From Natrinema saccharevitans (GTDB taxonomy: Archaea; Halobacteriota; Halobacteria; Halobacteriales; Natrialbaceae): a DNA stretch of 64,000 nt. The translations under genes were made by a program, and so were the position numbers. How positions within the stretch are numbered: the first letter of the stretch is position 1; each line of letters starts with the position of its first letter. The notes beneath the pieces were generated by a model. The model was not told the origin of the DNA. It ran no database searches and was given only the letters and a program-made list of their open reading frames with translations. The stretch is from the NCBI RefSeq assembly GCF_001953745.1, contig NZ_LWLN01000001.1, forward strand, positions 1,488,001 to 1,552,000. The letters run 5' to 3'. Positions 1-64,000 of this stretch are shown one piece after another.

Positions 1-1
1 T

Positions 2-100
2 CGGTTCGGCGACGAGGGCGACCCCACCGACGGCGTGTCGACGGGGCGACATACCCCGTTGTCAGACCTTCCCGAGAACGAACTGCCGGTGGAATTATAG
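2..100 (+). CDS. C-terminal end of an unidentified upstream gene (partial)
   Basis: An open frame enters the window from the left and stops at TAG 98-100, giving a 32-residue acidic tail that ends in ENELPVEL. The codon use is G+C-rich at third positions, like the neighbouring genes, which supports it being coding. Too little is present to name the family. The stop lies just upstream of the start of the GNAT gene, and the sequence ttatag at its end may double as that gene's TATA box. Confidence 0.5.
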   Translation, partial: RFGDEGDPTDGVSTGRHTPLSDLPENELPVEL

Positions 101-118
101 TGAACAGGCTGGTAGACT

Positions 119-601
119 GTGATAGTGAGCGTCAATATCGATAGTCGCGTCGTCGCGCCGGGGAGCGACGACTTCGTCGACGACGCCTGGGAACTCAAAG
201 AGGAGATCCGTCGCGAGGAGGGCGTACTCAAACAGCGCTACGACTTCTTTACCGACGCGTACCGACGGTCGAAGGTCCACTGCTACGTTCGAGACGGCGA
301 GTTGATCGGGTTCGCGGCCGTGCGACGTGACGGCTACATTCTCTTTCTCGCGGTGGCGCCCCGCTATCGCAGCGAGGGGATCGGGAAACGACTCGTCGCC
401 CGCGTGGCCGACGACCACGAGACCATCACGTGTCACGCCCGGACGAGTAACGAGAACGCGCTCCAGTTCTACGAACACCTGGGCTTCGAGATCAAGCGCC
501 GGATCGACGACTACTACGAGGACGGCGGCGACGCCTACTACCTGAAGCTGGGGTCTGACGTCGGGATCACGGACAAGATCTCGGATCTGATTCGGCGGTA
601 A
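119..601 (+). CDS. GNAT family N-acetyltransferase
   Basis: This 160-residue protein has the size and layout of a single GNAT domain, which transfers an acetyl group from acetyl-CoA to an amine. The acetyl-CoA-binding signature is visible as VAPRYRSEGIGKRL at about residues 77-90 (the R/Q-x-x-G-x-G/A loop). The late motif NALQFYEHLGFE is typical of RimI-like members. The substrate cannot be told from sequence. The start is a GTG at 119; a second in-frame GTG at 125 is equally possible and would fit a leaderless transcript from the A+T-rich stretch at 92-100. It is a lone gene before priS. Confidence 0.85.
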   Translation: MIVSVNIDSRVVAPGSDDFVDDAWELKEEIRREEGVLKQRYDFFTDAYRRSKVHCYVRDGELIGFAAVRRDGYILFLAVAPRYRSEGIGKRLVARVADDHETITCHARTSNENALQFYEHLGFEIKRRIDDYYEDGGDAYYLKLGSDVGITDKISDLIRR

Positions 602-804
602 CGATCGGTTCTGCGGCTCGTCAACGACCGATCCCTCAGCCGACGGTCCGTTCTCGACGGCCCCGCAACCCGACCCGACGACCGAGCGGCGCTTGGGGCC
701 TGCGACCGCGGACGGCCGACTGCCGCTCGAGCCGCCCCGTCCCGACGCGTCGCGCGGCCAGTCCAATACAATTATACCGGCCCCACCCCGAGTAGGCCAA
801 TCGT

Positions 805-1980
805 ATGGAAGAGCGAACGAGGGCCTACCTCCGCGGGCGATTCCGGGATCACTACCGACGGACGGAGATCACGCCGCCGCCCGCGGCCAACGAACGCGAG
901 TGGGGCTACATCCCGTGGACGGAGGGCCCCGACACGACGATGGTCCGCCACCGTTCGCTGCTCGAACTGGGGGATCTCTCCGAGTTTCTGGTCCGGAAGC
1001 GCCCGCGCCACGTCTACTTCTCGGCGGGGCGCTTTCGCGATCCCGGCGCGAGTTCGATGCACGAGAAAGACTGGCAGTCGGCCGATCTCGTCTTCGACCT
1101 CGACGCCGACCACCTGCCGAACGTGACGCTTGGCGAGGACAGCTACGCCGAGATGCTCGCCAAATGCAAGGCAGCCCTGCTTCGGCTGCTCGATTTCCTC
1201 GAGACCGACTTCGCCTTCGAGGACCTCGAGATCGTCTTCTCCGGTGGTCGGGGGTATCACGTTCACGTCCGCGACGAGAACGTCTTGCACTTAGAGCGGG
1301 AACACCGCCGCGAGATCGTCGACTACGTCCGAGGGATCGGGCTGGAGTTCGACGAACTGATCGAGACCGAGACCGTGGCGGGACTGGGGCGAAAGACCCC
1401 GACCGAGCGTCGGACCCTCCGGACCGAGGGGGGCTGGGGGGCCCGGATCCACGACCACTTCATGGCCTTCGTCGACGACTTGCTCGAACTCGAGGAGGAG
1501 GCGGCCCTGGAGCGGTTACAGTCGTTCGACGGCATCGGCGAGGGGAAGGCGAAGGCGACGCTGAACGCCGCCCGCAACAACCGCGAGGGACTCGAGGCGG
1601 GCAACGTGACCGTCCACACTGCCATCGCGCAGTTGGCCGAGCGGTTCGCGAGCGAGGCCGTCGAGCGCGACAACGCGCCGATCGACGAGCCCGTGACGAC
1701 GGACACGAACCGGCTGATCCGCCTGCCGGGCAGCCTCCACGGCGGCAGCGGCCTGAAAACCGTCCGCCTCGAGCGCGACGAGATCGCCGACTTCGATCCC
1801 CTCGTCGACGCCGTTCCCGAGACCTTCGAGAGCCACGAGATCACCGTCGACGTCGCCGACGGCGGCGAGGTCGAACTCGGAGGAGATACCTTTACGGTCG
1901 CGGAGGGTGACCAGTCACTACCCGAGTACGTCGCCGTGTTCCTGATGACACGCGGCCGCGCCGAGAAGGAGAAAGAATGA
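805..1980 (+). CDS. priS: DNA primase small (catalytic) subunit PriS
   Basis: The 391-residue protein is the catalytic subunit of archaeal primase, which makes the primers for DNA replication together with PriL. The catalytic acidic motif FDLDAD is at residues 97-102, with D98 and D100 as the metal ligands. The nucleotide-binding SGGRGYHVH motif is at 146-154, and a third conserved block, TNRLIRLPGSLHGG, lies near residue 295. A TATA-like caattata about 30 nt before the ATG suggests a leaderless transcript. Its last four bases overlap the start of the GINS gene (ATGA), so the two replication genes are very likely translationally coupled. Length is normal for haloarchaea. Confidence 0.95.
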   Translation: MEERTRAYLRGRFRDHYRRTEITPPPAANEREWGYIPWTEGPDTTMVRHRSLLELGDLSEFLVRKRPRHVYFSAGRFRDPGASSMHEKDWQSADLVFDLDADHLPNVTLGEDSYAEMLAKCKAALLRLLDFLETDFAFEDLEIVFSGGRGYHVHVRDENVLHLEREHRREIVDYVRGIGLEFDELIETETVAGLGRKTPTERRTLRTEGGWGARIHDHFMAFVDDLLELEEEAALERLQSFDGIGEGKAKATLNAARNNREGLEAGNVTVHTAIAQLAERFASEAVERDNAPIDEPVTTDTNRLIRLPGSLHGGSGLKTVRLERDEIADFDPLVDAVPETFESHEITVDVADGGEVELGGDTFTVAEGDQSLPEYVAVFLMTRGRAEKEKE

Positions 1981-2996
1981 ACCTAGACGAACTGCGGTCG
2001 GTCCAGAGCAAGGAGCGCCAGAAGGACAGCCTCCAGAACCTTCGCCCCTCGTTCTATCAGGAGGTCGGCGAGTACATCGCCGACCTGGAGGCCGAGCGCG
2101 ACCGAGTCGCCGAGGCGTCCGAGGACCCCTTCTCCTCGCCCGAGGTCGGCCGACTGACCGACGAGATCGAGACTGCGAAAGACGTGGTCGAAGCGATCTA
2201 CGAGCGCCGAATGGGGAAGCTCGTCAAGCAGGCCAGCCTCGCCGCCGCCGGAATGCCCGCCGACGACGAGGGACTGACCGCCGAGGAGGCGGACCTGTTC
2301 GACGACCTCGTCGACCGCATCGGATCGAACAAGAGCCGTGTCCTCGACGTCCTCGAGGGCGTCGAGGAATCGACCGGTGGCGGCGACGCCGCCCCGTCGA
2401 ACGGCACCCCCGCCCCGGAGCCCCGCGATGCCGACGCGGGACGTCCCGGTTCTCCCTCGAACGAGTCGGCTCCCGATCCCGACGCCCCGCCGGCACCGCC
2501 CGAGGAACCGCCCGCCGGCCCGGCAGCCCCACCGGAGGGCAGCGACTCGAGCGGTGTCTCCCCCGCGGACGTCATGGGCGGCGAGGGACCGGCGGTCGAC
2601 GGTCCCGCTGACGTGGGTGGCTCTTCGGACTCGAACACTCCCCCGGAGTCGTCCGTCGAGTCCGGTTCGGACCCCGTTTCCGAGTCCGGCCCGACGACCG
2701 ACCGCGACGGTGCAGTCGACCGGGACGGAACAGCGAGCGAGTCCACTGCCGGCACCGACGACCTCTCGATCTCGAGCGACAGCGCGGTCGATGCGGTCGC
2801 AGACGCCGGGAGGGGCGACGAACCGGCGACGAACGACGACGTGGCCCGAACGACCGTCAGGATCACCGACGACATCGGATCGATCCTCGGCGTCGACGAC
2901 CGCGAGTACACCCTGACCAGCGACGATATCGTCGAACTCCCGGAGCAAAACGCCGCCCCGTTCGTCGAGCGCGGTGCAGCCGAACGCCTCGAATAA
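1977..2996 (+). CDS. GINS complex subunit (archaeal Gins51/Gins15 type)
   Basis: GINS is part of the archaeal replicative helicase assembly with MCM and the Cdc45/GAN-type nuclease. The N-terminal ~120 residues form the helical A domain (LRSVQSKERQKDSLQ, then FYQEVGEYIADLEAERD). A long low-complexity linker rich in Pro, Ser, Asp and Gly follows at about 125-285. The small C-terminal B domain of about 50 residues (TVRITDDIGSILGVD to the end) closes the protein. This A-linker-B order is that of the Gins51 class. Overlap with priS by ATGA matches the known archaeal priS-gins linkage. The 160-residue disordered acidic linker is long but typical of halophiles. Confidence 0.9.
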   Translation: MNLDELRSVQSKERQKDSLQNLRPSFYQEVGEYIADLEAERDRVAEASEDPFSSPEVGRLTDEIETAKDVVEAIYERRMGKLVKQASLAAAGMPADDEGLTAEEADLFDDLVDRIGSNKSRVLDVLEGVEESTGGGDAAPSNGTPAPEPRDADAGRPGSPSNESAPDPDAPPAPPEEPPAGPAAPPEGSDSSGVSPADVMGGEGPAVDGPADVGGSSDSNTPPESSVESGSDPVSESGPTTDRDGAVDRDGTASESTAGTDDLSISSDSAVDAVADAGRGDEPATNDDVARTTVRITDDIGSILGVDDREYTLTSDDIVELPEQNAAPFVERGAAERLE

Positions 2997-3108
2997 CCAG
3001 CCTGCTCCCGTTTTCCGCCCGCCTACCGGCCGTCCGTGACGGTCGGCCGGCACGATACCGACCGTGTGAAACCGTAACGCCTACAGTAGCCCCCGCCAAC
3101 TCGGAGGC

Positions 3109-3588
3109 ATGCTCGACGTCGGCGACGACGCACCGGAGTTCGAATTGCCAAACCAGCGCGGCGACCCCGTCGCTCGCTCCGATTTCGACGGCAAGCGGCT
3201 CGTCGTCTACTTCTACCCCCGCGCCAACACCGAGGGCTGTACGCTCGAGGCCCGCGGGTTCGACGAGGCGCTCGCGCGCTTCGAGGACCGCGACGTCGGC
3301 GTCGTCGGTATCAGCGACGACCCCGTCGACGACCTCGAGTCGTTCGCCGACGAGTACGACTTCGGGTTCGATCTCCTCTCGGACGAGTTCGGCGAAGTCG
3401 CGACGCTGTACGACTCCTACGGCGAGAAACGGATGTTCGGGAACACCTTCGACGGCGTCTTCCGCAACACGTACGTCGTCGGTCCCGACGGCCGCATCGA
3501 GGCGGTCTACGAGGACGTCGCCCCCGAGGGCCACGCCGAGGAGATCCTCGCAGACCTCGCGGACGCCTCGGCGGAAGCCCCACCGTAG
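3109..3588 (+). CDS. bcp: Peroxiredoxin (BCP/PrxQ-like)
   Basis: The 159-residue thiol peroxidase reduces hydrogen peroxide and organic peroxides. The peroxidatic cysteine is C44 in the motif YPRANTEGCTLEA, which corresponds to the family's TxGCT signature. No other cysteine occurs in the protein, so it would act as a 1-Cys peroxiredoxin with an outside thiol as reductant. The length matches bacterioferritin comigratory proteins. It sits alone between the GINS gene and an MFS transporter. Confidence 0.9.
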   Translation: MLDVGDDAPEFELPNQRGDPVARSDFDGKRLVVYFYPRANTEGCTLEARGFDEALARFEDRDVGVVGISDDPVDDLESFADEYDFGFDLLSDEFGEVATLYDSYGEKRMFGNTFDGVFRNTYVVGPDGRIEAVYEDVAPEGHAEEILADLADASAEAPP

Positions 3589-3690
3589 CCGGGCCGACGC
3601 TTGCCGTCCCACCGGACGAACCGCTCGCCGTTCGTTTCCAAGTTCTGAAGTAGCCGGCCGCGAACCGACCGGTATCGATCCATCGACCAC

Positions 3691-4962
3691 ATGACGCTGA
3701 ACGACAACGACCGCTCGATCGCGGCCTTCGCCATGCTCGCCCACGCGACCGTCCACTGGTTCGAACTGGCGATCCCGATCTTCCTGGTCGTCTGGCTCGA
3801 GGCGTTCGACCTCTCGATCGCGGTCGCCGGGATCGCGGTCGCGGCCGGCTACGCGCTGTTCGGGATCGGCGCGTTGCCCGCCGGCCTGCTCGCCGACCGC
3901 TACGGGCCGAAGCGGCTCGTCCTCGCCTGTCTGGTCGGGATGAGCGTCTCCTTCGTGGGACTGGCGCTCGCGACCTCGATATACGGCATCGCCGCCGCGC
4001 TGGTCTGTTGGGGCGTCACGGCGAGCGTCTACCACCCCGCGGGGCTGGCGCTGATAAGCACCGGCGTCGAGGACCGCGGGACGGTCTTCGCCTGGCACGG
4101 CATCGCCGGCAACCTCGGCATCGCGCTCGGCCCCTTCGCGACCGCGACCCTGCTGCTCGCGCTCGACTGGCGGCTCGTCGCCGTCGCGCTGGCGGTCCCC
4201 GGCGCGGTCGCGACCCTCTACGGGCTGCGGGCCCGGTTCGATCCGACCGCGGCCGTCGGGGACGACCGCGAGTCGACCGGCTTGCTCTCGGCGACCGAGT
4301 TCGTTGCGACCTCGCGCTCGCTGTTCGCCGGCTCGTTCCTGCTGGTCTTCGCGGTCGTCACGATCGTCGGCCTCTACTATCGGGGCATCCTCACCTACCT
4401 GCCGGAACTGTTGAACGGGCTGCCCGCGCTCGCGGGGATCGAGCCGCCGGCCGCGCTCGAGGAACTCTCCCTGGGCGACTACTTCTACGTCGCCCTGCTG
4501 GTCGCGGGGATGGCCGGCCAGTACGTCGCGGGGAAGCTGACGAGCCGCGTTCCCGTCGCCCGCGGGCTGGCGGTGGTCTTCGTCGGGCTCGCGGCCCTCG
4601 CCGTCGCGTTCGTACCGGTGTCCGGACTTGGCCTCCTCCCGATACTGCTCTACTGCGGTGTCCTCGGCTTCGCGCTGTTCGCGATCGAGCCGTTCTACCA
4701 GGAGGCCGTCGCCGTCTACACGCCGCCGGACGCGCGGGGCCTCTCCTACGGCTACACCTACCTCGGCATGTTCGGGCTGGGCTCGCTCAGCATCGCGCTG
4801 GGCGGCTACCTGCTCGACCACGCGACGACGGCGGCGCTGTTCGCGACCCTCGCGGCGATCGCGCTGCTCGGTGCCGGGATCGCGGTGCGGTTGCTGTTCG
4901 GCCCGACACCGGTCTCGAGCGGATCGCCCGACGCGGCGGACGCGAGCGCGGGCGACGACTGA
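3691..4962 (+). CDS. Major facilitator superfamily transporter
   Basis: The 423-residue protein has about 12 hydrophobic segments and the MFS cytoplasmic-loop signature between helices 2 and 3 (GLLADRYGPKRLV, about residues 65-77). It would be a secondary transporter of the cytoplasmic membrane. The second half begins after an acidic linker near residue 190, as expected for two six-helix bundles. The substrate cannot be inferred, and no neighbouring gene points to one. The ATG start is supported by the hydrophobic N-terminal helix that begins 12 residues later. Confidence 0.88.
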   Translation: MTLNDNDRSIAAFAMLAHATVHWFELAIPIFLVVWLEAFDLSIAVAGIAVAAGYALFGIGALPAGLLADRYGPKRLVLACLVGMSVSFVGLALATSIYGIAAALVCWGVTASVYHPAGLALISTGVEDRGTVFAWHGIAGNLGIALGPFATATLLLALDWRLVAVALAVPGAVATLYGLRARFDPTAAVGDDRESTGLLSATEFVATSRSLFAGSFLLVFAVVTIVGLYYRGILTYLPELLNGLPALAGIEPPAALEELSLGDYFYVALLVAGMAGQYVAGKLTSRVPVARGLAVVFVGLAALAVAFVPVSGLGLLPILLYCGVLGFALFAIEPFYQEAVAVYTPPDARGLSYGYTYLGMFGLGSLSIALGGYLLDHATTAALFATLAAIALLGAGIAVRLLFGPTPVSSGSPDAADASAGDD

Positions 4963-5039
4963 GATCGGCGCCGTCGCTCGACGCTCGAGTCGCCCTCGAA
5001 AAGTGAATCGGTCGGTACGGGTTACGGACTCCAGTTCGC

Positions 5040-7304
5040 TTACTGGAAGGTCCGGCCGAGCTGCTCTTCTTCCTGTGCGGGTTCGGCGGTGTCGAACCGC
5101 TCTTCGATCTCCTCGTACTGCTCGCGGGTTTCGGGGGTCACGCTCGGGTTGACCTCCTCGAGGGCGTGTTCGAAGTGGTCCTTGCTGATGCGGACGTTGC
5201 CGACGGTGTCGGCCATCTCCTCGGGGTCGACCGAGTTGATGAACTCGCGGCTGGCGGCCATCGAGGCCTCGCGCGTGACCGCTTCGATGTCGGCCCCGAC
5301 GTACCCCTCGGTCTCGCTGGCGAGCCAGTCGAGGTCGACCGCGTCGGCCAGGGGCTTGTCGCGGGTGTGGACCCCGAAGATCTTCCGGCGGCCGTCCTCG
5401 TCGGGGACGGGCACGTGGACGTGACGGTCCAGCCGTCCGGGACGGAGCAGCGCCGAGTCGATCAGGTCGGGCCGGTTGGTCGTCGCGATGACGACGACGT
5501 CTTCCAGTTCCTCGAGCCCGTCGAGTTCGGTCAGCAGCTGCGAGACGACGCGTTCGCCGACGCCGGAGTCGCCCTGCTGGCGGCCGCGCTGGCCCGCGAT
5601 CGAGTCGATCTCGTCGAAGAAGATCACGGTCGGTGCGTTCGACCGCGCCTTCTCGAAGACCTCGCGGACGCCCTTCTCGGACTCGCCGACGTACTTGTTC
5701 AGCAGCTCGGGGCCCTTGATCGAGATGAAATTCGACTGGGCCTCGTTGGCGACGGCCTTGGCGAGCAGGGTCTTCCCCGTGCCCGGCGGCCCGTACATCA
5801 GCACGCCCTTGGCGGCCTGCATGTCCAGCTCGTCGAACACCTCGGGGTAGTCGAGGGGCCACTGGACGTTCTCGCGGAGCCGCTCTTTGGTGTCCTCTAG
5901 GCCGCCGACGTCGTTCCAGGTGACGTCGGGGACCTCGACGAAGACCTCCCGCATCGCGGAGGGCTGGATGCCCTTGAGCGCCTCCTTGAAGTCGGCCTCG
6001 GTGACCTCGAGCGTCTCCAGCACTTCGGCGTCGATCTCCTCTGACTCGAGGTCGAGATCGGGACGGATGCGTCGCAGGGCGTTCATCGCGCCCTCGCGGG
6101 TCAGGCTCTCGAGGTCGGCCCCGACGAAGCCGTGAGTGTTCTCGGCGTACCGGTCGAGGTCGATCCCCTCCTGGAGGGGCATCCCGCGGGTGTGGACCTG
6201 CAGGATCTCCTTGCGGCCGTCCTTGTCGGGGACGCCGATCTCGATCTCGCGGTCGAATCGACCGCCGCGGCGGAGCGCGGGGTCGATGTCGTCGACGCGG
6301 TTGGTCGCGGCGATGACGGTGACCCGGCCCCGCTCCTCGAGGCCATCCATCAGCGAGAGGAGCTGGGCGACGACGCGGCGTTCGACGTCACCGCCGGCGT
6401 CCTCGCGTTTGGCCGCGATCGAGTCGAGTTCGTCGATGAAGACGATCGCGGGCGCGTTCTCCTCGGCCTCCTCGAAAACCTCGCGGAGCTTCTCCTCGCT
6501 TTCGCCGTAGTACTTCGACATGATCTCCGGGCCGGAGATCGTCTCGAAGTGGGCGTCGATCTCGTTGGCGACGGCCTTTGCCATCAGGGTCTTCCCCGTG
6601 CCCGGCGGGCCGTGCAGCAGGACGCCTTTCGGCGGTTCGATGCCCAGCTGCTGGAACAGCTCGGGGTGGCGCATCGGCAGCTCGATCATCTCGCGGACCT
6701 GATCGAGTTCGTCGTCCAGACCGCCGATGTCCTCGTAGGTGACGTTCGGGACGCCCTCGGCGGACGTGCCGCCGCTCGAGCTGACCTGTTCGGCCGGCGT
6801 CTCCGAGATCTCGATGCTGGTCGAGTCCGTGATGACGACCGTGCCGCTGGGCGAGGTGCTGGCGATCTTCAGCGGGACCGACTGGCCGGAACTGGCCATC
6901 GGCCCGAACGACAGCGAGAACGGCACCGTCTGTCCCTCGGTGACGGCCTGCCCGCTGAGCTTGTCGCGGACGAGCGGGCCGATGTCCCCGCGGATGCGGA
7001 GGTTCTGCGGGAGCGCGACGGTGACCGACTTCGCGGGTTTGACGTCGGCGGGTTCGATGGTGACGGTGTCGTCGATCCCGACGTCGGCCTCCTGACGCAG
7101 GCGGCCGTCGATCCTGACGATGCCGCGTCCCTCGTCCTCGGGATAGCCGGGCCAGACGCGAGCGACGGCCCGGCCGTCGCCTTTGCCCGTGATGACGATG
7201 TAATCGCCGTTCTCGAGGTCGAGTTCGTTCATCGATACCCGGTCGATCGCGGCGAGTCCGCGGCCGGCGTCCTTCTGTTTCAGTGGTTTGACGGTGAGCT
7301 TCAT
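5040..7304 (-). CDS. cdc48: CDC48/VCP-type AAA+ ATPase
   Basis: The 754-residue protein is an archaeal CDC48 (VAT) unfoldase that supplies unfolded substrates to the proteasome. The N domain (double-psi barrel plus 4-helix part) covers about residues 1-180. D1 follows, with Walker A GPPGTGKT at 232-239 and Walker [10 protein letters not shown] near 290. D2 has a second GPPGTGKT near 505 and [11 protein letters not shown] near 560. Both arginine-finger regions are present, and the C-terminal tail is acidic. Its start overlaps the stop of the preceding small Hsp20-like gene by four bases, making a two-gene operon with a promoter upstream of that small gene. Confidence 0.96.
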
Positions 7305-7603
7305 CGTTCCTCCTCTAGTTCGATAGTGAGCACGCCGTTTTTGATAAACGTGTGCGCGTCTCCGGCAGCGGTCGGAAGTTCGACCTCGTACTGGTCATCA
7401 TCTTCGAGCGGCGCGTCGCCGCTCGAATGGTCAGCGGAACTTCGTTCCGCGCTATCCAGGACGACGATGACGGTGTCGTCGACGACGTCGACCGAGACGT
7501 CCTCGACTCCGGTGCCGAAGTCGACGGCCATGACCGTGGCGTCGTCGTACTCGTACCGACGGGCTAACTGCCCCTCTTCGCGGGTGAATTGGTCGAGAGT
7601 CAT
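7301..7603 (-). CDS. Small Hsp20/alpha-crystallin-like protein (DUF7127 type)
   Basis: The 100-residue acidic protein has the beta-strand pattern of an alpha-crystallin fold. The final segment [16 protein letters not shown] matches the end of Hsp20 domains, where the loop G-V-L-T-I is characteristic. It is too short to carry the usual N- and C-terminal extensions. It lies directly upstream of cdc48 with a 4-bp overlap, so the two are co-transcribed and probably coupled. I infer a chaperone or adaptor role with CDC48. The family name is from memory of haloarchaeal annotation. Confidence 0.8.
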
Positions 7604-7634
7604 GCTGTAACTAACCCAAGGTAAGTGGCGCTAC

Positions 7635-7642
7635 TATATAAA
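7635..7642 (-). promoter_or_regulatory. TATA box for the Hsp20-like/cdc48 operon
   Basis: On the minus strand the sequence tttatata lies about 32-39 nt before the ATG at 7603. This is the usual archaeal spacing for a leaderless or short-leader transcript and supports that start. Confidence 0.6.
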
Positions 7643-7800
7643 ACTTTTGTCGATTGATCGCAAGAGGGCAGTGGGGTCCGTATAGAGTACGTTGTTCGTA
7701 GTTCACATCGGTCCGATCGGTGACGGAGTCGCCGGTCCGGCGTGCGTTCGTCGAACCGGGACGGCCACAGGCTCGTCGCCGGTGAGAACAGTCTCGAGTC

Positions 7801-7808
7801 TTTATACC
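7801..7808 (+). promoter_or_regulatory. TATA box for the alpha/beta hydrolase gene
   Basis: The sequence tttatacc lies 23-30 nt before ATG 7831. It would start transcription at or next to that ATG, so it favours 7831 over the in-frame GTG at 7819. Confidence 0.6.
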
Positions 7809-7830
7809 CGTCCCCCTCGTGTTCTCGCGT

Positions 7831-8607
7831 ATGCAAGCGGTAACACATCACGGCCGGGAGACGGCGTACGAGGTTATCGACCGGGGAGCCGACGGACCGC
7901 CGATCTGTTTCGTCCACGGCAGCGGGGGATCACGAACGGTCTGGACCGGCCAGCACCGACTCGCGGACCGGTATCCGATCGTCACGGTGGATCTCAGCGG
8001 CCACGGCGACTCCGACGACATCGACGCCAGTGCCGGCTACAGCGCGTTGTCGGCCTACACCGACGACGTACTCGCCGTCGTCGAGGCGACCGGAGCCGAG
8101 GTCCTCGTCGGGAACTCCCTCGGCGGCGCGGTCGTCCTCCAACTGCTGCTCGAGCGCGACGCTGACCCCGAGGCCGCCGTTCTGACCGGGACTGGCGCGC
8201 GGCTGGGCGTTCTCGACGACCTGTTGACGTGGCTGAAATCGGATTTCGAGCGGGCGATCGAGTTCCTGCACGGTCCGGATCGGCTCTTTCACGACCCCGA
8301 CGCCGACGTCCGGGAGCGATCGATGGAGTTGATGGCCGACACCGGACAAGCGGTCACCCGACGGGACTTCCTGACTTGCCACGAGTTCGACGTCCGCGAC
8401 CGCCTCGACGAGATCGCCGTCCCGACGCTCGCAGTCTACGGGGAACACGACCAGCTGACGCCGCCGAGATTCCACGAGTTCCTCGCCGACGAGATCGAGG
8501 AGGGTCGACGCGCCGAGATCGAGGACGCAGCACATCTGGCGATGATCGAGCGACCGGACGCGTTCAACGGGGTCGTCGAGGCGTTTCTCGCGGATCTCGA
8601 GAACTGA
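7831..8607 (+). CDS. Alpha/beta-fold hydrolase
   Basis: This 258-residue cytoplasmic enzyme has the complete hydrolase triad. The nucleophile is S96 in GNSLGG, the acid is the Asp in YGEHDQLTP near residue 210, and the histidine is in DAAHLAMIE near residue 238. The oxyanion-hole motif HGSGG is at about 29-33 and VDLSGHGDS at 53-61. The pattern is that of the general esterase/epoxide-hydrolase-like group, so the substrate is unknown. The ATG at 7831 is chosen because a TATA box lies just upstream. Confidence 0.88.
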   Translation: MQAVTHHGRETAYEVIDRGADGPPICFVHGSGGSRTVWTGQHRLADRYPIVTVDLSGHGDSDDIDASAGYSALSAYTDDVLAVVEATGAEVLVGNSLGGAVVLQLLLERDADPEAAVLTGTGARLGVLDDLLTWLKSDFERAIEFLHGPDRLFHDPDADVRERSMELMADTGQAVTRRDFLTCHEFDVRDRLDEIAVPTLAVYGEHDQLTPPRFHEFLADEIEEGRRAEIEDAAHLAMIERPDAFNGVVEAFLADLEN

Positions 8608-8670
8608 TCGGAACGCGACGGCCGTCGACCGGCTCAAGAGACGTCAAGCCGACCGCCCCGCGGGAGGTAG

Positions 8671-8871
8671 CTATCGCCGGTCCTCGAGCGCGACGAACGA
8701 GTCGGTCGTCGCGGTGAGCCACGCCGTCGATATCGCTCCCTCGTCGATCTCCTGCGGGAACATCGTACACACTGCGATATTGTCGTGTTCGACGGTGACG
8801 TGTTGCAGTCCCGATCCGTGGTCGGTGGCCGACTCGCGTTCGCCGACACAGCGTTTCGATGATTCGGACAT
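8671..8871 (-). CDS. Small haloarchaeal protein, DUF7511-like
   Basis: A 66-residue protein runs from ATG 8871 to the stop at 8671. Its second half, from residue 25 (VTVEHDN) to the end (STAWLTATTDSFVALEDRR), matches my memory of the haloarchaeal DUF7511 family, in which the conserved end is a 'TTWLTA...SFVDLEEMR' type motif. Its function is unknown. A much longer reading frame through the same stop continues into the panB antisense and is not real. Confidence 0.7.
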   Translation of the reverse strand: MSESSKRCVGERESATDHGSGLQHVTVEHDNIAVCTMFPQEIDEGAISTAWLTATTDSFVALEDRR

Positions 8872-9041
8872 GAGACGGGCCCTCAGCGTACTATCCGCGT
8901 CTTTCCCGTTCTCACATATAAACACTGGCCCTATATCGAAGCTATAATCATATGCAGTATTATTACCCTTATATTCTTGTGCGGGCACCGAGGGCTCGCG
9001 AGCCACCCGGCCCGGCCGCGCGAGCCGTGAACGGAACCCGG

Positions 9042-9860
9042 TCAGTAGAGGTCCTCGAGGTCGCTCTCCTCGTGACCGTGTTCTTCGGCGGGGAACGCGC
9101 CCGATTCGACGGCCGAGACGTAGTCGTCGATCGCCGACTCCATCTCTCCGCGAACGTCGCCGAACTGCTTCGAGAACGAGGGGGTCCACTCGCTCAACCC
9201 GACGGCGTCGTCGACCACGAGGACCTGGCCGTCGCAGTCCGGGCCGGCCCCGATCCCGATCGTCGGGATGTCGATGGCCTCGGTGACCTCCGCCGCGAGG
9301 TTCGAGGGGACGTGTTCGAGGACCAGCGAGAACGCGCCCGCGTCCTCGTGGGCCTCTGCCAACTCGAGGATCCGTTCGGCGGCCTCCTGATCGGTTCCCT
9401 GTCGCGGGTAGCCGCCGTACTGATTGACGTGCTGGGGCGTGAGCCCGAGGTGGGCCATCACCGGAATCCCGAGCCGGACCAGCTTTTCCGTGAGATCGAC
9501 GGTGTGAGGGCCGCACTCGAGTTTGACCGCGTGGGCGTCTTCTTCCTTGAGCATCCGGCCGGCGTTCTCGACGCTCGCGGCCTCGTCGACGCCGATCGAG
9601 AGGAAGGGCATGTCGGCGACGATCAGTGCGTCATCGGTGGCTCGCGCGACCGCGCCCGTGTGACGGGCCATATCGTCGACGGTCACGGGCAGGGTCGTCT
9701 CGTGGCCGAGCGTCGTGTTTCCGAGGCTGTCCCCGACGAGGATGATATCGACGCCGGCCTCGTCGACGATCGAGGCCGTCGGTGCGTCGTACGCCGTCAA
9801 CATCGTGATCGGTTCCTCGCCCGCTTTCGATCTGACATCCCGTACGGTAGGCATACCCAT
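9042..9860 (-). CDS. panB: 3-methyl-2-oxobutanoate hydroxymethyltransferase
   Basis: PanB adds a hydroxymethyl group from methylene-tetrahydrofolate to 2-ketoisovalerate to make ketopantoate, on the route to coenzyme A. The 272-residue protein shows the family blocks LTAYDAPTASIVDEAG, DIILVGDSLG (metal-binding Asp), HTGAVARAT, VKLECGPH, MAHLGLTPQ and IGIGAGPDCDGQVLV in order. The ATG at 9860 is chosen because ggaggt sits six bases before it; another ATG follows two codons later. It is transcribed away from the small membrane gene at 9953. Confidence 0.95.
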   Translation of the reverse strand: MGMPTVRDVRSKAGEEPITMLTAYDAPTASIVDEAGVDIILVGDSLGNTTLGHETTLPVTVDDMARHTGAVARATDDALIVADMPFLSIGVDEAASVENAGRMLKEEDAHAVKLECGPHTVDLTEKLVRLGIPVMAHLGLTPQHVNQYGGYPRQGTDQEAAERILELAEAHEDAGAFSLVLEHVPSNLAAEVTEAIDIPTIGIGAGPDCDGQVLVVDDAVGLSEWTPSFSKQFGDVRGEMESAIDDYVSAVESGAFPAEEHGHEESDLEDLY

Positions 9861-9952
9861 AGCTTGACCTCCCACGATTAAACCTCGTTGTTCTTCGGTC
9901 GCGGTCGCCCGGACCCGGCGCGCTTAAGAGGGCCGGGTCGCCATACTCACGC

Positions 9953-10186
9953 GTGCCAGAACGCGTCGAAACGACCTCGCCCGACGGGGTCGACTACGGC
10001 TGGGTGATGCAGACGACGTTCGTCGTCACCATTCTGGTCGGCGCACCGATCGTCGTCGCCCTCTCGACGGCCGTGACCCTGCCGTCGTGGGCCGATCGGG
10101 CCGAGTTCGCGATCCGGGTGGGGGCCCCCGTTTGGTTAGTCACGTCGCTCGTGATCTTCGCCTACGCCAAACGGAAGCAGACGTGA
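9953..10186 (+). CDS. Small two-helix membrane protein (DUF5822 type)
   Basis: This 77-residue protein has two membrane segments, at about residues 20-45 and 55-71. The N-terminus carries the pattern SPDGVDYGWVMQTTFVVT, which I recall from haloarchaeal DUF5822 proteins. It starts with GTG at 9953. Its function is unknown. It is divergent from panB, so the two genes share a promoter region of about 90 bp. Confidence 0.75.
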   Translation: MPERVETTSPDGVDYGWVMQTTFVVTILVGAPIVVALSTAVTLPSWADRAEFAIRVGAPVWLVTSLVIFAYAKRKQT

Positions 10187-10214
10187 CCGGAACCGGTTCG
10201 GCCGCCCGTCGAAC

Positions 10215-10754
10215 TCAGACGCCCGACGGTCTCCCACCGACGTACTCGAAGTCCATCCCCGCCCGTTCTGCGGTCCGGTAATCGCGCTCGGAGTCACCGA
10301 CGAACAGCGCCTGCTCGGGCTCGACCTCGAGCCGGCGCGCCGTCGCGAGCAACGGCTCCGGCTCCGGCTTCCACGTCCCGACCGTGTCCCGACCGACGAC
10401 CGCATCGACCGCCGCCGAGAGGGCGTGTTCCTCGAGCGCGAGCCGACAGGCCCGCTCGCAGTTCAACGAACAGACGCCCGCGGGCAGCGACCGCTCGAGC
10501 AGCTCGTCAGCGTGCGCGAGCCGCTCGGAGGCCCGGGCACCCTCGTGTTCGTGGGACGCGATGGCCGCCTCGACCGCCTCGTGCAGTCCGGCCTCGGCCG
10601 CGCCCTCGAGCATGGCCCAGAGCCCCTCGCCCGGTGGCTCGACGTTCGCGGCGTCGTACACCTCACGGACGTCGACGGCGACGGCGTCCCAGTCGACCGC
10701 GAGGTCCACGAGGGTCCCGTCCAGATCGTAGACGATGGCGTCGTAGTCGCTCAC
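10215..10754 (-). CDS. HAD superfamily phosphatase (phosphoglycolate phosphatase-like)
   Basis: The 179-residue enzyme begins at GTG 10754, so that motif I, VYDLDGTLVD, falls at residues 8-17 as usual for the family. The nucleophile is D10 and the acid D12. Motif III lysine is in GTWKPEPEP and motif IV is FVGDSERDYRTAE. The small helical cap lies between about residues 25 and 85. It would dephosphorylate a small phosphorylated metabolite. The frame is open upstream to 10910, but that extension lacks similarity to the family and I leave it out. Confidence 0.85.
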   Translation of the reverse strand: MSDYDAIVYDLDGTLVDLAVDWDAVAVDVREVYDAANVEPPGEGLWAMLEGAAEAGLHEAVEAAIASHEHEGARASERLAHADELLERSLPAGVCSLNCERACRLALEEHALSAAVDAVVGRDTVGTWKPEPEPLLATARRLEVEPEQALFVGDSERDYRTAERAGMDFEYVGGRPSGV

Positions 10755-10987
10755 GGACGACGGTACGGGCGAGAGGAGAATAGGAGCTTCGGTGCGGTCG
10801 GCGCTTGTCGGCCGGCCAGCCAGTCCCGAGCCGTGATCGGTCGGCAGAGTCTCGCGGACCGCTTCCTGTTCCGCGGTGAGTTTCATGGCAGCCATTCGAC
10901 GCCGTGACAAAAGGTTCCGTGACGGTCGGACCTAACGGAGATCCGAACTATGTCAAGAACAAATATGTTCGAGTGCCGAGACCGGCC

Positions 10988-11774
10988 GTGCAACGGAGAG
11001 ATCTGTTACTCGGTGAGGGAGTAGCACTCTCGGCGACGATCGCCGGCTGTAGTTCCGAGGACACCGACGCGAGCGGGGGCGACTCGGGGAACGGAAACAG
11101 CAGCGACGACGGGGGCGACGCCGATCGGGACGAAACGAAACTCCTGACCGGTGGGGCCGCGCTCGAGCAGACCGGCGGACGGTTGACCAAAGACCGAGAG
11201 GACATCGGCTGGGAAATCGAGGACGCGTACGTCGATACCTACGTCGAGAACACCGGTGACGGTCCGTCGGGGACCGCGGTCGTCGACTGTACCTATAGTA
11301 GCCGCTGAACGTCATTGCACACCTGATCGCACGACGGCGCTGCGATCAGTGTGTGAATCGTTTCAGCGGCTACTATAGTACGACGGAAACGGGAGCGAGC
11401 TGCGAACTGATTCGACCGACATCGCGACGATCGCCGCCGGAGGGACCTGAAAAGCGCGGGTCTACTACGACGGCACGGATTCCGGTTCGGTCGAGGGCTT
11501 CGATCTCTCGGTTCGGGACGAGACGCCCGAGGAGCCGGTCAACCTCGACGTCGGCGGGATGACGGTCGCGAACGTCGACCGCTACGTCGACGAGACCGGG
11601 GTCGACTTCAAAAACGAGCGAGCCGAACCGATCGAGACGGTGTACGTGATCCTCAAGCTATACGAGGACGACTTCCTCGTACACACCGAGATGGGACATC
11701 TCGAGGGGTTCGAGGCGGGAGAGACCAAACGCGGGTATCCGTTCGGCACGACCGGGGGTCGCGCCGGCGCGTGA
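10988..11774 (+). pseudogene. Tat-exported lipoprotein gene broken by an insertion and a nonsense codon
   Basis: From GTG 10988 the frame begins QRRDLLLGEGVALSATIAGCS, a twin-arginine signal with a lipobox cysteine, followed by a Ser/Gly/Asp-rich linker. A beta-rich FxLYD-like region follows. The frame is cut at 11293 by an 86-bp foldback element that introduces the stop at 11308. Beyond the element the same frame resumes at 11379 (YDGNGSELRTD), is stopped once by TGA 11448-11450 where TGG (Trp) would give GTWKARVYYDG, and then runs on to 11774. The gene thus carries two independent lesions. The intact product would be an anchored cell-surface protein of about 230 residues. Confidence 0.75.
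11293..11378. mobile_element. 86-bp foldback MITE-like element
   Basis: The ends are the perfect inverted repeat ctatagtagccgctgaa / ttcagcggctactatag. The interior also pairs (cacacctgatcgca with tgcgatcagtgtgtg), so the whole element can fold into one hairpin with arms of about 38 bases round a 9-base centre, cgacggcgc. It has no reading frame of its own. Possible target duplications are TAC (11290-11292 and 11379-11381) or TA. It lies inside a lipoprotein gene and was presumably moved in trans by an IS transposase with matching ends, which is not present in this window. Confidence 0.75.
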
Positions 11775-11808
11775 ACGGTCGCGAGTTCCTGTTCGCCGAC
11801 GCGGAGCC

Positions 11809-12726
11809 TTAGAGTCCCGCGAGCTCGAGGTCGCGAAGCCGGTCGCGCATCTCGGCGGCGGACTCGTCGTCCGCGAGTCGGAGGGGACTCCGGAGCGGCC
11901 CCGCGTCGAAGTCCCGCATTCGAAGCGCGGTTTTGACGCCGGACATGTAGGAATCGCCGGTCTTGAGGGCGTCTCGAACCGCGAAGATCCGACTCTGGAG
12001 TTCGCGGGCCCGATCCCGATCGCCGGCGTCGTAGGCCTCGTAACAGTCGACGACCAGTTCCGGGAAGACGTTGGCGACGGCGCTGACCGCGCCCGAACAG
12101 CCGACGGCGAGGCCGGTAAAGACCAGGGAGTCCGACCCCGCGAGGAAGGTCAGGTCCGGGTGGGCGTCGGTCGCCTGTGCGAGCCACGGGACGTCCTTGC
12201 TCGAGTCCTTGACGCCCGCGAGAGTGTCGATCTCCGCGAGGGCAGCGAGCGTCTCGAGCGAGAGTTCGTTGCCGGTCTTGCTCGGGATGTGGTAGACGTA
12301 GACCGGCAGGTCGACCGCCTCGGCGACCCGGCGGTAGTGTTCGAGCGCCCCGTCGCCGTCGAGCGGGTAGTAGTAGGGCGTGACGACGACGATCCCGTCT
12401 GCGCCGACCGCTTCGGCATGTTCGGCGCGGGCGACGGTTCGGTAGGTACTCGGCGCGCCGACGCCGGCGATGACCGGCACCTCGTCGCCGACCTCGTCGA
12501 CGACCGCCTCGACGACGCGGTCGCGTTCGGTCCCCGACAGGAGGGGGAACTCGCCGTTGGTGCCGAGCGGAAAGACGCCGTGGGCCCCGCGGTCGACGAC
12601 GAACCGAGCGTGGGCGGCCGTCCGCTCGTAGTCGACGGCCTCGTCGTCTCGGAACGCGGTGACTGTCGGCGGGACGACGCCGCGAAGCGAGAGCGGATCG
12701 TCGGTCCCGGGGTCGTGCTGAGCCAT
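11809..12726 (-). CDS. DapA/NanA-family class I aldolase (candidate KDG aldolase)
   Basis: The 305-residue protein belongs to the dihydrodipicolinate synthase / N-acetylneuraminate lyase family of Schiff-base aldolases. The catalytic lysine is K173 in GVKDSSKD and the proton-relay tyrosine is Y145 in VYVYHIPSKTG. The substrate-carboxylate motif reads GTNGEF (55-60) rather than the GTTGE of true DapA. That favours a sugar-acid aldolase such as 2-keto-3-deoxygluconate aldolase over lysine biosynthesis, but this is inference. Glucose dehydrogenase and GfcR lie 2.6 kb away, which fits sugar-acid catabolism. The ATG at 12726 is preferred over one nine codons upstream. Confidence 0.85.
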   Translation of the reverse strand: MAQHDPGTDDPLSLRGVVPPTVTAFRDDEAVDYERTAAHARFVVDRGAHGVFPLGTNGEFPLLSGTERDRVVEAVVDEVGDEVPVIAGVGAPSTYRTVARAEHAEAVGADGIVVVTPYYYPLDGDGALEHYRRVAEAVDLPVYVYHIPSKTGNELSLETLAALAEIDTLAGVKDSSKDVPWLAQATDAHPDLTFLAGSDSLVFTGLAVGCSGAVSAVANVFPELVVDCYEAYDAGDRDRARELQSRIFAVRDALKTGDSYMSGVKTALRMRDFDAGPLRSPLRLADDESAAEMRDRLRDLELAGL

Positions 12727-12853
12727 GGACGACCGTCCGCCCGGCACGGGCAAAAAAGACGCGCCGTCCGCTGCGCTCAGTGGTTGCCACAGCGGCGTCG
12801 CTCCGATTCCCGCCGGCCGACCGGTCGCGCGCCTCGAGCGGGCGCGACGCGAT

Positions 12854-13534
12854 TCACTTCGGCGTCGCCATCTCGCCGGCGGGCTCGTCCAACTGTTCGC
12901 CCGCCAGAACGCGGTTTGCCCGACGGAGCCGCTCGGACAGCGCCTGATGGGAAATCTCGAGTTCGTTCGCCAGTTCCTCGAGCGAAATCTCGCGGGGAAC
13001 GTCGTAGTATCCCTGCCGGTAGGCCTCGGCGATGGCCTCCTGCTGGGGGTCGGTCAGGGCCGCCGTCGTCTCGAGGTCCTCGTCCGTGCCGGCCTCGACC
13101 ATGCGCCTGACGTCGATCCGGACGCCCTGGTCCTCGATCTCGGAGACGGCGTCTGACAGTTCCTCGCGGTGGGGAAAGAGCAGTCGGAGGGTCCACTGGC
13201 CGTCCGCGACCCGGGCGTCGAGGACCGTCCCGCCGTGGTCGTAGACGCAACAACAGACCGAACCGACCGCCTCCGAGTACGTGACGCGGTAGAACAGGTC
13301 GCCGTCCTCGGTGTTCCCGAGGAGCTGGCGGTACTCGTCGACGGTCGCGTCGGCCTCGAGCGCCGCCTCGAGGTCCTCGCGGTCGACGTCGGAGAACCAG
13401 ACCAGCGGAACGGTCCGAGTCGGCCCCTCCGCGACGACGCTCTCGACGCGGACCTCGAGGGCCGGTAGTTCCTGAAATGTCTCTGCGAGTGCGAACTCGT
13501 CCGTCGAAAGCGAGAGTTCTGCGATCGTCGTCAT
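12854..13534 (-). CDS. Bat-type HTH_10 transcriptional regulator
   Basis: The 226-residue protein has the layout of the bacterio-opsin-activator family. An N-terminal GAF-like sensor half covers about residues 1-155. A C-terminal HTH_10 domain follows, beginning LTDPQQEAIAEAYRQGYYDVPR, with the recognition helix region ELANELEISHQALSERLRRA. These are DNA-binding regulators of haloarchaea. Two neighbouring cysteines (C94 and C95 region, GSVCCCVYD) in the sensor half could bind a metal or sense redox state, which is speculative. The target genes are unknown. Confidence 0.88.
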   Translation of the reverse strand: MTTIAELSLSTDEFALAETFQELPALEVRVESVVAEGPTRTVPLVWFSDVDREDLEAALEADATVDEYRQLLGNTEDGDLFYRVTYSEAVGSVCCCVYDHGGTVLDARVADGQWTLRLLFPHREELSDAVSEIEDQGVRIDVRRMVEAGTDEDLETTAALTDPQQEAIAEAYRQGYYDVPREISLEELANELEISHQALSERLRRANRVLAGEQLDEPAGEMATPK

Positions 13535-13833
13535 TGGAAGGTCACCTCGGAACGCGCGGTCGAGTCCGTTCGGCGACCGCCGTCACCGTCACGGCAGCGG
13601 GAGGACTCGAGTCGTCTCATACGTATCCAGCCGATCCGCTTGCGGCGTGGGACGCGGCGTCCGAATCGGCCGCGGCAGCCGCTCGTAACCACGCTCGACC
13701 GGATCGTGCTGATAGAAGAGAGGACTCGAGTACGGTTGATGAGCCCGCCTTCGAATTCCGGCCGTTTAAGACGGCACGTCACCGTCTGCGACGATCAAAA
13801 TCACGTGACGAAACGGCAATCGCGACTGTTCGC
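13535..13833. other. Intergenic region upstream of the Bat-type regulator
   Basis: No convincing gene is seen in these 299 bases, although several frames are open by chance. The A+T-poor sequence holds one TATA-like cgtttaag near 13770 on the plus strand, with no gene directly after it. Confidence 0.4.
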
Positions 13834-15132
13834 TCAGCCCAGCCGGGCCAGCCGATTGAGCGCGAACACCGTCCGGAGGACGTCGATGCTTTTCCCTCGA
13901 TCGAAGACGAGTTCGTCCGTCTCGAGGACGTGCTCCAGAGTGTCCCGGGAGGCGTGTTCGGGGGCGGCCGCGATGCCGGCGTCGGTGTCGTCGACCCACT
14001 GCATCACCCGCAGGTCGCTTTTCGAGTCGCCCATCACGAGTGCGAACGGATCGTCGACGCCCAGCACCTCCAGGGCGCGCTCGACGCCGATCACCTTGTT
14101 CAACTCGAGGCTGCCGATTTCGGCCGCGTCGGCCTCGTAGTAGGCGACGTCGATGCGCTCCAGGACCGCCGCGAGGGAGTCGGGGACGGCGTCGGCGTCG
14201 AGGTCGGGATAGGCCCCCTCGCTCTCGAGGACGCCCCTGATCTCGGGGTCCTGGGCCGCGTAGAACGCGCGGGTCCAGGCGGCGATCGTCTGGCCGGCGA
14301 GCGTCAGGTCGCCGTTTTCGTCGGCCGGATCGATGCCGGCGTCGGTCGTCGACGCCTCGAGGGTCCGCCCGACGGCGTCGGCGAGCAGGTCGATGAGATA
14401 GACCAGCGCCTCGTCGATGGTCTCGCGGGCTGCCGCGGAGCCGGTCTCGTAGTTGGGCTTCATCGTGACGTTGAACTCGTTGCCCTGCAGGTGACAGCCC
14501 CGGCGGAGTTCCTCGGGGGCCTCCGGCAGGACCCGCGAACGCACGTCGTCGAAGACCGAGCGGATTGTTTCGTCTAAGTCCTCGTAGAGCAACTGTTTCG
14601 TCGCCGCGCCGTGGCCCGGCGTGAACACGCCGGTCCCGGCCTCGTAGACGATCGAGAGGGACCCCGAATGGACGATCTCGCTGCCCAGCCCCTGAATCGC
14701 AAAGCCCTTGACGTTCTCCAGGGTCTGGCCGGTACAGATGACGATCGGGACGCCGGCGTCGTGAAACTCGGTCAGGAGGTGCAGCGTCTCCCGGGGGATC
14801 TCGTTGTCCGTGCCGCCGGCCGACCGCAGCGTCTCATCGACGTCCAACACGAGGACGTTGACCGCCCGGCCGTACTTCGCCTCGAGGTCCAGCGCGGTGA
14901 AGGCCTGATCGCGGGTCGCCCGCGCGGCGATTTCGGCGAAGGTCTCCCCGGCCGCGAAGTCCGACCGAATCTCGTCTTTCCGGGCCTCGAGTTCCTCGGT
15001 CGCACCCTGCCAGTGTTCGAGGGCAACCCGGGAGTCGACGGCGGGGAAGACGTCGACGAACTCCTGATACTCGCGGAAGGTCTTCGTGTCGTACTCGTCG
15101 TAGAGCCGGTAGACGAGATCGTACCGTTCCAT
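13834..15132 (-). CDS. HAD superfamily hydrolase (large haloarchaeal form)
   Basis: This 432-residue protein carries a HAD phosphatase domain after an N-terminal helical region of about 85 residues. Motif I is VLVLDVDETLRSAGG near residue 95. Motif II is the threonine in VPIVICTGQT, and motif IV is LVMGDSKSDLRVMQWV near residue 385. A large cap lies between motifs II and IV. The motif spacing is like HAD-IIB sugar phosphatases. The ATG at 15132 (MERYDLVYRLY) is chosen; an in-frame ATG five codons upstream is possible. The substrate is unknown. Confidence 0.8.
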   Translation of the reverse strand: MERYDLVYRLYDEYDTKTFREYQEFVDVFPAVDSRVALEHWQGATEELEARKDEIRSDFAAGETFAEIAARATRDQAFTALDLEAKYGRAVNVLVLDVDETLRSAGGTDNEIPRETLHLLTEFHDAGVPIVICTGQTLENVKGFAIQGLGSEIVHSGSLSIVYEAGTGVFTPGHGAATKQLLYEDLDETIRSVFDDVRSRVLPEAPEELRRGCHLQGNEFNVTMKPNYETGSAAARETIDEALVYLIDLLADAVGRTLEASTTDAGIDPADENGDLTLAGQTIAAWTRAFYAAQDPEIRGVLESEGAYPDLDADAVPDSLAAVLERIDVAYYEADAAEIGSLELNKVIGVERALEVLGVDDPFALVMGDSKSDLRVMQWVDDTDAGIAAAPEHASRDTLEHVLETDELVFDRGKSIDVLRTVFALNRLARLG

Positions 15133-15262
15133 GTGGCTTACAGGCATGGGCAGGCGGATAACCGTTTCCGGTATCGGTCGACTCGAGACGCGATTCGGAT
15201 CCGTTCGCGTGAGCGTGAGTGTTTGATCATCCGTCGATCTAGCTATTAACTCGAATGGGAAT

Positions 15263-15273
15263 AAATATTTATC
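15263..15273 (+). promoter_or_regulatory. TATA box for gdh
   Basis: The A+T-rich block taaatatttat lies about 24-34 nt before ATG 15297. This indicates a leaderless gdh transcript and rules against earlier in-frame starts. Confidence 0.6.
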
Positions 15274-15296
15274 CTCGCGGACCATACCGGGACTAT

Positions 15297-16421
15297 ATGA
15301 AAGCCATCGCAGTCCAGCCCGGAGCGGGCGTCCCCGAGGTCGTTTCCCGGCCCGTTCCCGAACCGGCACCCGGCGAGGCCCTCGTCCGAATCCACCGCGT
15401 GGGCGTCGACGGCACCGATTACGAGGTCATCGAGGGGGCCCACGGCGGCGTTCCGGCCGGCGACGATCGGCTCGTTCTCGGTCACGAGGCCGTCGGCGTC
15501 GTCGAGGACCCGAACGGCACCGGCCTCGAGGCGGGTCAGTACGTGGTCCCGACCGTCCGCCGGCCGCCCGCGGGCGTCGAGACCAACGACTACTTCGAGC
15601 GCGGCGATCCGGACATGGCTCCCGAGGGCGAGTACGTCGAACGCGGCATCGTCGGGGCCCACGGGTTCATGGCCGAGTACGTCACGAGCCCGGCGGACGA
15701 TCTCGTCCCGATCCCCGACGACCTCGCGCCGTGGGGATTCCTCGTCGAGCCGATCAGCATTACCGAGAAAGCGAACGAACACGCTCGAGCCTCCCGCTCG
15801 GCGTTCGACTGGCGGCCAGAGTCGGCACTCGTACTTGGCACCGGCTCGCTGGGGCTGTTGACCGCCGCGATGTTCACCGAGACGCTCGGTTACGAGCGGG
15901 TGTACTGTCTCGGCCGCAAGGACCGCCCGCACCCGACGATCGAGATCGTCGAACGGCTCGGTGCGACCTACGTCGACTCCCGCGAGACGCCGGTCGACGA
16001 GGTCGCCGCCTCCCACGAGCCGATGGACGTCGTCTACGAGGCGACCGGTCACGCCAAACACGCCTTCGAGTCGATCGACGCGCTGGCACCCAACGGCGTC
16101 GCCGCCCTGCTCGGCGTCCCCACCGACTGGTCGTTCGAGGTCGACGGCGGCCGACTCCACCGCGATCTCGTCCTCTCGAACAAGGCCCTCGTCGGCAGCG
16201 TCAACTCCAACCGCGGCCACTTCGAGGCCGCCGTCGACACCCTCGCGGCGCTGCCCGACTGGCTCCTCGAGTCGATCGTGACCGGGATCTACGGGCTCGA
16301 GGAGATCGAGCGAGCGTTCCCGTCGGCAACGACCCTCGTCGCGGCGACCGACGGCGGTCCGGGCGCGGGTCCGGATGACGATACGACTATAAAAACGGCG
16401 GTCGAATTCACGAGCATATGA
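15297..16421 (+). CDS. gdh: Glucose 1-dehydrogenase
   Basis: The 374-residue medium-chain dehydrogenase oxidises glucose to gluconolactone with NAD(P)+, the first step of the semiphosphorylative Entner-Doudoroff pathway of haloarchaea. Zinc and substrate ligands known from Haloferax mediterranei glucose dehydrogenase are present: D38 (GVDGTDYEV) and H63-E64 (GHEAVG), with E151 in LVEPIS. The cofactor-binding GTGSLG is at 181-186. Its stop overlaps the start of gfcR by four bases, so the enzyme and its probable regulator are coupled. A TATA box just upstream gives a leaderless start. Confidence 0.93.
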   Translation: MKAIAVQPGAGVPEVVSRPVPEPAPGEALVRIHRVGVDGTDYEVIEGAHGGVPAGDDRLVLGHEAVGVVEDPNGTGLEAGQYVVPTVRRPPAGVETNDYFERGDPDMAPEGEYVERGIVGAHGFMAEYVTSPADDLVPIPDDLAPWGFLVEPISITEKANEHARASRSAFDWRPESALVLGTGSLGLLTAAMFTETLGYERVYCLGRKDRPHPTIEIVERLGATYVDSRETPVDEVAASHEPMDVVYEATGHAKHAFESIDALAPNGVAALLGVPTDWSFEVDGGRLHRDLVLSNKALVGSVNSNRGHFEAAVDTLAALPDWLLESIVTGIYGLEEIERAFPSATTLVAATDGGPGAGPDDDTTIKTAVEFTSI

Positions 16422-17071
16422 AAAACGTCGACGACCTGATCGAGAGCGCGGCCGAACTCGCGGCCCGCGGCCTCTCGAAGGGCGAGATCGCCGACGAGCT
16501 GAACGTCTCGCGGGAGACCGCGAGCTGGCTCGTCGAGCGCAGCGGGACGACGCCCCAGCCGGCCGACCAGCCGACGGCCCAGCCCGACAACGGGACGGGC
16601 GGGCCACAGGACATCCACGTCGACTGGTCGGCGATCGGCCGGGACAGCAAACGAATGAGCGCCATCGCGGAAGCGATGGCCGACATGCTCGCCAAGCACG
16701 GCGAGGACGTCGATCTCACGATCGGCATCGAGAAGGCCGGCGGCCCCATCGCGACGCTGGTCGCCCGGGAACTCGAGACCGACCTCGGGACCTACACCCC
16801 CGCGAAACACCAGTGGGAGGAAGGCGACATCGACGACCTCGGCGGGACCTTCTCCCGGAACTTCGCCGGGATCCGCGACCGCGAGTGTTACGTCGTCGAC
16901 GACACCATCACCAGCGGGACCACCATGCGCGAGACCATCGAGGCGATCCGCGCCGAGGGCGGCACACCGCTGGCCTGTATCGTCCTCGCGGACAAACAGG
17001 GCCTCGAAGAACTCGAGGGCGTCCCCGTCTACTCGCTGTTGCAGGTCATCAGCGTCGGCAAGGACGACTGA
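16418..17071 (+). CDS. gfcR: GfcR-type regulator: HTH plus orotate phosphoribosyltransferase-like domain
   Basis: The 217-residue protein joins an N-terminal helix-turn-helix (residues 18-40, LSKGEIADELNVSRETASWL) by a Pro/Gln linker to a type I phosphoribosyltransferase fold. The PRPP-binding motif VVDDTITSGTT is at 159-169. Proteins of this form were first annotated as PyrE2; in Haloferax the one beside glucose dehydrogenase was shown to activate sugar-catabolism genes (GfcR). The ATGA overlap with gdh reproduces that linkage. I infer that it senses a phosphorylated sugar or PRPP and activates Entner-Doudoroff genes. Confidence 0.9.
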   Translation: MKNVDDLIESAAELAARGLSKGEIADELNVSRETASWLVERSGTTPQPADQPTAQPDNGTGGPQDIHVDWSAIGRDSKRMSAIAEAMADMLAKHGEDVDLTIGIEKAGGPIATLVARELETDLGTYTPAKHQWEEGDIDDLGGTFSRNFAGIRDRECYVVDDTITSGTTMRETIEAIRAEGGTPLACIVLADKQGLEELEGVPVYSLLQVISVGKDD

Positions 17072-17273
17072 GACGGCTCGCTCTAAGAGAGCGCCTGACA
17101 CCGACGGCCGCCGCACTCACCGACGCATTCGTTTTCACCGCCCGAACGGACTCGAGCGACGACTCGGTCCGCGGGTCCGTGTCCGCCCGCTCTCGAGCGT
17201 CGGGACGGCGGGTCGGCTGACCGGTCGCTGTCGATCCGGTGACGCAAAAAAGGCGAGTCGGAGACGGCGACCC

Positions 17274-18236
17274 CTAGCCGTGAATGCCCATCGCTTCGAT
17301 CTGTTCCTGATACCGGTTGCGGATCGTCACCTCGGTCACCTGAGCGACGTCGGCGACCTCCCGCTGGGTCTTCTTCTCGTTACAGAGCAGCGAGGCGGCG
17401 TAGATCGCGGCCGCGGCGTACCCCGTGGGCGACTTGCCCGAGAGCAGTCCTTCCTCGGCCGTCTTCTCGATGATCTCGTTGGCCTTGGTCTGGACTTCCT
17501 CGGAGAGTTCGAGTTCGGAACAGAAACGCGGGACGTACTTCTTCGGGTCGACGGGACGCATCTCGAGGCCGAGTTCCTGGGAGATGTATCGATACGTCCG
17601 ACCGATCTCTTTGCGTTCGACCCGGGAGACTTCCGAAATTTCCTCGAGGGAACGTGGGATGCCTTCCTTTCGACAGGCGGCATACAGCGCCGAGGTCGCG
17701 ACGCCCTCGATCGAGCGTCCGCGAATGAGGTCTTCCTTGAGCGCGCGTCGATAGATCACCGACGCGACTTCCCGAACCGATCGCGGGACACCGAGCGCCG
17801 AGGCCATCCGGTCGATCTCGCTGAGCGCGAACTGCAGATTACGCTCGCCGGCGTCTTTGGTGCGGATGCGTTCCTGCCACTTTCGCAGGCGGTGCATCTG
17901 ACTGCGTTTCTTCGAGGAAATAGAGCGGCCGTAGGCGTCCTTGTCCTTCCAGTCGATCGTCGTCGTCAGCCCCTTGTCGTGCATCGTCTGAGTCGTCGGC
18001 GCACCGACGCGGGACTTCTCCTGTCGTTCCTGGTGGTTGAACGCCCGCCACTCCGGGCCAGGATCGATCTGTTCTTCCTCCACGACGAGCCCACAGTCTT
18101 CACAGATGAGCTCACCCCGGTCGGAGTCCTTGACGAGATTATCCGATTCACACTCGGGGCAGGCACGTACCTCCTCTTGATCCTCGGTCTCGTCCGTCTC
18201 GCGCGTTCGCTCCCGCTGGCGGGTGGACCGTGTCAT
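17274..18236 (-). CDS. tfb: Transcription initiation factor IIB
   Basis: The 320-residue general factor recruits RNA polymerase to TBP-bound promoters. The zinc ribbon uses C26, C29, C45 and C48 (CPECESDN and ICEDCGLV). The B-reader region [18 protein letters not shown] follows. Two cyclin repeats fill the remainder, and the recognition helix of the second repeat is near [15 protein letters not shown] at the C-terminus. Haloarchaea encode several TFBs; which paralogue this is cannot be told. An A+T-rich promoter lies just upstream. Confidence 0.95.
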
Positions 18237-18261
18237 CGCACTTTTATAGTAGTATCACGAC

Positions 18262-18276
18262 GGTATATAAATATTT
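18262..18276 (-). promoter_or_regulatory. TATA box for tfb
   Basis: On the minus strand aaatatttatatacc lies about 26-40 nt before ATG 18236. A second A+T-rich block, actataaaag, is nearer the start. The strong match suggests high expression. Confidence 0.6.
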
Positions 18277-18364
18277 GGTAGCGCGTTTCGGACCTCCATC
18301 CGAAACCCACGATAACAGGCGATACGGGCGTCGAGAGTCGAAGTTTACGATTCGGAACCGGAAA

Positions 18365-18373
18365 CTCTTTATC
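18365..18373 (+). promoter_or_regulatory. TATA box for rnhA
   Basis: The sequence ctctttatc lies 26-34 nt before ATG 18399, which fits a leaderless start there. Confidence 0.5.
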
Positions 18374-18398
18374 CGGCTCTGCCCCACCTCGGAGACGA

Positions 18399-18992
18399 AT
18401 GCCGGTCATCGAGTGCGATGTCGAGACGGCTCGCGAACGGCTCGAGGACGCGGGCGTGACCGTCGAGTCGGGCAACACCGACCACGAGCGCTGGCGGGCG
18501 AGCCGCGGGTCCGCGACCGCCGTTGCCTACGACGACAAAGTCGTGATTCAGGGGTCGGAACCCCGCGAAATCGAGGCGCTGCTCCGCGAGGGCGGGGGTC
18601 GTGCCCACGTCTACTTCGACGGCGGCTCGCGGGGCAATCCCGGCCCGGCCGCGATCGGCTGGGTGATCGTCACCGGCGACGGCATCGTCGCCGAGGACGG
18701 CGAAACTATCGGCACGACCACGAACAACCAGGCCGAGTACGAAGCGCTGATCGCGGGACTGGAAGCCGCCCGGGACTACGGCTACGACGAGGTCCACGTC
18801 CGGGGCGACTCCGAACTCATCGTCAAACAGGTCCGCGGCGAGTACGACACCAACGACCCCGACCTCCGCGAGAAACGCGTGACCGTCCACGAACTGCTTC
18901 GCGAGTTCGACGAGTGGACCCTCGAGTACGTCCCGCGGGAGGTCAACGATCGCGCGGACGGGCTTGCAAACGAAGCGCTGGAGGAGAACTGA
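18399..18992 (+). CDS. rnhA: Ribonuclease HI
   Basis: The 197-residue enzyme cleaves RNA in RNA-DNA hybrids. The DEDD catalytic set is complete: D74 (VYFDGGSRGNPGP), E113 (NNQAEYEAL), D137 (VRGDSEL) and D187 (VNDRADGLA). An extra N-terminal domain of about 65 residues precedes the catalytic domain, as in other haloarchaeal type 1 enzymes. In haloarchaea the next gene is usually the 'rnhA operon protein'. Here that gene is 19.5 kb away at 38547, with a large A+T-richer island between them. Confidence 0.95.
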   Translation: MPVIECDVETARERLEDAGVTVESGNTDHERWRASRGSATAVAYDDKVVIQGSEPREIEALLREGGGRAHVYFDGGSRGNPGPAAIGWVIVTGDGIVAEDGETIGTTTNNQAEYEALIAGLEAARDYGYDEVHVRGDSELIVKQVRGEYDTNDPDLREKRVTVHELLREFDEWTLEYVPREVNDRADGLANEALEEN

Positions 18993-19331
18993 GTAGGAGT
19001 TCCTTAGTACATCCGCGTGCAGCCGCAGCGCTAGAAGCCGCGAACGAACCCGTTTTGGGCGGAATAATGGGTTGGGACGCGAATTTCCTCGGTCGCCCTC
19101 CTGCCGAACGCGTGGATACGAAGAGCCCGAAGACCACGCGGTCGAGTCGCCCAACCGGAGTCACGCGACGACCAGTCTGACCTGAAACGGAACCCTCGAT
19201 TCACGAACTCGCACCGAGTCGACGATGTGGCGTTTCGTCGATAACGCAAACGCAAGCCGGGACGTATTTATTGACTTAAGTTTTGAGGAAAATCGAAAAG
19301 ATATTTATCTGTTGCTGAAACCAATATACTG
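18993..19331. other. Left junction of the island
   Basis: These 339 bases after rnhA hold no gene I can support. Base composition changes from G+C-rich to A+T-rich at about 19260. No tRNA, integrase or clear attachment repeat is visible. The final part carries the promoter of the SdpA-like gene. Confidence 0.5.
19301..19309 (+). promoter_or_regulatory. TATA box for the SdpA-like/HTTM operon
   Basis: The sequence atatttatc lies 23-31 nt before ATG 19332, consistent with a leaderless transcript. Confidence 0.6.
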
Positions 19332-19937
19332 ATGATATTAAGTACCCCAACAGTACTGGCAGCAGGAATTACAACCCTGTTAGTAATTACGACCATCTGG
19401 AAATCCGCGTGGGACGCACATCGACAGAACGTGGATTCGGAACTGTTCAACCTGATACGAGAACCAACTATTCTTTACAGGATAACACCGAACTGGAACA
19501 TGTTCGGACCGAGACCGGTCCAGTACGATTATAAACTTCTCTACCGCTTACGCCGCGGAAATCAGGAAGTAGAAAATTGGACGGAAATTCAAGAAGTTAC
19601 GGACCTTCCCGGCCGGTTTCGATCCGTTTGGAACCCGAATACGTACACGACGAAAGCGCTGTTCGATATCGCGACGAAGTTGACAGCGTCCATCGCTGAG
19701 GAGTTGGATTTTGACGAAGAAGAGTACGGAAATCCGACACAAATTGAGGACGAACGGGTCCAGTTGACGACGCCGTATCTGATGGTCCTCAATTATACAG
19801 TGAAATGGGTCCGTGACAAACGAGACGTCGGTCCGGAAGATCAGGTACAGCTGATAATTATGCGAGGATCCAACCGCGAAGAGAAGTTCAAACCGTTATT
19901 CATTTCCAAATACCACAAAGTGAAGTCCCATGCCTGA
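19332..19937 (+). CDS. SdpA/DUF5819-like membrane-anchored partner of an HTTM protein
   Basis: The 201-residue protein has one N-terminal membrane helix (about residues 7-24) and a large hydrophilic domain. The block PNWNMFGPRPVQYDYKLLYRL at 53-73 holds a W-N-x-F-x-P-x-P motif. From memory this resembles the 'NW..FAPNP' motif of the small proteins (SdpA, DUF5819) encoded beside HTTM membrane proteins. The next gene, overlapping by eight bases, is such an HTTM protein, which supports the reading. A paralogue at 30895 shares the motif and the block TTPY-(5)-NY. The biochemical role is unknown; in Bacillus, SdpA and SdpB together mature the SDP toxin. Function here is inferred. Confidence 0.6.
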   Translation: MILSTPTVLAAGITTLLVITTIWKSAWDAHRQNVDSELFNLIREPTILYRITPNWNMFGPRPVQYDYKLLYRLRRGNQEVENWTEIQEVTDLPGRFRSVWNPNTYTTKALFDIATKLTASIAEELDFDEEEYGNPTQIEDERVQLTTPYLMVLNYTVKWVRDKRDVGPEDQVQLIIMRGSNREEKFKPLFISKYHKVKSHA

Positions 19938-20733
19938 AGTAGACACGCTTCTCCGCGTCATGGCGGTACTCACAGGATGTCACGTCGTGTATACGACCCT
20001 CGAGTTATTGAGTAGACCCGAGCGGTATGCGGACGGTGGAATGATGGACTGGTCGATCCGCGAGATGACCAAATCTGATAGGCGATTTTCCTGGATTTCG
20101 GACCCGATCCTCGCCAGGTTCCGGTTGATACTGTTCGGCCGGATACTCGTCGGTATCGGCGTCACGATTCTGGCGGCACTGGGCGAATTGTGGCTGCTCA
20201 CCCCCTTCGTAGGATATCTCTTCTTCGCCGAGTTGGCGATATTGTTCCGTCACAATGCGGGGCTGAGCGGCGGATTCCACATGGCGTTAGTCGTCACCAG
20301 CGGCCTGTTCGTTTCCCTGGCTGCACCGTCCTCGAGTACTCTTGAGGCGATCGGCCTACTGTGGATCGCAGCGCAAGGAATCCTCGGGTATCTAATCCCG
20401 GGCGTCCAAAAATTAACGGAGAAAACGTGGTGGGACGGCTCCGCGCTAGTCGGGGTTCTTTCGACGGAAACGTGGGCCACAAAGTATGGGAACGCGCTTG
20501 CCGAATACCCGAAGATAACGTTCGTCTGCGGGTGGGCCGTTATTATCTTCGAAATATTGTTCGCTCTCAGTCTGGTCGTCCCTGAACCGGCGATATTCGT
20601 TTTCTTCGCACTCGGCGTACTGTTCCACTTCAGTAACGCGTTATTCATGGGGATAAACAGCTTCGTGTTCATTTTCCCGGCCACGTATCCCGCTCTATAT
20701 TACGCGAATTCCCTCATCGGTATCGGTGTATAA
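19930..20733 (+). CDS. HTTM (SdpB / vitamin K carboxylase-like) membrane protein
   Basis: This 267-residue protein has about seven or eight hydrophobic segments. The block GVQKLTEKTWWDGSALVGVL near residue 157 and the later FEILFALSLVV...LGVLFHFSNALFMGI match the HTTM pattern (AG-x-x-K followed by W-W-x-G, then E-x-x-F-x-L and G-x-x-F-H). HTTM proteins include SdpB and relatives of gamma-glutamyl carboxylase. It overlaps the SdpA-like gene by eight bases, so the two are co-translated. The likely role is an integral-membrane step in maturing a peptide, but the reaction is unknown. The assignment is by motif memory, not alignment. Confidence 0.6.
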   Translation: MPEVDTLLRVMAVLTGCHVVYTTLELLSRPERYADGGMMDWSIREMTKSDRRFSWISDPILARFRLILFGRILVGIGVTILAALGELWLLTPFVGYLFFAELAILFRHNAGLSGGFHMALVVTSGLFVSLAAPSSSTLEAIGLLWIAAQGILGYLIPGVQKLTEKTWWDGSALVGVLSTETWATKYGNALAEYPKITFVCGWAVIIFEILFALSLVVPEPAIFVFFALGVLFHFSNALFMGINSFVFIFPATYPALYYANSLIGIGV

Positions 20734-20756
20734 CAACTGTGTGAGCGATTTTTTCG

Positions 20757-22610
20757 ATGACGGTCGAAGCAGAGAATACCCTACCTTTTTCGATGGTGAA
20801 TTTAAAAATGGCTAGTATGGAAATAATACCAGACCGTTCGGAAATTACGGCGGAATTCACGTGGGATCGCGATAGCGTATACGAGAGCGACGAGGAGTGG
20901 CGACGAACCGTCGACGAATTGTCCGAACGTGTCGAAGAACTGTCGAACTACGAGGGCAGCGTTACTACAGACGCGTCGACGTTGCTCGAGGCATTCGAAC
21001 TGTACGAGACGATATTTCGAGACGTCGAGACCGTCACCGTGTACGCAGAAATGCGCCACTCCGAGGACACTCGAGACCAAACAGCGCAGGCGATGTCCGC
21101 CCGTGCGCAGGCGTTCGCCACCACCGCCCGGTCGAAGGTCTCGTTTCTCAGGCGGGAAATCCAAGAACTGACGGAACAGGAATTTGCGGAGTTCGCAGCG
21201 GAAGAACCGTCTCTTGAGCGGTACGAAGTCCTGATCGACGATATACTACGAATGAAACCACACACTCGGTCAACGGAGGTCGAATCCCTCTTAGCCGACC
21301 TCTCCGACGTGATGTCTGCACCGAGTGCCATTTACTCTACGCTCACGAGCGCAGATATCACGTTTCCGACGGTAGAAGACGAACAGAACGAGTCGATCGG
21401 GATAACTCAGAACAACTTTTCGACGCTACTGAAGCGGTCGGACCGAGGATTCCGTCGTCGGGTCTACGAGACGTACTGTGGAGAGTGGGACGAACTTCGC
21501 CATACGATCGCTTCCGCCTACTCGAAACAAGTCACAACTAACGTCAAAAACGCACACGCACGAAACTACGACACTGCTCGAAAAGCGGCCCTCGACGGTC
21601 CCAACGTCCCAACCGAGGTTTACGATACGCTCGTTCAGACTATTACAGACTCCCTCGAGCCATTTCACCGCCACCTTCGCCTCAAACGAGGCGCGCTCAA
21701 GGTCGACAAACTCCACATGTGGGACCTCCACGCTCCGTTGATGGAGGAAGACGTACCAGAGATACCCTACGAACAGGCGTGCGAACACATCGTTAATGCA
21801 GTTGAACCGCTCGGGGAAACCTATCGTGATCGTCTCGCGGACGGGCTGAACGACGGGTGGATCGACGTCTACGAGACTGCCGGCAAACAGTGGGGTGCAG
21901 CCCACATCGGTAGCTACGACACGAAACCGTTCGTCCGTCTGAACTATAAGGGCGACGTCAAGTCGATGTATACGTTTGCACACGAACTCGGCCATGCGAT
22001 GCATTCCGTGTATAGTCAAGAATCACAACCGTACATCTACACTCACTACAGTACATTCATTGCCGAAGTAGCGAGTAACGTCAACGAGGCGCTGCTCGTC
22101 CACTATCTGTTGGAGACCGTCGACGACGTCACGCTCTGCGCCTCGATCCTCGATGCATATCTAGAACGCGTCCGGTCGATGCTCTATAGCCAAACGATGC
22201 ACGCCGAGTTCGAACACCGCGTGCACGAACTTCGAGAAGCCGGGGAACCGCTCACTGCGGATCGAATCGACGAACTCTATCGGGATCTGAAGACGCGGTA
22301 CTTCTCACCTGCCGTGGTCGACGACCACGCCACCCGACAGTGGATGCGTATCTCCCACTTTTTCAACTCCTTCTCCGTCTATCAGTACGCAACAGGAATC
22401 TCGGCCGCTCTCGCCATCGTCGAGGACATTCTCGAGAACGGGACCGAAGCCGCGACAGATTATCGGTCGATGCTTCGTCGGGGTGGACGCGGTTACCCGC
22501 TCGACGTACTTGACGCTGTAGACATCGACATGCACCGTTCCGAGACAATCGAACTCGCTATCGAGGCATATGACTCGTGGCTCGATGAACTCGAGTCGAT
22601 AGCGACCTGA
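20757..22610 (+). CDS. pepF: M3 family oligoendopeptidase F (PepF-like)
   Basis: The 617-residue zinc metallopeptidase cleaves short peptides. The zinc site is H409-E410-L-G-H413 (FAHELGHAMHS), and the third ligand is E437 in FIAEVASNVNEALL. The N-terminal half shows the M3B layout, with FTWDRDSVYESDEEW near residue 34 and a long helical region. The length is usual for PepF. Only 23 bases separate it from the HTTM gene, so it belongs to the same operon. This suggests that it trims or degrades the leader of a peptide handled by that system. Inner Met codons (residue 21) could be the true start. Confidence 0.9.
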   Translation: MTVEAENTLPFSMVNLKMASMEIIPDRSEITAEFTWDRDSVYESDEEWRRTVDELSERVEELSNYEGSVTTDASTLLEAFELYETIFRDVETVTVYAEMRHSEDTRDQTAQAMSARAQAFATTARSKVSFLRREIQELTEQEFAEFAAEEPSLERYEVLIDDILRMKPHTRSTEVESLLADLSDVMSAPSAIYSTLTSADITFPTVEDEQNESIGITQNNFSTLLKRSDRGFRRRVYETYCGEWDELRHTIASAYSKQVTTNVKNAHARNYDTARKAALDGPNVPTEVYDTLVQTITDSLEPFHRHLRLKRGALKVDKLHMWDLHAPLMEEDVPEIPYEQACEHIVNAVEPLGETYRDRLADGLNDGWIDVYETAGKQWGAAHIGSYDTKPFVRLNYKGDVKSMYTFAHELGHAMHSVYSQESQPYIYTHYSTFIAEVASNVNEALLVHYLLETVDDVTLCASILDAYLERVRSMLYSQTMHAEFEHRVHELREAGEPLTADRIDELYRDLKTRYFSPAVVDDHATRQWMRISHFFNSFSVYQYATGISAALAIVEDILENGTEAATDYRSMLRRGGRGYPLDVLDAVDIDMHRSETIELAIEAYDSWLDELESIAT

Positions 22611-22811
22611 ACGCGTATCGGCGAAGCGGTGAGGTAGCAATCGACCGGCTTCCGCTGATCCAGCGAGATCGATCAGAGTCGAACCGAGCCCACAACGGTT
22701 CGGGTATCGGAACGCAGCGGACGATCCTAAAAGCCGACAGAGACGTTACTAGATCCAAACATTTCTGACGAGGGAGTAGTTCAGTATCCGACAGTTTAGA
22801 TCTCGGATTGG

Positions 22812-23786
22812 CTACTGGGACGGTCCATCGGTGGGTGGATCGGAGACCGGTGAATTGATGACCGATTTGAAGTGGTCGATCATTCGTTCGAGCCCGTCTT
22901 CGAGTTCGACCGTCGGCTCCCAGTTCAGTTCCGATCGCACTTTCGAAATATCGGGACAGCGCTTCCGTGGGTCGTGGGGTGGTAGGGGTTCGTAAACGAG
23001 GCTACTCTCGCTATCCGTCATTTCGAGTAACATTTCTGCCAATTCGAGAATCGTTCGCTCGTCCGGGTTCCCGACGTTGACCGGGGTCTGGAGGTCACTA
23101 GCGAGGAGTCGACGCAAGCCTTCGACGAGATCTGAAATGAAGCAAAAGCTTCTCGTCTGTTTCCCGTCGCCATAGACCGTCAAATCTTCGCCCGTGAGCG
23201 CCTGCCGGACGAACGTTGGGAGCACGCGACCGTCATCGATACGCATCCGTGGCCCGTATGTGTTAAATATTCTCGCAATGCGAACATCGAGGCCGTACTG
23301 CTCTTTGAAGCTCCATACTAACGATTCACCGTAGCGTTTGGATTCGTCGTAACACGCTCGTGGTCCGAACGGATCAACGCGTCCTCGATAGTCTTCGGGC
23401 TGCGGATTGACATCGGGATCACCATAGACTTCGCTTGTAGATGCAAACAGGTAGGTCGCGTCTTTCTCCAGCGCCAGTTCCAGTGTCTTTTGGGTTCCGA
23501 TCGCTCCCACCTGAAGCGTCTCGATCGGATTCTCCTGGTAGAACGCCGGAGACGCGAGACTCGCGAGGTGGATGACCCAGTCCAAATCACCGGCCACGGT
23601 GATCGACTCCGTTATGTCCTCCTTGTGGAACGAGAACCGGTCGTGGGATCGAAATCTGGATATATTTTCCTGACGGCCCGTGACAAAATTATCGAAGACG
23701 AGCAGTTCGTGTCCCTCATCGAGAAATCTTTGACAGAGGTGGGAACCGATAAAGCCCGCACCGCCGGTAATACAGACTCTATTCAT
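22812..23786 (-). CDS. NAD-dependent epimerase/dehydratase (UDP-glucuronate decarboxylase-like)
   Basis: The 324-residue extended short-chain dehydrogenase binds NAD through GGAGFIG (8-14). The catalytic residues are the Ser/Thr of FASTSEVYGD (115-123), Y146 and K150 (YDESKRYGE). The pattern FNTYGPRMRIDDGRVLPTFVRQAL is that of the UDP-xylose synthase / dTDP-glucose dehydratase group. It makes or changes an NDP-sugar donor. Two glycosyltransferases in the same island may use the product. It stands alone, divergent from the first methyltransferase gene. Confidence 0.88.
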   Translation of the reverse strand: MNRVCITGGAGFIGSHLCQRFLDEGHELLVFDNFVTGRQENISRFRSHDRFSFHKEDITESITVAGDLDWVIHLASLASPAFYQENPIETLQVGAIGTQKTLELALEKDATYLFASTSEVYGDPDVNPQPEDYRGRVDPFGPRACYDESKRYGESLVWSFKEQYGLDVRIARIFNTYGPRMRIDDGRVLPTFVRQALTGEDLTVYGDGKQTRSFCFISDLVEGLRRLLASDLQTPVNVGNPDERTILELAEMLLEMTDSESSLVYEPLPPHDPRKRCPDISKVRSELNWEPTVELEDGLERMIDHFKSVINSPVSDPPTDGPSQ

Positions 23787-24226
23787 TTTCTATACTCGTT
23801 GCTAATCAGTCGAGTTGATCGAGCGATCATGGTGCTCACTGATACCGGGGCCCGCTTGCTCTGCTTTCGTCAGCCGCTCTCGATAGACGATGCGGAAGTG
23901 ATGATTGCCGATACATCCCTGCTCTTATTATATTATTGGAGTTTTATTAACATTTCGATATTTCTAAACCGAAAGAACGACGTTGAAATACTCACAACCG
24001 GCTCACGCGGTCTATCTGCCGATCCGGACGACGTCTGCAAAAGACTACTGCGTATTCGACTGGCTACGGTCTTTTCCGACCGGTCGTGTAGAGAACGACG
24101 ACCGTTGTTCGTTCTCGAACCGGACGCTTCCGCGGGTGGATTCGTAGCGCAGGCGAGACGAAATGCTCGTCAAACCCCTCTGTTAAAATATTAATTTTTA
24201 TAACCCTTCAATTATTTTAACGCAAT
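23787..24226. other. A+T-rich intergenic region between epimerase and methyltransferase 1
   Basis: No supported gene lies in these 440 bases. An 8-bp inverted repeat (gagaacga / tcgttctc, 24091-24116) is present. The last 45 bases are the promoter of methyltransferase 1. Confidence 0.4.
24195..24203 (+). promoter_or_regulatory. TATA box for methyltransferase 1
   Basis: The sequence tttttataa lies 24-32 nt before ATG 24227. The same arrangement precedes methyltransferase 3 (ttttatatta at 33171-33180) and, more weakly, methyltransferase 2 (taaaatttt at 25944-25952). Confidence 0.6.
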
Positions 24227-24991
24227 ATGGCCGATTGGACGGAAGACGTCTTCAAAGACAAATCGAGCCTCTTCGCGGGAGTGTTAGAACGGCACGACCC
24301 TCACACGGAAGATGAGGTCGATAGAATACTTTCCACGGTTCGAGAGGAATACGGGGTAGAGCCGGAGTCGGTCCTGGACGTCGGCTGCGGACTGGGACGG
24401 CACGTGCTGGCGTTCGGTGAACGGGGGTACGAGGTCGACGGACTCGATTTCTCGCGGGAATACGTTCGAGAGGCCCGCCAGCGCGCCAGTGATCGCGACC
24501 TCGACGATCGCGTCTCGATCCACCAACACGACATGCGCAATCTCGAGGAGTGGGACGACTCCTACGACCTCACCGTGAACCTGGGGTTGACGTTCGGATA
24601 TTACGGTCGAGAAACGGATCAGGAGATTCTCTCGAACGTCTTCGACCTCCTCTCCGACGACGGCGTGTTCGCGGTCGAAATGATTAACGCCGCGGGCATC
24701 GTGAACAATTTCCAGCGAAGTCACGTAACTGAATTCGACGACGAACTCAGCGTTCAACGCCTCGAGTACGACATCGAGAAAGGGGTGTTGCACAATATCA
24801 CTGATCTATTTGCGAAGATCGAAGACGAGTATCAGTACAAGGATCGGATAGTTATGAAACATCAGCTATACTGGACTGCAGAATTCAAGCATATGTGCGA
24901 ATTAGCCGGTTTCGAATCGTTTCATATCGTTCCTCTCGATGGAGAGGAACTCACCCTCGATGTAACTTCGTATCTGCTGCTTGCTAGTTGA
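24227..24991 (+). CDS. Class I SAM-dependent methyltransferase (paralogue 1)
   Basis: The 254-residue protein has the SAM-binding motif I VLDVGCGLGRHVLAFG (49-64), the acidic end of strand 2 VDGLDFS (70-76), and motif HQHDMRNLEEWDDSYDL (99-115). It ends in a beta-rich half (TDLFAKIEDEYQYKDR...) typical of ubiquinone/biotin-type methyltransferases. Codons for residues 40-115 are almost identical in DNA to the two paralogues at 25978 and 33201, while both ends have diverged. The substrate is not known. Within the island it may tailor a sugar or peptide. Confidence 0.85.
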   Translation: MADWTEDVFKDKSSLFAGVLERHDPHTEDEVDRILSTVREEYGVEPESVLDVGCGLGRHVLAFGERGYEVDGLDFSREYVREARQRASDRDLDDRVSIHQHDMRNLEEWDDSYDLTVNLGLTFGYYGRETDQEILSNVFDLLSDDGVFAVEMINAAGIVNNFQRSHVTEFDDELSVQRLEYDIEKGVLHNITDLFAKIEDEYQYKDRIVMKHQLYWTAEFKHMCELAGFESFHIVPLDGEELTLDVTSYLLLAS

Positions 24992-25396
24992 GGTTACTTG
25001 TCCCATATAAGTCTCGATTGGAGAGTGAGCGATTTCGCTCCGAATCGTACACGGCTGCGGATCGGCCCTCTTCCCGGCTCGTCGACCGATCGGCAGTGTC
25101 GTCCTCACCGGCAGGACGTAAAGGGACTATAACGCCGGTGTCGAAGGGATTTTGTCACGCTTCCGACTCGCACTGGAGTTCGTGGGAGATCGGAAGGAAA
25201 ACCGAGTCAGGTCCGTACGCGGTAACCGCGTTACCAGCATCGGATACCGACGGGTACACTGACTGTTGATCGAGACTATCCGGTCCGTTCGGAAACCGTC
25301 ACGGACATCGTCTCCAACCCGTAGTACCCGGTCACAACAACAACAGTTATGTAGCTCAACCACAACGAATTTTTTACGTGGATCGTACACTGAGTT
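24992..25396. other. Intergenic region before the SHOCT gene
   Basis: No gene is supported in these 405 bases. A TATA-like aattttttac lies about 25 bases before ATG 25397. Confidence 0.4.
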
Positions 25397-25825
25397 ATGA
25401 GCCAGAGTGGTTCCCTCGGTCGTCTTCGCGAGAGTATAACGGAAGTCGTCGGATTTCTCTTCGCGTTTCTAATGGTATTGGGAATCGTCGTGGAGCCGTG
25501 GTTGTTCGTTCTGGGCCTTGTCGGGATGCTATTTTTGACTCCGATAGTAGCACTCCTATTTGGTGATCGAGACACGGTCGAGGAATGGTGGGGTGGAGAG
25601 AAGGCCCAACAACTAGATACTGACACCTCACAAGACGACCCACTCGAAACGCTCAAACGCCGGTATGCTGAGGGCGAACTCTCCGAAGAAGAGTTCGAAG
25701 ACAAACTCAACCGATTACTCGAATCGGAGAACGTAGATATGACGGACTTCGATGCCAACCACCGTGAGTCGATAACCGAGTTTCCTGAAGAGGATGATTC
25801 CGAGATGGAGCTAGATGAAAACTAA
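25397..25825 (+). CDS. SHOCT domain membrane protein
   Basis: The 142-residue protein has two membrane segments (about residues 15-35 and 37-54). A cytoplasmic SHOCT motif follows, DPLETLKRRYAEGELSEEEF, at about 81-100, the short helical pair common at the C-terminal side of many membrane proteins. The acidic tail is Asp/Glu-rich. The ABC transporters in haloarchaeal genomes often have such small partners, but no function is established. It lies between two paralogous methyltransferase genes. Confidence 0.75.
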   Translation: MSQSGSLGRLRESITEVVGFLFAFLMVLGIVVEPWLFVLGLVGMLFLTPIVALLFGDRDTVEEWWGGEKAQQLDTDTSQDDPLETLKRRYAEGELSEEEFEDKLNRLLESENVDMTDFDANHRESITEFPEEDDSEMELDEN

Positions 25826-25977
25826 CCCTCTTTACTGAAGTAATCACATCTGCGCAGCTATTAGCCAGTTCGTTGCCCTCGTCGCGGTCTGCCTGCGACC
25901 GCTATCCAGAACACTACTTTGGAGAATCAGAGCCCCAAACCAGTAAAATTTTGTATGTTGGAATACAATTTTCAAAT

Positions 25978-26742
25978 ATGAAAAATTGGACGGAAAGGCT
26001 TTACAAAGACAAATCGAGCCTCTTTGCTGAAGGACTCGAACGATTAGAAGGGGTAGCCGAGGACGAGATGGATATCATTCTCAACCGGGTGAAAGAGGAA
26101 TACGGGGTAGAGCCGGAGTCGGTCCTGGACATCGGCTGCGGACTGGGACGGCACGTGCTGGCGTTCGGTGAACGGGGGTACGAGGTCGACGGACTCGATT
26201 TCTCGCGGGAATACGTTCGAGAGGCCCGCCAGCGCGCCAGTGATCGCGACCTCGACGATCGCGTCTCGATCCACCAACACGACATGCGCAATCTCGAGGA
26301 GTGGGACGACTCCTATGACCTCATCGTGAACTTAGGAGTAACGTTCGGTCATTACGGTCGAGAGACGGATCAGGAGATTCTCTCGAACGTCTTCGACCTC
26401 CTCTCCGACGACGGCGTGTTCGCGGTCGAAATGATCAATAAGGCGAATCAGATCCACGACTTCGAACGAACATACGTTATAGATTACCGTGATGCTCTCA
26501 ATGTTCAGCACCTTAGATACGATATCGGAAACGGTGTTCTGCACAGTAATATCGACGTATTCTCGAGAGAAGAGGAGGAATTCGGATACCGAAATCGTAT
26601 GACCCTTAAGTATTACCTTTATTCACCTTCGGAACTCAGGTACATGTGTAAACGAGCGGGATTCGAGGACGTCACTATCGTTCCGAGAGGTGCGGAAGAA
26701 CTCACACTGGACGTGGAATCGATCGTTATACTGGCCAGTTGA
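25978..26742 (+). CDS. Class I SAM-dependent methyltransferase (paralogue 2)
   Basis: The 254-residue protein aligns end to end with paralogue 1. Motif I is VLDIGCGLGRHVLAFG at 49-64. Codons 40-115 differ from paralogue 1 at only a couple of bases, whereas residues 1-39 and 140-215 differ widely. The C-terminal block (KRAGFED, IVPRGAEELTLDVES) is instead nearly the same as in paralogue 3, so the gene is a mosaic. The start is ATG 25978, set by the alignment (MKNWTERLYKDKSSLF) and by a TATA-like taaaatttt 26-34 bases upstream. The gene overlaps the convergent glycosyltransferase by 17 bp. Confidence 0.85.
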   Translation: MKNWTERLYKDKSSLFAEGLERLEGVAEDEMDIILNRVKEEYGVEPESVLDIGCGLGRHVLAFGERGYEVDGLDFSREYVREARQRASDRDLDDRVSIHQHDMRNLEEWDDSYDLIVNLGVTFGHYGRETDQEILSNVFDLLSDDGVFAVEMINKANQIHDFERTYVIDYRDALNVQHLRYDIGNGVLHSNIDVFSREEEEFGYRNRMTLKYYLYSPSELRYMCKRAGFEDVTIVPRGAEELTLDVESIVILAS

Positions 26743-27667
26743 AGCCGGAGGGGCTCGGAAACCGGCTCTTGTAGCTCCGTAAACCGTATCTCCCGAAAAG
26801 GGAAGCGAAAACGAGTCCGTACGGCGATCCGTCGGGATTCGTGCGCACAGCTTTCCAAAAGTGTCGAACTGCGTGTGCCGACCATCGGCTCTGTTGTAGG
26901 CACTTGAGGGCACCAATTGCGTGTTTGAGTGCGAGACCCCGTTTCCTGACCGTGTCGGGGTACGCGTCGTAGAGCTCATCGTAATACTCGACAATGGCCA
27001 TTCTCGCCGCTTTGCAATCTACGGATCTGCTTAATCCGTAGCCAGATCGACTAGTAATAAGTTCTCTATCGATCGTACACACTTTGTTCGATCGAACGAG
27101 CTCTATAACCGGGACGATATCGTCGTGAGGAAAATCAGCCATCGGGAGTAACGATTCGATCGCGGACCGTTCCGCAAGCATTCCACTGATACCGTACGGA
27201 GCCGCCAGTGCTGAAAGACAGAACTCGAGGACTGTGTCGGGATCGATCGGATTCTCGCCCGTGTAGAACTCGCGAATCGCTTCTGGATCGAGAAGATCCC
27301 GCTTGCGAGCAAAGGCGACGGAACAATCTCCCGATTCGATAGCTTCCAGGAGCATTCGAATACCGTTTGCCTGTATCTCGTCGTCATCATCGAGAAACAG
27401 CACGTACCTACCGTTCGTTTTCTGAATACCTCTGTCGCGGGCAATCGCAACCTGTTCGATTTTATTATCAGTTTCGTATGAATTGATGCACGTATAATTC
27501 ACGCCGTACTCATCTGCGACGGGGCGAGCGTTCTCATTTCGTGTCATATCTACGATGTGGATGTCGATACTAACACTTTTTTGACTCACCACACTATCGA
27601 TAGTCCGATCCAATGAATTATTTCTTTTATATGTGGGTATTATAACGTTCACCGACGGCAGGCTCAT
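26726..27667 (-). CDS. Family 2 (GT-A) glycosyltransferase
   Basis: The 313-residue protein opens with the GT2 pattern VNVIIPTYKRNNSLDRTIDSV (6-26). The metal and nucleotide-sugar site is FLDDDDE at 91-97 (D93-D96). An acceptor-side region HDDIVPVIEL occurs near residue 180. It has no membrane segment. The likely role is adding a sugar, from a donor made by an enzyme such as the epimerase at 22812, to a lipid, protein or peptide. It is convergent with methyltransferase 2. Confidence 0.88.
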   Translation of the reverse strand: MSLPSVNVIIPTYKRNNSLDRTIDSVVSQKSVSIDIHIVDMTRNENARPVADEYGVNYTCINSYETDNKIEQVAIARDRGIQKTNGRYVLFLDDDDEIQANGIRMLLEAIESGDCSVAFARKRDLLDPEAIREFYTGENPIDPDTVLEFCLSALAAPYGISGMLAERSAIESLLPMADFPHDDIVPVIELVRSNKVCTIDRELITSRSGYGLSRSVDCKAARMAIVEYYDELYDAYPDTVRKRGLALKHAIGALKCLQQSRWSAHAVRHFWKAVRTNPDGSPYGLVFASLFGRYGLRSYKSRFPSPSGFNWPV

Positions 27668-28174
27668 AGTGTGATATCGATACTAGCACTCACATATTGG
27701 TTTCTATTCTGTAATACGACTTGCTTAGTGTAGTTCGACGTCCGATGACGAAAACTGGTCCGGACGTGTTACTCGGCAAACGACTCAGAGGGCGCCCTGT
27801 CCCAGTAATATAGTTGTCAGCATCCGTACTACCGAAGTACAGACCTATCTCAAGTCCGGTCTCACCGGTACTCTGGCCCGGTGATATCACTCGTAAAGAA
27901 TTGCGGTAGTCACCGGAGACCAGTTATCGCTTTTCGTGGTGGTTCTAGCATCGAGAAACCGTCATCGAACGGCCGGCCCGTCGAATCGGTCCGGAAACTC
28001 CCACGGGACGTGTTCGGGCACTCGTCCCACGAGTCGTCCCGAGAACGTACTATCGGGTGAGCGATCCGGATGGTGTCTTTCTGTCCGGTCCCTGATAGTC
28101 GTATAGCCGCGTTGATATCGAATCGCCTTCGTCACGAATTCGGCCGCTGTACGCGACCGAAGACGTGATTTGGC
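27668..28174. other. 507-bp gap between glycosyltransferase and ABC permease
   Basis: No convincing gene is seen. A 66-codon minus-strand frame (27690-27890) has no recognisable features. A 7-bp inverted repeat (tcaccgg / ccggtga) lies near 27861-27883. The region may hold decayed sequence or the promoter of the glycosyltransferase gene. Confidence 0.4.
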
Positions 28175-29893
28175 CTACTCTAATTCGTAGGTGTGAAGCC
28201 GATCGACGGCGATTCGGTACCAGATCGGAACTGAAAGCACGATTGCAACAATCATTGCCCAACTTGTTATCTCGACAATATCGTTTGAAACGGTGATAGC
28301 TAACGGCAGTAGTCTCGTGATCAGCGAAGTAGTGATCTCGAGGACCATCTCGGAATTGATGGTTGCGACTGCGATCACGATCGCCATGGAGAAGAGTGAG
28401 TAGAAGAGGTAAGCGGTCTTGCTTGGTGGGACTGCGACCGTCGACTGGCCGATTTCGGACTCTTGGAACCGGGGAAAGAGCGTTCCGATTCCGATCGACA
28501 CAACTGCTCCAATTGCGATAGCGACGACCGAAGCAACGGCAAGGACGGCTAGTTCGGACTGTGGTCGGTCTGCTACGATTCCGGTCCCGATCGCGAAGAG
28601 TACCGTTATCGGTGCGGCAGTCAACACAGCGACGATATATCCGTGGACAATCTGTCTCCCGGAGATCGGCGAAGACAACACGGCGGGTAGTGTTGCACCC
28701 TGATTACCCAACGGATTCAACGAGATTGCAGTTCCAGCAGTCCACGCACCGTACCAGACGACGGCCCAGGGTGCATACCAGGGAAGACTGCCGGTCGTAA
28801 GGAACTGTTCAGCGGCTGGGATCACGCCGAGAAGCGGTAAGGCGACGAAAACGATTTGTTTCGGTGAACGAACCAGCCGAATGAGCGTAGTACTCGCGAT
28901 TGCAAACGTTCCCTGCGAAGTACATATTCTCGCGAGGGCTGTTTCGAACTGGTGATCCGGGGGCAGGCTATCGTCGTCGGATTCAGAATCGTCAGCGGTG
29001 ATCACTAGGTCGCCGCTCCACGCGAACCGGGCAGCAGGGATCGCACAACCGATCGCAATGGCTGTCAAGAGCCCGAAAAAACCGGTCAGAAGGGGCGCCG
29101 TAATCGGCGTAGCTCCCTCACCCGCGACCGTCACCAGCGCTAAATCACCGAACCACGTAAGCGGGGGAGCAGTCAACGCCGGTTCGCCGGTTTCGATTAT
29201 CGCGTCCCAGTAACCGGTCACCGCCGTGCCGAAATAGAGACCGGTGAGCAGAAGACCGATCAACGATTTGTATCGAAGCAAGGTCTGGGAGCGACGGACG
29301 ATCCCTTTGATGATCAACCCGAGCGGATATCCCGCGGCGACTGCACTCACTACCAGTACTGGAGTCAGTACAACGAAACCTATCACGTTTTGGTACGACT
29401 CGGAGCCGACGGAGAACCCGATACCGGCTGCAACGGTGATCGGTGTCACCACTGCGAGAAACTTCACGCTAGATGAGATCACGTGAGCGAGAACGAGGTC
29501 CGGGACCGTTCTAATCGTCAGGTAATGGCTGTTGTTCGTGACGTTACTCTCCTCGTTTACACCGCTCCATACGTTCAAAATCAGTATGAAGAGGAATAAT
29601 CCGCCGAACCCTGCCCAGAACATGGACGTAATAGAACCAGTCAGTAGGTAATCCGTCCCGATTGTTTCCGAAGACGTGTACGCGACCCTGATCAGCAGAA
29701 CGTAAAAGATAGAGAGGAGCACGGAAAAGAGCAACCAGTAGTCCTGTCTGAGCATCCATCGGTATCCACGACGGATATCGACCTGTGAGAGCTCTAAACT
29801 CGCCCTCACGGAGGGAATCGACTGGTTGATCCGCTCACGTGGATCGTTAGTCGCTTCGGTACATTCTTGGACGGGCGTATTTTCTCCTACCAT
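28175..29893 (-). CDS. ABC-2 type exporter permease (large, fused form)
   Basis: The 572-residue membrane protein has about twelve helices in two halves, joined near residues 300-320 by an acidic loop (ADDSESDDDSLPPD). It is therefore like two six-helix permeases in one chain. It lacks the short motifs of importer permeases, and no binding-protein gene is present, so export is likely. The ATPase gene lies 37 bp upstream, on the same strand, forming one transporter operon. The cargo is unknown; a product of the island or self-protection are the two leading options. Confidence 0.8.
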   Translation of the reverse strand: MVGENTPVQECTEATNDPRERINQSIPSVRASLELSQVDIRRGYRWMLRQDYWLLFSVLLSIFYVLLIRVAYTSSETIGTDYLLTGSITSMFWAGFGGLFLFILILNVWSGVNEESNVTNNSHYLTIRTVPDLVLAHVISSSVKFLAVVTPITVAAGIGFSVGSESYQNVIGFVVLTPVLVVSAVAAGYPLGLIIKGIVRRSQTLLRYKSLIGLLLTGLYFGTAVTGYWDAIIETGEPALTAPPLTWFGDLALVTVAGEGATPITAPLLTGFFGLLTAIAIGCAIPAARFAWSGDLVITADDSESDDDSLPPDHQFETALARICTSQGTFAIASTTLIRLVRSPKQIVFVALPLLGVIPAAEQFLTTGSLPWYAPWAVVWYGAWTAGTAISLNPLGNQGATLPAVLSSPISGRQIVHGYIVAVLTAAPITVLFAIGTGIVADRPQSELAVLAVASVVAIAIGAVVSIGIGTLFPRFQESEIGQSTVAVPPSKTAYLFYSLFSMAIVIAVATINSEMVLEITTSLITRLLPLAITVSNDIVEITSWAMIVAIVLSVPIWYRIAVDRLHTYELE

Positions 29894-29930
29894 AGTTTAT
29901 CGAAGGTGATCGGAGTTGCTCGGTGCTAGT

Positions 29931-30713
29931 TTAAATCGCGTCTTCGTCGGAGGTTATTTCCAGAAATACAGTCTCGAGATCAGTAGCCGTACCACGCTCA
30001 GCTTGCGCTTTCAACTCGTCGACAGGTCCTTCTGCGATGAGCCGTCCGTCGCGGATGACGCCGATTTCGTCGGCGACCTTGTCGACGATTGGGAGAATAT
30101 GTGACGACAGGAACACCGTCGTATCGTCGGACGCTAACTCGTCGATAGTCTCACGCACCGTTCTAGCGGCGATCGGATCGAGACCACTCGTCGGTTCGTC
30201 GAGGAAGACGACGTCGGGATCGTGAATGATCGTGCTGATAACACCTACCTTCTTTTTCATTCCGGTCGAATACTCGCCGATTCGACGGTGTGCGTCGCTT
30301 CGCAAGTTAAATTCGGTCAGCAGTTCCTCGATCCGGTCGTCGGCGCGATCGTCGGGGATTTCGTGAAGTCTGGCGAAGTGGCGGAGTTGCTCCCATGCGT
30401 TTAACTCGTCGAAAATCGGCGGTGTGGTGGGGAGATATCCGATACGCTTAGAGAGTTTTGCTCGATCCGTGATCGAGACACCAGCAACGGTTGCGCTACC
30501 TGCGGTCGGTTGGGTGAGAGTCGTCAATATTTCCATCGTCGTAGTTTTCCCCGCACCATTCGGTCCGAGGAAACCGTACACACTGCCGGCCGGGATAGAT
30601 AGTGAGAGGTCTTCGACGGCAACTTCGTCGTCGTAGCGCTTTGTGACCCCGTAAGCAGTTATCGCGTGATCTGAATCCCGCTGAGGTGAGCGCATTTGTT
30701 GCTCATTCTCCAT
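29931..30713 (-). CDS. ABC transporter ATP-binding protein
   Basis: The 260-residue nucleotide-binding subunit has Walker A GPNGAGKT (50-57), the Q-loop region after TLTQPTAGS, signature YSTGMKKK near 140, Walker B VVFLDEPTSGLD near 160 and the switch histidine in FLSSHILP. The sequence is of the DrrA/CcmA/Nod-type exporters that pair with ABC-2 permeases. It is followed by its permease at 28175. The A+T-rich stretch upstream (about 30760-30800) probably contains the operon promoter. Confidence 0.92.
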   Translation of the reverse strand: MENEQQMRSPQRDSDHAITAYGVTKRYDDEVAVEDLSLSIPAGSVYGFLGPNGAGKTTTMEILTTLTQPTAGSATVAGVSITDRAKLSKRIGYLPTTPPIFDELNAWEQLRHFARLHEIPDDRADDRIEELLTEFNLRSDAHRRIGEYSTGMKKKVGVISTIIHDPDVVFLDEPTSGLDPIAARTVRETIDELASDDTTVFLSSHILPIVDKVADEIGVIRDGRLIAEGPVDELKAQAERGTATDLETVFLEITSDEDAI

Positions 30714-30894
30714 ATTTGCTCAGTTATTGTTGTCGTTCACACCACCATAATTGTTTCGTACTGTGTGAATATATAAATATATCGAATTATGTATGGATTT
30801 TATAAAAACAGGTTATAGACAAAACCGTCGAGGAATAGGCACCCGGGGCGTTCTGACCGGGATAGAGGGCTTCAGATCGGTTTGTCGACTCGAT

Positions 30895-31578
30895 TTATGG
30901 CGAAACGTGACGGGTCGATTCGGATGTCTCTACGAACGAACTCGAGTGCCGTTCAACTCTCGGAAATACTGAATGATACTGCGAAATGAAAAGCGGCTTA
31001 TATTCGTCAGTATTTTCACGCACTCGCATAACGAGGAACTGGACTGTATCGTTCAACTGTATGTCGCGACTTTCCCTCACGCTATGCGTGACGTAGTTCA
31101 ACAGTGAGATGTAGGGTGTCGTCAATAAGTAGCGATCCTCCTCGATTTCTTCGAGTTCTCCCCATTCTTCCTCGTCCCAGTCGTATTGCTCCGAGATACC
31201 TTCCGTTAATTTATCCGTCGTGTCGTAGAGTAATTTTGCTGTGTACATGTCCGGATTCCAGATTGGTCGGTGACCGTCATTTCGGACCTCAGTTATCTCA
31301 GAAAGAAAGTTCCAGTCTTCTACGCCACCGTCTTCTCGCTGCAATCGATAGAGCAGTTTGTAATCGTGTTGTACGGGATGCGGAGAGAAGAGATTCCAGT
31401 CCGGTACTAATCGATAGATCGGTGCGAAGTACCGCGCCGGATTGAGTCGTTCCACTTTCATCGTCTCCTCGCGCGATTCCCACGCACATTTCCAGATCGT
31501 GACTATAACGAATAATGTGGCGGTACAGCCGATTAGTCCGGTTAGTACCTCTTCGATCATCACTCCGTTTATAGTCAT
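30895..31578 (-). CDS. Second SdpA/DUF5819-like membrane-anchored protein (orphan paralogue)
   Basis: The 227-residue protein parallels the one at 19332. It has one N-terminal membrane helix (about 11-30), then PDWNLFSPHPVQHDYKLLYRL (59-79), then PIWNPDMYTAKLLYDTTDKLTEGISEQYDWDEEEW and TTPYISLLNYVTHSVRESRDI. Both proteins share W-N-[LM]-F-x-P-x-P and about the same spacing between blocks. A longer, Ser-rich C-terminal tail is specific to this copy. Unlike the first copy, no HTTM gene adjoins it. It lies upstream of the first ABC exporter on the same strand and might serve the same HTTM protein in trans. Confidence 0.6.
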   Translation of the reverse strand: MTINGVMIEEVLTGLIGCTATLFVIVTIWKCAWESREETMKVERLNPARYFAPIYRLVPDWNLFSPHPVQHDYKLLYRLQREDGGVEDWNFLSEITEVRNDGHRPIWNPDMYTAKLLYDTTDKLTEGISEQYDWDEEEWGELEEIEEDRYLLTTPYISLLNYVTHSVRESRDIQLNDTVQFLVMRVRENTDEYKPLFISQYHSVFPRVERHSSSFVETSESTRHVSP

Positions 31579-31872
31579 TACAACAGTAAATTCTTACGAT
31601 AATGTGTTTGCACTTAGGTTAATCGGCCGGGTAAATTCTGGGAGTGGTGTAGAAATAATGCTGTTCGCTAGCTGATGGTGCGATGCTCGAGGCCTCTTCG
31701 GGGGACCAAGACGTGCGAACAGATCGAATCGTTCGAACACGTCGGAGCCCTTAGCTCGTGAGTTATCCCCGCCGCGTGTATCGTTATCTCGTCCAGTTAG
31801 TCCCTTTTGACTGGGAATAGAAGGTATTTAATAAATAGAGCAAGTATGGAATATTATCGGAGAGTCAGGTTC
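31579..31872. other. Divergent promoter region between the orphan SdpA-like gene and the GT8-like gene
   Basis: No gene is seen in these 294 bases. A TATA box tttaataaat at 31827-31836 sits about 37-46 nt before ATG 31873, whereas the in-frame ATG at 31846 would lie upstream of the expected transcription start. Confidence 0.45.
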
Positions 31873-32784
31873 ATGGATCGCGGAATAACATATATCGCGT
31901 TTGGAGACGTTTATAGACAACTGGCCGTCCAGTCCGCTGAACGGATATCCGAACTGGGTGATTGGCCTATTTGTCTCATTACAAATTCGAAGACACACAT
32001 CCGAGACGAGCTCTTTAAACACATCAAGATAGTACAGCCGGAATCTGTCTGGAGAAAGCACCGGTACGGCGGCGGTATAAAACCCGAGTTCTTCGGAGAA
32101 TCGCCGTTCGAACGAACGCTCTACCTCGATACTGACACCTACGTTGTCGACGGCGATGCGATCGACGACCTGTTTGCTCTTCTCGACGAGTACGAACTAG
32201 CTGCGGCACACGACACGGTCCGAAAACTCGAACACGAGTATGGGACAGTTCCGGACACGCTCGAGACATCTCCGGACGCGTTCCCGTGGCTTAACACCGG
32301 TGTGGTTGCCTATCGGAAGTCAGATTCGGTCTTAGATTTATTCCATAAGTGGAGATGGATATATCACGTACAAAGTACACGGATCGAAGGCATCAACGAT
32401 CAGGCAGCCTTTTGTGAAGCGCTGTACTACAACGACGTCATTCACACCGTGCTCCCCCCCGAATACAACCACCGCATCTCTCACGAGCAAACGTTGACTG
32501 GAGAAGTCAAGATCCTTCACGGTCCCGCTGACGACTATCCCGCCATAGCAGACTACATCAATGAGTACGTCCGGAATCGAGCGGAGAACGTAGAATCCAT
32601 CCTCCCCTACCAATCGATCAGTTACTACGTATTCTGGAACGAGGGTCACGTTCGATCGATCCCGGTACGGTTGACGTATCCGATACGGACCGAACTGGAA
32701 TACGGACTACGTCGTGCACGCCAGCTCGCGACACAGACGAAGAACAAGGCAGCGTCCGGTATCGAAACGGTTCTTTCTCGGTGA
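31873..32784 (+). CDS. GT8-like (GT-A) glycosyltransferase
   Basis: The 303-residue protein starts MDRGITYIAFGDVYRQLAV, the usual opening of glycogenin/GT8-like enzymes. It has the metal-binding TLYLDTDTYV motif (83-91; D86 and D88), followed by WLNTGVVAYRKS near 140 and the later NDQAAFCEALYY near 175. The late histidine in KILHGPADD near 228 is consistent with the second metal ligand. A transferase using a nucleotide sugar is expected, with an unknown acceptor. The start is set by the TATA position and by the family's typical N-terminus. Confidence 0.82.
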   Translation: MDRGITYIAFGDVYRQLAVQSAERISELGDWPICLITNSKTHIRDELFKHIKIVQPESVWRKHRYGGGIKPEFFGESPFERTLYLDTDTYVVDGDAIDDLFALLDEYELAAAHDTVRKLEHEYGTVPDTLETSPDAFPWLNTGVVAYRKSDSVLDLFHKWRWIYHVQSTRIEGINDQAAFCEALYYNDVIHTVLPPEYNHRISHEQTLTGEVKILHGPADDYPAIADYINEYVRNRAENVESILPYQSISYYVFWNEGHVRSIPVRLTYPIRTELEYGLRRARQLATQTKNKAASGIETVLSR

Positions 32785-33200
32785 ACGACCCCGTTCCGTT
32801 CCACGTCGGGAACCGTGGATGTGACGTCTCCCCAGTACCATCGTCTATGACACGTTGAAATTCGCCAGTGTGGCTCCGCATCGAATTCTCGTCCGCGTCG
32901 CTGCTACTCGCTGATCGGACCCGGAGAGAATCTTCCGACGCAGAACGGGCACGACGAACCGGCAAGAGCTCCAAGGCCCGCTTCCCGGTACGCCGTCACG
33001 AGTGCGTCCACTACCGACCTCTCGGCAGTGAGTCGCTGCGCCTGGATTCCTATCGATCGACGAACCAAACAGTGTCGGGATATCCACATAGCAGCCGTGC
33101 AGGATCAAATTCCGATCAAAACCACATCCAGCGTCCCCGTGACCGTATCGAAACCGTCGATGAAGATAACTTTTATATTAAAAAACGATAATACAATCGT
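32785..33200. other. Intergenic region before methyltransferase 3
   Basis: I see no supported gene in these 416 bases. The end of the region is A+T-rich, with a good TATA box (ttttatatta at 33171-33180) 21-30 nt before ATG 33201. Confidence 0.45.
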
Positions 33201-33965
33201 ATGGGAAACTGGGTAGAGGACGTATACCTGGAAAAATCGGATCTGTTCGCCGAAGTTCTCGAACGGTATGACGACCTAGCTGGCGACGAAGTGGAGATCA
33301 TTCTCGACCGAATGAAAGAGGAATACGGGGTAGAGCCGGAGTCGGTCCTGGACGTCGGCTGCGGACTGGGACGGCACGTGCTGGCGTTCGGTAAACGGGG
33401 GTACGAGGTTGACGGATTCGATTTCTCGCGGGAATACGTCCGAGAGGCCCGCCAGCGCGCCAGTGACCGCGACCTCGACGATCGCGTCTCGATCCACCAA
33501 CACGACATGCGCAATCTCGAGGAGTGGGACGACTCCTACGACCTCATCGTGAACTTTTTCGAGACGTTCAATTATTACGGTCGAGAGACGGACCAGGTAA
33601 TTCTGTCGGACATCTTCGACCTCCTCTCCGACGACGGCGTGTTCGCGGTCGAAATGACCAACAAGTCCAACCTCATTCACGATTTTAAACGGAATTACGT
33701 TAGCGAATACGACGATAGCATCTACGTAATCCGCGTCGATTTCGATGTCGAATCAGGTATCGAAACCGTTACGAATGATGTGTTCTGGAAACGGGAGGAC
33801 GGATTCGAGTATCGGGATCGAATGGTTATGAAACATCACCTCTATTCGCCCTCGGAATTCGGTCACATGTGTAAACGAGCGGGATTCGAGGATATCACCA
33901 TCGTTCCGAGAGGTGCGGAAGAACTCACAATAGACGTAGAATCAGTCGTCATACTGGCCAGTTGA
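33201..33965 (+). CDS. Class I SAM-dependent methyltransferase (paralogue 3)
   Basis: The 254-residue protein is the third member of the set. Motif I VLDVGCGLGRHVLAFG is at 49-64. DNA for residues 40-115 differs from paralogue 1 at a few bases only (for example aaacgg for gaacgg, ttcgat for ctcgat). The start and the region 116-220 are distinct, including NFFETFNYYG in place of NLGLTFGYYG. The last 35 residues match paralogue 2 closely. The three enzymes probably bind SAM in the same way and differ in substrate. The promoter is A+T-rich. Confidence 0.85.
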   Translation: MGNWVEDVYLEKSDLFAEVLERYDDLAGDEVEIILDRMKEEYGVEPESVLDVGCGLGRHVLAFGKRGYEVDGFDFSREYVREARQRASDRDLDDRVSIHQHDMRNLEEWDDSYDLIVNFFETFNYYGRETDQVILSDIFDLLSDDGVFAVEMTNKSNLIHDFKRNYVSEYDDSIYVIRVDFDVESGIETVTNDVFWKREDGFEYRDRMVMKHHLYSPSEFGHMCKRAGFEDITIVPRGAEELTIDVESVVILAS

Positions 33966-34013
33966 ACTCCTCAAACGTCAGAACTGCGCTTGGAAATATA
34001 CTGTATCGGGCCG

Positions 34014-34880
34014 CTAGTAGTGGCTCATCACACCACGTTTACGAGCGACCCGACTGGCGTAGTAGAACACGACGAATCCGACCAAAAAGTACGCCAGCCC
34101 CGTTCCAAGAAGTATCGATAGATCGACGAGGCTGAACTCCCAAAGCGCCGTTCCATCACGCATGGCGGTTTGGAGCATCGTCGAACCCTGTGCGAGCGGA
34201 AGAACTCCGACGAGCGGTGCGTCGGTGACCGGTGCAGCGATCAACCCGATGAGAACGAACTGCATGATGCTATTGATGCTGCTGATTTTTTTGTAGACGA
34301 GCGCGAGCCCGCCGATGCCGAAACCGATTCCGATCGCCGGCATGAGCGTCAGGATTGTGATCGGGATTACCGTCCAGAAATCTACAACGAGCCATCGCTG
34401 AGTCGTTACCATCATCAACAGTAGCACGACGAATCCCCACAGGAACGCAAACAAGACGTTCACGATTGTCTTGAGGCTCATAACGGTATTGAATCCGTAC
34501 GGGGACATGAACAACTGTTCGAGCGTTCCCCACCGCGACTCCGCGGTGACGTCCTGTTGGAGGCCCATGTACGCCGTCTGGGCCATCGTCCACAAGAACC
34601 AGCCGACGATAATCCCTTCAAAGGTCTCTCCGAACCCTTCAACACCGTTGGCGACCTGATCTACGATCGCCTGTCCGCCAAAAAAGACGCCGACGAAAAA
34701 CAGGTACATTGCCACGATCTGAAACGCGAAATCGATCGGATATCGGAGCATCAACAGTAGTTCCTTTCGAACTATCTCCCTGAACAATAAGTACGACCCC
34801 GCAACCGACACCTCGTCGTTACTGCTCGCTCTATTCAGAGGTCCGCCGTCTCGATTACTGGATCGATTCGGTGAACTCAT
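34014..34880 (-). CDS. ABC-2 type transporter permease
   Basis: The 288-residue protein has six hydrophobic segments with the ABC-2 permease layout. A cytoplasmic N-terminus ends in REIVRKELLLMLRYPID (about 32-48), and the last helix is followed by YASRVARKRG. The region RWGTLEQLFMSPYG near 115 is the conserved amphipathic element of this family. Its start overlaps the ATPase stop by four bases (ATGA-type), so the two are coupled. It is expected to export a lipid, polysaccharide or peptide; the cargo is not known. Confidence 0.9.
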   Translation of the reverse strand: MSSPNRSSNRDGGPLNRASSNDEVSVAGSYLLFREIVRKELLLMLRYPIDFAFQIVAMYLFFVGVFFGGQAIVDQVANGVEGFGETFEGIIVGWFLWTMAQTAYMGLQQDVTAESRWGTLEQLFMSPYGFNTVMSLKTIVNVLFAFLWGFVVLLLMMVTTQRWLVVDFWTVIPITILTLMPAIGIGFGIGGLALVYKKISSINSIMQFVLIGLIAAPVTDAPLVGVLPLAQGSTMLQTAMRDGTALWEFSLVDLSILLGTGLAYFLVGFVVFYYASRVARKRGVMSHY

Positions 34881-35938
34881 TCGTGGGACCTCCTCCCGGA
34901 GGAAGCGATCGATTGATCCGTTTCGGTCGCCGATCGTCGATCGTCGCTATTCTCAGTCAATGATAGAAAAACCTCTTCCAGATTCGTGTCGACGGTTTCG
35001 ATAGTTTCGATCGAAAGGTCCGCGTTCCGGAGCAAGTCGATCAGATCGTAGAACTCGTTGCTGGCGACTGTCACCCGGAACTGCATTCCTTTCGACCCGT
35101 GAGGTTTGAACCCGTCGGCATCGAACTTTCCCTCGAGATCGGTACGTATGTCAGAACACTCGCCATCGACGGTAATCTCGTACCGCGTCTTTTCGAAAAG
35201 GTGAACGAGATTGTCGACTGTGTCGTCGGCGATGATCTCACCGTCGTTCATAATAATGGCCCGATCGCAGACCTCCTCGATAACGTCCATATCGTGACTG
35301 GACACGAGGACCGTCGTATTCTCCCGCTCAACGAGTTTCTTGAGTACGTCTTGAAGTTCGAGTTTACTTTCGATGTCGAGTCCGAGAGTCGGTTCGTCGA
35401 GAAATAGAAAGTCTGCGTTTCGAGCGAGAGCACATGCGAGAGTGACCTTTTGTTTCTGTCCGCGTGATAATTCTCGAACGACGGTGTCGGCTTTGTCGCT
35501 AATATCGAACTGTTCGAGCAACTCTTCGTGACGCGCCTGGCGTTCTCGAGGATTGTTTCCGGCGAGCGCAGCGAAGAAGTCGAGGTTCTCCTCGACAGTT
35601 AACCGCCAGTACATGTTTCTCGCACCCTCGAATGTTCCCCCGATATGTTGATACGCCGTTTTCGGATCTTCTAGAACGTCGATGTCACCGATACGGACCG
35701 TACCCTCGGTCGGGACGATGAGTCCGAGGATACACTTGATAGTCGTCGTCTTACCCGCTCCGTTCGGTCCGAGAATTCCGACGGCTGTCCCCCTTTCGAG
35801 ATCAAAGTTTATTCCTTTGATCGCTTCGACGCCCTCGTCACCATACTGTTTCAACAAGTTCCGTACTGTGACAAATGAATCTTCCGCCTGATCAGTCTTT
35901 TCTCCACGTTTATGGATTTTCACAGCGGAATTGGCCAT
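34877..35938 (-). CDS. ABC transporter ATP-binding protein with C-terminal extension
   Basis: The 353-residue ATPase has Walker A GPNGAGKT (57-64), signature LSRGQKQKV near 165, Walker B FLFLDEPTLGLD near 183 and switch histidine VLVSSHDMD. After the ATPase core (ending near 255) comes about 100 residues with a beta-rich extension (YEITVDGECSDIR... FRVTVASNEFYDLIDLL), as in DrrA-like and gliding-type exporters. The ATG at 35938 is chosen over the far upstream open frame because an A+T-rich TATA region (near 35963) sits about 25 bases before it. Confidence 0.92.
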   Translation of the reverse strand: MANSAVKIHKRGEKTDQAEDSFVTVRNLLKQYGDEGVEAIKGINFDLERGTAVGILGPNGAGKTTTIKCILGLIVPTEGTVRIGDIDVLEDPKTAYQHIGGTFEGARNMYWRLTVEENLDFFAALAGNNPRERQARHEELLEQFDISDKADTVVRELSRGQKQKVTLACALARNADFLFLDEPTLGLDIESKLELQDVLKKLVERENTTVLVSSHDMDVIEEVCDRAIIMNDGEIIADDTVDNLVHLFEKTRYEITVDGECSDIRTDLEGKFDADGFKPHGSKGMQFRVTVASNEFYDLIDLLRNADLSIETIETVDTNLEEVFLSLTENSDDRRSATETDQSIASSGRRSHE

Positions 35939-36293
35939 ATTATATGTCTGCCCATCCCTTATTTTATTATTTCGGTTTGGAACTGTAGTATATTCCGTTC
36001 GACGGCGGTCCTGTCGGTCGTATATGGAGCGTACTCCCGTGTTCGATCGCATCCTCGAAGCGTTCCGGCGAGAGACGACCCAACTCCCGAAGGTCTCGAG
36101 TTCGAAGCGGTTGAGATCACGCCGGACTGGTCCGGTAAGCGTATCGGACTCGTCGAAGATCGAAACGTATCGGACCCGTAGAAAACCACATACTGTAGGT
36201 TTCGGATCGAGGGCCAATTCGACTGCGTATACAACGAGCAAGCGCAACGCAGTTGCCCGAACGGAGCAACCCACGGGTACGATCCCGGGGCGG
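35939..36293. other. Intergenic region upstream of the second ABC operon
   Basis: These 355 bases carry the minus-strand promoter of the ABC operon (TATA-like aaataataaaata near 35960). I see nothing else in them that I can support. Confidence 0.4.
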
Positions 36294-37358
36294 TCATTCG
36301 GCGCTTCGTCGCCGTACCTGAAGCCAGAAACTCGACGGCAATCCATGCGGATTCAGGTCGTACGCGTGTCGAAGTTCGCCGTAGTTCTCGATAGCTTTCG
36401 CGAGGCGGTCGGAATAGTCCCTGTGCATGAAATAGCTCGTCCAGAGCACCTCGTAGCGAGAATTTCCGAGCATCAATCCGTAGAGTAAGTATTGTTCGTT
36501 GAAGAACAATCTCCAGTCTTTTATCCACGTTTCGGGATACTCGTACGGGAGAAACACGTCGTGAAGGTGAACGAGTACTCCGTCTTCGAGACGAGGAAGC
36601 ACTTCAAGGTATTCGTAGACGACGTCGCTTCCGATCTTGACAACGTGAGTGCTGTCAATAAAAAGAATATCATCCTCCCTCAGTGATTTGAAAAAGTCGA
36701 GCGGAATGTCCTGGACTTTCATTTCCAGGATCGAAACAGACGAGATTCCCTCTAAACGTCGACTAGGGAACGGATCTATGACGATGTGTTCACTGTCAGT
36801 TTCGTTTTGTTCTCGAGCCGCTTCGATTACTTTGGTCGAATATCCGCCTCCGATTTCGATGATTCGATTCGGTGATCGATCGCGTACAATCGAGTATGCG
36901 ATCTCTGCGTCAATCGTCTCGAAAAACAGATTCCTACTGTAGTATCCATCGTATTCCTCGCTCGGAGGAACGATCGGGAACTGATCGTACTCTTCTTTGT
37001 ACTGGGATTCGAACTCGGAAAACCGCGTTAATTGTGACGACGCGTCGATCTCCATATCAGCAAAAATTTCCGACGGACCATCCCAGAGATCAGTGTCGAG
37101 CGTATCAATCTGCGGAATTGGCGAGTAATAGTCGCCAGTTTCTTCTATGTGTACACCCATATTCCGCCAAAAATCGTACGCGTCCTCGGAGAATAACGCT
37201 GGAATTGTGGCCGCCAATGCTGCTGGTTTTCCGCCGTGTCTCAGTACATGCCGGAGTCCGTCCGCGATTTCCGGAAAATCCTGTTCTAATTTCGTTACGA
37301 TATCGCGGAGCTGTTCGTCCGTTAACTCGTCGCTTTCCCAGAGGTTTAAACCTGTCAT
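36294..37358 (-). CDS. Class I SAM-dependent methyltransferase (type unrelated to the other three)
   Basis: The 354-residue protein has a long N-terminal region of about 150 residues. A class I SAM fold follows, with motif I RIIEIGGGYSTKVIEAA near 168 and acidic motif VIDPFPS near 195. Later come FIDSTHVVKIGSDV and LVHLHDVFLPYEYP, where the Asp/His pairs resemble the metal-assisted methyltransferases acting on sugars or glycans (for example the macrocin and cephalosporin-hydroxylase groups). It does not share the core of the three paralogues. It is transcribed in the same direction as the candidate precursor at 37631, 272 bp downstream of it. Confidence 0.8.
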   Translation of the reverse strand: MTGLNLWESDELTDEQLRDIVTKLEQDFPEIADGLRHVLRHGGKPAALAATIPALFSEDAYDFWRNMGVHIEETGDYYSPIPQIDTLDTDLWDGPSEIFADMEIDASSQLTRFSEFESQYKEEYDQFPIVPPSEEYDGYYSRNLFFETIDAEIAYSIVRDRSPNRIIEIGGGYSTKVIEAAREQNETDSEHIVIDPFPSRRLEGISSVSILEMKVQDIPLDFFKSLREDDILFIDSTHVVKIGSDVVYEYLEVLPRLEDGVLVHLHDVFLPYEYPETWIKDWRLFFNEQYLLYGLMLGNSRYEVLWTSYFMHRDYSDRLAKAIENYGELRHAYDLNPHGLPSSFWLQVRRRSAE

Positions 37359-37630
37359 AAACGCCGGTATACATTGTTTTTATCTGGTTGTCTTAACTTC
37401 TCCGGTGGTGGAAATAACGAGTGGCGAAAATCGCACAAAGCGATCCGGATCAAACTAGAAATCGCCCGTACCAACCGTTACGGTGAATCGAAAGCGCCCG
37501 CGGTCGCGAGTCAAGCACGCGTCGATAGAAAGAGACGAATCAGTTGGGATATTGGTACGCGAAAAATGTGCCGTTTCTCAGTGAATCGAGACTGATTTCC
37601 GTATCAGTCCGATGTTACACTACTCCCCGC
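37359..37630. other. Intergenic region between methyltransferase and candidate precursor
   Basis: The minus strand carries a TATA-like tttttat near 37376-37384 for the methyltransferase gene. No other feature is supported in these 272 bases. Confidence 0.35.
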
Positions 37631-38179
37631 TCAGTTCTTCACTTCCATCAGTTCCTCGAGGGAGGGATTCGACGAGAGCGAATCGAAGTCCTCCTCGTCG
37701 ACCGTGGAGAGCGCTTCGCTCGGTTTGTCCGACCCCGTCGTGTATTCTGCGACGGCGAGTGCCAGCGCGAAGGCGGCTTTGCATCCGGGCGGACACAGCG
37801 TGGGCTCTTGGGCGAGTTCGTATTCGGCCTCGGCGGGAACTGCTTCTTGGGCGTCTCGTTCGGCATCAGACGCGACGTCCGCTTCCTCACCGCTTTCGGA
37901 AACCGACGTTCGGGTTTCTTTTAGTTCCTCGATTGAGGGAGTCTCACTGGAGAGTTCCACGTCCGGCATCGAATCGACTTCGTCCTTGACCCGGCCGCCT
38001 TCGTTTCCGTCGTTAGCCAGGGTCGTCGCGGCGTATCCTGCGGCAGCATAGGCGACATATGCGCAAACCTTCTTGCATGCCTGTGGAGTATTGGAGACGC
38101 CGCTTTCTTCTCGATCCGTGGGGATCGCTTTGTTCGCCTGTTCAACCACGGTGGGATTTTCTTGTTTTGATCCCGACAT
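37631..38179 (-). CDS. Two-module CxxxC protein, candidate exported-peptide precursor
   Basis: The 182-residue acidic protein is built of two tandem modules. Module 1 has C35-K-K-V-C39, an Ala/Tyr-rich hydrophobic stretch (40-55), an acidic spacer and PSIEELKETR (81-90). Module 2 has C129-P-P-G-C133, an Ala/Leu-rich stretch (134-147), an acidic spacer and PSLEELMEVKN (172-182). The two pairs of Cys-to-PS[IL]EEL distances differ by only three residues. No signal peptide or enzyme motif is present. The PS[IL]EEL[KM]E motif looks like the recognition helices of RiPP leaders, but it follows the Cys segment here. ATG 38179 is supported by a TATA box 25-35 bases upstream. I do not recognise the family; precursor function is an inference from composition and context. 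Confidence 0.7.
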   Translation of the reverse strand: MSGSKQENPTVVEQANKAIPTDREESGVSNTPQACKKVCAYVAYAAAGYAATTLANDGNEGGRVKDEVDSMPDVELSSETPSIEELKETRTSVSESGEEADVASDAERDAQEAVPAEAEYELAQEPTLCPPGCKAAFALALAVAEYTTGSDKPSEALSTVDEEDFDSLSSNPSLEELMEVKN

Positions 38180-38546
38180 GCATCTCAAATCAATATACCA
38201 GATAAGAATAAAACTAACCATGTGGACTAAATTAGAAGCATTCTTGTAGGAGGTGTCGGGGAGAAGAGAGGGGATTCGAATTCACGAGCAACTGGGATAC
38301 GTGGTATCATCGTCTCGTCGGTGGTGGTGTCTCGGTTACGGTGATTCGAGCGTTTCCTCTCGAACTCAGGGGGCCGTCCCCATCTGCCTGTCGCGTAGCG
38401 ACCTGACTGTCGTGTTGGAGCCGATCGCTGTCGAATCAGTGTTTTCCCGGAGATGTGGACCGGTCGATCCGTCGTCGTCGGTCGATAGACTGATTCGATG
38501 CGGTGATGAACACCGATCCGGAGACGTTCGAGACGAGGGTATATCG
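38180..38546. other. Right junction of the island
   Basis: These 367 bases hold the leaderless promoter of the candidate precursor (aagaataaaa on the plus strand at 38204-38213) and the change back to G+C-rich sequence. No tRNA or clear attachment site is seen. An open frame runs through the region into the next gene, but it lacks coding character before ATG 38547. Confidence 0.5.
38204..38213 (-). promoter_or_regulatory. TATA box for the candidate precursor gene
   Basis: On the minus strand ttttattctt lies about 25-34 nt before ATG 38179. It points to a leaderless message and rules out the upstream in-frame start. Confidence 0.6.
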
Positions 38547-39152
38547 ATGAGCGATCCAGATCGACTCACTGCCGACATCGACACCGACGAACTCCCCGCC
38601 GAGGTCGTCGAGGAGGCCGAACGGCTCACGCGCACCGCGCGTGAGACGCCCGACGAAAACGAAGCGCAGGCCCACAGGGAGCGCCGCGAGGACCTGCTCG
38701 CCGACCACGCGTTCACGTCGCGAATCCGGGACGACGAGGGAGACGACGTCCTCGTGTTACACCCCGAGGAGTGGCACGACGAGGACGCGGGCGTCATCAG
38801 AACCGATCGGATCGACGACCTCTCGCGGGCGGTCGAGATTCCGCTCGAGGGGACCGAAGACCCCGACGACTGGGCGGCCGTCGACGATCGAAACCGGGAC
38901 CTCGTCGCCGCAGTCAGGGAGGCTCACGGCGACGTTCACGGGGACAACGCGGCGCTACTGGCGGACTTCGCGGGCAACCACTACGCGAAGCCGATCGCGT
39001 CGCTGACCGCCGACGAACTCGCGGAGTTCCGGGAGGAGTACCTCGTCAGGAACGCCTGGCCGTCCGAAAAACAACGGGAAGCGATCGCGGAGTCGATCGA
39101 ACTCGTCTTCGAGGCCGCCGGTGAATCGGCCCCGACCGTCGACTCTCAGTAG
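38547..39152 (+). CDS. 'rnhA operon protein' (DUF7108-like)
   Basis: The 201-residue acidic protein matches the haloarchaeal family annotated as 'rnhA operon protein'. Shared marks from memory are LPAEVVEEAERLTRTAR near the start, DVLVLHPEEW, RTDRIDDLSRAVEIPL, HGDVHGDNAALLADFAGNHYAKP, and a late EEYLVRNAWPSEKQR. The function is unknown; elsewhere it directly follows rnhA. Here rnhA ends at 18992, so the two are separated by about 19.5 kb, which dates the island as a later insertion. The ATG at 38547 begins the conserved region. It overlaps the convergent PadR gene by seven bases. Confidence 0.8.
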   Translation: MSDPDRLTADIDTDELPAEVVEEAERLTRTARETPDENEAQAHRERREDLLADHAFTSRIRDDEGDDVLVLHPEEWHDEDAGVIRTDRIDDLSRAVEIPLEGTEDPDDWAAVDDRNRDLVAAVREAHGDVHGDNAALLADFAGNHYAKPIASLTADELAEFREEYLVRNAWPSEKQREAIAESIELVFEAAGESAPTVDSQ

Positions 39153-39505
39153 CTCTCGTCGACGATCTCTCGGATCTCGTCGGCGCGGTCGTCGCCCGTA
39201 ACGACCTTCGAGAGCGTCCACTGGATGCCGTCGAGGACGGCGTCGTAGCCGTCGTCGGTCAGCGAGTACTGGTTGGTTCGCTTGTCGAGTTCGCTCTTCT
39301 CGACCAGCCCCAGATCGACCAGTTCGTCGAGGTTGGGGTAGAGTCGGCCGTGGTTGACCTCCGTCCCGTAGTAGTCCTCGAGTTCGCGTTTGATCGCCAG
39401 ACCGTACATCGGCTCCTTGGCGAGGATCACGAGGATGTTGTTCTGGAAGGCTGTGAGTTCGCGTGCAACACTCTGCTCGTCGGTGATTGATTGTGCCTCT
39501 GACAT
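39146..39505 (-). CDS. PadR family transcriptional regulator
   Basis: The 119-residue regulator has a winged helix. The core LTAFQNNILVILAKEPMYGLAIKREL gives the recognition helix, and the wing is VNHGRLYPNLDELVDLGLVEKSELDKRTNQYSLTDDG. A C-terminal helix serves for dimerisation. PadR proteins often repress transporter or stress genes. Nothing in the sequence shows the target. It is convergent with the rnhA operon protein and divergent from ppa. Confidence 0.9.
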   Translation of the reverse strand: MSEAQSITDEQSVARELTAFQNNILVILAKEPMYGLAIKRELEDYYGTEVNHGRLYPNLDELVDLGLVEKSELDKRTNQYSLTDDGYDAVLDGIQWTLSKVVTGDDRADEIREIVDESY

Positions 39506-39710
39506 GGCTGTGTAAATGTCACCAGACTATTTAAGACTTGTCAACCTTTCTGTCGTGTCAGCGGGTTAGATGGGCCGTACCGGCCGCAACGCGGCCGGAC
39601 GCCGGTGGAACGGGCCCGTTCGTCGTCTGTTCCATAGCTGGCAACCGTCAAGCGACTAGTGACACTCGATTACGAAAGTACTTTTTGATCGACCGTCGAT
39701 CCTCCGATAC

Positions 39711-40241
39711 ATGGTCAACCTCTGGGAAGACCTCGAGACTGGACCGAATCCGCCGGAAGAGATCTACGCCGTCGTCGAGTGTCTCAAGGGCGAGCGAAAC
39801 AAGTACGAGTACGACAAGGACGTTCCCGGCGTCGTGCTGGACCGCGTCCTCCACAGCAACGTCCACTACCCGAGCGACTACGGCTTCATCCCGCAGTCGT
39901 ACTACGACGACGAGGACCCCTTCGACGTTCTCGTCCTCGTCGAGGACCAGACGTTCCCCGGCTGTGTCATCGAAGCCCGTCCGGTCGCCCTGATGAAGAT
40001 GGACGACGACGGCGAACAGGACGACAAGGTCATCGCCGTCCCCTCCGAGGACCCGCGCTACGATCATATCGAGGATCTCGACGACATCCCACAGCAGCAA
40101 CTCGACGAGATCGACGAGTTCTTCGCGACCTACAAGAACCTCGAGGAGGGCAAGGAAGTCGAGACGCAGGGCTGGGAGGACAAGCAGGCCGCCTACGACG
40201 CGATCGAACACGCCCAGGACCTCTACGACGAGAACTTCTAG
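39711..40241 (+). CDS. ppa: Inorganic pyrophosphatase (family I)
   Basis: The 176-residue soluble enzyme hydrolyses pyrophosphate, driving biosynthetic reactions forward. The family signature is YPSDYGFIPQSYYDDEDPFDVLVL (about 56-79), with the metal-binding Asp residues of DEDPFD. A further conserved region is DDKVIAVPSEDPRYDHIEDL. Length matches other haloarchaeal enzymes. A TATA-like actttttga lies about 25-33 nt before the ATG. Confidence 0.96.
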   Translation: MVNLWEDLETGPNPPEEIYAVVECLKGERNKYEYDKDVPGVVLDRVLHSNVHYPSDYGFIPQSYYDDEDPFDVLVLVEDQTFPGCVIEARPVALMKMDDDGEQDDKVIAVPSEDPRYDHIEDLDDIPQQQLDEIDEFFATYKNLEEGKEVETQGWEDKQAAYDAIEHAQDLYDENF

Positions 40242-40381
40242 GCGGGACAGGCCGCACTTGCGGCACCACTCGTTTTCTATCGCCGCCGCGAACGGATACC
40301 CGAGAGTTATCCGCGGCCGACCGGGGGATTCGTTATGAGCATGGGTAATTTTATCCCCGTTCCCGCCGTAGTCGTTCCCGT

Positions 40382-40516
40382 ATGGCAGCATCCGACTCCA
40401 CCCCGAGAACGTCATCGCCGGCCGACGACGCGGCCGAGTCCGCCGCCGGGATGGCCCATCTCACGGTCGTTCCGGCCAACTTCGATCCCGACGACTCGAG
40501 CGTGACCGACGAGTAG
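40382..40516 (+). CDS. Small 44-residue acidic protein, unknown
   Basis: A short frame reads MAASDSTPRTSSPADDAA, then a middle segment AAGMAHLTVVPANFDPDD, and ends SSVTDE at TAG 40514. A good TATA box (taattttatcc, 40346-40356) lies 26-36 nt before the ATG, which fits a leaderless message and is the main support. The acidic, Ser/Asp-rich composition suits a soluble haloarchaeal protein. There is no known domain. Confidence 0.45.
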   Translation: MAASDSTPRTSSPADDAAESAAGMAHLTVVPANFDPDDSSVTDE

Positions 40517-40685
40517 GATTGCGGTCCGCGACCGGTCGGTACACCGCGTCTAGCACCCCGGAGACACCGCGTGTATCACCCCACTGTGTCCTCGCCCGAC
40601 GGGTACCGTCGGCTCGCGCCCCAGCCGTTCGGAAAACAGTGTCTCGAAACGAACCTTCTTGTATGCGGTCGAACTACGTCCGTCC

Positions 40686-42029
40686 ATGGGTCTGTTCGAC
40701 CGATTACGGGGCGACGGTGATCCCCGGGTCGCGTTTATCGGGGTCGACGGCGTGCCGTATAGTCTCCTCTCGGAGAACGAGGAACTGTTTCCCAACTTCG
40801 CTGCGATCGCCGAGGACGGAACTGCCGGCGAGATCTCCAGCATCGTCCCGCCGGAGTCCAGCGCCTGCTGGCCGTCGCTGACGACCGGGATGAATCCCGG
40901 AGAAACAGGTGTCTACGGCTTCCAGGACCGCGAGATCGGTACCTACGACACCTACGTCCCGATGGGTCGTGACGTGCAGGCCGACCGCGTCTGGGACCGC
41001 GTGCAGGAAAACGGCCGCAAAGCGACCGTGATGAACGTCCCAGTTACCTTCCCGCCCCAGCGGGACGTCCAGCGGATGGTCTCGGGCTTTCTCTCGCCCG
41101 GCCTCGACAAGGCCGCCTACCCCGACGACGTCCGCGACTACCTCGAGACGCTCGATTACCGGATCGACGTCAATCCGAAACTCGGCCATCAGGACGATAA
41201 ATCCGAGTTCGTCGAGGACGCCCACGCGACCGTCGACGCCCAGTACGAGGCCTTCCAACACTACATCGAGGAGGACGACTGGGATCTCTTCTTTGGCGTC
41301 TTCATGACGACCGACCGGGTCAACCACTTCCTGTTCAAGGACTACGAGCGCGACGGGGAGTACAAAGACGAGTTCATCGAGTTCTATCAGAAGGTCGACG
41401 ACTACGTCGGCCGCCTGCGGGAGTCGCTGCCCGAGGATGTCACGCTGATCGTCGCCTCCGACCACGGCTTCACCAGCCTCGACTACGAGGTCCACTTCAA
41501 CGAGTGGCTCCGGGAGGAAGGCTGGCTCTCCTTCGAGACGGACGAGCCCGAGGAACTCGGCGACATCGCCGACGACACCAGGGCCTACTCGTTCATCCCG
41601 GGCCGGTTCTACATCAACCTCGAGGGTCGCGAGCCCCGCGGTGCCGTCCCCGAAGACGAGTACGACGAGGTCCGCGATCAGCTCAAGGCCGACCTCGAGG
41701 CGCTCGAGGGCCCAGACGGGAACCCGGTCGTCGAACGCGTCGTCGAGAAAGAGGAGGCATTCCGCGGCGATCACGCCGACATCGCGCCGGACCTGGTCGC
41801 GATCCCGAACAAGGGCTTCGACCTCAAGTCCGGCTTCAAAGGCGAGGGCGAGGTCTTCGACACCGGCCCGCGCAACGGGATGCACAGCTTCGACGATACG
41901 TCGCTGTACATCGACTCGCCGGACGCGACGATCGAGGACGCCGACCTCTTCGACATCACGCCGACGATCCTCGACTTGCTCGAACTGGACTACAGCCGCG
42001 GCGAGTTCGACGGCGTGAGCCTCGTTTAA
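40686..42029 (+). CDS. Alkaline phosphatase superfamily enzyme (type I phosphodiesterase-like)
   Basis: The 447-residue enzyme has the metal site of this superfamily. D21 is in VAFIGVDGVPYSLL, the nucleophile region is PPESSACWPSLTTGMNPG near 65, VASDHGFTS lies near 260, and the final HSFDDTSLYI lies near 400. Members cleave phosphodiester or phosphonate bonds of nucleotides and other compounds. The start ATG 40686 (MGLFDRLRGDGD) is the first in a sensible position. The substrate is not known. Confidence 0.87.
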   Translation: MGLFDRLRGDGDPRVAFIGVDGVPYSLLSENEELFPNFAAIAEDGTAGEISSIVPPESSACWPSLTTGMNPGETGVYGFQDREIGTYDTYVPMGRDVQADRVWDRVQENGRKATVMNVPVTFPPQRDVQRMVSGFLSPGLDKAAYPDDVRDYLETLDYRIDVNPKLGHQDDKSEFVEDAHATVDAQYEAFQHYIEEDDWDLFFGVFMTTDRVNHFLFKDYERDGEYKDEFIEFYQKVDDYVGRLRESLPEDVTLIVASDHGFTSLDYEVHFNEWLREEGWLSFETDEPEELGDIADDTRAYSFIPGRFYINLEGREPRGAVPEDEYDEVRDQLKADLEALEGPDGNPVVERVVEKEEAFRGDHADIAPDLVAIPNKGFDLKSGFKGEGEVFDTGPRNGMHSFDDTSLYIDSPDATIEDADLFDITPTILDLLELDYSRGEFDGVSLV

Positions 42030-42097
42030 CTGGCGATTCGCCGCCCTCGATCGGATCGGGGGGAAGGCATATGCTCGCCCGTATTCACCGAATTGGT

Positions 42098-42472
42098 ATG
42101 AACGACGCTCGCCTCGTCGGCGGGAGCGTTCTCTGTGCGTTCTTGCTCGCCGGGATCGTCACTGTCGTCACCGGGAGTCCGGCCCTACTCGGTGGTACGC
42201 CGATCGGGATCGCGATCTACTTGACCGTCGGCGTCGCGCTCCCCCAGTATCTGCTATCCCGTCGTCGCGGTTCGGCGCTGCGACTCGGCCTGGCCAGTCT
42301 CACGGCCGCTGGTGCGGCGTTCGTTTTGATCGCTGGCGTCGCGACGGGGTCCCCGAACGCCGCGTGGGACATCGGGCTCGTCGGGATCCTGTTCGTCGTC
42401 GTCCTCGGGACCTCCATCGGGGCGGACATCCGCGCGTTCCGCGACGGTTATCGGTCGGCGGCCGGCGAGTGA
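42098..42472 (+). CDS. Small four-helix membrane protein, unknown
   Basis: This 124-residue protein has four hydrophobic segments at about residues 10-28, 33-52, 62-82 and 90-110. It ends with a basic-acidic tail, DIRAFRDGYRSAAGE. There is no motif I recognise. ATG 42098 is used; an in-frame ATG at 42071 would add nine residues. It follows the phosphodiesterase gene by 68 bp on the same strand. Confidence 0.65.
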   Translation: MNDARLVGGSVLCAFLLAGIVTVVTGSPALLGGTPIGIAIYLTVGVALPQYLLSRRRGSALRLGLASLTAAGAAFVLIAGVATGSPNAAWDIGLVGILFVVVLGTSIGADIRAFRDGYRSAAGE

Positions 42473-42531
42473 GACCCCCGTTCACGGCCGCGATTCGATC
42501 CCGTTTTCCCGCCGGCCACGAACCGCCGTGC

Positions 42532-42945
42532 ATGAAGGAGGTCATCCACGCTCGCGGCCACGAGAACGTCAGCGCCGACCACGCCAGCACGTTCGAAGTG
42601 ACGACCGACGACTACCTCACTCCCGCAGGCGATTGCATCCTCGCGATCGAGGCCGACCGCGCGCCGGCCGACTTCGATCCTGACTTCGTCGCGGCCTGTC
42701 GAGACGCCGACGCGACCATTACCGTCGCGATCGAAGCCGACGGCCACGCGGAATCCGTGACCGGGCGGGGCGATCCCGACCTCGAGTTCACGAACGAGCG
42801 CAGCGCGGTCGGGCGCACGAGCGACTACGTCGACGACCGAACGATCGTCACCGACGCCGCGTTCGCGGCCGAGGGGTTCGACCGCGACCTCGTGGCGGCG
42901 CTTGCCGACGGTGCCGAGGCGACGGTGACGATCACCGTCGAGTAG
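42532..42945 (+). CDS. DUF371 family protein
   Basis: The 137-residue soluble protein belongs to the archaeal DUF371 family. It has the opening VIHARGHENVSADHASTFEVTTDD and the block GDCILAIEADRAPADFD. The function is unknown, but the family is widely conserved in Euryarchaeota. ATG 42532 puts the conserved H-A-R-G-H motif six residues in, as expected. It is 75 bp before the endonuclease III gene on the same strand. Confidence 0.85.
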   Translation: MKEVIHARGHENVSADHASTFEVTTDDYLTPAGDCILAIEADRAPADFDPDFVAACRDADATITVAIEADGHAESVTGRGDPDLEFTNERSAVGRTSDYVDDRTIVTDAAFAAEGFDRDLVAALADGAEATVTITVE

Positions 42946-43020
42946 CCGGCGGTCCGGGCCCGGTCGCCCTCTCGGCGACCGTCCGTCGCGGTTTTGGGGT
43001 CGAAGTCCCAACGGGACGGT

Positions 43021-43839
43021 ATGAGCGACGATTCGGAGCCGGCGGTCAACATCAGCGGCGGGACGGCCGGCGGCGGACGGGCCGCCGAGTTCGATCCGGC
43101 GACGGCCGATACCCGCGCCGAAGAAGTCGTCGACCGACTGGGCGAACTGTTCTGGCAGAAAGAATACGGCGGGCGGGACGCCTTCACCTGTCTCGTCCGG
43201 ACGATCCTGAGTCAGAACACGAGCGACACGGCCAGCCAGCCGGCCCACGACGCGTTGATCGAGCGATACGGCTCCGACGACACCGACCTCGCCGAGTCGC
43301 TCGCGGCCGCCGAGCAGTCGACGCTCGCGGAGACCATCAGCGGCGCGGGCCTGTACAACCAGAAGTCCGAGGTCATCATCGACACCGCCGAGTGGGTCCT
43401 CGAGGCCTTTGGCTCCGCCGCGGCCTTCGACACATTCGTCACGAACGAAGCGCCCGACGCGGTCCGCGAGACGCTGCTCGAGGTCCGCGGCGTCGGCCCG
43501 AAGACCGCCGATTGTGTCCTGCTGTTCGCCGGCGGTCGCGGCGGCGTCTTCCCCGTCGACACCCACGTCCACCGGATCTACCGGCGCATGGGGATCGCAG
43601 CCCCCGACGCCGACCACGAGGCCGTCCGCGAGGTCCTCGAACGCGACGTGCCCACAGCCAAGTGCGGCTTCGGACACACGGCGACGATCCAGTTCGGCCG
43701 CGAGTACTGCCGGGCGCGCAAGCCGGCCTGCCTCGAGGGCCCCGATGCCTGTCCCGTGGCGGACCGCTGCGATCAGGTCGGCGTCTTCCCCGAAACGGGC
43801 GAGGTCGTCGACCCGGCCGAGGCCCCCGAAGCGGAGTGA
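43021..43839 (+). CDS. nth: Endonuclease III (DNA glycosylase/AP lyase)
   Basis: The 272-residue repair enzyme removes oxidised pyrimidines and nicks the abasic site. The helix-hairpin-helix is LEVRGVGPKTADCVLLFA with catalytic K161, and the catalytic Asp is D180 in FPVDTHVHRI. A 4Fe-4S cluster is formed by C230, C237, C244 and C250. The spacing is C-x6-C-x6-C-x5-C, four residues wider in the middle than the classic C-x6-C-x2-C-x5-C. A Gly/Asp-rich N-terminal extension of about 30 residues is also present. Confidence 0.92.
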   Translation: MSDDSEPAVNISGGTAGGGRAAEFDPATADTRAEEVVDRLGELFWQKEYGGRDAFTCLVRTILSQNTSDTASQPAHDALIERYGSDDTDLAESLAAAEQSTLAETISGAGLYNQKSEVIIDTAEWVLEAFGSAAAFDTFVTNEAPDAVRETLLEVRGVGPKTADCVLLFAGGRGGVFPVDTHVHRIYRRMGIAAPDADHEAVREVLERDVPTAKCGFGHTATIQFGREYCRARKPACLEGPDACPVADRCDQVGVFPETGEVVDPAEAPEAE

Positions 43840-43925
43840 TGGGGGACGTCCCGAGCGTCCTCTCGGGACGGTGGTGCGACGGGCAGCCAGGGCATTTATA
43901 CAAGTGAGGTTGTATTCGTGAATCA

Positions 43926-44660
43926 GTGGTTGTATTCAGCGATGCGGAACGGGACGCAGTGTACAGGGCGATCTTCGCGCGGCGGGACATCCGGCGGTTC
44001 CGCGAGGAGCCGATCCCCGACGGCGCCCTCGAGCGCCTCTTCGAGGCCGCCCATCATGCCCCGAGCGTCGGCTTTTCCCAGCCGTGGGATCTCGTCGTCG
44101 TCCGCGAGACGGGGACGAAAGCCGAGATCGCCGAGATCGCCGACCGCGCTATCGCGGCCGCCCGCGAGGGCTACGAGGAACCACGGCGAAGCGAGTTCGC
44201 CGACCTGAAACTCGAGGGGATCCGCGAGTCGCCGGTCAACGTCTGCGTGACTTGCGATCCGACGCGGGGCGCGCCCCACGTGTTGGGGCGGAGTTCGATG
44301 CGGCGGACCGACGTGTACTCGACCTGTCTCGCCGTGCAGAACCTCTGGCTGGCCGCCCGTGCGGAGGGGATCGGCGTCGGCTGGGTGAGCGTCCTCTACC
44401 CCCACGAGGTCCGGGACGTACTCGATATTCCCGCACACGTCAAGCCGGTCGCGTATCTCTGTCTGGGCTATCCGGAGGACGGATTCCCCGACGAACCCGT
44501 GCTTCAGCGGGAAGGGTGGCGCGAACGACTCGACGTGGAGACGCTCGTCCACGAAGGTGGGTGGAATCTGGAACGGACAACCGACGCCGCTCGCGAGCGT
44601 GGCACTGACGGCGATCGCAGCCACGAGCCGCGTTCCCGATCCGAATCGCAGCCGCGGTAG
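43926..44660 (+). CDS. bluB: 5,6-dimethylbenzimidazole synthase (BluB, nitroreductase fold)
   Basis: The 244-residue protein fits BluB, which cleaves FMNH2 to make the lower ligand of cobalamin. Conserved marks are IFARRDIRRFREEPIPDG (FMN phosphate contacts), AHHAPSVGFSQPWD and TYSTCLAVQNLWLAARAEGIGVGWVS. The C-terminal region, from about 215, is a basic, poorly conserved tail. The start is GTG 43926; a TATA-like atttatac near 43893 lies about 30 bases upstream. No other cobalamin gene is adjacent. Confidence 0.85.
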   Translation: MVVFSDAERDAVYRAIFARRDIRRFREEPIPDGALERLFEAAHHAPSVGFSQPWDLVVVRETGTKAEIAEIADRAIAAAREGYEEPRRSEFADLKLEGIRESPVNVCVTCDPTRGAPHVLGRSSMRRTDVYSTCLAVQNLWLAARAEGIGVGWVSVLYPHEVRDVLDIPAHVKPVAYLCLGYPEDGFPDEPVLQREGWRERLDVETLVHEGGWNLERTTDAARERGTDGDRSHEPRSRSESQPR

Positions 44661-44969
44661 TCGCCGTCTAGCAGTGGGTGACTGTCGAGAGAGCCCGACT
44701 GGACGCCGCCGGTGTGGACGACGGTCGGAACCGATCCGTCACGAGCGCCCGGCATCGCTCCATCACTGCCACAACGTTAATGAGAGTCGAAGGGTGATAC
44801 TCGGTGTCAAACAAAACACGCCGTGTTCTATGTCACCTATTTGGGCCGGTTCACTGCGAACGCGTCCGTGTGTGGACGAGCGGCACTGCCGACCGGTCAG
44901 CGGCACCGCGCGACAGCAGGCGGCTCCTCGAGGGGGCTGAACTGATCGCCACAGGGACTCGATCCGAAT
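44661..44969. other. Intergenic region before the first histidine kinase
   Basis: I see no gene or clear repeat in these 309 bases. A short direct run of A+T is present near 44815 (aaacaaaac). Confidence 0.35.
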
Positions 44970-46667
44970 ATGACGTACGAGTTCACGCCGATAGCGCTCC
45001 CGTACATCGCCGCGGCAGTCGTCTGTACCGTGCTGTTGAGTACGATCTGGCAACGCCGCGACCGGCGGGGTGCGAAGGGATTCCTGCTGGACATCGCCGG
45101 CGTGATTATCCTCTCGGTGACGGTGTCGCTTCAGTTGTTCGCGACGGCGGAATCGACGACGCTCTTCTGGTGGAACTGGCGGTTCGTCGCGGGCTCGTTC
45201 ATGGGGATCGGCTATCTGCTCATGGCGGTCGAGTACACCAACAACGAGGAGTACATAACGTATCGAAACGGGGCTGCACTCGCCGTCGTTCCGGTCCTGA
45301 TCCAGTTTGCGGCGTGGACGAACGACCGTCACGAGTGGGTGTACACCGCGTCGATCGATCCGGCGACGGGACTCCTCGTCCCCACGTTCGAACCGCTGTA
45401 CTGGATCTACGCCGTGACGATGTTGGCGTATCTCGGGCTCGCAGTCTACCTCCTGATCCGGTTGCTCCGCTCGCTTCCCGGGTTCGAAAAGCAAGCGGGC
45501 GTCCTCATTGCGACGATCCTGTTCGTCACGGTCGGACTCATCGTCTGGTGGCTCGGGGTCGTCCCCGTCGATACGCTCGCCCTGACGAGTACGGTGAAGG
45601 TCGTCGGCTTCTACGTCGCAGTGGACCGACTGCAACTCCTCGATATCGTCCCCGTCGCGCGGACGAAAGTGATCGACAACATGCGAGACGCCGTCTTCGT
45701 CGTCAACGCGGCGAACCGGATCGTCGACGCGAACCCCTCGGCCAAACGACTCGCCGGCAACGACATTTCGATCGGAGACCCCCTCGAAGCCGCGTTTCCC
45801 TCGTCCCCGCTTCCCGAACTCGACGATACCACCGACGCCCGAACGGAATGGACGTTCGAAACCGGCGACGAGACCCGACACTTCGCCATCCAGCTGTCGC
45901 CGCTCACGGACTCCCGCGGGAGACAGACCGGCCAGTTGATGGTCCTCCGGGACATTACGGAACTGAAAAACCGGGAACGGGAACTGACCGTCCTCAATCG
46001 GATCGTTCGCCACGACATTCGAAACGAGATGAACGTCGTCATCGGTCGCGGCGAACTCCTCGCGGACCACGTCGACCCCGACGGCGAGGAACACCTCGAA
46101 CTGATGCTCGAGAGCAGCGATCACGTCGTCGACCTCACCCAGGTCATCGGCGACCTCGTGGAGACGCTGACGACCGACGGCGACCTGGACCTCAAACCCG
46201 TTCACCTGCTGCCCGTCGTCCGGAATCAACTCGAGAAAGCGCGGACCAGCTACCCCGATGCGGCGTTCCGCGTCGACGGTGAGCCGCCGACCGACGTGAC
46301 GATCCGGGCCAACGAGATGTTGTCGTCCGTGTTCACGAACCTCCTCAACAACGCTGTGCTACACAACGACGCGGACGTCCCGCGCGTGGTGCTTTCGATC
46401 GCGGAACGAGACGAGACCGTCTCGATCCGCGTCGCCGACAACGGCCCCGGTGTGCCCGAGGAGCAGCGGGACGAAATCTTCGGACGCGGGCAGAAAGGCC
46501 TCGAGAGCGAGGGCACCGGTATCGGGCTCTACCTGGTCGATACCCTCGTCGAGGGCTACGGTGGCGACGTGTGGGTCGAAACCGCCGAGGAAGGTGGCGC
46601 GGCGTTCGTCGTCGAACTTCCGAAAGTCGGGGCTCGACAGGAGCGGCCAGCGGCGCTCCGGGAGTGA
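44970..46667 (+). CDS. Sensor histidine kinase with N-terminal 7TM domain
   Basis: The 565-residue kinase begins with about seven membrane helices (residues 8-220, the histidine-kinase N-terminal 7TM region). A PAS domain of about 110 residues (DAVFVVNAANRIVDANPSAKRLAG) follows. The phosphoacceptor is H348 in IVRHDIRNEMNVVIGRG. The ATPase domain has the N-box EMLSSVFTNLLNNAVLHND, the G1 box VADNGPGVPEE and the G2 box GTGIGLYLVDTL. The stimulus is unknown and no response regulator is adjacent. A second kinase of the same design is at 59776. Confidence 0.92.
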   Translation: MTYEFTPIALPYIAAAVVCTVLLSTIWQRRDRRGAKGFLLDIAGVIILSVTVSLQLFATAESTTLFWWNWRFVAGSFMGIGYLLMAVEYTNNEEYITYRNGAALAVVPVLIQFAAWTNDRHEWVYTASIDPATGLLVPTFEPLYWIYAVTMLAYLGLAVYLLIRLLRSLPGFEKQAGVLIATILFVTVGLIVWWLGVVPVDTLALTSTVKVVGFYVAVDRLQLLDIVPVARTKVIDNMRDAVFVVNAANRIVDANPSAKRLAGNDISIGDPLEAAFPSSPLPELDDTTDARTEWTFETGDETRHFAIQLSPLTDSRGRQTGQLMVLRDITELKNRERELTVLNRIVRHDIRNEMNVVIGRGELLADHVDPDGEEHLELMLESSDHVVDLTQVIGDLVETLTTDGDLDLKPVHLLPVVRNQLEKARTSYPDAAFRVDGEPPTDVTIRANEMLSSVFTNLLNNAVLHNDADVPRVVLSIAERDETVSIRVADNGPGVPEEQRDEIFGRGQKGLESEGTGIGLYLVDTLVEGYGGDVWVETAEEGGAAFVVELPKVGARQERPAALRE

Positions 46668-46780
46668 TCGGCGACGGTCGCGTCACGGACGCTCGAGCCG
46701 GCAACGCCCGCGAGAAGCCGGCCACAGTCACGGAGCGACGCGCGGGGCCTCGAAAATCGCGACGCGGTTTTCGGAGCCGA

Positions 46781-48715
46781 TCAGAGGAAGCGGAACGTCT
46801 CCAAATTCTTCGGCGCGAAGGTTCGCATGTCGTAGTCGTGGTACAGCGCCGAGGAGAGGTCCTGCGTGGAGCGTTCGTCGCCGTGGACACACAGCACCTT
46901 CTCGGGACGGGGGTTCATCGTCTTGACGAAGTTCTCGAGGCCGGCACGGTCGGCGTGGCCGGAGAAGCCGTCGACGGTCTCGACGTCCATGTTCAGCGAG
47001 AGGGTGCCGCGGCCGCCGCCGTTGCCCATGGCACCGACCTCGCTGGTGGGAATCTCGTCCCAGCCGTTCTGGATGCGCCGACCCAGCGTCCCCTGAGCCT
47101 GGTAGCCGACGAAGACCAGCGCCGAGTCCGGATCGGGGCCGATATGAGAGAGCCAGGACATGATCGGGCCGCCGGTGACCATCCCGGAGGTCGAGAGGAT
47201 GATACAGGGCTCGCCGTCGGCGACGTCCTGTCGCTCCTCCTCGCCGCCGTCGATGTGGTTGAACTCCTCGGCGAGGAACGGGTTCTCGTCTTCGTGGAAG
47301 ATCCGGTCGCGAAGGTCGTCCCGGAGGTACTCGGGATAGGTCGTGTGGATCGCGGTCGCCTCCCAGATCATCCCGTCCAAGTGGACCGGCATCTCCGGGA
47401 TGTCGCCGCTGCGCATCGCCTCCTCGAGGACGAGCATGATCTCCTGTGACCGACCCACGGCGAAGGCGGGGATGACGACCTTGCCGCCTTTCTCGTAGGT
47501 CTCGTTGATGACTTCCTTGAGGTTTCGCTCGGAGTCTTCCTGGTCGGTCTGGTAGTCGTTGCGACCGCCGTAGGTCGACTCGAGGACGAGCGTCTCGACG
47601 CGCGGGAAGTCGTTGACCGCGCCGTTGAACAGGCGGGTATCCTCGTAGTGGATGTCGCCGGAGAACGCGACGTTGTAGAGACCGTCCCCGATGTGGAAGT
47701 GCGAGACGGCCGAGCCGAGAATGTGACCCGCGTTGTGGAACGTGAGTTTGACGTCGGGCGCGATGTCGGTGACGTCGCCGTACTCGAGCGGGATGGTGTG
47801 TTTGATCGCCTCGCGGACCTGTTCGCTCTCGTAGGGCGGGCTGCGGCCTTCCTTGGCCGCGACGTCGAGGTAGTCGAGCGTCAGCAGCCCCATCAGGTCC
47901 CGCGTGGGTTCGGTGCAGTAGATCGGGCCGTCGTAGCCGTACTTGAACAGGAGCGGGATCAGCGCGGAGTGGTCGAGGTGGGCGTGGGTCAGGACGACCG
48001 CGTCGATGGTCTGTGGGCCCGCGCCGAGCGCCTCCGGGGCGTGGAGGTAGGGGACCTCGCCTTCCGCACCGGGCTTGTCCCCACAGTCGATGAGGATCCG
48101 GGTTTCGGGGGTCGAGAGGATGAACGACGCGCGTCCGACCTCGCGACAGCAGCCGAGCGTGGAGATGCGGACGTACTCGTCGTCGGACATCTCCTCGCGG
48201 TGGATCTGGCGGCCGACCTTCTCCAAGATGTCCCGGCGCTCGTCACGTTCCTGCTTGAGGAAGCTCCGAACGTTCGAGACGGTCGAAGACTCGATCGGCG
48301 GCGTGCGGACGACTTCGGGGGTCCAGCCGACGTTTTTCGTGATTTCCCGGAGCGTCGACCCGTGACGGCCGATGACCATGCCGGGCTTTTCGGCCTCGAT
48401 GACGACCTCGCCGGTGTCGGCGTGGAAGTCGAGGTCCGTGACCCCGGCGTCGTCGGGAATCACGTTCATGATCTCCTCGCGGGCCTGTTCGGGCCGCGAG
48501 AGGACGCTCGGGTCGGGGCGAACGGTGATTCGCTTGCGAAGCTTGCTCGCGAGCTGTCGAATGAGATCGCCCTGCTGGGCGAACTTCTTCGGGTCTCGCG
48601 TGTAGACCACCAGTTCGGGGCCTTCGTATTTCACCGAGGAGACCGAGATATCGCTCGGTAACTCGCTCGTGATCTGTGCTTTGAGATCGTCGAGTTGCTG
48701 CTCTACAGTACTCAT
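46781..48715 (-). CDS. Beta-CASP ribonuclease aCPSF1
   Basis: The 644-residue archaeal CPSF73 homologue trims 3' ends and terminates transcription. Two KH-type RNA-binding segments occupy about residues 1-165 (including MVIGRHGSTLREITKNVGW). The metallo-beta-lactamase zinc site is H244-A-H-L-D-H249 (VVLTHAHLDHSALIP). The beta-CASP region follows, with motif A FAVGRSQEIMLVLEEA and the late motif HADRAGLENFVKTMNPRPEKVLCVHG. Length and order match known aCPSF1. A promoter region of about 300 bp lies upstream, shared with a divergent hypothetical gene. Confidence 0.95.
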   Translation of the reverse strand: MSTVEQQLDDLKAQITSELPSDISVSSVKYEGPELVVYTRDPKKFAQQGDLIRQLASKLRKRITVRPDPSVLSRPEQAREEIMNVIPDDAGVTDLDFHADTGEVVIEAEKPGMVIGRHGSTLREITKNVGWTPEVVRTPPIESSTVSNVRSFLKQERDERRDILEKVGRQIHREEMSDDEYVRISTLGCCREVGRASFILSTPETRILIDCGDKPGAEGEVPYLHAPEALGAGPQTIDAVVLTHAHLDHSALIPLLFKYGYDGPIYCTEPTRDLMGLLTLDYLDVAAKEGRSPPYESEQVREAIKHTIPLEYGDVTDIAPDVKLTFHNAGHILGSAVSHFHIGDGLYNVAFSGDIHYEDTRLFNGAVNDFPRVETLVLESTYGGRNDYQTDQEDSERNLKEVINETYEKGGKVVIPAFAVGRSQEIMLVLEEAMRSGDIPEMPVHLDGMIWEATAIHTTYPEYLRDDLRDRIFHEDENPFLAEEFNHIDGGEEERQDVADGEPCIILSTSGMVTGGPIMSWLSHIGPDPDSALVFVGYQAQGTLGRRIQNGWDEIPTSEVGAMGNGGGRGTLSLNMDVETVDGFSGHADRAGLENFVKTMNPRPEKVLCVHGDERSTQDLSSALYHDYDMRTFAPKNLETFRFL

Positions 48716-48961
48716 AGGTCGCCGAATGTGGATTGCGTGAACTCGCCGTCCAGAACCGAGTGTGACGTCAGATGGGTGGGGGTGATCGGGATCGGGGTGT
48801 CGGAACCGAGCGCCCGCGGCGGACGACGATTCGCGTGCTGTTTCGTCTCCCGAATCATCGTTTCGACACCACGCCTGACGAACACGCTCCCGGATCGGTT
48901 ATCCTGGTTCGTGCGGGAAATTCCAGGGAGAACCCGCTTACTCGAGGCTATTCTTTGCGTA

Positions 48962-48969
48962 GTATAAAA
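48962..48969 (+). promoter_or_regulatory. TATA box for the gene at 49014
   Basis: The sequence gtataaaa lies 45-52 nt before ATG 49014, giving a short 5' leader of about 20 nt. Confidence 0.5.
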
Positions 48970-49013
48970 GCCTTCGCAAAACCCAGGGAGATGGGGACGG
49001 TAGTTGACGATCC

Positions 49014-49499
49014 ATGCACATCACACCGACACGGGTCGTCGAGGAGCGAGACTGGGTCCGTGACCGGGCCGAGACGGTCGTCCCGGTCATCAACGCCGTC
49101 CGCGACGACCTCGGCGAGATTTTCGACACCGAGGTCGACGCGGTCACGGTCGGGGCGTACCGCGAGGAAGTCGATACCGTCTTCGCCGACGGCGATCTGG
49201 CCGTCAACGTCGCCGCGATGGTCGCGATCCTGCGCGAGTTAGACGTCGCGGGCGACTACCCCGGGTTCGTCGTCGACGAGCTGCTCGGCCGGGAACTGGC
49301 CGCGACGATCGCCGGACGCCAGCCGCTTCGCACGCTGGGTGAGGCGACGTTCCACTACGCCGACCTGCAGGTTCACGGCGACGCGAGCGAGAACGCGGGC
49401 GTCGACGACTGCGAGGCGGCGCTGGCCGCCGGCTTTCAGGAGCGGTTGCCCGGCTGGAACTGGACCGAGCGGGAGAGCCCGTTCGCCCTCGGGCGCTGA
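49014..49499 (+). CDS. Conserved haloarchaeal protein, unknown function
   Basis: The 161-residue acidic soluble protein starts MHITPTRVVEERDW. It contains helical blocks RAETVVPVINAVRDDLG and AAMVAILRELDVAGDYPGFVVDELLGREL. There is no catalytic motif, cysteine cluster or membrane segment I recognise. Its composition and codon use are those of the flanking core genes, so it is real. It is divergent from aCPSF1 and has its own TATA box. Confidence 0.7.
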   Translation: MHITPTRVVEERDWVRDRAETVVPVINAVRDDLGEIFDTEVDAVTVGAYREEVDTVFADGDLAVNVAAMVAILRELDVAGDYPGFVVDELLGRELAATIAGRQPLRTLGEATFHYADLQVHGDASENAGVDDCEAALAAGFQERLPGWNWTERESPFALGR

Positions 49500-49554
49500 G
49501 CTTCCGCGCTCTCGCCAACGAAAGCGGTGAGCCGCCGGGCACGCCGAGTGTGAG

Positions 49555-50079
49555 TTACCCCTCCGTTTCGTTCCCGGAGTCCGTCTCGTTTCCGCCATCG
49601 GAGCTGGTAGTCTCGTTGCCCGCCTCCTGCTGTTGTTCGCGCATCGCCTGCTGTTGTCGCCGTTGCTGGATGAATACCTCGTACTGATCGCCGGGATAGA
49701 TGCCGTCGACGGGACCGTCTCGAAGCGACTCCATGATCGCTCCGTCGGACCCGGTGACGCGGAAGAGGCCGTACTGGGTCTCGGAGTCCTCGATCGTGAA
49801 ATCGCGGTCGGACGCCGAGTCCTCGAACTCGCTCCCTGCCTGTTCGATCAACTCGCGCTGTTTCGCCACCGCTTCCTGTCGGGTGAGGTTCCCGCTCTGG
49901 TACTCCTCGTTGAGGCTCGCGATGTCCTCTTGATTCGGAGCGACGGTCACCGTGACCGCATCGCCCTCCGAATTGTCCGACTGCGTCATCGAGTCGAGTT
50001 GCGAGCAGCCGGCGAGCGACGCGGCCGCGCCGGTACCGGCCAGTGCGAGGAAGCTACGGCGAGTCGAGAGATCGGTCAT
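49555..50079 (-). CDS. Tat-exported lipoprotein with Gln-rich region, unknown
   Basis: The 174-residue protein has a twin-arginine signal (STRRSFLALAGTGAAASLAGC) with lipobox cysteine C24, so it would be lipid-anchored outside the cell. The mature part has a helical stretch (LNEEYQSGNLTRQEAVAKQREL), a small beta part, FIQQRRQQQAMREQQQEAG near 140, and a Gly/Asn/Asp/Thr tail. The ATG at 50079 is used because the signal begins there. Longer upstream reading is not supported. The function is unknown. Confidence 0.75.
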   Translation of the reverse strand: MTDLSTRRSFLALAGTGAAASLAGCSQLDSMTQSDNSEGDAVTVTVAPNQEDIASLNEEYQSGNLTRQEAVAKQRELIEQAGSEFEDSASDRDFTIEDSETQYGLFRVTGSDGAIMESLRDGPVDGIYPGDQYEVFIQQRRQQQAMREQQQEAGNETTSSDGGNETDSGNETEG

Positions 50080-50205
50080 CGTCTCTGATGCCCAGGGACG
50101 AACGGAGATATACTTTCTGCGTTGGGCTCGCCTCGAGCGCAGCGCGGTCATCGGTATCCACCCGATAGCGGGCCCCTTTTGTTCGTCCTCGCCCAAGGTC
50201 GGCCA

Positions 50206-50949
50206 GTGACGGATTCAGAGTACGGCCAGCGAACGGAAACCCTCCAGGAGCCAACGCCGCCGGTCGCCCGCGACGCCGTTGCCCGCGGGATCGACCGCGG
50301 GGCGATCGTGACCGTCTACGGCCGCTGTACCGTCGACTACGACGGGCGCGCGACGAGTTACCTCGAGGCGGGGGACCGCCACCTCATGCTCAAACCCGAC
50401 GGGGCGGCGCTGGTCCACACCGACGAGGGCCAACAGCCGGTCAACTGGCAGCCGCCGGGCTGTGACCACGCCGTCGGCTGTGCGGACGGCGAACTCGTCG
50501 TCGAGAGCCTGCGGTCGACACCCGACGAACGGCTCGCCGTCCGGTTCAGCGAGGTCCTGCAGGTCTCGGCCTTCTCCGGGACCGACGAGAACGACCTCGC
50601 GCTGACCGGGACCGAGGAGGACCTCCGCCAGCGCATCCTCGAGGAGCCCACCCTGCTCGAGAACGGCTTCACGCCGCTGGCGACCGAACGCGACACGCCG
50701 GCGGGAGCCGTCGACATCTACGGCGAGGACGCGGCGGGCCGTGCGGTCGTCGTCGAACTGAAGCGCCGGCGGGTCGGGCCGGACGCGGTGAGCCAGCTCC
50801 GCCGGTACGTCGACGCCCTCGAGCGCGACCTCCACGCCGACGCGGCGGTCCGGGGCATCCTGGTCGCCCCCTCGGTGACTGACCGCGCCGGCCGGCTGCT
50901 GACCGAACACGGCCTCGAGTTCGTCTCGCTCGAGCCGCCGGCCGAGTGA
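50206..50949 (+). CDS. nucS: Endonuclease NucS
   Basis: The 247-residue nuclease is the archaeal NucS/EndoMS, which cuts branched or mismatched DNA. An N-terminal beta-rich DNA-binding and dimer domain (about 15-115) is followed by a RecB-like nuclease domain. Its catalytic set is visible: E in LRQRILEEPTLLENGF, D in AVDIYGEDA, and E-x-K in VVVELKRRRVGPDAVSQLRRY. GTG 50206 is used as the start. It lies close to mutS (51817), so two mismatch-related systems are near each other. Confidence 0.92.
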   Translation: MTDSEYGQRTETLQEPTPPVARDAVARGIDRGAIVTVYGRCTVDYDGRATSYLEAGDRHLMLKPDGAALVHTDEGQQPVNWQPPGCDHAVGCADGELVVESLRSTPDERLAVRFSEVLQVSAFSGTDENDLALTGTEEDLRQRILEEPTLLENGFTPLATERDTPAGAVDIYGEDAAGRAVVVELKRRRVGPDAVSQLRRYVDALERDLHADAAVRGILVAPSVTDRAGRLLTEHGLEFVSLEPPAE

Positions 50950-50986
50950 CCCGGCCTCCTCCTCGGGATCGCGTCTTCCGCGACCG

Positions 50987-51442
50987 TCAGGCCGGATACG
51001 TCCCCGTCAGCGTCGTCCGTTCGATGACGGTGCCCGCGATCGCCGACTCGAGGGCGTCCGCGCCGGCGTCGGTCCCGACCTCGGGGGCCGCCTCGAGCGC
51101 GAGGAGTTCGAACCGGTAAGTGTGTTCCCGGTCCGGCGGGTTCGGCCCGCCGTAGCCGCGCTCGCCGTAGTCGTTGATTCCCTCGACCGCCTCGTCGGGA
51201 TCCCAGCCCTCCGGGACCGTCTCGGTCTCCGGTGGGACGTTCCAGACGACCCAGTGGTCCCACACCTTCCCGGCCGGCTCCTTCGCGTCGGGATCGTCCA
51301 CGATCAGGGCCAGCGAGTCGGCCTCGTCCGGGACGCCGTCGATCTCGAGGGGCGGGTTGACGTTCCTGTCCGTGTAGCCGTACTCCTCGGGGATGCGCTC
51401 GCCGTCGTCGAACGCGGGGCTCTCGAGCGTCAGACCTGACAT
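50987..51442 (-). CDS. YbhB/YbcL family PEBP-like protein
   Basis: The 151-residue protein has the phosphatidylethanolamine-binding fold (Raf kinase inhibitor-like). The family motif is DDPDAKEPAGKVWDHWVVWN at about residues 44-63, with the ligand-site Asp and His. The second conserved motif is GYGGPNPPDREHTYRFEL. The function in archaea is not established. ATG 51442 (MSGLTLESPAFDDG) fits the family's start. Confidence 0.9.
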   Translation of the reverse strand: MSGLTLESPAFDDGERIPEEYGYTDRNVNPPLEIDGVPDEADSLALIVDDPDAKEPAGKVWDHWVVWNVPPETETVPEGWDPDEAVEGINDYGERGYGGPNPPDREHTYRFELLALEAAPEVGTDAGADALESAIAGTVIERTTLTGTYPA

Positions 51443-51565
51443 GGCTGTCACCTCTGTAGTCCGGTTCGAGAGTCACCGTCCGGACGGAAGAAGCTTGCAG
51501 GCCGGCCGACGATCACGGCAGCGGTCGCCGCTGCAGACCGACTCGCATACCCGAGAGCGCGACGG

Positions 51566-51709
51566 CTACCGACGGCCCACGAAGATGGCGACGCCGACGA
51601 CGAGGAGGCCGACCCCCCACCACAGCGAGTCGCCCGGCAGAAAGGCGAGCAATAGCGTCACGATCCCCGAGGTGATGAGCGACCAGCCGACGGTCGTTCG
51701 ATATGTCAT
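51566..51709 (-). CDS. Small two-helix membrane protein, unknown
   Basis: A 47-residue frame from ATG 51709 starts MTYRTTVGWSLITSGIVTLLL, continues AFLPGDSLWWG and ends in GVGLLVVGVAIFVGRR. It consists of two membrane helices with a short loop and a basic C-terminus. An ATG three codons upstream (51718) is the alternative. Such small proteins are common in haloarchaea; the function is unknown. Confidence 0.5.
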   Translation of the reverse strand: MTYRTTVGWSLITSGIVTLLLAFLPGDSLWWGVGLLVVGVAIFVGRR

Positions 51710-51816
51710 GCCGTCCATCGGTGGGGGAGCGGGTTGGGCGTTGTGCCGGAGGCTGCAAGACGTTTCTTTCGCTCTCCACCCCGTCGATCGATCGGCCGCT
51801 CGCGGTCCCCCGGGGA

Positions 51817-54546
51817 TCACTCCTCGAGCAGTCGCTTCAGCCGGTCGAGTTCCGTCAGCGCCTCGACGGGGGTGAGGTGAGCCAGATCGAGCGCGCGGAG
51901 TTCGGCGGCCACGTCCGTCGGCACGTCGCCGCCGTCCGCAGTGGCCGCCGACGGATCGGCCGCGTCTCGTTCGGGCGTCGGATCACCGTTCGCGTCGGTG
52001 TCGGCGGCCGGCACCTCGCCGCTCTCGTCGGCCGCCGTGACCAGGTCCCGCGCGCGGTCGACGACCGAATCGGGGACGCCGGCGGCAGTCGCGACCTCGA
52101 CGCCGTAGGAGCCCGTCGCCGCGCCGGGGGCGATCTCGTGGTGGAAGACGACCTCGCCGTCGACCTGTTCGACCTCGAAGTGCAGCGTGAAGGCGGCCGG
52201 GAGGTCCTCGGCGAGTTCGGTCAGCGGGTGGTGGTGGGTCGCGAACAGGGTCGTCGCGCCGACCCGATCGTGGAGGTGTTCGGTGATCGCCTGCGCGATG
52301 GCCATCCCGTCGGCCGTCGAGGTGCCTCGACCGACCTCGTCCAGCAGGACCAGCGCGTTCTCGTCGGCCTCCCGCAGGATCGTCGCGAGTTCGTCCATCT
52401 CGACCATGAAGGTCGAGCGCCCGCCCGCGATGTCGTCGCTGGCCCCGACCCGGGTAAAGATCCGGTCGACCGGCGTGAGTCGGGCAGCGCTTGCGGGCAC
52501 GAAGCTACCGACCTGTGCCAGCAGGACGATCTGGGCGACCTGTCGCATGTACGTCGACTTCCCCGACATGTTGGGTCCCGTGATCACCGCCAGCCGGCGA
52601 TCGTCCGCAAAGCGGGCGTCGTTCGGGACGAACGACTCCTGGGTCCGCTCGACGACGGGGTGACGGCCGCCCTCGATCTCGAGGATCCGGCCGTCGCCGT
52701 CCGCATCGTCCCCGCGCTCTACGATCTCGGGCCGACAGTAGTCGTACTGCGCCGCGGCCGTCGCCAGCGAGACGAGCGCGTCCAGCGTTGCGAGGGCCTC
52801 GGCCAGCCCCTGGACGCGCTCGACCTCGGCGGCGACCTCGCGGCGTACCTCGCAGAAGAGTTCGTACTCGCGTTCGTCGGCCCGCTCCTCCGCGCCGACG
52901 ATCTCGTCCTCTCGCTCTTTGAGTTCGGGCGTGACGAACCGCTCGGAGTTCTTGAGCGTCTGGCGGCGCTGGTAGTTCTCCGGTACCGAATCGAGGTTCG
53001 GGTTCGTCACCTCGATGTAGTAGCCGTGGACCGAGTTGTAGCCGACCTTCAGCGAGTCGATCCCGGTCCGCTCGCGTTCACGCACCTCCAGGTCGTCGAT
53101 CCACCGTTTTCCGTCGCGGGCGGTCCCTCGGAGCTCGTCCAGATCCGCGTCGTAGCCCTCGGCGATGACCCCGCCCTCGGTGATCTCGATTGGCGGATCC
53201 GACACGATCGCATCGTCGATCAGCTCGCGGACGTCGGCCAGCGGATCGAGGTCGTCATGAAGCCGCCGAAGTCGGTCGCAGTCGGTGTCGGCGAGTTCGT
53301 CGCGCACCTCGGGGACGACGGCCAGCGTGTCCCGCAGCGACCGCAGGTCTCGCGCGTTCGCCCGCTCGCGGGAGATCCGCCCGATCAGCCGCTCGAGATC
53401 GTAGACGTCCCGCAGCAGGTCGTGCAGGCGCTCCCGGGTCCGGACCGCCCCAGTCAGTTCCTCGACGGCGTCGAGGCGGGCCTCGATCCGCTCGGGCTCG
53501 AGCAGCGGTCGCCGGAGCCAGTCCCGGAGTTTCCGGCCGCCCAGCGCGCTCGCAGTCTCGTCTAAGACGCCGACCAGCGTCGCGTCGTCGCGGCCGTGGA
53601 CCGCGCGGGGTTCGAACAGCTCGAGGCTCCGCAGGGCCACGGCGTCGAGCAGCAGGTACTCGCGGGGATCGTACCGCGTGAGCTGGGTGAGATACTCGAG
53701 GCGGACGTCCTCGTCGTCGGGTGCGGCGTCGCCCTCGGTCCCCGTCTCGCCGTCCGTCTCGCCGCGTTCGCCCTCGTGTGTGCCGCCGCGGACGTACTCC
53801 GCGTAGGAGAGGAGCGCGCCGCAGGCGCGAACCTCCGCGTCGCTCGCGAGTAAGGCGTCGGGATTTCGGAAGTACGTCGAGAGTTTCTCGCCGGCGCGCT
53901 CGCGGGCGAAGACACCCTCGTCGCGGGGCGTGACCATGCAGTCCTCGGGGAGGAGGTCGGCGGGCGCGTCCGGCCCGACGACGGCCTCGGCGGGGTCGAA
54001 CCGGCTCACCTCGTCGGCGATCGCCGCCCGCGAACTCGAGCTGGTCGCGAGAAAGTCGCCCGTCGAGACGTCGAGTAAGGCCAGCGCGATTTCGTCGCTA
54101 TCGCCCTCGCCGCGGGCGACGGCGGCCACGAAGTTGTTGTCGTCGCCGGCAAGCAGTTCGTCCTCGGTGAGCGTCCCGGGCGTGATCACCCGGGTGACCG
54201 CCCGCTCGACGACGCCCGACGACTCGCCGGGTTCCTCGACCTGATCGGCCACCGCCACCCGGTAGCCGGCCTCGAGCAACTCCTCGATGTACGACTCGGC
54301 GTTGTCGATCGGGATGCCGGCCATCGGGTACTCCCCGGTGGAGTCCTCGCGGCTGGTCAGCGCGACCTCGAGCAGTCGCGCACTGCGTTCGGCCGCGCCA
54401 CAGAAGGTCTCGTAGAAGTCCCCCACCTGAAAGAGCACGATCGCGTCGTCGTAGCGCGCACAGAGATCGTGATACTGCCGCATCATCGGCGTCAGCTCGT
54501 CGCGTTTCTCGGCCATCGCCTCGGGCGGGCCAAGCGCCGGATCCAT
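51817..54546 (-). CDS. mutS: DNA mismatch repair protein MutS
   Basis: The 909-residue protein has the mismatch-binding N-terminal domain ([28 protein letters not shown], with the F-x-E motif as F-Y-E). Connector, lever and clamp domains follow. The ATPase has Walker [14 protein letters not shown] near residue 650 and Walker [15 protein letters not shown] near 720. An acidic spacer rich in Asp, Ala and Thr near 820-880 precedes the C-terminal dimerisation segment. No mutL gene is in this window. Archaeal MutS of this type was presumably acquired from bacteria. Confidence 0.96.
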
Positions 54547-54641
54547 ACCCGGAATCGGCCGCCCGACGCTGAAATACCTTGCTGGATCGGCCGTCCCGCC
54601 GCCGGCTCGAGGGCGGTTCGCCGACCGGGTCGGGCAACGCT

Positions 54642-54989
54642 TCAGAAGTCCGTCGACGCCGTCTCGAAGTACAGTTCGGCGTGGGTCGCACAGCCGGGGT
54701 TGAAGGCCGCGTCACAGGCCGGACAGCGGTAGTCGGCCTCGAGGTAGTCGGGGACGGTGAGCGCGGTCCCGCAGCCCCCACAGAGAACCGACTGCTCGTC
54801 GAACCGGTCGCGCGGCCACGGCACGGCCTCGTGGTCGGTCGTTTCCTCGTGGCAACGGAAACAGGGAAAGAAGTCCTCGCAGCAGGCGAATTTGAACGCG
54901 ACCACGTCGCGGTCGGTGTCGTAGTGGGCACACCGCGTTTCCGGACCGACGTCGACGCCGCGGACCGTGTAGCCGCCGATCGATTGCAC
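54642..54989 (-). CDS. CHY zinc finger protein
   Basis: The 115-residue protein has the CHY-type zinc-finger pattern. It runs C-x-H-Y ([20 protein letters not shown]) through CFRCHE and H-x3-P to CGGCG and [13 protein letters not shown], with about nine Cys and four His spread as metal ligands. The family is small in archaea, where such proteins are usually free-standing. Its function is unknown. It lies upstream of mutS on the same strand. Confidence 0.88.
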
Positions 54990-55387
54990 GCGTGGCTCGA
55001 GGGCCGGCGGGTGCTTCGGTGTTGTGGTTGGAGGGAAGTGGTCGAGAGGTGTTCGTGGCTCGAGAGACAGTCTTCCGGAGTCCGACGGGTCCCTCTATCT
55101 GTGCCCCTAATGAGGCGGGGCAATTGCGCGGCGCGCAGAGCGCGCGCCGCGCCGAGAGAAAGACGAACTGCCGGTACCAGACGGTACAACAGTGGTACTT
55201 CAGAGTAGGTGGAGGTGGGATCTTGATAACGAGTGTTGTCGAGTCTGCTTAGGAGGTGAGAGAGTAGACTGTGACTGAGCGGTAAGTACAGGTGGTTCAT
55301 TTGCCGAGAGCAACCAACCATCATGGTCGATAATGGCCAACTTTAATTCACGAATCAGTTATAGGCTGGGTAGTCAAACTGAGTCCC
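54990..55387. other. 398-bp gap upstream of the HalOD1 gene
   Basis: No gene is supported. It contains a perfect G+C-only hairpin (55126-55152) and an A+T-rich promoter region (ctttaattc at 55351-55359). Confidence 0.4.
55126..55152. repeat. Perfect 11-bp G+C hairpin
   Basis: The arms gcgcggcgcgc (55126-55136) and gcgcgccgcgc (55142-55152) are exact reverse complements round the 5-base loop agagc. No T-run follows, so it is not a typical terminator. It lies about 140 bases upstream of the CHY zinc-finger gene start and 240 bases before the HalOD1 gene. Confidence 0.65.
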
Positions 55388-55606
55388 ATGGAGAGCCACA
55401 CAATAAGTACACAGTCCAGTCCATCCCTTGAAATTGTAGATAGAGTGGCTGAAATGGAGGAACAAGATCCGTTGGACTTGCCGCCTCTATATGATAGCGT
55501 TGACCTTGATGCGCTAGATCGACTTTCTAAATCAAGCAAAATTCAATTCGAATATATTGGATACAAGATAACTGTAGATAGTGGCACAATTCGGATCGAT
55601 CAGTAA
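55388..55606 (+). CDS. HalOD1 output-domain protein
   Basis: The 72-residue protein is a single HalOD1 domain, seen in haloarchaea alone or attached to regulators. The signature runs IVDRVAEMEEQDPLDLPPLYDSVDLDALDRL (17-47), then IQFEYIGYKITVDSGTIRI. The function is thought to be regulatory but is not established. TATA-like ctttaattc is about 29-37 bases before ATG 55388. Confidence 0.85.
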   Translation: MESHTISTQSSPSLEIVDRVAEMEEQDPLDLPPLYDSVDLDALDRLSKSSKIQFEYIGYKITVDSGTIRIDQ

Positions 55607-55797
55607 GCACCTGTAGTGACCGCGAAGGTCAAAGCAAATCAAGATCGAGTTTATACGTTGTGTACACTGTGTGTACTCAGATATGGTAATCAAGATCGTG
55701 AGTACCAACTGACGGAGATACGAAACCGGCGTAGTTAGACACGGTAGCCGGGACAGATGCCGTTCACGTCCGTCAAAACGCGGTCGCGAAGCTGCGT

Positions 55798-56025
55798 TCA
55801 CTCAGTTGTACTGTGCGATAGCTCGGCTCTCTTTGTAGCCGTTCGAGTGACGACATAATACGTGAACAGAAGTCCGAACCACCAGACCGGGTCGGTCCAC
55901 AGCTCGCGGAGATTCGATACCGGCGGTTCCATCCGGACGGAGGAGACCACCACCTCGAGTACGGAGGTTCCGAGACAGATCGCGGAAAAAAGCAGCAGAT
56001 GGCGCAGTACGTCGCGATACTCCAT
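55798..56025 (-). CDS. Small membrane protein, unknown
   Basis: A 75-residue frame from ATG 56025 has two hydrophobic segments, at about residues 8-28 (LRHLLLFSAICLGTSVLEVVV) and 45-60 (VWWFGLLFTYYVV). It has a basic stretch near the C-terminus. There are no other signs of function. The frame is open beyond both ends, so the start and the reality of the gene are uncertain. Confidence 0.45.
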   Translation of the reverse strand: MEYRDVLRHLLLFSAICLGTSVLEVVVSSVRMEPPVSNLRELWTDPVWWFGLLFTYYVVTRTATKRAELSHSTTE

Positions 56026-56332
56026 GACGTGTTGCTTCTCGCGGACCGAGAAACAGTTGTCGTCTGATACGTGTCGGTAGTACCGGTGAGAGCTGGCACT
56101 GTCCGTCAGCCACCAATAGAACGGTATTGCTCTTCCGCGGCGAACGCCGTCGGCTTTCGCCTCGCTACCGCTGTAGCGAACCGGATCGAGTCGGGTCGGG
56201 CCGGGTATCGTCGGGTCGGTTCGGAGTCAGTCCGACGGGAACTGATAGTCAGTAGTGAATTAATCGCGTAGGTGTGAAAGCATTTTTATTATATATCCTT
56301 ACACATGTATGGACGATACGTCATTGGGTGTG

Positions 56333-56342
56333 CTATTTATAC
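56333..56342 (+). promoter_or_regulatory. TATA box for the amphi-Trp gene
   Basis: The sequence ctatttatac lies 24-33 nt before ATG 56366. A second A+T-rich block (ttttattatata, 56284-56295) precedes the in-frame ATG at 56309, so two starts in one frame are possible. Confidence 0.55.
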
Positions 56343-56365
56343 CGCGAAACGTGGATGGGTCCGAT

Positions 56366-56641
56366 ATGGTGGACAAGACCCTTTCCGCCGACGAGGTCAC
56401 CCGCGAAGAGGCCGCCGAACGGCTGCGAGCGCTCGCCGACGAGATCGATGGGACCGAAGCGGCATCGGTCCGAACGGGGAACAAAACGGTCGATCTCTCC
56501 CCGCCGGAGTCGATCGCCTACGAGGTCGGCGTCCGCGAGCGGTCCTCGATCCTGCGAGGCCAGCGCGAGACGGTCACCGTCAAACTCGACTGGAAGCCGC
56601 CGAAGACCACGGAGGGTACCGAAGCGGCCGACGCGGAGTAG
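56366..56641 (+). CDS. Amphi-Trp domain protein
   Basis: The 91-residue protein has the amphi-Trp layout. A helical part comes first (SADEVTREEAAERLRALADEID). A beta region follows with V-D-L-S-P-P-E-S-I-A-Y-E-V-G-V and ends in VTVKLDWKPP, where the Trp is in the last strand. The family is found in archaea and bacteria, with no known reaction. ATG 56366 is preferred because of the TATA box at 56333. An in-frame ATG at 56309 would add 19 residues. Confidence 0.8.
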   Translation: MVDKTLSADEVTREEAAERLRALADEIDGTEAASVRTGNKTVDLSPPESIAYEVGVRERSSILRGQRETVTVKLDWKPPKTTEGTEAADAE

Positions 56642-56752
56642 CGACCTCGCCGGACCCGTTTCTCCGGTCGAGCGATATCGACGACGACGCGGACTATCGC
56701 GGCCGCTGTCGGGTAGGGTCGTGCTTTTCTCCGACGGCGACCTACGCCCCAC

Positions 56753-57004
56753 ATGACCCCACGGCACACGGGCGTTTCCGAGTCCCGACGCGACCGAGCG
56801 ATGGCGGCACAGTTAGCTGCTCTCGAGGAGCGACTCGAGGCGGCCGAACGCCAGCAGCGCTTGCTTCGGACCACGGTCAGCGGGCTGGCCCGCGAGGCCG
56901 GAAGCGCGCTGGGCTGTCAGTGCAGCCGCTGTGACGAGAGCTACACGCTGGTCAGGGACGGCTGCATGTACTGTCCTCGCTGTGGCTTCCGGGAGTCGCT
57001 GTAG
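56753..57004 (+). CDS. Zinc-ribbon protein with coiled coil
   Basis: The 83-residue protein has a helical coiled coil (MAAQLAALEERLEAAERQQR, 17-36). A C-terminal zinc ribbon follows, formed by C-x-C-x2-C (GCQCSRCDE, 54-62) and C-x2-C (MYCPRCGF, 72-79). Such small proteins are common in haloarchaea and may bind nucleic acid or protein. An inner ATG at residue 17 is a possible start. It lies 111 bp after the amphi-Trp gene. Confidence 0.75.
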   Translation: MTPRHTGVSESRRDRAMAAQLAALEERLEAAERQQRLLRTTVSGLAREAGSALGCQCSRCDESYTLVRDGCMYCPRCGFRESL

Positions 57005-57041
57005 GGCACTCGAGTCGCGGACGGTCCCGCCGATCGAGCCC

Positions 57042-57902
57042 TCAGAGGAGTCGGCCGAGCGGATCGAACCGGACGGCGGCCACGAGGACCGCCAGAAAGA
57101 CGTACGAGCCCCGAACGAGCAGCATGGTCGCGAGTTCGGGGTCGGCCCGGCGCGCGACGCCGGCGACCGCGGCGAAGGCCAGCGCCGCCAGCAGCGCGGT
57201 CAGCGGGAAGATCCGGAGGACGGCGAACGCGGCGACGGCGACCAGCGCCGCGGTCATCAGGCCGTAGGCGACGGCGTAGGCGCGGTCGGGGCCGACGGCG
57301 ACCGCGACCGTTCGCTTCCGGATCGAGCGGTCGTACGCGTAGTCCTGTGCGTCGTCGATCACCTTGACGCCCGACAGCAGGATCAGGAAGACGACGGCGA
57401 AGCCGAACGAGACGCCGGTGATCGTCCGGGCCTGAACGTAGAACCCGCCGAGAATCGAGAGGGCGATGCCCAGCGGGTAGCCGGTCGTCGCCGTCACGGG
57501 GTTGGTGTCGAGTTGGGGTGCGTGATGATAGGCGATCAGCCACGTCGGGACCACGATCGCCAGTACGAGGGCGTCGACCAGCGCCGCGAGCAGGAGACAA
57601 CAGCCCGCGAACACCACCGTCGAGGCCGCGAGCCCGAGCCGACAGCCCCGTACCGTCAGCGGGTGATCGTCGTCTTCCCCGCGGACGTGGAAGTCGACGT
57701 AGCCGTCTTTCACGTGAGCCGTGTAGACCGCCGCGAACATCGCGACGACGTGAAGCGCCGCGAGGACCGGGTCGACGCTTCCCGCGAGGATCGCGCCGAA
57801 CAGCGACGCGGCGATCGGCGGCGTCATGAAGACGGGATGGACCTGTGACCAGTACGCTCGAGCGACCGCGCCCGGACCCGTCCCGTCTCTCGCGAGAGTC
57901 AT
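57042..57902 (-). CDS. UbiA family prenyltransferase
   Basis: The 286-residue protein has about nine membrane helices. The two UbiA acidic regions are KDGYVDFHVRGEDDD near residue 65 (first Asp-rich motif, D-x3-D) and VIDDAQDYAYDRSIRKRT near 180 (second motif). Such enzymes attach prenyl chains to aromatic or lipid heads. In haloarchaea, candidates are menaquinone, DGGGP synthesis or carotenoid C50 reactions. No neighbouring gene settles which, so I do not assign a substrate. ATG 57902 (MTLARDGTGPGAVARAYW) is used. Confidence 0.85.
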   Translation of the reverse strand: MTLARDGTGPGAVARAYWSQVHPVFMTPPIAASLFGAILAGSVDPVLAALHVVAMFAAVYTAHVKDGYVDFHVRGEDDDHPLTVRGCRLGLAASTVVFAGCCLLLAALVDALVLAIVVPTWLIAYHHAPQLDTNPVTATTGYPLGIALSILGGFYVQARTITGVSFGFAVVFLILLSGVKVIDDAQDYAYDRSIRKRTVAVAVGPDRAYAVAYGLMTAALVAVAAFAVLRIFPLTALLAALAFAAVAGVARRADPELATMLLVRGSYVFLAVLVAAVRFDPLGRLL

Positions 57903-57997
57903 ACCCGGACGACAACGAACTGACGGATAATACCTCGGGCGGCCACCGCGGTTCCGAAACACACAATTTGATGTGGTGTCCCGTACCACGAGCGAGT

Positions 57998-59686
57998 ATG
58001 ACGGACGAGTATACCGGCGCGGATCTCTTCACTGACGCTCTCGAGTCCTACGGCGTCGACTACGTCTTCGGCAACCCGGGGACGACCGAACTCCCGATCA
58101 TGGACGCGATCGGCGACAGCGACCTCGAGTACCGGCTCGGCCTCCACGAGGACATCGCGGTGGGGATGGCCGGGGGCTACGCACAGCGCCGGCGGTATCA
58201 CGCCCACCACGACGACTCGATCACGCCGGTCGGCGTCGCGAACCTCCACATCGCGCCGGGGCTGGCCCACGGGCTGGGGAACCTCTACGCGGCCAAGATC
58301 ACCGGCGCGCCGCTGGTCGTGACCGCGGGCAATCACAGCACCGACTTCCGACACGAGGAGCCGATCCTCTCGGGCCGGCTCGCGGACATGGCCCGGCAGT
58401 TCTGCAAGTGGTCCGACGAAGTGCTGGACGTCGCGGCGCTGCCGACGATGCTCCGGCGGGCGTTCCGCGTCGCGATGACCCCGCCGACGGGGCCGGTCTT
58501 TCTCGGACTGCCGCTCGACGTGATGTTGGCCGAAACCGACGCCGAGCCGGAACGGCTGGGTCCGATTCCCAACGCCGGCGGCGGCGATCCCGGGCAACTC
58601 GAGCGCGCGGCGGAACTGCTGGCCGAGGCCGACGATCCGGTGATCGTCGTCGGCGACCACGTCGCCCGGTCGGGTGCCGACGCCGTCGCCGCCGCGGTCG
58701 ACCTCGCGGAGGCGACGGGTGCCCGCGTCCACGGCGAAATACTGGCCTGCGAGGTGGACTTCCCGACCGACCACGAGCAGTGGGTCTCGTACCTGCCGAC
58801 CAACGAGGACCTGGCCGCGATGCTGATGGACACCGATACGATCGTCTTCGCGGGCTGTTCGACCAACACGACGCTGACCCGCCACGAGGAGGCGCTGGTC
58901 GATCCCGACACGACCTGCATTCACCTGAGTGACGACGCCTGGCAGGTCGGGAAGAACCAGCCCGCCGACGCGGCCGTGATCGGCGATCCGGGGCTGGTCA
59001 TGCAGGGCCTCATCGAGCGCGTCCGGGACAAACTCTCGGACGACGTCGTCGCCGATCGCCTCGAGACTGTCGCCGAGGTCAAGGAGATGGTCGAGTCCCA
59101 GATGGCCGGCTACGGCGAGGCCGAGGGCGACGACCCGCGGGCCTCGAAGGCCCAACTGGTCGACGCGATGGAGCGGGCCGCCGGCGACGCTGCGATCGTC
59201 GACGAGGGCGTCACCTCGAAGTACGCCATGCTGACCCGGTGGGATCTCGGCCCCGAGCAGTACATCTCGAACAAGGGCGGCGGGCTCGGCTACGGGCTGC
59301 CCGCCGCGGTCGGTGCCGCGGTCGCCGAGAAACAGCGCGACGAGCCCCGCGACGTGGTCGGGTTCATCGGCGACGGCTCCTACCAGTACTACCCCCACTC
59401 GATCTACAGCGCCGCCCGCTACGACCTCGATCTGACCGTCGTGATCTCGGACAACCGCAACTACCGCATCCTCAAGGACAACACGCTCGCGATCATGGGC
59501 GGTGAAGAAGACGACTACGACTTCGTCGGCATGGACTTCGAGCCCAACGTCGACCTCGTGAAGAACGCCGAGAGCCACGGCGCGCGCGCCGAACTCGTCG
59601 AGACGCCCGATGGAATCGAGGGCGCACTCGAGGCGGCGCTCGACCGCGAGGGGCCGGACGTGCTGGACGTGTTGGTACAGGACTGA
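57998..59686 (+). CDS. Thiamine pyrophosphate enzyme (benzoylformate decarboxylase/acetolactate synthase-like)
   Basis: The 562-residue protein has the three-domain ThDP fold. The Pyr domain has the catalytic glutamate E51 (GLHEDIAVGMAGGY). A middle domain follows, then the PP domain with the GDG-x(n)-N motif (FIGDGSYQYYPHS ... ISDNRNYRIL). The length and motifs fit the decarboxylase/carboligase group. Benzoylformate, indolepyruvate and acetolactate synthases all share this form, so the reaction is unresolved. The ATG at 57998 is picked because the conserved GADLFTDALESYGVDYVFG starts soon after it. Confidence 0.88.
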   Translation: MTDEYTGADLFTDALESYGVDYVFGNPGTTELPIMDAIGDSDLEYRLGLHEDIAVGMAGGYAQRRRYHAHHDDSITPVGVANLHIAPGLAHGLGNLYAAKITGAPLVVTAGNHSTDFRHEEPILSGRLADMARQFCKWSDEVLDVAALPTMLRRAFRVAMTPPTGPVFLGLPLDVMLAETDAEPERLGPIPNAGGGDPGQLERAAELLAEADDPVIVVGDHVARSGADAVAAAVDLAEATGARVHGEILACEVDFPTDHEQWVSYLPTNEDLAAMLMDTDTIVFAGCSTNTTLTRHEEALVDPDTTCIHLSDDAWQVGKNQPADAAVIGDPGLVMQGLIERVRDKLSDDVVADRLETVAEVKEMVESQMAGYGEAEGDDPRASKAQLVDAMERAAGDAAIVDEGVTSKYAMLTRWDLGPEQYISNKGGGLGYGLPAAVGAAVAEKQRDEPRDVVGFIGDGSYQYYPHSIYSAARYDLDLTVVISDNRNYRILKDNTLAIMGGEEDDYDFVGMDFEPNVDLVKNAESHGARAELVETPDGIEGALEAALDREGPDVLDVLVQD

Positions 59687-59775
59687 GACGGCGGTCCGCG
59701 AACGCGTCGAGGCAGGACCGCCGTCTCCCGGGGGTCGGCCGGTAGACACTTGCGTCTCGTGACGGAGTATTATCC

Positions 59776-61551
59776 GTGGTTTGGGCTGTCTCTCCGTACA
59801 GCGCCGTGTTGTTGCTCTCGCTCGTCGTCGCCGTCGGGACCGCAGCCGCGGCGTGGCGGACGCGACCGGCCGCCGGCTCGAGCGCCCTCGCCGCGCTCAT
59901 GACGACCGTCGCCGTCTGGCTCGGTGCGCACGTCCTCGAGATCGAATCGACGACGTTGGCCGCGAAACTGTTGTGGGCCGATCTCCAGTGGGTGTGCGCC
60001 GCCGTGATTCCGACGCTGTTTCTCGTCTTCGCGCTCCGGTATACGGGTGCGGACCGCTGGCTCACCCGGCCCCGACTGGGGCTGTTGTCGATCGAGCCCC
60101 TCGCCATGATCGGCGCGTTGGCAGTCAACGACCGCACGTTCGTGCTGTGGGGGCCGCCGGTCGAGGAGCCGATCTCGCTCGGCAGTTGGTGGGCGTCGTC
60201 CGTGACGGTCGCGACCGCGGAACCGAGGATCGGGCTGTTCGTTCACCTGGGGTACGCGACGTTCTGTCTCGCGATCACGTCGGTCATCGTCTTCCGGTTG
60301 ATCGCGCGGACCGAGCGACTCTACCGGTGGCAGGGAGCCGCCGTGTTCGTCGCGATCACGGTCCCCTGGGGGACGGCCATCCTCTCGGCGTCGTCGCTCG
60401 AGATTATCGGCACGACGCCGATCGGCTTTACCGTCACCGGTCTCGCGATCACCTTCGGCCTCTATCGGTATCGACTCCTCGAGATCGCTCCCATCGCCCG
60501 CAGCGAGGTCGTGACGAACCTCGAGGACGGCGTACTGGTCGCCGACGCCGATCGCCGGATCGTCGACAGCAATCCGGTCGCACGAGAGGTTTTCACTCAC
60601 AATCGAGACAACCTCGTCGGGGCGTCGATCGACGACGTGATACCGATCGATATCGACTCGGTGATCGCCGGCTCCCACGACCGAGACCGCGGGGACGGTG
60701 CGTCAACGGCGGGCGACGCCGAGCCGACGCAGTTCTCGCTCGACGACGGGCAATCCTACTACGACTTTTCGATCGCGCCGATCGACGACGGGCGCGGGAA
60801 CCCGGCCGGCTGGACCATCGTCGTCCACGACGTGACCGAGCGGGTCCGTCGCGAATGCGAACTCGAACGCAAGAACCGAAAGCTCGACGAGTTCGCGAGC
60901 GTGGTCAGCCACGACTTGCGGAATCCGTTGACGGTCTCGAAAGGCTATCTCGAACTGCTCGAAGAGGAGTACGACCCCGAGTACGTTCGGATTGCTATCG
61001 AGTCCCACGAACGGATGGAACAACTGATCGACGACGTCCTGATGCTCGCTCGACAGGGCCAACGCGGACTGGATCCCGAGCCGGTCGCGCTCGAGGACGT
61101 CGCGAGCGAGGCGTGGTCGACGGTCGATACCGCGGGAGCGACGCTGTCGGTCGACGACGAGCCGACGATCGACGCGGACCGAACCCAGCTCCGGCAGTTA
61201 CTCGAGAACCTGTTTCGAAACGCGGTCGATCACGGAGGGCGCTCGAGGTCCGGGACCGACGACCGCGAACTCACCGTCACCGTCGGCGCGCTCGAGGACG
61301 GGTTCTTCGTTGCCGACTCGGGGACGGGGTTCGAGGGCGAACCGGAGGCGGTCTTCGAGTCGGGCTACACGACGAGCGAACGCGGGACGGGGCTTGGACT
61401 CTCGATCGTGGCCGATATCTGCGAGAGACACGGATGGACGGTGACTGCGACCGAGGGCGCTGACGGGGGCGCACGACTCGAGATCACCGGCGTCGAGCGG
61501 CACGAAACCGTAACTGACGATCGGGTCGCCGGGACCGAAGCGACCGAGTGA
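59776..61551 (+). CDS. Sensor histidine kinase with N-terminal 7TM domain (second)
   Basis: The 591-residue kinase opens with seven hydrophobic segments (about 5-225). A PAS domain (LEDGVLVADADRRIVDSNPVAREVF) follows. The HisKA phosphoacceptor is H379 in VVSHDLRNPLTVSKGYLE. The ATPase domain has N-box QLLENLFRNAVDHGG, G1 VADSGTGFEGE and G2 GTGLGLSIVADI. It belongs to the same kinase type as that at 44970, but the HisKA region is of the standard class. GTG 59776 is used as the start. The signal and partner are unknown. Confidence 0.92.
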   Translation: MVWAVSPYSAVLLLSLVVAVGTAAAAWRTRPAAGSSALAALMTTVAVWLGAHVLEIESTTLAAKLLWADLQWVCAAVIPTLFLVFALRYTGADRWLTRPRLGLLSIEPLAMIGALAVNDRTFVLWGPPVEEPISLGSWWASSVTVATAEPRIGLFVHLGYATFCLAITSVIVFRLIARTERLYRWQGAAVFVAITVPWGTAILSASSLEIIGTTPIGFTVTGLAITFGLYRYRLLEIAPIARSEVVTNLEDGVLVADADRRIVDSNPVAREVFTHNRDNLVGASIDDVIPIDIDSVIAGSHDRDRGDGASTAGDAEPTQFSLDDGQSYYDFSIAPIDDGRGNPAGWTIVVHDVTERVRRECELERKNRKLDEFASVVSHDLRNPLTVSKGYLELLEEEYDPEYVRIAIESHERMEQLIDDVLMLARQGQRGLDPEPVALEDVASEAWSTVDTAGATLSVDDEPTIDADRTQLRQLLENLFRNAVDHGGRSRSGTDDRELTVTVGALEDGFFVADSGTGFEGEPEAVFESGYTTSERGTGLGLSIVADICERHGWTVTATEGADGGARLEITGVERHETVTDDRVAGTEATE

Positions 61552-61565
61552 CGACCCCCGCGTAG

Positions 61566-63113
61566 TCAGGAGCGCCAGTAGGCCGGCGTCAGGATTACCA
61601 GCACGGAGAGGATCTCGAGCCGGCCGATCCACATCAGGAAGGTCATGTACAGTTTCGCGGCCCCGGAAAACGGCTCGTAGCTGTTCATCGGCCCGACGAC
61701 GCCGACGCCCGGGCCGACGTTGCCGAGCGTCGCGATGGTCGCGCTGATCGCCTCGAGGGCCGTCAGCTCGAGGCCGGGCGTGCGGTAGGCGTCGAGAAAG
61801 AGCAGGACCGTCGAGGCGGCAAACAGCGTCAGGAACAGGAACATGAAGACGAAGATGCTGTGGATCGCGTCCTCGTCGATGATGTCACCCGTGTCGCCCA
61901 TCCGAACCGGCCGGATCGCCTGCGGGTGGACGGTGGTGAACAACTCACGCCCCATGGACTTCCCGACGACGTACCAGCGAATGATCTTGATCGAACCGGC
62001 CGCCGATCCCGCCGACCCGCCCAGAAACATCGCAAACAGCAAGATTACCTGCGTCGACTCGCTCCAGGTGTTGAAGTCCATGCTGGCGTAGCCGGTCGTC
62101 GTCACGATCGCCAGCGTCTGAAAGAGTCCGTGGCGCAGCGAGCGCTCGAGGCTGCCCGGGATCGCGGCGACGCCGTCGGGGACCGTCGCGAGACCGACCC
62201 CGAGAAAGAGCAGGGCCGAGAGGAGGGCACCGACGACGCCCATCGACAGGAGATAGGACCGGAACTCGGCGTTCCCGGTCAGCCGATCGGGCTTGCCGCG
62301 CCAAACGTGCCAGTAGAGCGCGAAGTTCGTCCCGGCGACGATCATGAAGGGCATGACCGCCCACTGGACGATCGGCTCGAAGGCCTCGACGCTGCGTCCC
62401 TCCGGCGAGAAGCCGCCGGTCGGCAGCGTCGTGAGCGCGTGCGAGACGGCGTTGTAGAAGGTCATGTTCGGAGCCATCCCCGCGAGGTGGAGCCCGTAGT
62501 AGACGACCACGGCGGCGAGCGTGAACCAGGCGTAGAGCAGCCAGAGCGCCCGCGCCGTCTCTCTGATCCGCGGCGTCAGCTTCTCGACCTGAATCCCGGG
62601 CGCTTCCTCCCGGATGAGCTGGGTGCCACCGACGGAGAGCTCCGATAGGATCGCGACCATGAGGACGATGATCCCCATCCCGCCGAGCCACTGAGTGAGC
62701 TGTCGCCACAGCATGATCGAGTGTGAGTGCTTCTCGACGGAGATTTCGCCCATGACCGTCGCGCCGGTCGTCGTGAAGCCGCTCATGCTCTCGAAGAGGG
62801 CATTGACCGGGTCGGCGATCGTCCCCGTCTCGGCGACGAGATACGGGATCGTCCCGATTAGCGGGACAACCAGCCACGTCAGCGATACCATCAGGAACGC
62901 TTCGCGATGTTCGAGATCCGGTTCGGGCTCGAGACGCTCGAGGCCCGTTCCGACGGTGATCGCGACGACCAGCGCGACCAGAAACGGCAGCGGGCTCTCC
63001 CGGTACAGTAGCGCGACCGCGGTCGGTACCAGTAGCGTCGGGGAGAGATACTTCAGGACGGTACCGAGGAGACTGAAACTCGAGCGGACGTCGACGTGAA
63101 TCCTGCGTGTCAT
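61566..63113 (-). CDS. trkH: TrkH family potassium uptake protein
   Basis: The 515-residue membrane protein is the channel-like subunit of the Trk potassium system. It has four pore loops carrying the selectivity glycines: MSGFTTTGATVM, LTTLPTGGFSPEG, IVTTTGYASMDF and TLGNVGPGVG. High internal K+ is central to haloarchaeal osmotic balance. A TrkA-type regulatory partner is not in this window. The start ATG 63113 gives a short basic N-terminus (MTRRIHVDVRSSF). Confidence 0.95.
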   Translation of the reverse strand: MTRRIHVDVRSSFSLLGTVLKYLSPTLLVPTAVALLYRESPLPFLVALVVAITVGTGLERLEPEPDLEHREAFLMVSLTWLVVPLIGTIPYLVAETGTIADPVNALFESMSGFTTTGATVMGEISVEKHSHSIMLWRQLTQWLGGMGIIVLMVAILSELSVGGTQLIREEAPGIQVEKLTPRIRETARALWLLYAWFTLAAVVVYYGLHLAGMAPNMTFYNAVSHALTTLPTGGFSPEGRSVEAFEPIVQWAVMPFMIVAGTNFALYWHVWRGKPDRLTGNAEFRSYLLSMGVVGALLSALLFLGVGLATVPDGVAAIPGSLERSLRHGLFQTLAIVTTTGYASMDFNTWSESTQVILLFAMFLGGSAGSAAGSIKIIRWYVVGKSMGRELFTTVHPQAIRPVRMGDTGDIIDEDAIHSIFVFMFLFLTLFAASTVLLFLDAYRTPGLELTALEAISATIATLGNVGPGVGVVGPMNSYEPFSGAAKLYMTFLMWIGRLEILSVLVILTPAYWRS

Positions 63114-63228
63114 GGCTCGTAACGATCCGCGAAACTGCGGTCCGGTACCGAACGGTAACTAGTTCGAGTGATTCGAGAGAGTATAATAAAGACACCGTCT
63201 CGGAACCGGATCGCGTCCCGGGGCCCGA

Positions 63229-64000
63229 CTACGCGAAGACCCGCTCGTAGTGGTGGGCCATCGCCGCTCGAGCGGTGTCGGAGAACGCGGGGACGTAGTC
63301 CATGGTGAGGTAGAACGGGGACTCGGTGACCGGCTCGGCGTAGTCGTCGATCGGGCCCCGTTCGGTCGCGAACGGGTGATCGCGCGGCGTGTTCCGGCTC
63401 TCGATCGCCGAGTAGCCCGTCGCCATCGGGGTGATACCGTGGCGGACGAACCGGCCCCGCGCGTCGGGGTGGTCCTGCGCGCCGCAGCTGTGGGCCCGCC
63501 GCTCCGGGGAGGGTTCGGATTCGGTCGCGTCGACGGGGTAGTGGGGAAAGTCAGTCCAGCCGACGACCGCGTGGCCGCACTCGTGGGCCGCGAAGTTCCG
63601 CAGCAGCTCGCGGGGGGTCCCGATCCCCGTGCCGAAGAGCGCGGCGAGTTCGGTATTGACGTAGCCGTACGCACCGGGTTCGCGGGAGCGACCGCCGCCG
63701 CGGCCCGCGTACCCCCGCATCGCTCCGGCAGTCGTCGCGCCGTCGGCGACGACGACCAGCGTCACCGTCTCCGCCGTCCGGTCCCCGCGCAGGGCGTCGT
63801 CGGTCTCCAGGGCGTCTAACGTCTCGCCGTGTGCGGGTTCGATCTCGAAGTCGGCGACGGCGTCCGTCTCGAGGGTCACTTCGGCAGTGCCCGGCGTCGC
63901 CTCGGTCCACGTCTCTGCGAACAGGTCGACGCCCTCACGGACCGCTGCCAGCACGTCGTCGTCGGGTTCGGCCGAGGCGTGGCGAACGATCTCGAGGGTC
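63229..64000 (-). CDS. HExxH metal-binding secreted or cell-surface-type protein (partial)
   Basis: The frame stops at 63229 and continues past the right edge, so the N-terminus is missing. The part present is about 257 residues. The motif FAAHECGHAVVGW contains H-E-C-G-H, a zinc metallopeptidase-type site, and is followed by GRFVRHGITPMATGYSAIES. The upstream part, starting TLEIVRHASAEPDDD at the edge, is also coding. Its product may be a haloarchaeal protease, but the family is not recognised. The internal GTG at 63954 is not the true start because the frame and coding character run beyond it. Confidence 0.65.
   Translation of the reverse strand, partial: TLEIVRHASAEPDDDVLAAVREGVDLFAETWTEATPGTAEVTLETDAVADFEIEPAHGETLDALETDDALRGDRTAETVTLVVVADGATTAGAMRGYAGRGGGRSREPGAYGYVNTELAALFGTGIGTPRELLRNFAAHECGHAVVGWTDFPHYPVDATESEPSPERRAHSCGAQDHPDARGRFVRHGITPMATGYSAIESRNTPRDHPFATERGPIDDYAEPVTESPFYLTMDYVPAFSDTARAAMAHHYERVFA

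What the first reader, a model, noticed from the sequence alone, without database searches (positions are those of the whole stretch)
37631..38179. Two-module CxxxC protein that looks like a peptide precursor
The 182-residue protein has two repeats, each with C-x3-C, an Ala-rich hydrophobic stretch, an acidic spacer and PS[I/L]EEL. No signal peptide or enzyme motif is present. Two cysteines, then a hydrophobic helix of about 15 residues, is the layout of small membrane-active peptides. The PS[IL]EEL segments resemble leader-type recognition helices placed after each core. The gene has its own leaderless promoter and sits at the right end of the transport/tailoring island. It may be cut into two related peptides.
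Basis: partly seen in the sequence, partly recalled or inferred. Interest (0 to 1): 0.78.

Follow-up and report, generated by a model that had tools for sequence, protein, structure and literature searches.

The report
Tandem precursor of archaeal SDP-like peptides
A salt-loving archaeon carries, on a discrete acquired DNA island, a gene that looks like two fused precursors of small hydrophobic secreted peptides, next to a membrane maturation pair known from bacterial toxin and peptide-antibiotic clusters; archaea from several families and at least one bacterium have relatives, and no protein database I searched names the family.

Summary
It has two real repeats (score 64; shuffles 30±5.4). 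The protein matches no Pfam or NCBIfam family. Natronorubrum texcoconense has three single-module homologues (92–109 aa) within a similar gene set. In 392 genomes of the order, this family has strong hits in only 11, and all 11 also carry a co-localised SdpA/SdpB(HTTM)-like pair. A profile built only from such proteins of other genomes finds the window protein as its one significant hit in this 4-Mb genome. Conserved parts are an AERDAxExVP-like segment, a hydrophobic Ala/Gly/Val-rich core and a C-terminal S-x-x-E-L-x-x-A-R tail; the cysteines are not universal. The HTTM/SdpA-like pair recurs beside lanthipeptide, linaridin-like and YcaO clusters. The whole 19.6-kb island is absent from sister genomes. 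Best reading: a tandem two-core precursor of SDP/linaridin-like secreted hydrophobic peptides, matured by SdpA/SdpB and tailoring enzymes and exported by ABC transporters. Gene class and precursor role are well supported. Cleavage, disulfide, modification and killing are inferred. Family membership in SdpC is not met; linaridin membership was not shown.

The parts
37631..38179 (-). tandem precursor gene, 182 aa, two modules
   Evidence: blind profile hit
37907..38179 (-). module 1 (residues 1-91)
   Evidence: A5 hit E 5.7e-19 (it was in the model), aligned with single-module homologues
37634..37906 (-). module 2 (residues 92-182)
   Evidence: hit by a profile made only from other genomes' SdpAB-linked proteins, E 1.8e-4
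38120..38149 (-). module 1 pre-core motif VVEQANKAIP (residues 11-20)
   Evidence: alignment of 15 segments
37835..37867 (-). module 2 pre-core motif DAERDAQEAVP (residues 105-115)
   Evidence: alignment of 15 segments
38012..38077 (-). predicted core 1, C35-x3-C39 plus Ala-rich helix (residues 35-56)
   Evidence: sequence; helix 31-55 in a low-confidence AF2 model; boundaries inferred
37736..37795 (-). predicted core 2, C129-x3-C133 plus Ala-rich helix (residues 129-148)
   Evidence: sequence; helix 130-146 in a low-confidence AF2 model; boundaries inferred
37910..37939 (-). tail of module 1, PSIEELKETR (residues 81-90)
   Evidence: tail conserved across the family, S and L nearly invariant
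37637..37666 (-). tail of module 2, PSLEELMEVK (residues 172-181)
   Evidence: as above
19332..19937 (+). SdpA-like protein (DUF5819-like)
   Evidence: Pfam E 0.0072, below cut-off; profile of archaeal SdpA-like proteins finds bacterial partners E 1e-13 to 1e-21
19930..20733 (+). SdpB-like HTTM membrane protein
   Evidence: TIGR04033 export_SdpB E 3e-7, below family cut-off; present in 12 of 392 genomes at E<1e-40
30895..31578 (-). second SdpA-like protein, without its own SdpB
36294..37358 (-). Methyltransf_24-type enzyme, co-conserved with the short precursor class
   Evidence: Pfam E 3.6e-10; in 3 of 392 genomes, all with SdpAB and a short precursor
26726..27667 (-). family 2 glycosyltransferase, co-conserved with the short precursor class
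24227..24991 (+). SAM methyltransferase, first of three paralogues
25873..26742 (+). SAM methyltransferase paralogue
33201..33965 (+). SAM methyltransferase paralogue
28175..29893 (-). membrane protein, likely ABC permease
   Evidence: homologues beside SdpAB in 6 other loci; no Pfam hit
29931..30713 (-). ABC ATPase, likely exporter or immunity
   Evidence: 53-57% identical partners beside SdpAB in three loci
34014..34880 (-). ABC-2 permease
34877..36346 (-). ABC ATPase, DrrA-like
   Evidence: the homologous part is the C-terminal 343 aa
18983..38600 (.). inserted island, absent in sister genomes
   Evidence: empty site; GC about 0.52 against about 0.65

Best explanation
The gene encodes a tandem precursor: two copies, fused head to tail, of a precursor family that elsewhere is a single short protein or the C-terminus of a longer one. 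Each module has a pre-core segment (AERDAxExVP-like), a hydrophobic Ala/Gly/Val-rich core of about 20 residues, an acidic spacer and a C-terminal recognition tail (S-[IL]-E-E-L-x-E-x-[KR]). By inference, the island's enzymes dock on the conserved flanking segments and modify the core (methyltransferases, glycosyltransferase). The SdpA/SdpB(HTTM)-like membrane pair then carries out the maturation step it serves in bacterial SDP and RiPP clusters. The flanks are removed and one or two small, probably membrane-active peptides leave through the ABC transporters, one of which may give self-protection. In this subset the two cysteines probably form a small disulfide loop at the start of the core. 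SHOWN here: the repeat, the family, its linkage to SdpAB and the tailoring genes, and the island. INFERRED: cleavage, modification, disulfide, export and antagonistic activity.
For: Three single-module homologues in Natronorubrum texcoconense in one cluster with homologues of MT24, GT2, SdpA, SdpB, ABC and MT. The MT24 gene is in 3 of 392 genomes, each with SdpAB and a short precursor. The first precursor profile, built without any SdpB information, gave weak hits in G027 and G028 that lie 2.8-3.1 kb from SdpB genes. A profile from SdpAB-linked proteins of other genomes finds the window protein as its only significant hit genome-wide, E 1.8e-4 against 0.23 for the next. Strong family hits occur in 11 genomes, all among the 12 with SdpB; all but the window's lie within 5 kb of SdpB, the window's 16.9 kb away on the same island. 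The HTTM/SdpA-like pair sits beside LanB+LanC, linaridin-like precursors and a YcaO/SagB/TOMM cluster. A Rhodococcus protein-SdpA-SdpB triplet is recognised by the archaeal profiles. Literature: sdpA and sdpB are needed for SDP maturation (PMC13343845); SdpC homologues keep a conserved body but vary in the C-terminal hydrophobic core (PMC6818787); HTTM proteins are standard in linaridin clusters (PMC9927463). The island is mobile-like and its site in a sister genome holds a LanM-type (DUF4135) gene.
Against: No expression, mass-spectrometry or activity data. SdpA/SdpB assignment is remote (TIGR04033 below cut-off; no SdpA model hit). No recognised leader peptidase apart from PepF at 20757, which is not conserved in the other loci. 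Cysteines are absent from L039, L058 and most long forms. In the window the precursor lies 17 kb from SdpB. The co-occurrence figure is partly circular, because part of the family model was collected beside SdpB genes.
Confidence: 0.83

Rival explanations
1. The precursor yields a signalling peptide (pheromone) rather than a membrane-active antagonist; SdpAB and ABC proteins mature and export it and a cell-surface system reads it.
For: No activity data; several paralogous precursors in one locus also fit signals.
Against: Hydrophobic cores, two ABC systems, mobile island at a site that holds a LanM-type gene in a sister genome, and the SDP/linaridin company of the maturation pair point to antagonism.
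Confidence: 0.15
2. The product is a heavily modified RiPP (methylated, glycosylated, perhaps linaridin-like) rather than a simple disulfide peptide like SDP. This competes only with the chemistry, not with the precursor role.
For: MT24 and GT2 are conserved only with the short precursor class; three further methyltransferases on the island; linaridin-like peptides accompany the same HTTM/SdpA-like pair in Streptomyces; the pre-core P-x-L-C-P resembles the linaridin PxxxTP cleavage motif (PMC9927463).
Against: No LinL, decarboxylase or known RiPP recognition enzyme was identified; the GT2 and methyltransferases may serve surface glycans, since an epimerase and another transferase-like gene also lie on the island.
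Confidence: 0.45
3. It is an intracellular or membrane-associated adaptor or immunity protein of the island, not a precursor.
For: Acidic, soluble-looking flanks; no signal peptide.
Against: No fold (AF2 mean pLDDT 49.5); short multicopy paralogues with conserved flanks and divergent cores are typical of precursors, not of immunity proteins.
Confidence: 0.07

Closest known systems
SdpABC / YitPOM systems of Bacillus subtilis (SDP and YIT peptides)
   Same: Precursor plus SdpA plus SdpB-type membrane pair; core is an internal hydrophobic segment; cores vary while flanks are conserved; SDP has two cysteines (the cysteines and the removed tail are from memory).
   Different: Precursor does not match TIGR04032; no Sec signal peptide; two cores in one chain; added methyltransferases and glycosyltransferase; no sdpI/sdpR identified; archaeal host.
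Linaridins (cypemycin, legonaridin, corynaridin)
   Same: HTTM protein with an SdpA-like neighbour, short hydrophobic precursors, methyltransferase, ABC transporter; a proline-rich motif at the predicted leader/core border.
   Different: No LinL, decarboxylase or hydrolase partner recognised; core flanked by a C-terminal tail; few Thr in the core.
Daptides
   Same: Several hydrophobic precursors per locus; island methyltransferase weakly resembles the daptide methyltransferase (E 1e-13, below cut-off).
   Different: No MpaB/C/D-type genes seen; the cores are not at the C-terminus.
Halocins (HalC8, HalH4, HalS8)
   Same: Haloarchaeal peptides cut from larger precursors.
   Different: Those described are secreted precursors activated by proteolysis (PMC12893001); no similarity was tested directly here.

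Membership tests
SdpC antimicrobial peptide family (TIGR04032) | sequence match to the SdpC family model | tested here: not met
   Only hit in the whole genome is an unrelated place at E 0.25; no NCBIfam hit for the protein.
SdpC antimicrobial peptide family (TIGR04032) | N-terminal secretion signal | tested here: not met
   No N-terminal hydrophobic segment in the 182-aa form (sequence; hydropathy maxima at 37-38 and 127-136).
SDP-type system (works like) | SdpB-type membrane protein in the locus | tested here: inconclusive
   TIGR04033 E 3e-7, 30 bits against a cut-off of 178; same superfamily, not a curated member.
SDP-type system (works like) | SdpA partner encoded next to SdpB | tested here: inconclusive
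   Neighbour conserved in all loci and in Actinobacteria, but matches DUF5819 only weakly and no SdpA model.
SDP-type system (works like) | secreted hydrophobic peptide cut from an internal segment | not testable with these tools
   Architecture fits; needs mass spectrometry.
Linaridin | precursor matches the linaridin family models | tested here: not met
   No NCBIfam hit at E<=1 for the window protein or its homologues.
Linaridin | HTTM protein in the cluster | tested here: met
   SdpB/HTTM-type protein at 19930-20733; homologue in Streptomyces matches Pfam HTTM above cut-off.
Linaridin | LinL homologue | not tested
   No LinL model was available to compare; none recognised among island genes.
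RiPP in the broad sense | precursor plus modifying enzymes plus export genes co-conserved in other genomes | tested here: met
RiPP in the broad sense | a post-translational modification on the product | not testable with these tools
   needs mass spectrometry

The most novel reading that the evidence does not exclude
A peptide natural-product class not described in the sources searched, shared by haloarchaea and Actinobacteria: precursors with an internal hydrophobic core between an AERDA-type leader and a C-terminal S-x-x-E-L-x-x-A-R follower, matured by an SdpA/HTTM pair that serves SDP, linaridins, lanthipeptides and YcaO peptides alike; here two such precursors are fused and methylated/glycosylated to give a two-component secreted peptide.
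Probability: 0.35. Interest if true: 0.8.

Novelty: new variant of a known kind. Interest (0 to 1): 0.66.

Why it matters
Few archaeal peptide antibiotics are known, and most were found by bioassay. This defines a family of archaeal precursors with an SDP/linaridin-type maturation pair, absent from the family databases searched, and makes it directly testable in haloarchaea. It also suggests that the HTTM/SdpA-like pair, whose role is unclear in both SDP and linaridin pathways, is a general peptide-maturation module. The tandem precursor offers a natural test of how the follower tail is recognised.

Tried and rejected
Single-sequence searches of family genomes gave mostly low-complexity acidic hits; only the three Natronorubrum hits were real. 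The weak A1 hits in G155, G186 and G207 are in unrelated or antisense frames. Plasmid tblastn with the precursor found nothing. A solved-structure search with the family profile gave only a chance hit, and with MT24 nothing. AF2 models of the precursor (pLDDT 49.5) and of MT24 (55.6) were too poor for fold searches. A genome-contig scan with MT24 found only N. texcoconense. Considered and rejected: a simple coding artefact (homologues conserved at the protein level) and daptide membership (no MpaB/C/D). The likeliest earlier description, Makarova et al. 2019 on archaeal antimicrobial peptides, is not held; no paper in the library mentions DUF5819.

Full report
OBSERVATION. The 182-residue protein is real but runs on the minus strand (38179 to 37631). 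Its halves (1-91, 92-182) align with a local score of 64, against 30±5.4 for shuffles, with one of 2000 as high. C35-x3-C39 and C129-x3-C133 precede Ala-rich stretches; PSIEEL and PSLEEL end each half. Pfam and NCBIfam give no hit at E<=1.

FIRST RELATIVES. Only G107 gave real hits: three short proteins of 92, 108 and 109 aa at L024 10360, 10830 and 18763. The contig matches Natronorubrum texcoconense NZ_FNFE01000002.1 (same length, 853,060). They share LCP[PH]xC plus an Ala/Gly-rich core and an ASI[ED][ED][LI] tail. Between and around them lie homologues of window genes: MT24 45%, SdpA 38%, SdpB 40%, the ABC pair 45-46%, MT 40%, GT2 39-40% and the 572-aa membrane protein 33%. So the window protein is two single-module precursors in one chain.

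CO-OCCURRENCE. The MT24 gene is in only 3 of 392 genomes of the order: the window's, G107 and G392. In G392 (L039) it stands with SdpA, SdpB, GT2 and an ABC exporter. A 120-aa protein of the same layout sits 2.8 kb from SdpA, with an SSAEELLSAHK tail but no cysteines. SdpB-like genes (E<1e-40) are in 12 of 392 genomes. Their neighbourhoods contain, besides SdpA, either two ~100-aa proteins (L058) or 238-312-aa proteins ending in the same way: '...ERDA..P......hydrophobic......ASVEELLDAR'.

TESTS OF THE FAMILY. (a) The first precursor profile, made without any SdpB information, had weak hits in G027 and G028 (E ~1e-3). These proved to lie 2.8-3.1 kb from SdpB genes. (b) Short and long forms find each other reciprocally with profiles, best E ~2e-6 for 4000 sequences. 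(c) A profile of nine SdpAB-linked proteins, none from the window, Natronorubrum or G392, has one significant hit in the window's 4-Mb genome: module 2, E 1.8e-4; the next is 0.23. (d) The joint profile gives strong hits (E<1e-13) in 11 of 392 genomes, all among the 12 with SdpB (hypergeometric p 1.6e-20, partly circular because most rows came from SdpB neighbourhoods). Distances are 0.6-4.9 kb, and 16.9 kb in the window. In alignment A5, Ala at W2 position 19 is invariant and S82 and L86 of the tail are nearly so.

THE PAIR IN KNOWN PEPTIDE CLUSTERS. The twelfth SdpB genome, G406, is Haloplanus sp. GDY1 (plasmid unnamed2, same length). There SdpA-SdpB adjoin amidase, M28 peptidase, methyltransferase, SagB/ThcOx dehydrogenase, YcaO and a TOMM leader-binding protein. 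In Streptomyces the HTTM homologue and an SdpA-like protein adjoin lantibiotic dehydratase and LanC or short hydrophobic peptides weakly matching linaridin models, with a methyltransferase and ABC transporter. Rhodococcus sp. DMU1 has precursor-SdpA-SdpB in a row; its 258-aa protein is recognised by the archaeal long-form profile at E 5e-15 and its SdpA at 2e-21. [quoted passage not shown] SdpC homologues vary in a C-terminal hydrophobic domain (PMC6818787); HTTM proteins are regular in linaridin clusters with unclear mechanism (PMC9927463); weak sdpABC homologues occur in Brevibacterium (PMC5719810).

ISLAND. GC falls to about 0.50-0.57 over 18-38 kb. In G065, G066 and G061 the flanks (window 18982 and about 38569-38604) are about 150-170 bp apart. 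In G062 the same site holds another insert with ABC genes, a methyltransferase-like fragment and a DUF4135 (LanM-type) gene, E 1.3e-77. The site is therefore a hotspot that takes up peptide clusters.

MECHANISM. Shown: tandem precursor-like gene, conserved flanks, variable cores, linkage. Inferred: the tail and the AERDAxExVP segment are docking sites; SdpA/SdpB mature the peptide at the membrane; ABC systems export it or protect the producer; MT24 and GT2, conserved only with the short class, tailor the core. In the short class the core begins at a P-x-[LVA]-[CYAS]-[PK] motif (PTLCP, PMLCP, PVLCP, PDVYP, PTVAP, PQACK; an exception is STISP), reminiscent of the linaridin PxxxTP cleavage motif; this is a lead, not homology. 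The AF2 model shows helices at leader, core and tail of each module but no fold (pLDDT 49.5), as expected of a precursor.

LIMITS. SdpA and SdpB assignments are remote. Cysteines are confined to the window and Natronorubrum cores (plus scattered single ones), so the disulfide idea applies to this subset only. No experimental data exist. The paper most likely to have seen such loci earlier is not held, so novelty is judged from databases and memory.

Noticed in passing
L109 10124-11278 (G062, same insertion site): A sister genome carries a different insert at the same site with ABC genes and a DUF4135 (LanM-type) gene, so the rnhA-adjacent site is a hotspot for peptide clusters.
   Followed up: partly
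L118 2591-10820 (Haloplanus sp. GDY1 plasmid NZ_CP098516.1): An SdpA/SdpB-like pair beside YcaO, SagB/ThcOx, TOMM leader-binding protein, M28 peptidase and amidase: an archaeal YcaO peptide cluster; its precursor was not sought in detail.
   Followed up: partly
L060 13232-15067, L062 11357-12073, L066 11048-11986, L115 3634-4410: Long-form precursors (238-312 aa) with a conserved N-terminal domain of unknown fold, in haloarchaea and Rhodococcus, with no family-database match.
   Followed up: partly
window 30895-31578: A second SdpA-like gene without its own SdpB.
   Followed up: no
window 20757-22610: Oligoendopeptidase F directly after sdpB on this island only; could degrade leader or follower pieces.
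   Followed up: partly
window 24227-26742 and 33201-33965: Three paralogous SAM methyltransferases on one island, weakly like the daptide methyltransferase.
   Followed up: no
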